The translations under genes were made by a program, and so were the position numbers. The notes beneath the pieces are model-generated. The model did not search any database and had not been told where the DNA came from. It saw nothing but the letters and a program-made list of their open reading frames with translations. This document shows positions 1-34,294 of a stretch of 34,294 nt of DNA, piece by piece; positions within the stretch are counted from its first letter, which is position 1, and each line of letters starts with the position of its first letter. Origin of the DNA: Candidatus Methylopumilus sp. (GTDB lineage: Bacteria > Pseudomonadota > Gammaproteobacteria > Burkholderiales > Burkholderiaceae_B); NCBI GenBank assembly GCA_021738045.1, contig JAIPCU010000014.1, positions 1 to 34,294 of the forward strand. Direction: 5' to 3'.

Positions 1-198
1 GATGGTTTCGAGGGCGACATAAAAATGTTGACCTCGTGCCCTTCGTGCATGCAGGGCTTGTCGCGCTTTGAGCAAGATACTGAAGCCAAAGCCGACTACA
101 TCGTGGTTGAAATGGCGCGACTGATTTTGGGTGAAAACTGGCTTGAAGAGTACGTGAAAAAAGCGAACGATGGTGGCATTGAGCGCGTGTTAGTTTAA
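1..198 (+). CDS. C-terminal end of a large FAD/FMN-binding oxidoreductase (DUF3683-type), 5' truncated by the window
   Basis: The reading frame is open from base 1 to a TAA at 196-198 and gives 65 residues. The fragment contains a Cys-Pro-Ser-Cys pair followed by QGLSRF, then EADYIVVEMARLILGENW. I recognise this ending from the very long FAD-linked oxidase / Fe-S proteins of Burkholderiales annotated as DUF3683-domain or FAD/FMN-binding oxidoreductases, in which a glycolate-oxidase-like FAD domain is joined to a cysteine-rich (CCG-type) C-terminal region. Substrate and partners cannot be judged from this piece. The next gene starts 16 bases downstream on the same strand, so the two may be cotranscribed. 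The family assignment rests on the tail alone. Confidence 0.6.
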   Translation, partial: DGFEGDIKMLTSCPSCMQGLSRFEQDTEAKADYIVVEMARLILGENWLEEYVKKANDGGIERVLV

Positions 199-214
199 AA
201 AGGTTTGAACATTC

Positions 215-1153
215 ATGCGATATATACCTGAGGCGCAATCGTCTACCGTCGTCACACATGAAATGGCTTTTGAGGCGATAGGCGAGGCCTTTCAGGCGGC
301 TAGCGCACAAGGCTCGGTGGTGTTTCCGGCACTGATTGCCCACGGCTCAGATCCGCGCAATCGCTTTTCTGTAAAGTCTGGTGCCACAGAGGCTATCGCT
401 GGTTTGAAAATGGGGTTTATCTGGCCGGGCAACACTGCGAGGGGTTTGCCTACGCATAACTCTGTCACGGTTTTGTTTAATCAAGACACTGGCGGCGTAC
501 ATGCCGTGATCGAGTCGGGTGTCGTGAACGCGTATCGCACTGCTGCGGCCGATGCCGTAGCGACCAATCAGTTGGCGCGTAAAGATTCCAAGACGCTTGT
601 GGCTTTTGGCGCTGGCAATCAGGCTGGCTACGATTGCATGGCAATCGCTCGCATTCGAAATATCGAGAAAGTGTTGGTGGTCAATGCGGATGCCGCGCGC
701 GCAGAGCGCTTTGCCCAGCGCCTAGCTGCCCACGGGTTGAAAGTCGAACGCGCGTCGGCGCAAGAGGCTTGTGCACGCGCCGACATCATTGTGACGGCAA
801 CACCAGCAAAAGCGCCGTTGTTTGAAGCGGATTGGATACGTCCAGGCACACATATTTCGTGCATGGGTGCTGATGGCGTTGGCAAGCAAGAGTTGCCCAC
901 GGGCTTGTATGGCCGCTCACAGCTATTCTGTGACTTAGCGGCACAGTCAGTGTTGATTGGTGAGTTTCAACACGCTGCCGCATTGATTCAGGCCGGCACG
1001 GCGACCTTGACGCAAATCGGCGCCGTACTCAGCGGTCAAGCCTTGGGTCGTCAAGACGACCAAGCCATTACCATTTTTGATAGCTCAGGCATTGCACTGC
1101 AAGACCTTTATATCGCCGAGCGTTTGTTAAGCGCCTGCCCAGTCAGCGGCTAG
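215..1153 (+). CDS. Ornithine cyclodeaminase / mu-crystallin family protein
   Basis: The 312-residue product has the usual family length (about 310-330). The Rossmann dinucleotide-binding motif GAGNQA lies near residue 133, and the conserved GADGVGKQEL segment near 219. Members convert ornithine to proline and ammonia, or act as NAD(P)H-dependent reductases of cyclic imines such as delta-1-pyrroline-2-carboxylate; substrate cannot be read from sequence. The ATG at 215 is preceded by an AAAAAGG stretch about 11 bases upstream. The gene is convergent with the 5-oxoprolinase operon, so both neighbours handle proline- or glutamate-related small molecules, which is suggestive only. After its TAG stop the same frame stays open to about 1304 through a CTCAAG repeat. 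Confidence 0.85.
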   Translation: MRYIPEAQSSTVVTHEMAFEAIGEAFQAASAQGSVVFPALIAHGSDPRNRFSVKSGATEAIAGLKMGFIWPGNTARGLPTHNSVTVLFNQDTGGVHAVIESGVVNAYRTAAADAVATNQLARKDSKTLVAFGAGNQAGYDCMAIARIRNIEKVLVVNADAARAERFAQRLAAHGLKVERASAQEACARADIIVTATPAKAPLFEADWIRPGTHISCMGADGVGKQELPTGLYGRSQLFCDLAAQSVLIGEFQHAAALIQAGTATLTQIGAVLSGQALGRQDDQAITIFDSSGIALQDLYIAERLLSACPVSG

Positions 1154-1228
1154 GCCTCAAGCTCAAGCGCTGGCTCAAGCACCGACTCAGGCACCGACTC
1201 AAGCCAAGCTCAAGCTCAAGCTCAAGCG
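1154..1228. repeat. Imperfect CTCAAG hexanucleotide repeat in a convergent intergenic gap
   Basis: Nearly all of the gap between the cyclodeaminase stop (1151-1153) and the pxpA stop (1222-1224) is built of CTCAAG units, singly or in runs of two and three, separated by short variants such as CGCTGG and CACCGA. The tract overlaps the pxpA stop codon. It contains no inverted repeat and no T-tract, so it does not look like a terminator. Read in the cyclodeaminase frame it would encode a Ser/Ala/Gln-rich tail. Confidence 0.8.
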
Positions 1229-1977
1229 CCGACTTCAACCCCTGCAGCGAGAAGCGCCTCGCGGATCGCTTTGGCAAACGTGACTGCACCCGGCTGGTCG
1301 CCATGAATGCATAGCGTATCCGCTTGCACTTTCACCACGCTGCCGTCGTTCGCGGTAAGGGTGCCTGTTTGCACCATTTGCAAGACATGTTTGATCGACA
1401 CTTGTACGTCTTCGATCATGGCACCTGGTTTGTTGCGTGGGCTGAGCGTGCCATCAGGTGAGTAGGTGCGATCACCAAAGACCTCTTGCGCGACACGCAG
1501 GCCAATCGACTGAGCGATCGGTACCATGGCGCTGCCTGCTAAGACAAAAAAGACAAGCTCGCGATCTACATCGTAGGTCGCTTGTGCCAAGGCACGGGCG
1601 AGCCCTTCGTCTTTGACTGCCATGTTGTACAGCTGGCCGTGTGCTTTGACATGGCGCAGACGAGCCCCTTGCGAGGCCGCGACGCCAGCTAAGGCGCCTA
1701 TCTGTACGACCATCATGTCGTAGGCTTCTTGGTCGGTGATGGCCATATTGCGACGGCCAAAGCCTTGTAGGTCAGGCAACCCCGGATGGGCGCCGAGGGC
1801 AACGCCTTGTTTAAGCGCGGCGGCCACGGTCTTACGCATGGTGGCCGGATCCCCACCATGAAAACCACAGGCGATATTTGCGGATGAGACGAAGGGCAGA
1901 ATGGCCTCGTCATTGCCGAGCTTCCAGACGCCAAAGCTCTCGCCCATATCGCAGTTCAGATCAATTTTTAGTGTCAT
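1222..1977 (-). CDS. pxpA: 5-oxoprolinase subunit A (LamB/YcsF family)
   Basis: PxpA is one of three subunits of the ATP-dependent prokaryotic 5-oxoprolinase, which opens 5-oxoproline (pyroglutamate) to glutamate in the cytoplasm. The product shows the family hallmarks: the N-terminal IDLNCDMGESFG, SANIACGFHGGDP near residue 35, and VKAHGQLYN near 115. I chose the ATG at 1977 (251 residues) because GAGG lies five bases upstream and the protein then begins MTLKIDLNCDMGE as in relatives. An in-frame ATG at 1992 is an alternative and lies inside a 22-bp tandem repeat. It is the last gene of pxpB-pxpC-pxpA on the minus strand. Confidence 0.93.
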   Translation of the reverse strand: MTLKIDLNCDMGESFGVWKLGNDEAILPFVSSANIACGFHGGDPATMRKTVAAALKQGVALGAHPGLPDLQGFGRRNMAITDQEAYDMMVVQIGALAGVAASQGARLRHVKAHGQLYNMAVKDEGLARALAQATYDVDRELVFFVLAGSAMVPIAQSIGLRVAQEVFGDRTYSPDGTLSPRNKPGAMIEDVQVSIKHVLQMVQTGTLTANDGSVVKVQADTLCIHGDQPGAVTFAKAIREALLAAGVEVGA

Positions 1978-1983
1978 CATGTC

Positions 1984-2049
1984 CTCAGTCATTTAGCAAC
2001 AAGTTCTCAGCAATTGAGCAATAAGTTTTTAGTGATTTAGCAATAAGTT
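1984..2049 (-). repeat. Three tandem copies of a 22-bp unit spanning the pxpC end and pxpA start
   Basis: On the minus strand the copies occupy 2049-2028, 2027-2006 and 2005-1984. Their shared cores read AACTTATTGCTAAAT, AACTTATTGCTCAAT and AACTTGTTGCTAAAT, and each copy ends in CTAAA or CTGAG. The first copy encodes the last six residues and TAA stop of pxpC. The third copy contains an ATG (1992) and part of the pxpA ribosome-binding region. In the third copy the pxpC frame would end in a TGA overlapping that ATG. Confidence 0.85.
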
Positions 2050-3021
2050 TCGTACAGGTTGTAGTGCGCCTGCAAGTGTCGCAAAAGCCTGCGCGCGGGC
2101 AACGTCAAGCGTCTGCGCCTGCTCAAGGCTAATGGCTTTGAAACTCACCATATCGCCAGGCCCCATCTGAGCCAGTCGGGGTAAGTCGACGCTCGCTACG
2201 TAAGCCATTTTGGGATAGCCGCCAGTGGTTTGACGATCGGCCATCAAGATGATTGGCTGGCCACCTGCAGGCACTTGGATGGTACCGAAGGTCGTGCCTT
2301 CAGAGATCATTTGACGGGGCGTTGTCATCAAAAGCGGTGCCCCTTGAAGGCGATAACCCATGCGCTCAGAGTCAGGGCTGACGCGGTAGGGTTCGGTGAG
2401 TAAGGCGGCACAGCTTTCGGGGGTGAACTCGTCCCATTGTTGGCCTTTCATCAGCCGTACAAAGGCCTGACGTGACTCTGCCAGGGCCGCTGGCAGATAG
2501 ATTTTGAGCGACCATAAATCCATGGCGAGGTCTTCGAGCCCCTTATTTTTTAAAGGGCGCAGTAGAGGGATCTCATCGTCGCGTCGCAACGCACGGCCGT
2601 GCCAGCCACCCATGGCGCTGCGCAGATAGGTGCTGGTGCTACCGAGTACCGGCGTAAGCGCAAAGCCACCGTGCACCGCGAGGTAAGCGCGCGTGCCGTG
2701 CTGCCGCACCCCAAAGCTGAGTTCATCTTTTGCTCGAACGACGATAGGCCGATTCAGGATAAGTGGTTGTCCGTTTAAGGTGGCACTTAAGTCTGCACCG
2801 CACAGTGCGAGGCAGCACGGCTTGGTAAAACGAAGCGTTGGGCCTGTTAACGTAATCTCAAGGGTGGCCAAAGCGGGGTCGTTTCCGACAAGCACGTTGG
2901 CTAATCGGTGCGCGCGCTGGTCCATGGCACCCGCCACCGACACCCCCAAGTGCTGGTGCCCGAAGCGGCCGAGGTCTTGAAAGGTACTAAGCATGCCCGG
3001 CTTCAAAATTACCATGCTCAT
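2029..3021 (-). CDS. pxpC: 5-oxoprolinase subunit C (biotin-dependent carboxyltransferase family)
   Basis: The 330-residue product matches the KipA/PxpC family along its length. Visible signatures are LGRFGHQHLGVSVAGAMDQ at the N-terminus, RLANVLVGNDP, RMGYRLQG near 220, and SEGTTFGTIQVPAGGQPI followed by ADRQTTGGYP near 240-270. With PxpB it forms the part of 5-oxoprolinase thought to handle ATP-dependent activation of pyroglutamate. Its ATG overlaps the pxpB stop by four bases (ATGA), indicating translational coupling. Its last residues (NLLLNH) are encoded by the first copy of the 22-bp tandem repeat, so the extreme C-terminus may have been altered by that duplication. Confidence 0.93.
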   Translation of the reverse strand: MSMVILKPGMLSTFQDLGRFGHQHLGVSVAGAMDQRAHRLANVLVGNDPALATLEITLTGPTLRFTKPCCLALCGADLSATLNGQPLILNRPIVVRAKDELSFGVRQHGTRAYLAVHGGFALTPVLGSTSTYLRSAMGGWHGRALRRDDEIPLLRPLKNKGLEDLAMDLWSLKIYLPAALAESRQAFVRLMKGQQWDEFTPESCAALLTEPYRVSPDSERMGYRLQGAPLLMTTPRQMISEGTTFGTIQVPAGGQPIILMADRQTTGGYPKMAYVASVDLPRLAQMGPGDMVSFKAISLEQAQTLDVARAQAFATLAGALQPVRNLLLNH

Positions 3022-3770
3022 GCTTGTACCTGACTTTGTTCGGCGGCCAATTGGTCAAACTCTTTTGGCGAGATCGGAATAAAACGGATGTGATCGCCAG
3101 GCAGCAATAAGGTCGGTTGGACGCGCGTCAAATCGAACAACTTAAGTGGCGTGGCGCCCAAAATATGCCAGCCGCCCGGCAGTCGCGTGGGATAGATGGT
3201 TGACTGGCGATTGGCGATGGCGACAGAGCCGGCGGGCACGACCGTGCGCGGGACATCACGACGTGGCAGTGCGAATAAGGGGTCGTGGATGCCGATATAA
3301 GGGTGCCCAGGGGCAAAGCCCAGCATGAAAACCATACTGCCGGGTGCGCAATGCATTTGTATCACTTGTTGCTCGGTGAGGCCTGTGGCCTTCGCAACGT
3401 CGCTTAAGTCAGGGCCATGTTCGCCACCGTAGCAGACCGGAATGTCAACGGTTCGTTGCGCATGAGTCGCGGGCGCCAGGCCTGCTTGAATCAGTGCAGT
3501 GAGGCTTTCGGACAGACTTTGAAAGTTTGGCAAGCCCGTTGAAGGCTCTGCGTGATAATGCACCGCCACGCTTGTGTAAGAGGGCACCACATCGCTTACT
3601 CCAAGCAATTGCGCTAGCCGGATTTTTTCAGCGGCGGCCAGGCAAATCAAACCGGTCTCGGCGAGAATCGTATCGCCAAAATCTAGGCTTAGGCAGTGGT
3701 CGCCGAGGTGGCGTAACGTGAAGGTCGGTGCGATCATGCGGTGCATCAAGCTGCAGTAGACAAACGCCAT
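3018..3770 (-). CDS. pxpB: 5-oxoprolinase subunit B (KipI family)
   Basis: The 250-residue product is the carboxyltransferase domain subdomain C/D type protein that pairs with PxpC. I can see the family motifs IPVCYGGEHGPDL near 140, FAPGHPYIG near 180, and GGWHILGATPLKLFD near 228. It is the first gene of pxpB-pxpC-pxpA. The start is uncertain: ATGs at 3770, 3746 and 3737 are in frame and none has a clear ribosome-binding site. The family-like region begins at FTLRHLGDHCLSLDFG, so the ATG at 3737 would also suffice. B. subtilis KipI inhibits a sporulation kinase, but the complete pxp set here points to metabolism. Confidence 0.9.
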   Translation of the reverse strand: MAFVYCSLMHRMIAPTFTLRHLGDHCLSLDFGDTILAETGLICLAAAEKIRLAQLLGVSDVVPSYTSVAVHYHAEPSTGLPNFQSLSESLTALIQAGLAPATHAQRTVDIPVCYGGEHGPDLSDVAKATGLTEQQVIQMHCAPGSMVFMLGFAPGHPYIGIHDPLFALPRRDVPRTVVPAGSVAIANRQSTIYPTRLPGGWHILGATPLKLFDLTRVQPTLLLPGDHIRFIPISPKEFDQLAAEQSQVQA

Positions 3771-3832
3771 GTACGCGTTAACAGTCGCAGTTTAAGCGTT
3801 TTTTTTGATTTTTAGCCGCAGCACTTTACCGG

Positions 3833-5134
3833 TTAGAGAGGGCGTTGTACGCGCTCAGCGTCGAACACTAAGCTAAAACAGCTACCTTGTCCAATTTTGC
3901 TTTGTACGTCAAGGATTGCATCATGCCGCATGGCGACATGTTTGGTGATGGCGAGCCCCAGCCCTGTGCCGCCAAGTGCGCGCGAGCGGCCACGATCGAC
4001 CCTGTAGAAGCGCTCGCTTAAACGCGGCAGGTGTTCAGAGGCGATTCCAATCCCTGTGTCGGTCACGCTAAAACGGGCGCGACCGTCTGGTTGACTTTGC
4101 CATTTGACGCAAATGGTGCCAGCATCAGGCGTGTAACGAATCGCGTTCGTCAGTAGGTTCGAGAACGCAGAGGCGAGTTCAGAAGCATTGCCTGCAAGAT
4201 CCACACCTGCTTCTATTTGCCAGTCCCAGTGATGGCGCCCGCCAGAGAGCGCTTCAATCTGCGTGCGCGCAGTGTCTATTAATTGCGCGATTCGCACACT
4301 TGTGAACTCTGCGCTTGGGGATGTCTCTAGGTCGGACAGCGTGAGCAAGTCGGTCACGAGCGCCTGCATGCGTTGCGCTTGTTCAGCCATGAGCCCAAAA
4401 TACTGTTCGCGTTGTTGCGCGCTTAACGCACCCTCAGGGGCATCACGCAAGGTTTCAACAAAGCCCGCCAGCACCGTCAGTGGTGTGCGCATTTCGTGCG
4501 AAACATTTGCAACAAAATCGCGACGCGTGGTTTCGAGTTTCTCGATTTGAGTCAGATCGCGAGTGATCAGCAGCGTGCGATCGCGCGCGTAAGGAACCAA
4601 GCGCAGCAGCAGATTGTAATTACCACTTGCGTGGGTGATTTTAAGAGCGAGTGGTTCAGACCAGTTGCCCGATTTGACGTAAGCCGCAAAGGCCGGCGCG
4701 CGAAGGATATTTTGTAAGTTTTGTCCGAGATCCTGCTCGGGTTGCAGGTGTAGTTGCTTTTCTGCCGCGAGATTAAACCATCTGATTTGTAGGTCAGTGG
4801 TCAAGGTGACGACCCCGACAGGTAGTGCTTGACCCGCGGCCATGGCGCTAGTGCTGGTCTCTTCAAGCTCTTGGATGGTGGCGACCTGATCGCGCAGGCG
4901 GCGGTAGAGCGCCGCCACAACGTCATCCCAAGGGCCCACGTCAGCGGGTGGGTCTTGATCCGGCGACAGAATCCAGCGCGCCACGCGTTCAGCGTGCCGG
5001 CGCCGAATGACCAAGAGTAAGCCGGTGGTCAGCGATAGCGCAACCCAGCCGAGCGAGTTTTGCCAGCGATATTCAATCGCCAGAGCAATCGCTGACAAAA
5101 ACCCAATAAATAAAAGAGTGCGTTTCCAGCTCAT
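3833..5134 (-). CDS. phoR: Phosphate regulon sensor histidine kinase PhoR
   Basis: PhoR phosphorylates PhoB when phosphate is scarce. The 433 residues show the PhoR layout: two N-terminal membrane segments (about 6-22 and 29-43), a cytoplasmic PAS-like region (about 90-200), a HisKA domain with the phospho-acceptor His213 in FVANVSHEMRTPL, and a catalytic domain with the N box around Asn330 (NLLTNAIRYTP), DTGIGI near 359 and GGTGLGLAITKH near 388. Length fits the family (about 430). It lies 22 bases behind phoB on the minus strand and presumably shares its mRNA. No pst or phoU genes are in the window. The pairing with phoB supports PhoR over a generic kinase. Confidence 0.92.
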   Translation of the reverse strand: MSWKRTLLFIGFLSAIALAIEYRWQNSLGWVALSLTTGLLLVIRRRHAERVARWILSPDQDPPADVGPWDDVVAALYRRLRDQVATIQELEETSTSAMAAGQALPVGVVTLTTDLQIRWFNLAAEKQLHLQPEQDLGQNLQNILRAPAFAAYVKSGNWSEPLALKITHASGNYNLLLRLVPYARDRTLLITRDLTQIEKLETTRRDFVANVSHEMRTPLTVLAGFVETLRDAPEGALSAQQREQYFGLMAEQAQRMQALVTDLLTLSDLETSPSAEFTSVRIAQLIDTARTQIEALSGGRHHWDWQIEAGVDLAGNASELASAFSNLLTNAIRYTPDAGTICVKWQSQPDGRARFSVTDTGIGIASEHLPRLSERFYRVDRGRSRALGGTGLGLAITKHVAMRHDAILDVQSKIGQGSCFSLVFDAERVQRPL

Positions 5135-5156
5135 GCGCCTGATTGTCGCATCAAGC

Positions 5157-5855
5157 TTAAGATTTCGGAATCACTGGAGTAAATCGGTAGCCGCTGCCGC
5201 GCACCGTTTCGATATGAAGGTCGTGTTTCGAGGGTTCGAGCGCCTTGCGCAGGCGGCGGATGTGCACATCGACAGTACGCTCTTCAACAAATACGTGATC
5301 GCCCCATACCTGGTCGAGCAACTGGCCGCGTGAAAACACTCGCTCGGGATGCGTCATAAAAAAATGAAGCAGACGAAATTCGGTCGGCCCGATGGCAAGT
5401 TGTTGGCTATAGCCCGTGAGGCGGTGCGAGGTGGGGTCTAGCTTGAGCCCTTCGACCTCGATCAGGTCATCGGTCAGTTGCGGGGCGCGTCTGCGCAACA
5501 CTGCCTTGATACGAGCCATCAGTTCTTTGGGCGAAAAGGGCTTAGTGATGTAATCGTCTGCGCCCGCCTCAAGCCCGTCTACCTTGTCTTGCTCGGCGCC
5601 TTTTGCGGTGAGCATAATGACGGGTACTAAACGGGTGCGCTCATCGCTCCGTAGCTTTCGCGCTAAGGTGAGGCCCGAAGCACCCGGCAGCATCCAGTCA
5701 AGTAGGATTAAATCGGGTAATTCGGCTCGAATGAGCGTTTCTGCTTGCGCGACATCGAAGGCGCGCAAGACCTTATGACCCGCAAACGATAAGTTGACGG
5801 CGATGAGCTCTTGGATGGCTGGTTCGTCTTCAACGACTAGAATGGTGCTTGACAT
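5157..5855 (-). CDS. phoB: Phosphate regulon response regulator PhoB
   Basis: PhoB is an OmpR-family transcription factor that binds PHO boxes when phosphorylated. The 232-residue product has a receiver domain (acidic pocket at residues 9-11, phospho-acceptor Asp53 in LLDWMLPG, conserved Lys in MLTAKG) and a C-terminal winged-helix domain ending in IRRLRKALEPS and TVRGSGYRF. The start at 5855 (MSSTILVVEDE) is chosen because it matches PhoB N-termini. The frame extends upstream to 5915, but that would add 20 residues not expected in the family and would run almost into the PHO box. The phoR start is 22 bases downstream. Confidence 0.93.
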   Translation of the reverse strand: MSSTILVVEDEPAIQELIAVNLSFAGHKVLRAFDVAQAETLIRAELPDLILLDWMLPGASGLTLARKLRSDERTRLVPVIMLTAKGAEQDKVDGLEAGADDYITKPFSPKELMARIKAVLRRRAPQLTDDLIEVEGLKLDPTSHRLTGYSQQLAIGPTEFRLLHFFMTHPERVFSRGQLLDQVWGDHVFVEERTVDVHIRRLRKALEPSKHDLHIETVRGSGYRFTPVIPKS

Positions 5856-5902
5856 GGTGGATACCAGTTTAAATAGCCCGCTTACGCGCGCGACATGAAC
5901 AT

Positions 5903-5934
5903 AGTATGGCGGCAATATGTCATGTATATGACAG
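5903..5934 (-). promoter_or_regulatory. PHO box and -10 element upstream of phoB
   Basis: On the minus strand 5934-5917 reads CTGTCAT ATAC ATGACAT. The first heptamer matches the E. coli PHO-box half-site (CTGTCAT) exactly, the spacer is the canonical four bases, and the second heptamer matches at five of seven positions. Eight bases further on lies CATACT (5908-5903), a plausible -10. That geometry fits PhoB-activated promoters, where the PHO box replaces the -35. It suggests autoactivation of phoB-phoR. Confidence 0.65.
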
Positions 5935-6030
5935 TTTACTTAACCAAGCGGCTGTATGCGCGATGCGCAACGCCACACGATGCCTCTGCCGCCTGGGCAG
6001 TGGACATTAGCAACAAGCGGGGTAAGAGGG

Positions 6031-6771
6031 ATGGCAGACGAGAACACGCATTTTGGTTATCAGACGGTCGCTGAATCAGAGAAGGCGGCCAAGGTCGCAC
6101 AGGTGTTTCACTCTGTGGCCTCGCGCTACGATGTTATGAACGATCTGATGTCTGCCGGCTTACACCGCGTCTGGAAGGCCTTCACCATCGGGCGCGCTGC
6201 GGTACGCCCCGGCATGAAGGTGTTGGACATTGCTGGGGGCACGGGCGATTTGGCCCGCACCTTTGCCAAGCAGGCAGGCCCGCAGGGTGAGGTCTGGCTG
6301 ACAGATATCAACGACTCGATGCTACGTGTTGGGCGCGATCGGTTGCTCGACGATGGTGTGGTGCTGCCTTGCGCAGTCTGCGACGGTGAGCACTTGCCAT
6401 TCGCGTCAAATTATTTTGACCGTGTGACGGTAGCCTTTGGTTTGCGCAACATGACCCACAAAGACCGTGCCTTAGCTGAGATGACACGGGTGCTGAAACC
6501 GGGGGGCAAATTGTTGGTACTCGAATTTTCAAAGATTGCAGCGCCACTGGCCCCGGCTTATGACTGGTATTCGTTCAAGATCTTGCCCTGGCTCGGTCAA
6601 AAAGTGGCAGGTGATGCGGATAGTTATCGGTATTTGGCCGAATCGATTCGTATGCATCCCGATCAAGAAACACTCAAAGGCATGCTAAGCGAGGCAGGGT
6701 TATCGCGCGTGCAGTTTTTTAACCTGTCGGCGGGCTTAACGGCCTTGCATGAGGGCGTTAAGCTGGGCTAA
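6031..6771 (+). CDS. ubiE: Ubiquinone/menaquinone C-methyltransferase UbiE
   Basis: UbiE is a SAM-dependent methyltransferase that C-methylates the benzoquinol ring in ubiquinone synthesis (and demethylmenaquinol where present). The SAM-binding glycine-rich loop [10 protein letters not shown] lies near residue 66, followed by conserved UbiE stretches such as [15 protein letters not shown] and VLEFSK. From the ATG at 6031 the product is 246 residues (E. coli 251) and begins [13 protein letters not shown], as relatives do. The frame is open back to 5956, but the extra 25 residues look like translated leader. It starts a run of quinone-related genes on the plus strand. Confidence 0.95.
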
Positions 6772-6871
6772 CGTGCGATCTTTCTGGTCGATGGTTAAGC
6801 AATGATTAGCCAAGCTTAAACGCTGAAATATGACGCACAGCGGAACTTCTGCACATTTTTATCGTCCATGC

Positions 6872-6900
6872 TTTACAACCTGTTCAGCTTTAAGTAAGAT
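6872..6900 (+). promoter_or_regulatory. Candidate sigma-70 promoter for the Tim44-like gene
   Basis: TTTACA (6872-6877) and TAAGAT (6895-6900) are separated by 17 bases. The -35 matches the consensus at five of six positions and the -10 at four of six. It lies in the 211-base gap after ubiE, about 80 bases before the Tim44-like start. This was found by eye only. Confidence 0.35.
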
Positions 6901-6982
6901 TCAGGTTCTAGTAAGATTTGAGAGTCTTCGACTTTTAAACACTATTTGAATGTTTTGGCGCTTTGGCGCCGAGGAGCTCAAG

Positions 6983-7963
6983 ATGTCCCGATTTGTTACT
7001 CGTCTGTTTGCAGCAGCACTCATCACCTTAGGCGGCGTATCGTTGTCTGCGGTCACTTTCGACGCCCAGGCGGCGCGTGCCGGTAGCGGCACCAGCTCTG
7101 GCAAGCAATCCAGCAATGTCAGCAGCCAAAAGCCTGCAGCCCCAGCTGCGGCAACTGGCTCAACAGCACAAAAGAGCGCAACGCCCGCAGCTGCACCTGC
7201 TGCTGCCGCGGCAAAGCCTAGTGGCGCTTCGCGTTGGCTTGGCCCCTTGGCCGGTATCGCTGCAGGCTTAGGTATTGCAGCGCTGTTGTCGCACTTTGGT
7301 CTTGGTGGCGCGATGGCCGACTTCTTAATGGTGGCGTTGTTGGCCGGTGTGGCGATCTTTGCTGTGATGTTCGTACTGCGTAGAATGCGCGGCGGTTCGG
7401 CAGCACAACCTGCAGCACAAGGTGCAGGCAACGCGTCGGCAGGGCAGCCACCTGCCAACGAGATGTACCGCGAAAGTGCTGCGCCTAGCGCCGCACCTGT
7501 TGCGATGCCCGCTTCAGCGACGGGCTCAATGTCGGCCGCAGGGTTTGGTTCAGATGCACCAGCGCCTGATCAAAATTGGTTTATCCCAGCTGACTTTGAT
7601 ACCAATCGCTTCTTGCAAGAAGCTAAAGCACAGTTCGTCTCGATTCAGAAAGTTTGGGATAGTGGCGATCTGACTCAAATGCGTAACTTCTTGACCGACG
7701 ATCTGCTGAAAGAGTTGCAGGCACAGTTGTCAGGGCGTGTTGGCGAAAACCACACCGAAGTGGTGTTGCTCAACGCTGAAATGCTAGGCATCGAAAAGGT
7801 CACTGACGGTCATTTGGCAAGCGTGCGCTTTTCGGGCATGTTGCGTGAGCAAGCCGGTGCAGAAGCATTCCGCTTCGAAGAAGTCTGGAACCTCTTTAAA
7901 CCTGAGCAAGGTGGTTGGTTGTTGGCAGGTATTCAACAAATCCCAGTGACTCACGCCAGCTAA
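6983..7963 (+). CDS. Tim44-like domain membrane protein
   Basis: The 326-residue product starts at the ATG at 6983, which has GAGGAG seven bases upstream; the frame opens at 6950 but that start lacks support. An N-terminal signal or anchor (about 1-28) is followed by an Ala/Ser-rich low-complexity region, two closely spaced hydrophobic segments (about 90-150, ending in VLRRMRG), another Ala/Pro-rich linker, and a C-terminal Tim44-like domain from about residue 195 (DFDTNRFLQEAKAQFVSIQKVWD onward). The domain is named after the mitochondrial import protein; its bacterial role is unsettled. It commonly sits by ubiE in Bordetella-type genomes, as here. A strong terminator follows the stop. Confidence 0.85.
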   Translation: MSRFVTRLFAAALITLGGVSLSAVTFDAQAARAGSGTSSGKQSSNVSSQKPAAPAAATGSTAQKSATPAAAPAAAAAKPSGASRWLGPLAGIAAGLGIAALLSHFGLGGAMADFLMVALLAGVAIFAVMFVLRRMRGGSAAQPAAQGAGNASAGQPPANEMYRESAAPSAAPVAMPASATGSMSAAGFGSDAPAPDQNWFIPADFDTNRFLQEAKAQFVSIQKVWDSGDLTQMRNFLTDDLLKELQAQLSGRVGENHTEVVLLNAEMLGIEKVTDGHLASVRFSGMLREQAGAEAFRFEEVWNLFKPEQGGWLLAGIQQIPVTHAS

Positions 7964-7986
7964 GTTAGTGCTTCAACGCTGCATCT

Positions 7987-8013
7987 AAAAACGCCCGCCT
8001 AGCGGGCGTTTTT
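7987..8013 (+). terminator. Rho-independent terminator after the Tim44-like gene
   Basis: ACGCCCGC (7991-7998) and GCGGGCGT (8002-8009) form an 8-bp stem with a CTA loop, flanked by an A-tract on the left and a five-T run on the right. The symmetry would let it work in both directions, but only the plus strand has genes ending here. It separates ubiE / Tim44-like from ubiJ-ubiB. Confidence 0.9.
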
Positions 8014-8087
8014 ATGCCCATTTCAACCGACGGTCAGTTCACCCGTTAAACTACGCCTTCGAATAGACTCCTAGTGCCTGCGCCTAC

Positions 8088-8750
8088 GTGACCATTGCCC
8101 TACCTTCTCTGCCGACGCGGTTCGCCTTACACCCCGTCAGGTTCTGGGCGCACGCCTTCAATCTGTTGACTCGGCAGCAACCCTGGGCAGCGCAACGTTT
8201 GGCCGCTCATGCCGGGCAAACACTGCGGATCTGTCTTGGCGGTTTTCAGGTGACGTTCACCATTGGGCACGATGGCGCTCTCGAGGCCGCAGACCCAGCA
8301 GTCGTGCCTGATGTCGTGCTTGAGTTGATCGCTGAAAAACTATCGTTAACGGCCCTACTAACACCCGATGCACGCACCGATATTGCCCAAGGTGTACATG
8401 TCACCGGGCAGGCTGCGTTAGCACAAGTTGTATCTGATCTGGCGCGAGATTTGCGCCCAGATCCCGAAGATGCCCTAGCCAAATGGCTAGGAGATGTACC
8501 CGCGCGCCGCCTGACGACAGGCGTACAAGGCGTGTTAGCTAGTGCCCAATTGTTCGCGCGCGGCGTGGCCGAAAATCTTGCTGAATATCTCTCTGAAGAA
8601 ACCAACACCTTGGCGACTGCTCCTGCCCTCGCGTCGCTAACGCAAGAGCGTGTGCGCACCTTGGCTCACTTAGATCAAATCGATCGGCGACACGCTGCAC
8701 TGCAAGCGCGACTGTCGCGCCTCATACCGCCCCGCGGCACTTCGGTATGA
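8088..8750 (+). CDS. ubiJ: Ubiquinone biosynthesis accessory factor UbiJ (SCP2 domain)
   Basis: UbiJ carries a sterol-carrier-protein-2 fold that binds the hydrophobic ubiquinone intermediates and organises the soluble Ubi complex. The 220 residues show an SCP2-like N-terminal half ([21 protein letters not shown], then [28 protein letters not shown]) and a helical C-terminal tail. E. coli UbiJ is about 200 residues. The only reasonable start is a GTG at 8088 without an obvious ribosome-binding site. The TGA stop overlaps the ubiB ATG (ATGATG at 8747-8752), so the two are probably translationally coupled. Sequence conservation in this family is weak, and the call leans on the ubiB overlap. Confidence 0.85.
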
Positions 8751-10300
8751 TGTCTTTGCCCCGCCTGTTGCGCATCATCGTCGTTGCGCTTCGCTATCGA
8801 CTCGACGAGCTCGTTCTGTCGGGCATTGAACACCCCGTGGCCTATCGCTTGCTGTGGCTAGTGCGCTTAGGTTCGCGCCCAACAATGCCGCGTGGCTTGC
8901 GTCTGCGTCTTGCCCTTGAAGCGCTCGGCCCCATCTTTGTGAAATTTGGGCAAGTGCTGTCGACTCGCCGCGACTTAATTCCGATGGATATTGCGGATGA
9001 ACTGGCGTTGTTGCAAGATCGGGTCGCACCGTTTGCTTCAGACAAAGCCGCTGCCATGATTGAAGCGGCGCTTGGAGCGCCCACCTCGACACTGTTTGCA
9101 CAGTTTGAAACCGATCCAGTGGCTTCGGCATCCATTGCTCAGGTGCACTTTGCTGTGCTCCATGATGGCCGTCATGTCGCGGTCAAAGTATTGCGCCCGG
9201 GCATGCTCGAAGTGATTGATAAAGATCTTTCGCTGATGCGCGTGCTTGCCGGCCTGATACAGCGCTTGGTCCCCGACGGGCGGCGCTTAAAGCCTCGTGA
9301 GGTTGTCGCCGAATTTGATAAGCACCTGCATGACGAGCTTGACCTGTTGCGTGAGGCCGCAAATTGCAGTCAGTTACGCCGTAATTTTGGCCCTGAGAGC
9401 AAGCGTGGTGAGCTGCTGTGGGTACCCGAGGTCATGTGGGATTATTGCGCCTCGACCGTCTTTACGATGGAGCGCATGTACGGTATCCCAGTCAGCCAAA
9501 TTGAACGCCTAAAGCAAGCGGGTGTTGATATTCCTACACTGGCGCGGACCGGCGTCGAAATATTTTTTACGCAAGTTTTCGATGATGGTTTTTTTCATGC
9601 TGACATGCACCCGGGCAATATTTATGTCTCGGATCAGCCCGCGACGCTCGGCCGGTATATCGCACTCGATTTTGGTATCGTGGGGTCGCTCTCTGAGTTT
9701 GATAAAAACTATCTTGCCCAAAACTTTTTAGCATTTTTCCAACGTGATTACCGCCGTGTGGCGCGTTTGCACATTGAGTCAGGCTGGGTGCCAGCGACCA
9801 CGCGCGAAGAAGAGCTCGAAGGGGCAGTTCGTGCAGTCTGCGAGCCCTATTTTGACCGGCCTTTGGCTGAAATCTCACTTGGACAAGTGTTATTACGCCT
9901 GTTTCAGACCTCTAGGAGGTTTAATGTCGAAATACAGCCCCAGTTGGTACTGTTGCAAAAGACCCTTTTAAATGTCGAAGGATTAGGTCGCCAGCTCGAT
10001 CCGCAGTTAGACTTATGGAAAACGGCCAAACCTTACCTTGAGCGTTGGATGCTTGAGCGGGTTGGTTTAAAGGGAACTCGTAAGAAGCTGCTGCAAGAGG
10101 CAGGTCAGTGGGCGCAGTGGTTACCTGAATTACCGCGGTTGGTGCATGCCCAACTCAGTCGCGCAGATGTGTCGAGTCAGGTCTTGCACGAGCTGCAGCA
10201 AATGCGGCGCGCGCGAGAGCAAAGCAATCGTGTATTGGTGGCATTAACGGGCGTGGCTGCCCTGAGTTTGGCAGTTGCACTCTGGACGCTAATGCGTTGA
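8747..10300 (+). CDS. ubiB: Ubiquinone biosynthesis protein UbiB (ABC1/ADCK atypical kinase)
   Basis: UbiB is a membrane-anchored atypical kinase/ATPase needed for ubiquinone synthesis, thought to help extract lipid intermediates from the membrane. The 517 residues show the family's KxGQ motif ([16 protein letters not shown], near 67), the A-rich loop ASIAQVH near 126, VAVKVLRP, the catalytic-loop equivalent HADMHPGN near 284, and [10 protein letters not shown] near 306. A C-terminal hydrophobic segment (about 495-514) would anchor it. ATGs at 8747 and 8750 are both possible starts. The upstream overlap with ubiJ and the 29-base gap to the next gene indicate an operon. Confidence 0.95.
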
Positions 10301-10329
10301 TTGAAATTTAAACATTAAAGGCAGTGAAT

Positions 10330-11196
10330 ATGCTCTACACAGAACTTTTTAAGTCAATGGAATCCGTGCGCTGGAACATGGCCACCGATATTCCGTGGCA
10401 AGACTTCGATCGCAGCAAGCTCACTGACGAGCAAGCGCAGACGATCAAAATGAACGCCATCACCGAATGGGCTGCGCTGCCTGCGACTGAAATGTTTTTG
10501 CGTGATAACCGCGACGACAGCGATTTTTCGGCCTTTATGTCGGTCTGGTTTTTTGAAGAGCAAAAGCACTCTCTCGTGTTGATCGAGTACTTGCGCCGCT
10601 TTGCCCCCGACTTGGTTCCCACTGAAGAAGAACTGCACCGCGTGCGCTTCGAGTTTGACCCAGCGCCGCCGCTCGAAACACTGATGCTGCATTTCTGTGG
10701 CGAGGTCCGTCTCAATCACTGGTACCGTCGTGCCTCTGATTGGCACACCGAGCCTGTGATCAAAGAAATTTATAAAGTCATTGCACAAGACGAGGCTCGT
10801 CACGCAGGTGCTTATTTACGTTATATGAAGCGCGCGCTCACGCAACGCGGACAAGAAATCGGCGCGCAAGCGCGTATGGCGTTTGCCAAAATCGGTGTGT
10901 TGATGGCGTCGGCGCACCGCACGCCCCAGGCCTTGCATCCAACGAATCTTCATGTCAATAAAGACATGTTTCCCAATGATACCGTTCAGTCAAAACTGCC
11001 TGAGCCAGGATGGCTTGAGCGTTGGTTAGACAATCAAATTGTCTTTGATAAAGACTGGGAACATAAAGTTAGCACGCGTATTTTGCATAACATGTCGCTC
11101 TTAATGGATAGCTCATTTAAGACCGTGCAAGACTTGAACCGCTACCGCAAAGAACTGATTCGCTCAGCCTCGGGGGCTGTAGGCTCGGTCGCTTGA
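10330..11196 (+). CDS. Ferritin-like di-iron carboxylate protein of unknown substrate
   Basis: The 288-residue product has a complete set of candidate di-iron ligands in four-helix-bundle order: Glu in ITEWAALPATE (46 or 54), Glu77-x-x-His80 in FFEEQKH, Glu125 in FCGEVRLNHW, and Glu155-x-x-His158 in QDEARH. This places it in the ferritin-like superfamily with acyl-ACP desaturases, ribonucleotide reductase R2 and Coq7, but I do not recognise the exact family. The ATG at 10330 is preferred to the GTG at 10324 because AAAGG lies eight bases upstream. It follows ubiB by 29 bases and its stop overlaps the rfaE2 start, so it is in the same operon. A quinone- or lipid-directed oxidase or hydroxylase role is inference from this position only. 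Confidence 0.8.
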   Translation: MLYTELFKSMESVRWNMATDIPWQDFDRSKLTDEQAQTIKMNAITEWAALPATEMFLRDNRDDSDFSAFMSVWFFEEQKHSLVLIEYLRRFAPDLVPTEEELHRVRFEFDPAPPLETLMLHFCGEVRLNHWYRRASDWHTEPVIKEIYKVIAQDEARHAGAYLRYMKRALTQRGQEIGAQARMAFAKIGVLMASAHRTPQALHPTNLHVNKDMFPNDTVQSKLPEPGWLERWLDNQIVFDKDWEHKVSTRILHNMSLLMDSSFKTVQDLNRYRKELIRSASGAVGSVA

Positions 11197-11678
11197 GCGC
11201 GCGGTTCGAAGCCAAGATCCTTTCAGCGCAGCAGTCTGTTGAAAGGATCGCAGGCGGCCAGTGGCCCAAGCCTTTGGTGTTTACCAACGGTGTGTTTGAT
11301 ATCCTGCATCGCGGTCACGTCACCTATCTAGATGAGGCAGCACAGCTTGGTGCAACCTTAGTCGTAGGTGTGAACTCGGATGCCTCTGCTAAGCGGTTGG
11401 GCAAAGGACCAGACCGCCCACTGAACACAGCAGCCGATCGCGCTGCATTGTTAGCTGCTCTCGAATGCGTGACTGCAGTCGTTGTCTTCGATGAAGACAC
11501 ACCTCTTGAAATCATCGGGCAACTTCGGCCCGATATCATCGTCAAGGGTGGGGATTACGAGATGCAAGTGTTGCCCGAAACCAAGCTCGTTGAGTCGTGG
11601 GGCGGTAAAGCTGTCGCAATACCGTTTGAGTTCGCACGCTCAACGACTAATCTGGTTGAAAAAATTCGACAGCGCTAG
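11193..11678 (+). CDS. rfaE2: D-glycero-beta-D-manno-heptose 1-phosphate adenylyltransferase
   Basis: The enzyme activates heptose-1-phosphate with ATP to ADP-heptose for the LPS inner core. The 161 residues carry the cytidylyltransferase-type nucleotide-binding motif HRGH inside FTNGVFDILHRGHVTYLDEA, the heptose-specific VVGVNSDASAKRLGKGPDRP, and IVKGGDYEMQVLPET. In E. coli this activity is the C-terminal half of HldE; Burkholderiales usually have it as a separate protein, as here. The start appears to be a TTG at 11193 whose last two bases begin the TGA stop of the preceding gene, with AGG nine bases upstream. The resulting N-terminus SARFEAKI resembles relatives. Confidence 0.93.
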   Translation: MSARFEAKILSAQQSVERIAGGQWPKPLVFTNGVFDILHRGHVTYLDEAAQLGATLVVGVNSDASAKRLGKGPDRPLNTAADRAALLAALECVTAVVVFDEDTPLEIIGQLRPDIIVKGGDYEMQVLPETKLVESWGGKAVAIPFEFARSTTNLVEKIRQR

Positions 11679-11835
11679 CGACCGGTAGCAGCTGTAAGGT
11701 TTTCAACACTTGAACCACCAGCGGTAGATGTTCAGGCCGGTTTTAACCAAGTTAGCGGAAATCCTTTTTGCCCAAGCGGCGGATGGCAACCGGAGGCCGC
11801 TGCCGTTTGTTTGGCCCCTACCGCTCAGACGTCAT

Positions 11836-12516
11836 TTAGAACTTGAAGCGTGAACCACAGGCCCCAGTGAGCGGCTTAATCACGGTCTCGAACAGTGATG
11901 TGGTTTCAAAGCTCGCTGCAGTCGTGCGGGTGATGCGATAGGCAGTCATTGAGGGTGACTGGCCGACGATCACGACCATGCGGCCACCAAGCTTCAATTG
12001 ATACTTGAGTGCATTTGACACTTTGTCGACCCCGCCGCTGACCAAAATTGCATCGTATTCTGCGGTGCCCCAACCGTTATTACCGTCACCCACTTCAACT
12101 GTGACATTTTTGCAAAGTGCTTTTTGCAAATTTTGTTGGGCAAAGCTTGCTAAGCGTGGATCGATTTCAATTGACGTGACGGTGCGAGCCAACTGCGCGA
12201 GCAAGGCCGCCTGATGACCCGAGCCGGTACCGATTTCGAGCACGCAGTCGTCGTGTTTGAGTTGCAAGAGCTGGGTGAGACGGGCCTCAAGTTTGGGGCT
12301 GAGCATTGACTGACGTGTGTCGACACTGCCTAGCTGCAAGGGGATCTCAATATCTGCAAACGCCAAGCTGCGAAAGTTGGTCGGCACAAACAGTTCGCGT
12401 TGTACCTTGAACAGGGCCTCAATCACATTGGCGTCAAACACGCCGACTGGCCGAATTTGTTGTTCGACCATATTGAAACGGGCACGTTCAAACTCAGGCA
12501 AAGTCATTGCATTCAT
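11836..12516 (-). CDS. Protein-L-isoaspartate O-methyltransferase family protein
   Basis: The 226-residue product has the SAM-binding motif LEIGTGSGHQAALLAQL near residue 97 and the PCMT-like N-terminal region ARFNMVEQQIRPVGV and DTRQSMLSPKLEARLTQLL. Classical PCMT repairs isoaspartyl residues in damaged proteins. This shorter branch, common in Alphaproteobacteria and Betaproteobacteria and often found near tolC or waaA, is of less certain activity. A second ATG at 12507 is possible. It is transcribed on the minus strand 36 bases downstream of the thiD stop and may belong to the thiG-thiD unit. The 157-base gap to the convergent rfaE2 holds no convincing terminator. Confidence 0.85.
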   Translation of the reverse strand: MNAMTLPEFERARFNMVEQQIRPVGVFDANVIEALFKVQRELFVPTNFRSLAFADIEIPLQLGSVDTRQSMLSPKLEARLTQLLQLKHDDCVLEIGTGSGHQAALLAQLARTVTSIEIDPRLASFAQQNLQKALCKNVTVEVGDGNNGWGTAEYDAILVSGGVDKVSNALKYQLKLGGRMVVIVGQSPSMTAYRITRTTAASFETTSLFETVIKPLTGACGSRFKF

Positions 12517-12552
12517 AATCTAGTGTGCGAAGGCACTTATTGCGGAAAACCC

Positions 12553-13404
12553 TTATTGTAAGGGTTTTCCTGACCAAAGCGCATGAAAATGGTGCACGGG
12601 GCCGTGACCGTGACCAACCTTGAGTGCGTCTGACTGGGTAATGGCTTGGACGAGGTAGTGTTTAGCGCGCTTAGTCACCTCAGGTACGTCTTGCAGCTGT
12701 GGCAACAGGGCTGTTATGGCGGCCGATAGGGTGCAACCTGTTCCGTGCGTGTTGCGCGTTGGGATCCGGTGCCCCGGCAGCTCGATCATTTTGTCGCCAT
12801 CGTGCAGCACGTCAATCGTGTCGTTACCGGGCAGGTGCCCACCTTTCACGAGTACCCAGCGATGCCCGCCGTGGGTCATCAGGTTACGCAAGCGTTCGGC
12901 TACCCGGCGCATCTCGCGCACGGTCTCGACTGAACGCATCTCAAGTAAGACCCCAGCTTCGGGCAAATTTGGAGTAATTAAGGTTGCCAATGGAAGTAAT
13001 TGCTCACGTAGGGCGCCGATCGCCTTTTGCTCGAGCAGTAAATCGCCACTCTTTGAGACCATGACGGGATCCAGAACGAGATGGGCTGGCAAGAAGTGCC
13101 CGAGGCGGTCTGCGACGACTTCGATGATGCCAGTCTGCCCTAGCATCCCGAGTTTGACGGCATGGATTTCAACATCGGCAAACAGAGTGTCAATTTGCGC
13201 ACGCACAAACTGTGGGTTGACGGGCGAGATCTCGGTGACTGCCTGAGTATTTTGTGCGGTCAGAGCCGCCACCACCGCGCAGCCATAGGCGCCCAAGGCG
13301 CTCATTGCCTTGATGTCGGCCAAAATGCCAGCGCCCCCTGAGGGATCCATGCCGGCGATGGTCAACGTGTTGGGAATGACGCGTACTGCAGTTTCGTCAC
13401 TCAT
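12553..13404 (-). CDS. thiD: Hydroxymethylpyrimidine/phosphomethylpyrimidine kinase
   Basis: ThiD phosphorylates HMP and HMP-phosphate to HMP-pyrophosphate, the pyrimidine half of thiamine. The 283-residue product shows the ribokinase-like family signatures [21 protein letters not shown] near residue 18, [12 protein letters not shown] near 130, and the anion-hole motif [13 protein letters not shown] near 238. Length is close to the family norm (about 265-280). Its ATG overlaps the thiG stop by four bases (ATGA at 13404-13401 on the minus strand), so the two are cotranscribed and coupled. It uses HMP-phosphate made by ThiC, encoded 9 kb away in this window. Confidence 0.95.
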
Positions 13405-14219
13405 GTCTTGGTGTTCGAGGCAAGGGGCGCGATGAGACCCGTAGTGGGTGAGCTTGGCGCCGCCTGGTAAGTTTTGCGCGGTACGCGCCCAGCCAGAAAT
13501 GCCTCACGACCCGCCTCAACGGCTTTTTTCATGGCGCTCGCCATGAGCACGGGGTGTTGTGCGCCAGCAATTGCGGTGTTCATTAGCACGCCATCGCAGC
13601 CAAGCTCCATGGCAATGGCGGCGTCTGAGGCCGTGCCGACGCCCGCATCGACCAAAACAGGAACTTTTGCCTGATCAATAATCAAGCGCAGGTTCCAGGG
13701 GTTGAGGATCCCCATCCCCGAACCAATCAGTGAGGCTAACGGCATGACTGCGACGCAACCGATGTCTTCGAGCATGCGGCATTGGATCGGGTCGTCGGTG
13801 CAATAGACCATCACGTGAAACCCGTCAGCCACCAAGGTCTTAGCCGCAGCGAGTGTTTCGGGCATATTCGGAAACAAGGTGTGCGGGTCGCCAAGTACCT
13901 CTAGTTTGACTAAGGTGTGCCCATCTAAGAGTTCACGCGCCAACCTGAGGGTGCGTACGGCGTCGTCGGCCGAATAGCAGCCAGCAGTGTTGGGCAGCAG
14001 GGTGAATTGGCTAGGGGGCAAATACTCAAGCAAGCTAGGCTCGCCAGCTGTTTGGCCGATATTGGTGCGACGAATGGCGACGGTAATAATCTGCGCACCG
14101 CTGGCATCAATTGCCTCGCGTGTTTGCGCAAAATCTTTGTACTTTCCGGTGCCCACAAGCAGGCGCGAATGGTAGGCGGTACCGGCAATCACCAAAGGAT
14201 CAGGCGAGTCTGTTTTCAT
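13401..14219 (-). CDS. thiG: Thiazole synthase ThiG
   Basis: ThiG condenses 1-deoxyxylulose-5-phosphate, dehydroglycine and the ThiS thiocarboxylate into the thiazole half of thiamine. The 272 residues form a TIM barrel. The Schiff-base lysine is most likely Lys105 in VKLEVLGDP. Other conserved stretches are LLVGTGKY near 20, [17 protein letters not shown] near 172, and [32 protein letters not shown] ThiS sulphur-carrier gene usually precedes thiG, but the 102-base gap upstream is too short for one, so thiS must lie elsewhere. No thiE or thiO is present in the window. Confidence 0.95.
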
Positions 14220-14321
14220 ATTTTTTCAGTAAGTCAATGCGTGGTGACTGGTGACAACCCGGTCGCGATCGGTACAGTTTAACGTGAGTGGGCAAGAGGG
14301 TGCAGCCGTTCGGGCGTGAGG

Positions 14322-15206
14322 CTATTTTCGACTTTGCTCGATCAGTTCACAAATGGGCTCGGCCGCTTCGATTAAGCGTGGACCAGACCGAAACACGGCA
14401 TCCGCATCCACCATAAATACGCGACCTAGCCGCGCCGCCGGCAGGCCTGCGCTCTGCCAGTGACTCACACCGGCGCTATCCACGACTGGCGCGGCCCCCG
14501 CACCGATGCGTGCGATTAGCACTAACTCAGGCGCTCGGGCAGCTAGCTGCGCAAGACTGAGCTTTGGTGCCCCCACTCCGTCTTCGGTGATGATGTTGCT
14601 GCCGCCACATAACGTGACGACGTCAGATAAGAGATGCTCGCGCGTCAAGGCGCCCTCGGGTTCGGTGCCAGCCTGCAGCAACACCCGCACGACGCGCTTG
14701 CCGGCAGCCGCCCGGGCCAAGGCGTCTAACTTCTGGCGTAGGGCCTGCGCGCGCGCCTGCGCGACTGGGGCGGTACCTAACAGAACACCAAAGGTTTCGA
14801 CGCTGTCTGCGATTTCAATGAGCGAGGTAGGTGTGCTGATAAATATGGGGACGTTCAGCGCTTTGAGCGAGTCAAGTTCAGTGGTCAGCCAGCCAAATAT
14901 TAAATCTGGCTTGTACGCTGCCACACGAGCTGGCTCTGGCGCGCGTTGATCACCAAGCTTTTGCAGGCTAAGAGCCTGGGGCGGAAAATTACTACCCTCT
15001 GTCGTTGCCACCAACTTATCGCCGCCACCTGCAGCAAAAATTAACTCAGTGGTGTGAGGCGAAAGCGAGACGACCCGACGGGCGGGCCCTTTGAGTAGTA
15101 CCGCGCGACCGCTGTCATCGATGACCTCGATTTCAGTCGCACTAGCTGCGAAGGTCAAGACACAGCACACTAGAAAACTAGCCCGACAAAAAAACGCGCG
15201 CATCAC
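14322..15206 (-). CDS. btuF: Periplasmic cobalamin-binding protein of the BtuF type
   Basis: The 294-residue product begins with a hydrophobic signal sequence ending near AASATE (about residue 24), followed by a helical-backbone class III binding-protein fold. VVSLSPHTTELIFAAGGGDKLVATT is the typical BtuF N-lobe start, with LGDQRAPEPARVAAYKPDLIFGW behind it. It would deliver cobalamin from the periplasm to a BtuCD transporter. It lies 33 bases downstream of the BtuB-type receptor under the same cobalamin riboswitch, which supports cobalamin rather than haem or siderophore as substrate. No btuC or btuD is in the window. Adjacent ATGs at 15206 and 15203 are both possible starts. Confidence 0.85.
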   Translation of the reverse strand: MMRAFFCRASFLVCCVLTFAASATEIEVIDDSGRAVLLKGPARRVVSLSPHTTELIFAAGGGDKLVATTEGSNFPPQALSLQKLGDQRAPEPARVAAYKPDLIFGWLTTELDSLKALNVPIFISTPTSLIEIADSVETFGVLLGTAPVAQARAQALRQKLDALARAAAGKRVVRVLLQAGTEPEGALTREHLLSDVVTLCGGSNIITEDGVGAPKLSLAQLAARAPELVLIARIGAGAAPVVDSAGVSHWQSAGLPAARLGRVFMVDADAVFRSGPRLIEAAEPICELIEQSRK

Positions 15207-15239
15207 ACCGTTTGCTCAACAATAACTCGATGACTGATG

Positions 15240-17240
15240 CTACATCCGCCACGCCAAGTTGACAAATACATTCGAGCCCAAGGTGCTGTAGCCCTGTATA
15301 AGTGTGTACTGTTTGCCAAAGACGTTGTTCCAGCGCACTTGCACTTCAGCGCCAGAGGGTAGGGGATAGCTGCCCTGCAGGTTAAGTAAACTATAGCCAC
15401 CCAGAGTGCCGCCTGACATGGTGTCTTTGCGCTCGCTGCTGACATACCATTCGGCCGTTAAGCGGGCACGCCACAAGGCTTGATCTAACGCAAGTTTCGC
15501 AACTTGCTGCGCCCGTTGGGGCAATAAGGCTCCGGTCTCGGCGTTGCGTGGGTCAAGCCAGTTCAGGCTGCCTCGCACTTGCGTATCGCTGTTGAAGCGA
15601 TGCGAACCAAACAGACTGACGCCTTGAATCAGCGCCTGTCCGACATTGATTGGCGCGTAGGGTGAGTAAATATCCCCAGGTACCACCGGCTGAGTCAAGA
15701 TCAAGTTCGTGATCTCGTTGCGATACGCGACCAAACTTAATTGCGTTTTTTCAGTTGAGTACTTCAACCCCAGCTCGATATTGCGCGACTTCTCTGGTTG
15801 CAGAAAAGGGTTGCCCGCATAGAAAGGTGTCACCGGCCAGTAGAGTTCGTTAAAGTTAGGCGCACGAAAGCCTGTGTTGGCACCGACCGTGGCTCGCCAT
15901 TGCGGCGTGAGCGACAGCCCGTACACCAGGCTTCCCGTCACAAAGTTGCCGTACTGCGAATTATTGTCGTTGCGCACGCTTGCTTGCACCGACTGTGGTC
16001 CCCAAGCACCCCGATAGATCCCGAACAGCGAATTGGTGTACCGCGTGGTTTGTTGATAGTTCACAAAGGCGGCTTGTGGATAGCCGCCATTTGAAAGGGT
16101 GCCATCGACGCTCTGTTCTAAACGTTCGTAACCCAGAGATACGATCTGGGTAGGTGAAAACTTAAGGTCGTTTTGCCACAAGTATTGGCCTTGGCGCGTC
16201 GCAAAATGTTGCTTACCATCAAGCGGGTTATTCGGTACAAGATCAGAGCCAGCGTTCACCGTCTGATAGCGCTCGTTGGTATAGCCGGCACGTAACGTAC
16301 TTGTCCAAAAATCAGATATTCGATTTTTGCTGGTCAGCATATTGGTGCTGACAGTTTGAATGCCGCGGTCGTTGAAGTCAGGCGTGCCGGCATCGTAGCC
16401 GCCATTGACGCTAGATTGATAGCTTTGAAAAGTCAGTGTTTGACCCGGCTTCCAGGTGTAGCCTAAGGTGCCTCCGACGTTGCTACGGTAGTACGAGTCT
16501 TTGTCGGGGTTGTAAGAGTAATTGCCTGGTTTCGTGGCGTTGGTGCCCCCGCTCTGGCCGTACCCGCCAAACAAGCTGTAGACCCAGCCGTCTGCAGCTC
16601 CTGACAATCCCGCGTCATATTGTGTGGTGCCGTAGCTGCCGACCCCTGTATTCGCATAGGCCGAAAACGGCCGATCTTGGTCGCCCCGCGTGATGATGTT
16701 GATCACACCACCGATGGCATCTGCGCCATAGAGGCTGCTCGCGGTGCCTCGCACGATCTCAACGCGTTCGATACTGTTGAGTGGGATTGCACCCAGCGGC
16801 GCATCGCCGGTGGTGGCACTATTGATACGCAGGCCGTCAATCAAAATCAAGGATTGATTGCTATTGGTGCCGCGAATATTGACGCTGCTCAGCGGCTGCG
16901 GGCCACCATAGTTAAGCGCCTCGATCCCGTGTTCTCGAGCGAGCGCGTCAGCTAAGGTACCGTTCGGCAAGGTGTCAAGCTCCTCTCGACCGATCACACT
17001 GTTGTCGCCTAACGTGTCTGAAAGGGCCTCGGCGGTACGCCCAGGTGTTACTACGATAGTGGCAAGTTGCGGGGTGGGGCCAAGCTTTAGCTCGGCAACA
17101 GAGCTCTCGCGGGTTGCTTGGACAGAAACAGTGCTCGTCGCTGTCGTAGCCAAGTTTGAGGGGAGAGTTTGTGCGAGTGCGCTGGTCGAGACGGCCAAGG
17201 CCGCGGCAGCGGCGCCGAGCCGATAGGTTAAATGTTGCAT
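15240..17240 (-). CDS. btuB: TonB-dependent vitamin B12 receptor BtuB
   Basis: The 666-residue outer-membrane receptor starts with a signal peptide (cleavage likely after SALAQ, near 24), then a TonB-box-like ATIVVTPGR near 60. The plug domain includes VNIRGTNSNQSLILIDGLRIN and IERVEIVRGTASSLYGADAIGGVINIIT. A long beta-barrel region follows and ends in a terminal aromatic-containing strand (VNLAWRM). Length is near that of E. coli BtuB (614) allowing for an extended N-terminus. Its ATG has CGAGGTA six bases upstream. The cobalamin riboswitch in the leader and the btuF gene behind it make cobalamin the expected ligand. Confidence 0.9.
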   Translation of the reverse strand: MQHLTYRLGAAAAALAVSTSALAQTLPSNLATTATSTVSVQATRESSVAELKLGPTPQLATIVVTPGRTAEALSDTLGDNSVIGREELDTLPNGTLADALAREHGIEALNYGGPQPLSSVNIRGTNSNQSLILIDGLRINSATTGDAPLGAIPLNSIERVEIVRGTASSLYGADAIGGVINIITRGDQDRPFSAYANTGVGSYGTTQYDAGLSGAADGWVYSLFGGYGQSGGTNATKPGNYSYNPDKDSYYRSNVGGTLGYTWKPGQTLTFQSYQSSVNGGYDAGTPDFNDRGIQTVSTNMLTSKNRISDFWTSTLRAGYTNERYQTVNAGSDLVPNNPLDGKQHFATRQGQYLWQNDLKFSPTQIVSLGYERLEQSVDGTLSNGGYPQAAFVNYQQTTRYTNSLFGIYRGAWGPQSVQASVRNDNNSQYGNFVTGSLVYGLSLTPQWRATVGANTGFRAPNFNELYWPVTPFYAGNPFLQPEKSRNIELGLKYSTEKTQLSLVAYRNEITNLILTQPVVPGDIYSPYAPINVGQALIQGVSLFGSHRFNSDTQVRGSLNWLDPRNAETGALLPQRAQQVAKLALDQALWRARLTAEWYVSSERKDTMSGGTLGGYSLLNLQGSYPLPSGAEVQVRWNNVFGKQYTLIQGYSTLGSNVFVNLAWRM

Positions 17241-17330
17241 CAGTACTACCTCGTGTTGGTCTGCGTCCCCGCAGGCCTTGAACGTTCAAAAAGATTCCGT
17301 ACCCCGTGGGGTTGTTATCTTTGCTTAAAC
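17241..17330 (-). promoter_or_regulatory. Leader segment between cobalamin aptamer and btuB (candidate expression platform)
   Basis: Two structures are visible on the minus strand. One has an inner ACCCC/GGGGT pairing enclosed by AAAGAT/ATCTTT and ends in a run of five Ts, resembling a weak intrinsic terminator. The other, nearer the gene, is CTGCG-GGGA-CGCAG, about ten bases before the GAGG ribosome-binding site. Either could be the switch that reads out the aptamer; I cannot decide by eye. Confidence 0.4.
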
Positions 17331-17510
17331 TGGCCGGTATCGGGCTGGCACCAAGGTTTTATTGCTAAAACCTTGGTGTTGACCGTTGCGGGGGCAGCAC
17401 AGGCACAACCGTCTTGCGACGTGTTTCCCTGTTTCCCGTTTAACTTTCCCAATGCGGTACGCAACCCTAAAAGCGCGCACCTGTATGCATCGAAAGCACC
17501 AGTTCTAAGG
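17331..17510 (-). ncRNA. Cobalamin (AdoCbl/B12) riboswitch upstream of btuB
   Basis: On the minus strand the segment has the class landmarks in order: a GGTGC element, then AACGGGAAACAGG, the conserved core TGCTGCCCCCGCAAC, and the 3' element GCCAGCCCGATACCGGCC (the B12-box relative of GCCAGGAGACCTGCC). Between the last two sits a perfect 13-bp hairpin (17349-17361 with 17366-17378) closed by a GCAA tetraloop, at the position where this class carries an optional peripheral stem. It lies about 90 bases before the btuB start, so high cobalamin should lower receptor and binding-protein synthesis. End coordinates are approximate. Confidence 0.93.
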
Positions 17511-17721
17511 CGAATGTTACACCACGGTGTTTTTGGTAAACTGTACTGTCAGCCATTGGTTTGTCTGAAGCTGCAGTTTGCGCGGTGTTTGACCGACAAT
17601 TTGCCCCTCATGGTTGTTCGAATGTTCAGTGCTTTTATTCTAGTTTTTAGTGCTTGTCGTTTGATGGCGCTTTAAACCCGGTGCAGACTCTCATTGCATC
17701 GCCACTCAGATTTTTAGCGTC
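17511..17721. other. Divergent region between the cobalamin riboswitch and metH
   Basis: This 211-base stretch should hold the promoters for btuB-btuF (leftward) and metH (rightward). I see TTTACC and TAACAT about 15 bases apart on the minus strand close to the aptamer start, a suboptimal spacing. I see no second riboswitch for metH. No open frame here looks like a gene. Confidence 0.5.
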
Positions 17722-17724
17722 GTG

Positions 17725-19632
17725 ATGGCTTACCCTAAACTACCTTTTCCGCTTGCAAGCTATACCCGAGGCGCTGACTTTGCGCGCGCGCTGGGTTCCC
17801 GCATCATGATTCTTGATGGTGCGATGGGCACCATGATTCAGCAATACAAACTCACTGAAGCCGACTTTCGCTCAGAGCGTCTTGCTGCTCACGGTAAAGA
17901 CGTTAAAGGCAACAACGAATTACTTTCGCTGACCCGCCCCGATATCATCCTTGAAATTCATAAGCAGTACCTCGCTGCTGGTTGCGACGTGATCGAAACC
18001 AACACCTTTGGTGCGACCACGATTGCGCAAGGGGATTACGAGCTAGCCGAGCTGGCTTATGAACAAAATATCGAGTCTGCTCGCCTGGCGCGAATCGCCT
18101 GCGATGCTTACAGCACGCCTGAGCGCCCACGCTTTGTCGCAGGCGCCTTAGGGCCTCAGCCTAAAACTGCTTCGATCTCACCCGATGTGAATGACCCGGG
18201 CGCGCGCAACGTGACGTTTGATGAATTGCGTGTGGCTTACACCGAGCAACTGAACGGTTTGCTCGATGGTGGGGTCGATCTCATTTTGATTGAAACCATT
18301 TTCGATACGCTGAACGCCAAGGCAGCAATTTTTGCGGTTGAAGAAGTCTTTGAAGCGCGCGGTGAGCGCCTGCCTGTGATGATTTCTGGCACCGTCACTG
18401 ACGCCTCAGGGCGGATTTTGTCGGGTCAAACCGTCGAGGGGTTCTGGAACTCAGTTCGTCACGCGCGCCCCATCACGATTGGTTTGAATTGCGCACTCGG
18501 TGCGGCGCTGATGCGTCCCTATATCGCCGAGCTTGCAAAGATTTGTGATACCTACGTTTGCGTGTATCCCAATGCGGGTCTACCAAATCCCATGAGTGAT
18601 ACTGGCTTTGATGAAACGCCCGCAGACACTTCAGCGTTGCTTGAAGAGTTCGCCCGCGCAGGCTTGGTCAATATGGCTGGTGGTTGTTGCGGAACCACAC
18701 CCGAACACATTCAAGCGATTGCCGAAAAAGTTCAAGCCTTGCCTATCCGGGTGGTACCCGAGATCGCGGTTAAAACGCGTCTGTCAGGTCTTGAGGCGCT
18801 GAACATCGATGATGAATCGCTGTTTGTTAACGTTGGCGAGCGTGCGAACGTCACGGGCAGTAAGGCCTTTGCCCGCTTAATCCGCGAAGAAAAATACGAC
18901 GAGGCCGTTGCGGTCGCACGCCAACAAGTTGAAAATGGCGCGCAAATCATTGATATCAACATGGACGAAGCCATGCTTGATTCGGTGGCGTGCATGCATC
19001 GCTTTTTGAACATGATCGCCTCAGAGCCCGACATCGCACGCGTGCCGGTCATGATCGATAGTTCAAAGTGGTCTGTCATTGAAACCGGCCTAAAGTGCGT
19101 GCAAGGCAAATCGATCGTGAATTCGATCTCGTTAAAAGAGGGTGAAGAGCCGTTCTTAAAACAAGCGCGGTTATGTCGCTTATACGGCGCCGCCGCTGTG
19201 GTGATGGCCTTTGACGAAAAAGGTCAGGCCGATACGCTTGAGCGTCGCAAAATGATTTGTACGCGCGCTTACAACTTGTTGATCGACAAGGTTGGGTTTC
19301 CGCCCGAAGATATTATTTTTGATCCAAACGTCTTTGCCATCGCCACGGGCATCGACGAGCATAACCACTACGCAGTCGATTTCATTGAGTCCACCAAATG
19401 GATTCGAGAGAATCTGCCTCACGCACGCATCTCTGGCGGGGTCTCGAATGTCAGTTTCTCGTTCAGAGGCAACGAACCGATCCGCGAGGCAATTCATACG
19501 GTGTTTTTGTATCACGCGATTCGCGAAGGCATGACCATGGGGATCGTCAACGCGGGCCAATTGGGCGTGTACGCCAATATCGACCCAGTGTTGCGCGAGT
19601 TAGTTGAAGACGTGGTGCTAGATCGTGAATAA
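17725..19632 (+). CDS. metH: Methionine synthase MetH, N-terminal part (homocysteine and methyl-folate domains)
   Basis: MetH transfers a methyl group from 5-methyltetrahydrofolate to homocysteine via cobalamin. This frame encodes the first two of its four modules. The homocysteine domain (about 20-345) has the zinc-ligand cysteines in IGLNCALG (Cys256) and [10 protein letters not shown] (Cys321, Cys322). The pterin-binding domain (about 365-635) includes [13 protein letters not shown] and INMDEAMLD. It stops at [10 protein letters not shown], exactly where other MetH proteins run into the cobalamin-binding cap, and the remainder is in the next frame. Start is the ATG at 17725 (a GTG at 17722 is possible); there is no good ribosome-binding site. 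All key residues are intact. Confidence 0.9.
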
Positions 19633-21505
19633 AGCCAAAGCGCTGGGCAAAAAAGATTTAAACGATACGCGCACGCCAACCGAGCGCTTGGTTGAATTCG
19701 CCGAAAACTTTAAAGGCAACGGCATCAAGCGCGAAGAAGACCTTGCATGGCGCCAGCAATCGGTAGATAAGCGTCTGGCCCATGCCATGGTGCACGGCAT
19801 GACGCAGTTTATTGTTGAAGATACTGAAGAAATTCGCCAGCAGATTGCCGATCGCAACGGTCGCCCCATCGAGGTGATCGAAGGCCCGCTCATGGATGGC
19901 ATGAACATCGTGGGCGATTTGTTTGGTGAAGGAAAAATGTTTTTGCCGCAGGTGGTGAAGTCTGCCCGCGTGATGAAGCAAGCCGTCGGGCACCTGATCC
20001 CGTTTATCGAAGCTGAAAAAAAGCTCATCGAGGCTGCGGGTGGTGACGTCCGTGCAAAAGGCAAAATCGTGATCGCAACCGTCAAGGGCGATGTGCACGA
20101 TATTGGCAAAAACATCGTCACGGTGGTGCTTCAGTGTAATAACTTTGAAGTCGTCAATATGGGTGTGATGGTGCCGGCCGCCGAGATTTTGGCGCGCGCC
20201 AAAGCAGAAAAAGCTGACATTGTTGGCCTATCGGGTTTGATTACGCCAAGCCTTGAAGAGATGGCCTACGTCGCCAGCGAGATGCAGCGCGATGAATATT
20301 TTCGCAGCCGCAAAATCCCGTTGATGATTGGCGGCGCCACAACCAGTCGGGTGCATACGGCTGTAAAAATTGCGCCGCATTATGAGGGCCCAGTGATTTA
20401 TGTACCGGATGCCAGCCGTTCGGTGGGTGTTGCGCAAAATCTGGTCTCTGAAACCGCCAATACGTATCTTGAAGAGCTTGCCGTTGAGTACGAGGACGTA
20501 CGTCGTCGCCATGCTGCACGAAAAGCCACGCCGCTGATGTCGCTGGTGGATGCGCGTGCCGCAAAGCTCGCGATTGATTGGGCGGGCTATACGCCGCCGC
20601 GCCCAAAATTTATTGGTCGCCGCACCTTCAAAAATTTCGACTTGGCCGAGTTGGCAAGCTACATCGATTGGACGCCGTTTTTTCAAACGTGGAGCTTGTT
20701 TGGTCAATATCCGGCAATCTTAGAGGACAAAATTGTGGGCGAACAAGCCCGGTCGGTGTTGGCCGATGGCCAGGCGATGCTTAAACGCATGGTCGATGGC
20801 CGCTGGTTAACAGCCAATGGCGTTGCGGCGTTTTACCCTGCCAATACTGTCAATGATGATGACATCGAAATCTACACAGACGAGACGCGCGAAAAAGTAT
20901 TGTTCACCTGGCGTGGTTTGCGTCAGCAGGGCATGAAGCGCGAGGGTATTGAAAACAAATGTTTGGCTGACTTTATTGCGCCCAAAGAGTCTGGCGTGAT
21001 GGATTACATCGGTTTGTTTGCGGTCACAGCAGGCTTGGGTATCGAGAAAAAAGAACAAGAATTTGAACGTGCCAACGACGACTATTCAGCGATTATGTTT
21101 AAGTCTTTGGCTGATCGCTGCGCAGAGGCGTTTGCCGAGGCGCTTCACGCGCGTGTTCGCAAAGATATTTGGGGCTATGTGCCCGATGAGTCTTTGACCA
21201 ACGAGCAAATGATCAAAGAAGCCTATCAAGGGATCCGGCCTGCGCCAGGCTACCCTGCTTGCCCAGAGCATGTGGTCAAACGTGAAATGTTTGAGGTGCT
21301 TGACGGTGCCGATATCGGCATGATGCTGACAGAAAGCTATGCCATGCACCCTGCAGCCAGCGTATCGGGATTTTATTTTAGCCACCCACAGTCGCAGTAC
21401 TTTAGCGTGGGCATCATTGGCGATGATCAAGTAGCCGATTACGTCAAGCGCTCGGGTCGCACAGAAAAAGACGTTAAAAGAACGTTGGCGCCTAATCTAG
21501 GCTGA
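19625..21505 (+). CDS. metH: Methionine synthase MetH, C-terminal part (cobalamin-binding and reactivation domains), in a shifted frame
   Basis: This 626-residue frame carries the other half of MetH. A helical cap (about 15-140) is followed by the cobalamin-binding motif [13 protein letters not shown] with the cobalt-ligating His158, plus [13 protein letters not shown] and [11 protein letters not shown]. The C-terminal reactivation domain has the SAM-binding stretch [12 protein letters not shown]. It lies +1 relative to the N-terminal frame. Its only upstream start is a GTG at 19625 that overlaps the previous TAA by eight bases, with a weak, distant GAAG. Together the two frames total about 1,262 residues, the length of whole MetH. 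It may be a real split gene, a recoding site or a one-base indel. Confidence 0.88.
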
Positions 21506-21611
21506 TGCGACGCGTAACAAGCCCTGTTAGTTTTAAAGACTGACGTTCAGTTCACCCGCATCGTCAGCGACCTGATGCATGCGCGCCAGAACGTGGTGCC
21601 TATCCACTGCT

Positions 21612-22718
21612 TCACCAGACAAGTGTTTCAAGTAAAAAAGCCGTAGCGATAGCGGCACCTAACACTGCAGTGACCCAGTTACGGCCCAGTGCGTTGGGCT
21701 GGCTTTCGACGTAACGATACAAAAGTGTGCCGGCGCCAACTGAAATCAAGACGGCAAGCATCATGCCCACTGCGTTGATAAAGACGCCGGTCGGAAACAA
21801 ACGAGCCCAAAGCGCGTTCATCCCAATACAAAAGCCGTAGTGAATCAAAAAAATTGAGTACGACCGCTGACCCAGCCACGTCAACAGACCTGGGCGCGGC
21901 CAAAGCGCTAGCCAGCCGCGTTGGCCCGCGATGGCAACAATGATTGCAGTGGCGAGTGCCACGACGATTGGATTGCGATATTGCAACCACAAGGCCACTG
22001 AGCCAAGTGCCGCGATCGTTAATAAAAAGATGCCACCTGAGGGGTTGCGTGTTGACCAGTAGGCCAGCATCCCAAGTGCGTATGCGCCAAAGAAGTAGGG
22101 GGCGTAGTCCTCATATTGATTGTGGCGGTTAATTGCCCACAATGAGGCAGCTGCCAACGCCATGATCAAACACGGAAACACCCAGCGCCAAGTGGGCACC
22201 ACGCGCGCACTGAAGGCGGTCAGCCATACCGTCAAGATGAATAGTTGAAAATCAATCGCGACATACCAAACCCCAGCGGATAAGGCTTCAACCCCGGTGA
22301 GGTCGTGTAGCAACAAAGTGTGTGCCAGTAACTGTGCGAGGCTCGGGGGCGCTGAAAGCGAGTCGTGTACAAACCAAGGCCTAACAATTGCTGTGATTAA
22401 GATTGCAGAGGCAATCGCAAACAAAAACGGTGTGACTAAACGGCGGTAGCGCTTAAGAATCAGGCTCAACGCCGAAGTCGCCGAAGAGGTAGAAGGTTGC
22501 CCCTCAGGCGCAAGTTGAGCGGCGACTAAAAACCCGGCCAACACAAAAAACATCTGCACGGCTAAGCGGGCATAGATTTCAAGCCCGTCGATGACTGCAG
22601 GGAAAGCACTTCGCACCACGTCCGACATCGGGCCGTACACCGCAAGATGGTGCAGCACGATGGCGACGCACCCGATGCCTTTCATGGCATCGAGCAGTGG
22701 CAGACGAGATCGTGTCAT
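21612..22718 (-). CDS. Acyltransferase-3 family integral membrane protein
   Basis: The 368 residues form about ten hydrophobic helices. The N-terminal motif LPLLDAMKGIGCVAIVLHH contains the paired histidines typical of the acyltransferase-3 (OafA/YrhL) family, which O-acetylates or acylates cell-surface sugars and other acceptors. Another conserved-looking segment is LGQRSYSIFLIHYGF near 285. The acceptor is unknown, and no polysaccharide genes are next to it. It lies downstream of thiC on the same strand, behind a strong hairpin (22726-22764) that ends only seven bases before its ATG, and no ribosome-binding site is obvious. Confidence 0.85.
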   Translation of the reverse strand: MTRSRLPLLDAMKGIGCVAIVLHHLAVYGPMSDVVRSAFPAVIDGLEIYARLAVQMFFVLAGFLVAAQLAPEGQPSTSSATSALSLILKRYRRLVTPFLFAIASAILITAIVRPWFVHDSLSAPPSLAQLLAHTLLLHDLTGVEALSAGVWYVAIDFQLFILTVWLTAFSARVVPTWRWVFPCLIMALAAASLWAINRHNQYEDYAPYFFGAYALGMLAYWSTRNPSGGIFLLTIAALGSVALWLQYRNPIVVALATAIIVAIAGQRGWLALWPRPGLLTWLGQRSYSIFLIHYGFCIGMNALWARLFPTGVFINAVGMMLAVLISVGAGTLLYRYVESQPNALGRNWVTAVLGAAIATAFLLETLVW

Positions 22719-22725
22719 CAGGTTT

Positions 22726-22764
22726 AAACGATCAAGCCCAGCTTGACGCAGGGCTTGATCGTTT
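22726..22764. terminator. 14-bp inverted repeat between thiC and the acyltransferase gene, likely bidirectional terminator
   Basis: AAACGATCAAGCCC (22726-22739) pairs with GGGCTTGATCGTTT (22751-22764) around an 11-base loop. On the plus strand it is followed by GCTTTTT. On the minus strand, the direction of thiC, only a short T run follows. It probably ends thiC transcription at least partly, and it also sits in the leader of the next gene. Confidence 0.6.
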
Positions 22765-22799
22765 GCTTTTTCGCATTTGCACTTGAAAGTACGAGGGTA

Positions 22800-24773
<1,974 letters not shown>

Positions 24774-24775
24774 CG

Positions 24776-24868
24776 CGCTCCCAGCTTCGGCATTATCCGT
24801 ACTGGTACGAAGGGACTCTCTCAACCTGGCCACTGGCCAAGTACCCCCGCATAATGATTGTGAGTATA
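24776..24868 (-). ncRNA. TPP riboswitch (THI box) upstream of thiC, with -10 element
   Basis: On the minus strand the leader reads GCGGGGGTACTTGG, then CAGGTTGAGAGAGTCCC (the TPP-class CTGAGA element appears as TTGAGA), then GTACGGATAATGCCGAAGCTGGGA, which matches the ACCTGATCTGGATAATGCCAGCGNAGGGA block. A -10-like TATACT lies at 24868-24863, so transcription would begin almost at the aptamer's first helix (about 24851). The -35 is weak. Thiamine pyrophosphate should repress thiC. Confidence 0.93.
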
Positions 24869-24920
24869 GGACGTCTTTGAGGATTTGACACGTTGACCCT
24901 GCACGAGACAGGGGGATCGC

Positions 24921-26069
24921 TTAAAGCACAATCAAATTGTCGCGGTGCATCAATTCACTTTCGGGCATGACGCCCAAAATGTCTGCGATTTGCGCCGAAG
25001 GCTGACCCATAATGCGTCGGGTGTCTGCTGATGAATAGTTGACCAAGCCGCGGGCGCACTCTTTGCCTGCCGAATCGACGCATGCCACGACATCGCCTGG
25101 CTCAAATTCACCTTCAACCGCTCGCACACCAATCGGGAGCAAGCTTTTACCTTCAAGTACCAAGGCCTTGATCGCGCCGGCGTCGAGCACCAGTTTGCCG
25201 CGCAGGCGTAAATGATCAGCCATCCATTGTTTGCGTGCTGAAAGCACAGGCAGCTCGGCTCTGAGCTCAGAGCCAATGCATTCGCCTTGTGCCAAGCGCA
25301 CCAACACATCGGCTTCGCGCCCTGAGGCGATGACGGTGTGCGCGCCACTGCGCGCTGCCCGTTTGGCAGCCAGAATTTTGGTGAGCATGCCCCCCTTACC
25401 TAAGCCACCGCCGGTGCTGCCCGCCATTGCCTCAAGAGAGGTGTCGCCAGCCAGGCCATGTGCCACAAATAAAGCGTCGGGATTTTTACGAGGGTCTGAG
25501 TTATACAAGCCGCGCTGATCGGTCAAAATAATTAAGGCATCGGCTTCAATCAGATTGGTGACCAGTGCGCCGAGCGTATCGTTATCACCTACAGCGATTT
25601 CTTCGGTGGCAACCGTATCGTTTTCATTCACGATAGGCACCACGCCTAAGCGCAGCAGAGCAAACAGCGTTGAACGCGCGTTGAGATAGCGTTGTCGATT
25701 AGCCAGATCTTCGTGCGTCAGCAAAATCTGGGCGGTACGTAAATTGTGTTTGGCAAAAGCAACTTCGTAGGCTTGCGCTAAGCCCATTTGGCCCACGGCG
25801 GCGGCGGCTTGAAGTTCGTGCATCAAAGTAGGCCCCTTGGCCCAACCTAAACGCGCCATCCCCTCGGCGATTGCGCCGCTTGATACCAAGACCACTTGTT
25901 TACCCTGCGCTCGCAGGGCTGCGATTTGACTCGCCCACTGTGCGACGGCCTCGCGATCGATGCCTTGACCGTCGTTGGTCACCAATGACGAGCCAACTTT
26001 CGCCACGAGCCGTGTGGCCGAGGCGATGACAGACTGTGAACTAGAAGGGGCTACTGAGGAGGACGTCAT
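24921..26069 (-). CDS. proB: Glutamate 5-kinase
   Basis: ProB phosphorylates glutamate to gamma-glutamyl phosphate, the first step of proline synthesis, and is feedback inhibited by proline. The amino-acid kinase domain shows [44 protein letters not shown] and FGDND-like [13 protein letters not shown]-terminal PUA domain begins near 285 ([24 protein letters not shown]). The ATG at 26069 gives 382 residues (E. coli 367). A TTG at 26084, 14 bases after the obgE stop, is an alternative. It follows obgE closely, an arrangement familiar in Betaproteobacteria. No proA is present in the window. Confidence 0.95.
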
Positions 26070-26098
26070 CTCAAATTGAATCAACGTTTAAAGGCTAT

Positions 26099-27282
<1,184 letters not shown>

Positions 27283-27298
27283 AGAACTAAAAAGCAGC

Positions 27299-27559
27299 TT
27301 ACGCGGCCGAAACGATCGAAACCGTTGACTTGTTGAGCTTGCCTTGAACCGAAAATTTGACGTGACCGTCAATCAGCGCATACAGGGTGTGGTCTTTACC
27401 CAAACCCACGTTTGTGCCGGGGTGAAACGTTGTACCGCGCTGACGCACGATGATTGAACCGGCCGGAATCAGTTCGCCGCCGTAGGCTTTAACGCCCAGA
27501 CGTTTCGATTCTGAATCACGACCGTTGCGCGTAGAGCCGCCGCCTTTTTTCTGTGCCAT
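27299..27559 (-). CDS. rpmA: 50S ribosomal protein L27
   Basis: The 86-residue protein is bL27, which places its N-terminal tail near the peptidyl-transferase centre. The sequence [20 protein letters not shown] followed by [23 protein letters not shown] is diagnostic, and the length is normal. There is no Firmicute-type N-terminal extension. It lies 45 bases behind rplU in a two-gene operon with the promoter at 27974-28002 and terminator at 27252-27282. Confidence 0.98.
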
Positions 27560-27604
27560 GTTTGTTCCTAGATTTAGCTGAGATTTAAGAGGACAATGCA
27601 GCGG

Positions 27605-27916
27605 TTAAGCTGAAATGTCACCGATTAAAATCTCAGTGTAGTTTTGACGGTGGCCTTGATGCTTTTGATAATGCTTGCGACGACGCATCTTGAAGATCGT
27701 GACCTTATCATGGCGTCCTTGCGCAAGAACCGTTGCCTTGACCAGAGCGCCAGCCACAAGCGGGGTACCAACCTTAAGTTGGTCGCCTTCGCCTACGGAT
27801 AACACCTGATCCAGCGTGATTTCTTGCCCAATGTCTGCCGGTATCTGTTCTATTTTAAGTTTTTCGCCAGAAGCAATGCGATACTGCTTGCCTCCAGTTT
27901 TTATGACCGCGTACAT
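27605..27916 (-). CDS. rplU: 50S ribosomal protein L21
   Basis: The 103-residue protein is bL21, an early-assembling 23S rRNA-binding protein of the large subunit. [25 protein letters not shown] and the C-terminal [15 protein letters not shown] are diagnostic, and the length equals E. coli L21. It is the first gene of rplU-rpmA. The leader of about 50 bases is too short to hold much regulatory structure. Confidence 0.98.
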
Positions 27917-27949
27917 GGGTTAACCTCGTGTTTTAGTGCAATTGGAATC

Positions 27950-28002
27950 TCGACTAACGTAGCCGAGCCCGGAATAATAGCGCGTAACCACTTGAAAGTC
28001 AA
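27950..28002. promoter_or_regulatory. Divergent, overlapping sigma-70 promoters for rplU (minus) and ispB (plus)
   Basis: Minus strand: TTGACT (28002-27997), 17 bases, TATTAT (27979-27974), a near-ideal sigma-70 promoter about 50 bases before rplU. Plus strand: TCGACT (27950-27955), 17 bases, AATAAT (27973-27978), a weaker promoter about 35 bases before the ispB start. The two -10 elements occupy the same AT-rich heptamer, so the promoters probably exclude one another. Confidence 0.6.
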
Positions 28003-28012
28003 AAGAAAGTCT

Positions 28013-28981
28013 GTGCAAAAACTCTCTGACCTACTCGCCCCTGTTGCTGGGGATATGAACGCTGTAGATGCTGTGATTCGCTCGCGGCTAGACTCAGACG
28101 TAGTTTTGATCCGAACAATTGGTGATTACATCATTGGGGCGGGGGGCAAACGCATGCGCCCGGCCATGCTGCTGCTAGTCGCGCAGGCGCTTGGGTATCA
28201 GGGTAAACACCACCATTTAATGGCTGCGGTGGTCGAATTTATCCATACGGCCACCTTATTGCACGACGACGTCGTCGACGAATCCGACCTGCGACGTGGC
28301 CGAAGCACAGCCAACGCCGTGTTTGGTAATGCGGCAAGCGTGCTGGTAGGCGATTACCTGTATTCGCGGGCTTTTGAGATGATGGTCGACGTTGACAGCA
28401 TGCCCATCATGAAAATCATGTCTGGCGCCACCACCGTGATCGCCGAGGGCGAAGTGCTGCAACTGCTTAATGTGCATGACCCCGACGTCTCTGAAGCGCG
28501 TTATTTACAGGTGGTCCGGTTTAAAACCGCCAAGCTGTTTGAGGCGGCTGCCGAAGCGGGGGCGGTGCTGGCTGGGGCTAGTGAGGCGCAACGCGAGGCC
28601 GCTGCGGCCTACGGACGGCATATTGGCACGGCATTCCAGCTCGTTGATGATGTACTAGATTACAGCGGTGATGTGAATGCCTTGGGTAAAAATGTAGGGG
28701 ATGATTTGCGCGAAGGTAAGCCAACCTTACCGTTGATCCGCGTATTAGAAGTGGGCACTGATCTACAGAAGCAGCTCGTCAGGCACGCGATTGAGCATGG
28801 CGAGGCCGATTTCGATGCGGTCGCACAAGCCATTCACGATACTGGGGCGCTTGAGCATGCCCAACGTTGTGCGGTTGCCGAGGCTGACATGGCCTGCAAG
28901 GCGCTTGACGCGTTTCCGGCCTCAGCCGCGCGTGAGGCCTTGCTAAATTTTTGTGCCTTCGCGGTTGGACGCGATCGCTAG
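28013..28981 (+). CDS. ispB: Octaprenyl (polyprenyl) diphosphate synthase
   Basis: IspB elongates farnesyl diphosphate with isopentenyl units to make the side chain of ubiquinone. The first aspartate-rich motif is LLHDDVVDESDLRRG near residue 80 and the second is QLVDDVLDYSGD near 205, preceded by GGKRMRPAML. A GTG at 28013 gives 322 residues, matching E. coli IspB (323). The frame is open back to 27824, but that stretch overlaps rplU antisense and does not look like the family. Chain length (C40 here is inferred) cannot be read by eye. Placement divergent from rplU is the usual proteobacterial arrangement. Confidence 0.93.
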   Translation: MQKLSDLLAPVAGDMNAVDAVIRSRLDSDVVLIRTIGDYIIGAGGKRMRPAMLLLVAQALGYQGKHHHLMAAVVEFIHTATLLHDDVVDESDLRRGRSTANAVFGNAASVLVGDYLYSRAFEMMVDVDSMPIMKIMSGATTVIAEGEVLQLLNVHDPDVSEARYLQVVRFKTAKLFEAAAEAGAVLAGASEAQREAAAAYGRHIGTAFQLVDDVLDYSGDVNALGKNVGDDLREGKPTLPLIRVLEVGTDLQKQLVRHAIEHGEADFDAVAQAIHDTGALEHAQRCAVAEADMACKALDAFPASAAREALLNFCAFAVGRDR

Positions 28982-28992
28982 CTTGCTCGGCC

Positions 28993-29247
28993 TTAGTGCG
29001 TGTACCGCGCTACATAAAAAACTGCAGCAAACAGGCTAGGCAATAAAGTGACCAACAAGCCCGACATCCACTTGACGATTAGCCAGGTTTGGTTGGTGAG
29101 TTCTTTATGCGGGGTTGTCTCGACTTTTTGAATGGTCGTTTCAACTTTTTGAATGGCCCCATTCATGCGCCCATCAAGATGTGCAAGATCTTCGCGGGTG
29201 GCTAAAGTGGGGATGATTGCTTCTAAGCGCTTGAGTCTAGTTTCCAT
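28993..29247 (-). CDS. Small coiled-coil protein with one C-terminal membrane helix, function unknown
   Basis: From the ATG at 29247 the product is 84 residues: METRLKRLEAIIPTLATRED, a heptad-like charged helix, two tandem copies of IQKVETT, a short linker HKELTNQTW, and one hydrophobic helix (about 58-80) ending in VARYTH. I do not know a function. Short proteins of this plan, beginning METRL-KLE, are scattered through Betaproteobacteria as hypotheticals. In-frame starts at 29280 (ATG) and 29298 are possible. A TATAAT hexamer lies nine bases before the chosen ATG, which may mean an upstream start is wrong or the message is leaderless. It converges on ispB with 11 bases between the stops. Confidence 0.6.
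   Translation of the reverse strand: METRLKRLEAIIPTLATREDLAHLDGRMNGAIQKVETTIQKVETTPHKELTNQTWLIVKWMSGLLVTLLPSLFAAVFYVARYTH
29117..29158 (-). repeat. Two tandem 21-bp repeats inside the small coiled-coil gene
   Basis: Two 21-base units (29117-29137 and 29138-29158) share the core ACTTTTTGAATGG on the plus strand. They are in frame and encode the duplicated IQKVETT heptads, adding one full heptad pair to the coiled coil. Confidence 0.8.
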
Positions 29248-29298
29248 TTCGTCATTATAAGCAATGCCCCTCACGTTCATCCAGACGTACACGGACAA

Positions 29299-29675
29299 AA
29301 ACGTGTAACCAAATTAACAAAGATCGCTCGCGGTCATCTCGCACCACGCAGCTGTGTGCGTCGGCGTCGCACACAGCTCATTTCCGTGACAAATAACTAA
29401 AACAAAATTACATGGCATCACGGTTTGTGCACGCACAGCACCGCCTTGTGCAACCCACAATTCACGTCATGAAAATGTCGTGTTGATTACATAAAAGCGT
29501 CACAACTTTACGCGATCATACGCTGCGTGGAATCAGACTCAGCGCTCCATTTGTTAAGCGTCGGGCATGCCTACAGCAAGCCCCAGTCAGTGTTGTCGCA
29601 ACCGTTCTTTTGCAAAGCCCACAAATATATCTTTAGACGACTACCTATCGTTTTTAATCGGAGCCTCTTCGTATC
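29299..29675. other. 377-base divergent intergenic region upstream of the TonB-dependent receptor
   Basis: It holds a perfect inverted repeat at 29350-29378 and otherwise AT-richer sequence. No gene-like frame, Fur box or recognisable riboswitch is visible. GGAG at about 29660 is the likely ribosome-binding site of the receptor, 12 bases before its ATG. The promoter was not located with confidence. Confidence 0.6.
29350..29378. repeat. Perfect 11-bp inverted repeat
   Basis: AGCTGTGTGCG (29350-29360) and CGCACACAGCT (29368-29378) flank a 7-base spacer. It lies upstream of genes on both sides and has no T-tract on either strand, so it is not a terminator. It could be an operator for a dimeric regulator or a leader hairpin. 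Confidence 0.7.
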
Positions 29676-32087
29676 ATGCGTACTTTTAAACTCAACCGCC
29701 TAGCGGTTTGCCTTGCAGGATTATCACTTGCACCTGTAGTGTGGTCACAACCCGCTAACGCGCCGAGTATGACAACCACCGACGTGGGACGCATTCAGGT
29801 CGAAGGCTTGCCCGGCGGCACAGCGACCGGCTTAATCGCGCAAGAAGAATCTCCAAAGATGCGTAGCTCGGTGAATCGTGAGGCAATCGAGCGACTCACG
29901 CCCGTTGCGAATCCTTATCAGATGATCGATCTGCTTCCAGGTGTCAACACGTTTAGTCAGGATGCAACGGGTTTGTTCGGTGGTGGCATACGCGTGCGTG
30001 GCGCCAACAGCGATCAATTGGGCTTTACTGTTAACGGTGCACCCGTTAATGACTCGGGCAACTTTGCTGTTTACCCGATGGAGTACGTAGACGCCGAAAA
30101 TATTTGCGAGGTGAACTTGACGCAAGGTGGTACCGATACCGACGCGCCTCATGTGGGTGCCTCGGGCGGCAACATCGGTATTAGTTATTGCGCTCCAGAT
30201 GACAAGACTGGATTTCGTTTTGCGCAAACCTTAGGTAGTTTGAACACTCGGCGCACATTCGTGCGTGCGGATACGGGTTTGTTTGCGAACGACAAAGCTA
30301 AGTTTTTTGTGTCGTACTCAAACACCTACGCCAACCAATTTCAGGGCCCGGGCAGTGCGCAACGCGACCACATTGACATGGGGATTGAAATCCGTCCAGA
30401 CAACCAATGGCGCCTGACAAGCAATTTTTCGTACAACAAAATGTTCAACAACAACTTTCGAACATTGACCCAGCCGCAAATTAATAGTGGTGGCCGAGAC
30501 CAAACTTTTAGCGCGATCCCTGCACTGAACCCAACCGCAGTTTTCGGTACAGCGCAAAACGTTGCTGCGGTCACTGCTGACAACACGTATTATCAAAACT
30601 CGGTCAACCCGTTCGTCAATATTATTTGGTCTGGTAAGGCCGAATACAAAATGAACAAAGATGTGACGTTTTCTGCCGAGCCGTATTATTGGTACGGCCA
30701 CGGCACCGGTGGGACACAACAAAGAGTTCTGGCTGAATCCGCTTTTTCGGGCAACAGCCTGAACTACGGCGTAGCCGATCTTAACGGTGATCGCGATACG
30801 CTCGATCGGGTGTATGTGTACAGCAGTAACGTGACTGAGACAACGCGTCCTGGCATTACCTTAAAAAGCAATATTCGTCTTGATAATCACGACCTGTTGA
30901 TAGGTGCCTGGGTCGAGCAGGCGCGGCATACGCAAACTGGCCCCGGAGTCAGGTTTGACAGTGGTGGCGCTTCGGTTGACCCTTGGCTGTTTAACAGCAA
31001 TCAGTTCGTTCAGTACGGCAACGGCCAAAACTACCAGTCACGCAATTGGTTAACCGTCAGCACTTCGACCTCGCTATTTGCGCAGGACACGATCAAGATG
31101 CTTGAAGATAAGTTGCTGCTGCAATTGGGGGTGCGCGGGACACAAATTCGGCGTGACTTTACAAACTACGCAAACTCTGGCTCGACCAACATTTTGGGCG
31201 CGTCGACTGCAGATTACGACATTAGCAAAACCTATGGCAAGGTGTTGCCCAACATCGGTTTGCGCTACCGCTTAGACGAACAGCAGCAGGTTTTTGCAAA
31301 CGTAGCACAGAACATGCGTGTGCCCAACAACAGCGCGCTGGCCAATCTTTTAGTTGGCGGTCGGGTCGTTGACGGCGTGCTGCAGGGCGCGCGGTTGCGT
31401 GACCCAGAAGTGAAGATGGAAACCTCGACTAACTTCGACCTTGGTTACCGCTTCGCGTCAGACAGATGGACGTTCGCGGGCTCGGCGTATTACATTGACT
31501 TCCAAAACCGCATCGCCTCGGCCTATGACGTCACCGCTAACCAGACGATTGACTTTAACGTTGGGTCAGTGACAACCAGAGGCTTGGAATTTGAAGCGGG
31601 CTACAAAATCAACAATAACTGGTCGATGTATGGCTCGGGAACGTACAACATCAGTACGATGAAAAATGATTTGCCTCTCACGGCTAACGCTAGCTTGCCG
31701 ACTGCCGGTGCCCAGCTGCCCGATACGCCGAATTGGATGGCAGGTCTTCGCGTCTCGTACCAATCGAACTCTTGGTATGGCAATCTTGATATGAAGTACA
31801 CCGGCGCGGCTTACTCGACCCTGGTGAATGACGAAAAGATGGCGGGCTACACCTTGTTTAACGGTGCGATCGGTTATCGCTTTGAAGACTACGGCGTACT
31901 CAAAAACCCTTCGATTCAGTTCAACGTGTACAACATCTTTAATACCAAGTATCAACGTATCAGTTCACCGAGTGGCAGTGGTTTTACTCCCAATGCTGTT
32001 GCACTGCCGGGCCTTTCTGCGGTCGCGCCGTCGTATTACATCGGTGCGCCAACGTTTGTCTCCCTCACGCTACGCGCGGGTTTCTAA
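29676..32087 (+). CDS. TonB-dependent outer-membrane receptor, substrate unknown
   Basis: The 803-residue product has a signal peptide ending near VVWSQ (residue 25) and a short N-terminal segment TTTDVGRIQVEG, possibly the TonB box. The plug domain includes LLPGVNTFSQDATGLFGGG, IRVRGANSDQLGFTVNGAPV and LTQGGTDTDAPHVGASGGNIG, and a large barrel ends in VSLTLRAGF. Plug cysteines 144 and 172 may form a disulphide. I recognise the sequence type from Burkholderiales and Xanthomonadales receptors that sit beside ExbB/ExbD genes, but not a proven ligand. There is no siderophore gene, Fur box or sigma/anti-sigma pair nearby. The following exbB-exbD-exbD-tonB genes probably energise it. Confidence 0.9.
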   Translation: MRTFKLNRLAVCLAGLSLAPVVWSQPANAPSMTTTDVGRIQVEGLPGGTATGLIAQEESPKMRSSVNREAIERLTPVANPYQMIDLLPGVNTFSQDATGLFGGGIRVRGANSDQLGFTVNGAPVNDSGNFAVYPMEYVDAENICEVNLTQGGTDTDAPHVGASGGNIGISYCAPDDKTGFRFAQTLGSLNTRRTFVRADTGLFANDKAKFFVSYSNTYANQFQGPGSAQRDHIDMGIEIRPDNQWRLTSNFSYNKMFNNNFRTLTQPQINSGGRDQTFSAIPALNPTAVFGTAQNVAAVTADNTYYQNSVNPFVNIIWSGKAEYKMNKDVTFSAEPYYWYGHGTGGTQQRVLAESAFSGNSLNYGVADLNGDRDTLDRVYVYSSNVTETTRPGITLKSNIRLDNHDLLIGAWVEQARHTQTGPGVRFDSGGASVDPWLFNSNQFVQYGNGQNYQSRNWLTVSTSTSLFAQDTIKMLEDKLLLQLGVRGTQIRRDFTNYANSGSTNILGASTADYDISKTYGKVLPNIGLRYRLDEQQQVFANVAQNMRVPNNSALANLLVGGRVVDGVLQGARLRDPEVKMETSTNFDLGYRFASDRWTFAGSAYYIDFQNRIASAYDVTANQTIDFNVGSVTTRGLEFEAGYKINNNWSMYGSGTYNISTMKNDLPLTANASLPTAGAQLPDTPNWMAGLRVSYQSNSWYGNLDMKYTGAAYSTLVNDEKMAGYTLFNGAIGYRFEDYGVLKNPSIQFNVYNIFNTKYQRISSPSGSGFTPNAVALPGLSAVAPSYYIGAPTFVSLTLRAGF

Positions 32088-32200
32088 CCTAGGCGAAAAC
32101 CTCTCGCGCTCGGTTAGTGATCGAGTGCGGGAGGTATTTCAAGCGATGCTCTTGCCGGCAGTCTTGGCGGGACATTCAAACAGTTGTCCGGAGCTTTTTA

Positions 32201-32983
32201 ATGCCTAGTTTTGTTCGTCTGTTTAAGGCGTTTTGTTTTGTATTGACGTTGCACTTGTGTGTATTGGCTTCACCCGCGTTGGCGCAGGCAACGCCTACGT
32301 CTGCCGCGCACGCGTCAGTACCCGGTGAGAATCCTTATGGCCTGAAAGCGGTTTGGGCGCAGGGTGATGTTGTCGCAAAAGGCACACTTGCTATCTTGGT
32401 CTTCATGAGTATTTTTAGTTGGTATTTGATTGTTGCCAAGCTACTAGAGCAAAAGCGCTTGTTGGTACAACAGCGCGAAGCGATGCAGCGGCTAAGCAGC
32501 GAGAACAGTCTAGAGCAGGCCGTTGAAGCCTTGCAAAGTAATAGCCCCTTCCGATTTGTTGCGCAAGAGGCGCTGAACAGCGCGGCGAAGCATCAGGAGA
32601 TGCGAGGCGCAATCGAGTTCAATGACTGGTTGATGCTGAGCTTGCAGCGTGCCACGACCTCGGTGCAGCAAAGCATGCAAAAAGGCTTGTCATTTTTAGC
32701 GACAGTAGGCTCGACCGCGCCTTTCGTAGGCCTGTTCGGAACGGTCTGGGGGATCTATAACGCTCTTGTGAGTATCGGACTGTCAGGCCAGGCCAGCATC
32801 GACAAAGTCGCTGGGCCCGTTGGTGAGTCACTCATTATGACGGCAATTGGTTTGGCGGTCGCTGTCCCTGCTGTGTTGGGCTACAACGTGCTGATTCGTC
32901 GCAACAAACTCATCATGCAAGGCGTGCAAAAATTTAGTGGAAACGTTCACGCGAACCTTTTAGTTGCCGCAGCACAACGCTAA
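32201..32983 (+). CDS. exbB: ExbB-type MotA/TolQ/ExbB proton-channel protein
   Basis: ExbB forms the pentameric inner-membrane channel that, with ExbD, uses proton-motive force to energise TonB. From the ATG at 32201 (CCGGAG eight bases upstream) the product is 260 residues. A signal-like leader ends near ALAQA (residue 29), then come a first membrane helix (about 67-85, LAILVFMSIFSWYLIVAKLLE), a cytoplasmic loop, and two further helices around GLSFLATVGSTAPFVGLFGTVWGIYNAL and GESLIMTAIGLAVAVPAVLGYNVL. These are the family's conserved segments. The frame opens at 32117 without support. It starts the exbB-exbD-exbD-tonB cluster. Confidence 0.95.
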   Translation: MPSFVRLFKAFCFVLTLHLCVLASPALAQATPTSAAHASVPGENPYGLKAVWAQGDVVAKGTLAILVFMSIFSWYLIVAKLLEQKRLLVQQREAMQRLSSENSLEQAVEALQSNSPFRFVAQEALNSAAKHQEMRGAIEFNDWLMLSLQRATTSVQQSMQKGLSFLATVGSTAPFVGLFGTVWGIYNALVSIGLSGQASIDKVAGPVGESLIMTAIGLAVAVPAVLGYNVLIRRNKLIMQGVQKFSGNVHANLLVAAAQR

Positions 32984-33042
32984 GTTATTAAAGATTTATA
33001 CAGCGTGATCGACTCGATCCATTTTAAAAACAGGTTGTCGTC

Positions 33043-33480
33043 ATGGCGATACAGGTAGGTTCGGACGATGCGTCTGAGGAAGTCATGGGAGAAATCAACA
33101 CCACGCCCTTAGTGGACGTGATGCTGGTGCTCTTGATTATTTTCCTGATTGCGATTCCGGTTGTGACAACTTCGATCCCTGTGACGCTCCCCAAAGAGCG
33201 CCTAGAGGCCCGGCACGCCAAGCCTGAAACCATCATTATTTCGGTGAGCCAGTCGGGAGGGCTATTTATTTATGATCGCCAAGTGGCCGGAGTAGACGCG
33301 CTGGCCGAGCAATTGCGTGACTTAGTCGCCAAGTACAAAGACAAAGGCGAACCGGACGTACAAATTCGAGGTGATCTCGACGCAGACTATGAGGGGATTG
33401 GTCGTGTCATGCTGGCCTGTCAGCGCGCTGGCATTGCAAAAATTGCCTTTATAACCGAACCCCCACCCGCAGGCGGTTAA
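33043..33480 (+). CDS. exbD: ExbD/TolR family protein (first copy)
   Basis: The 145 residues have the ExbD plan: a short cytoplasmic N-terminus, EINTTPLVDVMLVLLIIFLIA with the conserved membrane Asp (about residue 26) that carries protons, and a periplasmic domain (VTLPKERLEARHAKPETIIISVSQSG to the end). It follows exbB by 59 bases and precedes a second exbD by 42 bases. The two ExbD copies clearly differ in their periplasmic parts, so this is not a recent duplication. Confidence 0.95.
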   Translation: MAIQVGSDDASEEVMGEINTTPLVDVMLVLLIIFLIAIPVVTTSIPVTLPKERLEARHAKPETIIISVSQSGGLFIYDRQVAGVDALAEQLRDLVAKYKDKGEPDVQIRGDLDADYEGIGRVMLACQRAGIAKIAFITEPPPAGG

Positions 33481-33522
33481 AGATTTGACCATGCGACTGA
33501 AAAATAAAAAGATATAAATCTT

Positions 33523-33948
33523 ATGGCGATGCAACTACCCGCGGATGGCGACTCTGATGACGCAGAGCCAATGATCGACATGAACACGACCCCGTTGATA
33601 GACGTGATGCTAGTCTTACTGGTCATGCTCATCATCACGATCCCTATACAGCTACACGCAGTCAATATGAATGTGCCGGTGGCTGCAGCGGCGCAAACCG
33701 CCAAGTTAGAAAAAATTGAATTGACGATTGCCGCAGCGGGCGACATTGAGTGGCAGGGCGCGCCAGTGCAGTTAACTGAATTAGAAACCTTAATGCGCAG
33801 CGTGGCAGCACTTGCCGATCAACCGGTGCTACAGGTGCGCTCTGACCGGCACGCCAAATATTCTGTGTTGGTGTCAGTTTTAGCGGCCTCACGCCGTGCC
33901 GGCTTAAACAAAATTGTGATTGTTGGAAACGAGCAATATGCCAACTAA
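33523..33948 (+). CDS. exbD: ExbD/TolR family protein (second copy)
   Basis: The 141-residue paralogue has MIDMNTTPLIDVMLVLLVMLIITIPIQ with the proton-carrying Asp near residue 28, then a periplasmic domain with AVNMNVPVAAAAQTAKLEKIELTI and a C-terminal half aligning in pattern with the first copy (LQVRSDRHAKYSVLVSVLAASRRAGLNKIVIV). Exb clusters with two ExbD genes are known in Xanthomonas and several Betaproteobacteria, where the second copy is needed only for some substrates. Its stop overlaps the tonB ATG by 11 bases, so tonB translation is probably coupled to it. Confidence 0.94.
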   Translation: MAMQLPADGDSDDAEPMIDMNTTPLIDVMLVLLVMLIITIPIQLHAVNMNVPVAAAAQTAKLEKIELTIAAAGDIEWQGAPVQLTELETLMRSVAALADQPVLQVRSDRHAKYSVLVSVLAASRRAGLNKIVIVGNEQYAN

Positions 33949-34294
33949 GACGGTGGCTACCGACGCTTTCACCGTAAACGATTTTGAAGCGAGTCAAAAC
34001 AAGGGGTTTTGGCACCGCTCTGGTGGCTTGGTTGCGGTTGTGGCGGTGCATGGCGCGTTGTTGTGGTTCGTTTTCTACGGATTGACGCATCAGACGCCAC
34101 CGCCCCCTAAAGTGGTCGCGCAAACACTCATTCAAGAAGTTGCCTTACCACCTGCCCCCGCGCTGGCTATGTCAATACCAGTGTCTGTACCCGCGCTGGT
34201 TGAGCCTCAGCCACCTTCCCCTGCACCCGCTCAGGTTGAGTCCGAGCCCCCCGCATCGCCGCCACCAACTCCTCCGACGCCTGAACCACCGCCT
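33938..34294 (+). CDS. tonB: TonB family energy transducer, 3' truncated by the window
   Basis: The ATG at 33938 lies inside the last codons of the second exbD gene. The 119 visible residues are a cytoplasmic N-terminus of about 35 residues (MPTKTVATDAFTV), one membrane helix (SGGLVAVVAVHGALLWFVFYGL, with the functional His near its middle as in TonB), and a proline-rich periplasmic spacer (LPPAPAL onward, ending in PPTPPTPEPPP). The C-terminal receptor-binding domain lies past the window. Membrane anchor, Pro-rich spacer and exbBD context all agree. Confidence 0.9.
   Translation, partial: MPTKTVATDAFTVNDFEASQNKGFWHRSGGLVAVVAVHGALLWFVFYGLTHQTPPPPKVVAQTLIQEVALPPAPALAMSIPVSVPALVEPQPPSPAPAQVESEPPASPPPTPPTPEPPP

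What the first reader, a model, noticed from the sequence alone, without database searches (positions are those of the whole stretch)
17725..21505. Methionine synthase split into two frames between the folate and cobalamin modules
The two overlapping frames together make a full-length MetH (about 1,262 residues) with every catalytic landmark intact. The break is at a module boundary. The second frame is +1 relative to the first, and its GTG start overlaps the first frame's TAA. Omitting the T at 19630 would fuse the halves as [12 protein letters not shown] with no residue lost. Three readings remain: a genuine two-subunit MetH, +1 recoding at the UAA, or a one-base indel (mutation or assembly error). 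Split MetH proteins known from Burkholderia and Ralstonia break after the homocysteine domain, not here, so a real split at this point would be a different architecture.
Basis: partly seen in the sequence, partly recalled or inferred. Interest (0 to 1): 0.7.

Follow-up and report, generated by a model that had tools for sequence, protein, structure and literature searches.

The report
Clade-wide two-gene split methionine synthase
In one group of uncultured bacteria the vitamin-B12-dependent enzyme that makes methionine is encoded as two overlapping genes, cut between the half that binds the substrates and the half that binds the vitamin, and the cut is an inherited feature of the whole group and not a sequencing mistake.

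Summary
The window's metH is two ORFs: Hcy+Fol (17725-19632) and Cap+Cob+Act (19625-21505), overlapping by 8 nt (GTGAATAA). The same overlap occurs in all 12 species of one sub-clade of the genus (11 TAA, 1 TAG). The 18 other congeners with a readable junction have one open frame. The split species form one clade (100/100). So it is not an assembly error or a one-base indel; against intact congeners it is +7 nt. Both halves are under strong purifying selection (median dN/dS 0.019, 0.031). In the split clade, synonymous sites just before the GTG are nearly frozen, the GTG is 12/12, and the next codons are A-rich: signs of a second translation start. Termination-reinitiation at the GTG is the best reading. 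+1 recoding is unlikely: bases at the stop vary and I see no slippery site. No MetE passes the cut-off in 10 of 12 split genomes, no MesX in any. Papers seen describe splits after Hcy (Burkholderia), before Act (Bacteroides) or into three (Phaeobacter). The Hcy-Fol | Cap-Cob-Act cut is a new variant. That two proteins are made is inferred, not shown.

The parts
17725..19632 (+). N-half gene: homocysteine and folate TIM barrels (PF02574 + PF00809), 635 aa
   Evidence: dN/dS median 0.019 over 66 pairs of 12 split species, 65 with usable dS
19625..21505 (+). C-half gene: Cap, cobalamin and activation domains (PF02607 + PF02310 + PF02965), 626 aa, GTG start
   Evidence: dN/dS median 0.031 over 45 pairs of 10 split species (G009 and G012 left out, contig ends)
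19625..19632 (+). 8-nt overlap GTGAATAA: start codon of the C-half gene and TAA stop of the N-half gene
   Evidence: same geometry in 12 of 12 split species, TAA in 11 and TAG in G007
19603..19626 (+). Codons V627-R634: synonymously constrained stretch ahead of the GTG, read as the initiation region of the second gene
   Evidence: mean synonymous diversity 0.152 against 0.409 over the gene in the split clade (2 of 530 windows as low); 0.406 against 0.464 in 9 intact sister genomes (149 of 523)
17315..17483 (-). Cobalamin riboswitch ahead of the TonB-dependent receptor gene (context, not part of metH)
   Evidence: RF00174, 39.2 bits, cut-off 31.5
15240..17240 (-). TonB-dependent receptor, BtuB-like by position and riboswitch (context)
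   Evidence: PF00593 and PF07715; a homologue lies in the fetched metH stretch of 12 of 12 split genomes

Best explanation
A clade-fixed gene fission of cobalamin-dependent methionine synthase. One ancestor of 12 sampled species gained a net 7 nt in the segment between the folate barrel and the Cap domain. metH became two translationally coupled genes with no module lost. Ribosomes finish the Hcy-Fol protein at UAA/UAG and restart at the GUG that lies 5 nt upstream of that stop, making the Cap-Cob-Act protein. The two subunits (69 and 70 kDa) then catalyse the usual cycle: the Cob domain of the C subunit carries the methyl group between folate and homocysteine sites of the N subunit, and is reactivated by its own Act domain. 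Shown: the arrangement, its single origin, its conservation, constraint on both halves and on the initiation region. Inferred: two separate polypeptides, reinitiation as the mechanism, subunit assembly, catalytic activity, and the 7-nt gain as the founding event.
For: Same 8-nt overlap in 12 of 12 split species, uninterrupted frame in 18 of 18 congeners with a readable junction; the split is one clade, 100/100, in a tree of 35 genes. +7 nt in 12 of 12. Two named records from different projects carry it (CAMCII010000003.1, JAURJT010000034.1). Purifying selection on both halves. Only 21 of 267 fourfold columns of the N half are invariant over the 12 species, yet 4 of the last 5 are; the CGT that makes the GTG is one of 2 invariant among 36 CGN columns. 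First 10 codons after GTG: A 0.48 against 0.23 at the homologous place in 18 intact genomes. The +1 frame is closed by a stop one codon before the GTG in 4 of 12. Full MetE over the cut-off in 2 of 12 split genomes, MesX in 0 of 12. Human N-half (16-657) and C-half (661-1265) were purified separately and bind their ligands (PMC13376404, passages); short overlaps are enriched for subunits of complexes (PMC10666635, passages).
Against: No protein or expression data. Shine-Dalgarno pairing is weak (-2.8 to -3.1 kcal/mol in 10 of 12) and no better than in intact genomes; predicted mRNA folding at the junction is weaker than in intact genomes on average (-6.0 against -12.9) but not extreme within the gene, and in G006 it is strong (-13.3). 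The real metH starts are not A-rich (0.17-0.27), so A-richness is not a rule for starts in this gene. Several genomes are incomplete (76-97 % for the split clade), so absence of MetE may be missing data in some. AlphaFold gave a low-confidence model (mean pLDDT 47.5).
Confidence: 0.87

Rival explanations
1. Programmed +1 frameshifting at the N-half stop makes a full-length MetH, alone or beside the short product.
For: The +1 frame continues the protein with no residue lost, and a +1 shift at the stop would join the halves in 12 of 12 species (letters). Conserved bases ahead of the stop would also fit a recoding signal.
Against: The site varies: GAA-TAA-A, GAG-TAA-A, GGA-TAG-C. By pairing rules (recalled) the P-site tRNA does not re-pair well one base on in any of these, unlike prfB. 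The wobble T of CGT, needed for a GTG start, is 12/12 though recoding does not need it. The codons after the GTG turned A-rich only in the split clade. A stop one codon ahead of the GTG in the +1 frame (4 of 12) leaves three codons in which to shift.
Confidence: 0.07
2. Assembly or sequencing error, or a strain-level one-base indel.
For: Most split genomes are fragmented assemblies (30 to 760 contigs), and G140 in the family shows that misassembly can break metH in this very linker.
Against: 12 assemblies with diverged sequence (median dS 1.27 for the N half) carry the same overlap; the difference is 7 nt, not 1.
Confidence: 0.01
3. A decaying pseudogene, with methionine made another way or taken up.
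For: MetE is present in 2 of 12 (G006, G024); proteins of about 350 aa with weak similarity to MetE domains occur across the genus, below the cut-off, and were not studied.
Against: dN/dS of both halves is as low as in intact congeners (0.019 and 0.031 against 0.030 and 0.027); all modules and motifs are kept; MetE not over the cut-off in 10 of 12, MesX in 0 of 12.
Confidence: 0.03
4. The halves are separate enzymes with new roles, for instance the C half serving other methyl donors.
For: [quoted passage not shown]
Against: The genes stay adjacent and coupled in 12 of 12, both keep 94-99 % identity to the window's copy within the clade, few residues are fixed for a new state (8 in N, 7 in C including the start).
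Confidence: 0.02

Closest known systems
Single-chain MetH (E. coli, human MTR, Thermus; intact congeners)
   Same: The five modules in the same order, with the motifs named in the observation check; orthologous locus beside the TonB receptor and the acyltransferase
   Different: Here two genes, cut at the segment between Fol and Cap, close to Linker II, which could not be modelled in a Thermus structure (PMC10567725, passages) and is called a flexible linker in human MTR (PMC13376404, passages)
Burkholderia-type split MetH (metHa/metHb; BPHYT_RS02310 + BPHYT_RS02305)
   Same: Two-gene MetH in Burkholderiales
   Different: There Hcy | Fol-Cap-Cob-Act (PMC7311316, passages; PMC4364669, passages); here Hcy-Fol | Cap-Cob-Act
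Bacteroides thetaiotaomicron split MetH (BT0180 + BT0249)
   Same: Two-protein MetH
   Different: There Hcy-Fol-Cap-Cob | Act (PMC7311316, passages)
Phaeobacter/Ruegeria three-part methionine synthase (MtgC/D/E)
   Same: Folate and corrinoid modules on separate proteins that work together in vivo
   Different: Three unlinked proteins plus a RamA-like reactivation system, said not to have separated from classical MetH (PMC12478193, PMC5764234, passages); here a recent fission of a classical MetH with its Act domain
Coupled overlapping gene pairs (termination-reinitiation)
   Same: Stop and start codon overlap within -8 to +10 nt, the class enriched for subunits of complexes (PMC10666635, passages)
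   Different: Start lies 5 nt upstream of the stop with GTG; the well-known overlaps named in PMC6728339 (abstract and passages) are ATGA and TGATG

Membership tests
Cobalamin-dependent methionine synthase (MetH) | Hcy, Fol, Cap, Cob and Act modules all present in order | tested here: met
   Pfam, five families over cut-offs across the two ORFs; PDB MetH chains as best matches of both
Cobalamin-dependent methionine synthase (MetH) | Zinc cysteines, cobalamin-ligating histidine motif and AdoMet motif | tested here: met
   GLNC, GGCC, DVHDIG, RPAPGYP found; DVHDIG invariant over 16 aligned C halves. Roles recalled
Cobalamin-dependent methionine synthase (MetH) | One polypeptide | tested here: not met
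   Two ORFs in 12 of 12 clade members; a fused product by recoding is not excluded by experiment
Cobalamin-dependent methionine synthase (MetH) | Catalytic activity | not testable with these tools
   Only low dN/dS speaks for it
Burkholderia-type split MetH | Break between Hcy and Fol | tested here: not met
   Hcy and Fol on one ORF
Bacteroides-type split MetH | Break between Cob and Act | tested here: not met
   Cob and Act on one ORF
Three-part methionine synthase (MtgCDE type) | Separate Hcy, pterin and corrinoid proteins, no PF02965 | tested here: not met
   PF02965 present, Hcy with Fol
Translationally coupled gene pair | Short overlap of stop and start, conserved | tested here: met
   8 nt in 12 of 12
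Translationally coupled gene pair | Translation of gene 2 depends on termination of gene 1 | not testable with these tools
   needs reporter experiments
Programmed +1 frameshift (prfB-like) | Conserved slippery codon at the stop | tested here: not met
   GAA-TAA, GAG-TAA, GGA-TAG among 12 species; judged by eye and recalled pairing rules, no frameshift predictor was run

The most novel reading that the evidence does not exclude
A natural B12-dependent methionine synthase works with its substrate half and its cofactor half as separate, non-covalently meeting proteins. If so, the covalent Fol-Cap linker, proposed to guide the domain movements of MetH, is dispensable in nature, and a fission at exactly this hinge has been kept while synonymous sites in the gene became nearly saturated.
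Probability: 0.8. Interest if true: 0.6.

Novelty: new variant of a known kind. Interest (0 to 1): 0.5.

Why it matters
MetH is a textbook case of a large modular enzyme whose cobalamin domain must visit three partners, and its flexible linkers are thought to orchestrate the movements (PMC10567725, passages). A lineage that cut the linker between the catalytic half and the cofactor half offers a natural test of whether that tether is needed, and what compensates for it. It also warns that automatic annotation would read such a gene as frameshifted, and it adds an arrangement that pathway tools which join split MetH candidates may meet.

Tried and rejected
Other places with a short second-half frame were followed up. 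G140 (open frame 643) is a misassembly: its halves lie about 95 kb apart on one contig and both breaks are flanked by long G/C runs. G212, G304 and G289 (667, 697, 814 aa) run off contig ends. G072 (1063) is in frame across the junction and cut by its contig end. G076 and G165 (partial matches) were not followed up. G003 (733) is cut by its contig start but open across the junction.

AlphaFold of the C half (16 aligned sequences) gave mean pLDDT 47.5 and pTM 0.36, too poor to use, so no fold search was made. I wished to test for a docking helix at the new N-terminus and could not.

Shine-Dalgarno strength did not separate split from intact genomes. mRNA folding at the junction is not extreme within the gene.

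The origin by a 7-nt tandem duplication (GATCGTG) was considered: it would give +7 nt, put a GTG in place and lose no residue in the second frame, and G007 still has GTG-GAT there. But only 3 of 7 bases match the proposed copy and G007 is nested among TAA species, so it stays an idea.

Literature searches for an earlier report of a split between Fol and Cap: (one search listed 15 of 1,090 papers, most unrelated). None of the listings or passages seen describes one; subscription papers are mostly not in the library.

The last script stopped on G033 before G033 and G032 were counted; the 12 split, 18 intact congeners and two outgroups before that were done.

Full report
What is there. The window carries metH as two ORFs on the + strand: 17725-19632 (635 aa; Hcy and Fol barrels) and 19625-21505 (626 aa; Cap, Cob and Act). 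They overlap by GTGAATAA. PDB MetH chains are the best matches of both; the C half aligns with the crystallised E. coli C-terminal fragment from its residue 40 on and the N half with the human N-half construct 4CCZ. The cut therefore falls after the folate barrel, at about residue 638-641 of human MTR (chain 9ssp), some 20 residues before the ends of the engineered human halves (16-657 and 661-1265; PMC13376404, passages).

It is shared. I searched the C half in the 32 genomes of the genus held, one per species; 31 have it. I fetched stretches and read the junctions. Twelve genomes (G000, G018, G007, G027, G019, G030, G017, G004, G006, G024, G009, G012) have the overlap GTG-NN-TAR: TAA in 11, TAG in G007. 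Eighteen have one open frame across it, one of them (G003) with its start cut off. One (G022) lacks the region and one (G025) has no match. In a tree of 35 metH genes (12 split, 17 intact congeners, 6 outgroups; G022 and G003 left out) the split species are one side of one branch, 100/100, one change. Two of them are named public records, CAMCII010000003.1 and JAURJT010000034.1, both metagenome-assembled genomes from different projects. The neighbours are the same: a TonB-receptor homologue is in the fetched stretch of 12 of 12 split genomes and the acyltransferase in 10 of 12, the other two contigs ending inside metH; most intact congeners have both.

It is not a one-base change. Between the last Asp-Arg codons and the R-T/D/S-P-T-E-R codons there are 43 nt in 12 of 12 split genomes and 36 nt in 18 of 18 intact congeners and in two outgroups.

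Both halves are maintained. Median dN/dS in the split clade is 0.019 for the N half (12 species) and 0.031 for the C half (10 species; G009 and G012 left out). In 17 intact congeners it is 0.030 and 0.027. Many dS values are near saturation (median 1.27 and 0.72 in the split clade, above 2 in the intact set), so the ratios are rough; close pairs such as G000-G018 (dN 0.003, dS 0.34 and 0.20) say the same.

A second initiation site. In the split clade 21 of 267 fourfold columns of the N half are invariant, yet 4 of the last 5 are, among them the T of CGT that completes GTG. Mean diversity of the last five fourfold columns is 0.148 against 0.477 for the gene; 2 of 263 windows are as low. In 9 intact sister genomes the last-five value is 0.378 (15 of 256 windows as low) and in 17 intact genomes 0.562 (72 of 202). 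The ten codons after the GTG have 48 % A against 23 % at the homologous place in 18 intact genomes, ranking 1st to 113th among 907-1260 positions of the same gene. Against this reading: SD pairing is weak and no better than in intact genomes, mRNA folding there is unexceptional within the gene, and the true metH start is not A-rich.

Reinitiation or recoding. In 4 of 12 genomes the +1 frame is closed one codon before the GTG, so a shift would have to occur within GAT-CGT-GAA. The codon and stop at the site vary (GAA-TAA, GAG-TAA, GGA-TAG), which does not suit a slippery site. Termination-reinitiation over short overlaps is well documented, and pairs at -8 to +10 nt are 4.5-fold (E. coli) and 8.1-fold (H. 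volcanii) enriched for subunits of complexes (PMC10666635, passages). I therefore put two coupled polypeptides first; this is inference.

Is it the methionine synthase? Full MetE (PF08267 over the cut-off) is in 2 of 12 split genomes, G006 and G024, and in 3 of the other 20. MesX, needed by the core enzyme MesD (PMC7857596, passages), is in 0 of 12. The split clade's genomes are 76-97 % complete, so single absences are weak, but ten together suggest that the split MetH is the main methionine synthase in most of these species. Shorter MetE-like proteins below the cut-off are widespread in the genus and unexplored.

Elsewhere. In 161 family genomes (8 of the genus) 141 have the C half; of the 133 outside the genus 129 have open frames over 1200 aa, and the four exceptions are a misassembly (G140), a contig end (G072) and two partial matches not followed up (G076, G165). 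In 150 phylum genomes 122 match; only G000, G212 and G304 have frames of 560-720 aa, and the last two run off contig ends. So in these samples the architecture is confined to this clade.

Known splits. GapMind describes Hcy | rest (Burkholderia phytofirmans), Act apart (Bacteroides) and a three-part enzyme (Phaeobacter) (PMC7311316, passages; PMC5764234, passages). The present cut coincides with the border between the catalytic N-half and the cofactor C-half, which in human MTR were purified separately, bound their own ligands and were seen as separate particles (PMC13376404, passages). Whether they work in trans I did not see tested. It is a new variant of a known kind: a split MetH, cut at a hinge where papers seen here report no natural split.

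Noticed in passing
L141 (G022:C31:12000-24000): metH of a congener joins N residue 511 to C residue 153 in frame (open frame 1029 aa), losing the end of Fol, Cap and the start of Cob: a deletion or a chimeric assembly.
   Followed up: no
L149 and L153 (G140 contig C11): metH of another genus is broken in the same linker, with the halves about 95 kb apart and long G/C runs at both breaks; read as misassembly.
   Followed up: partly
window 17315-17483 (-) and 15240-17240 (-): Cobalamin riboswitch ahead of a TonB receptor, divergent from metH; a Peripla_BP_2 protein gene follows (14322-15206), suggesting a B12 uptake cluster.
   Followed up: partly
L033 (CAMCII010000003.1): Record titled Bordetella parapertussis MAG, but its MetH is 97-98 % like the window's while the window's is only 79-85 % like that of the Bordetella loci L038 and L039; the title looks wrong.
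   Followed up: partly
genus-wide, for example G000:C30:4651-4938: Proteins of about 350-390 aa with weak, below cut-off similarity to the MetE N-terminal domain occur in both split and intact congeners; role unknown.
   Followed up: no
G020:C128:1296-3158: A second, 67 % identical metH C half in an intact congener, open frame 919 aa as in Burkholderia-type splits; contamination or a second gene.
   Followed up: no
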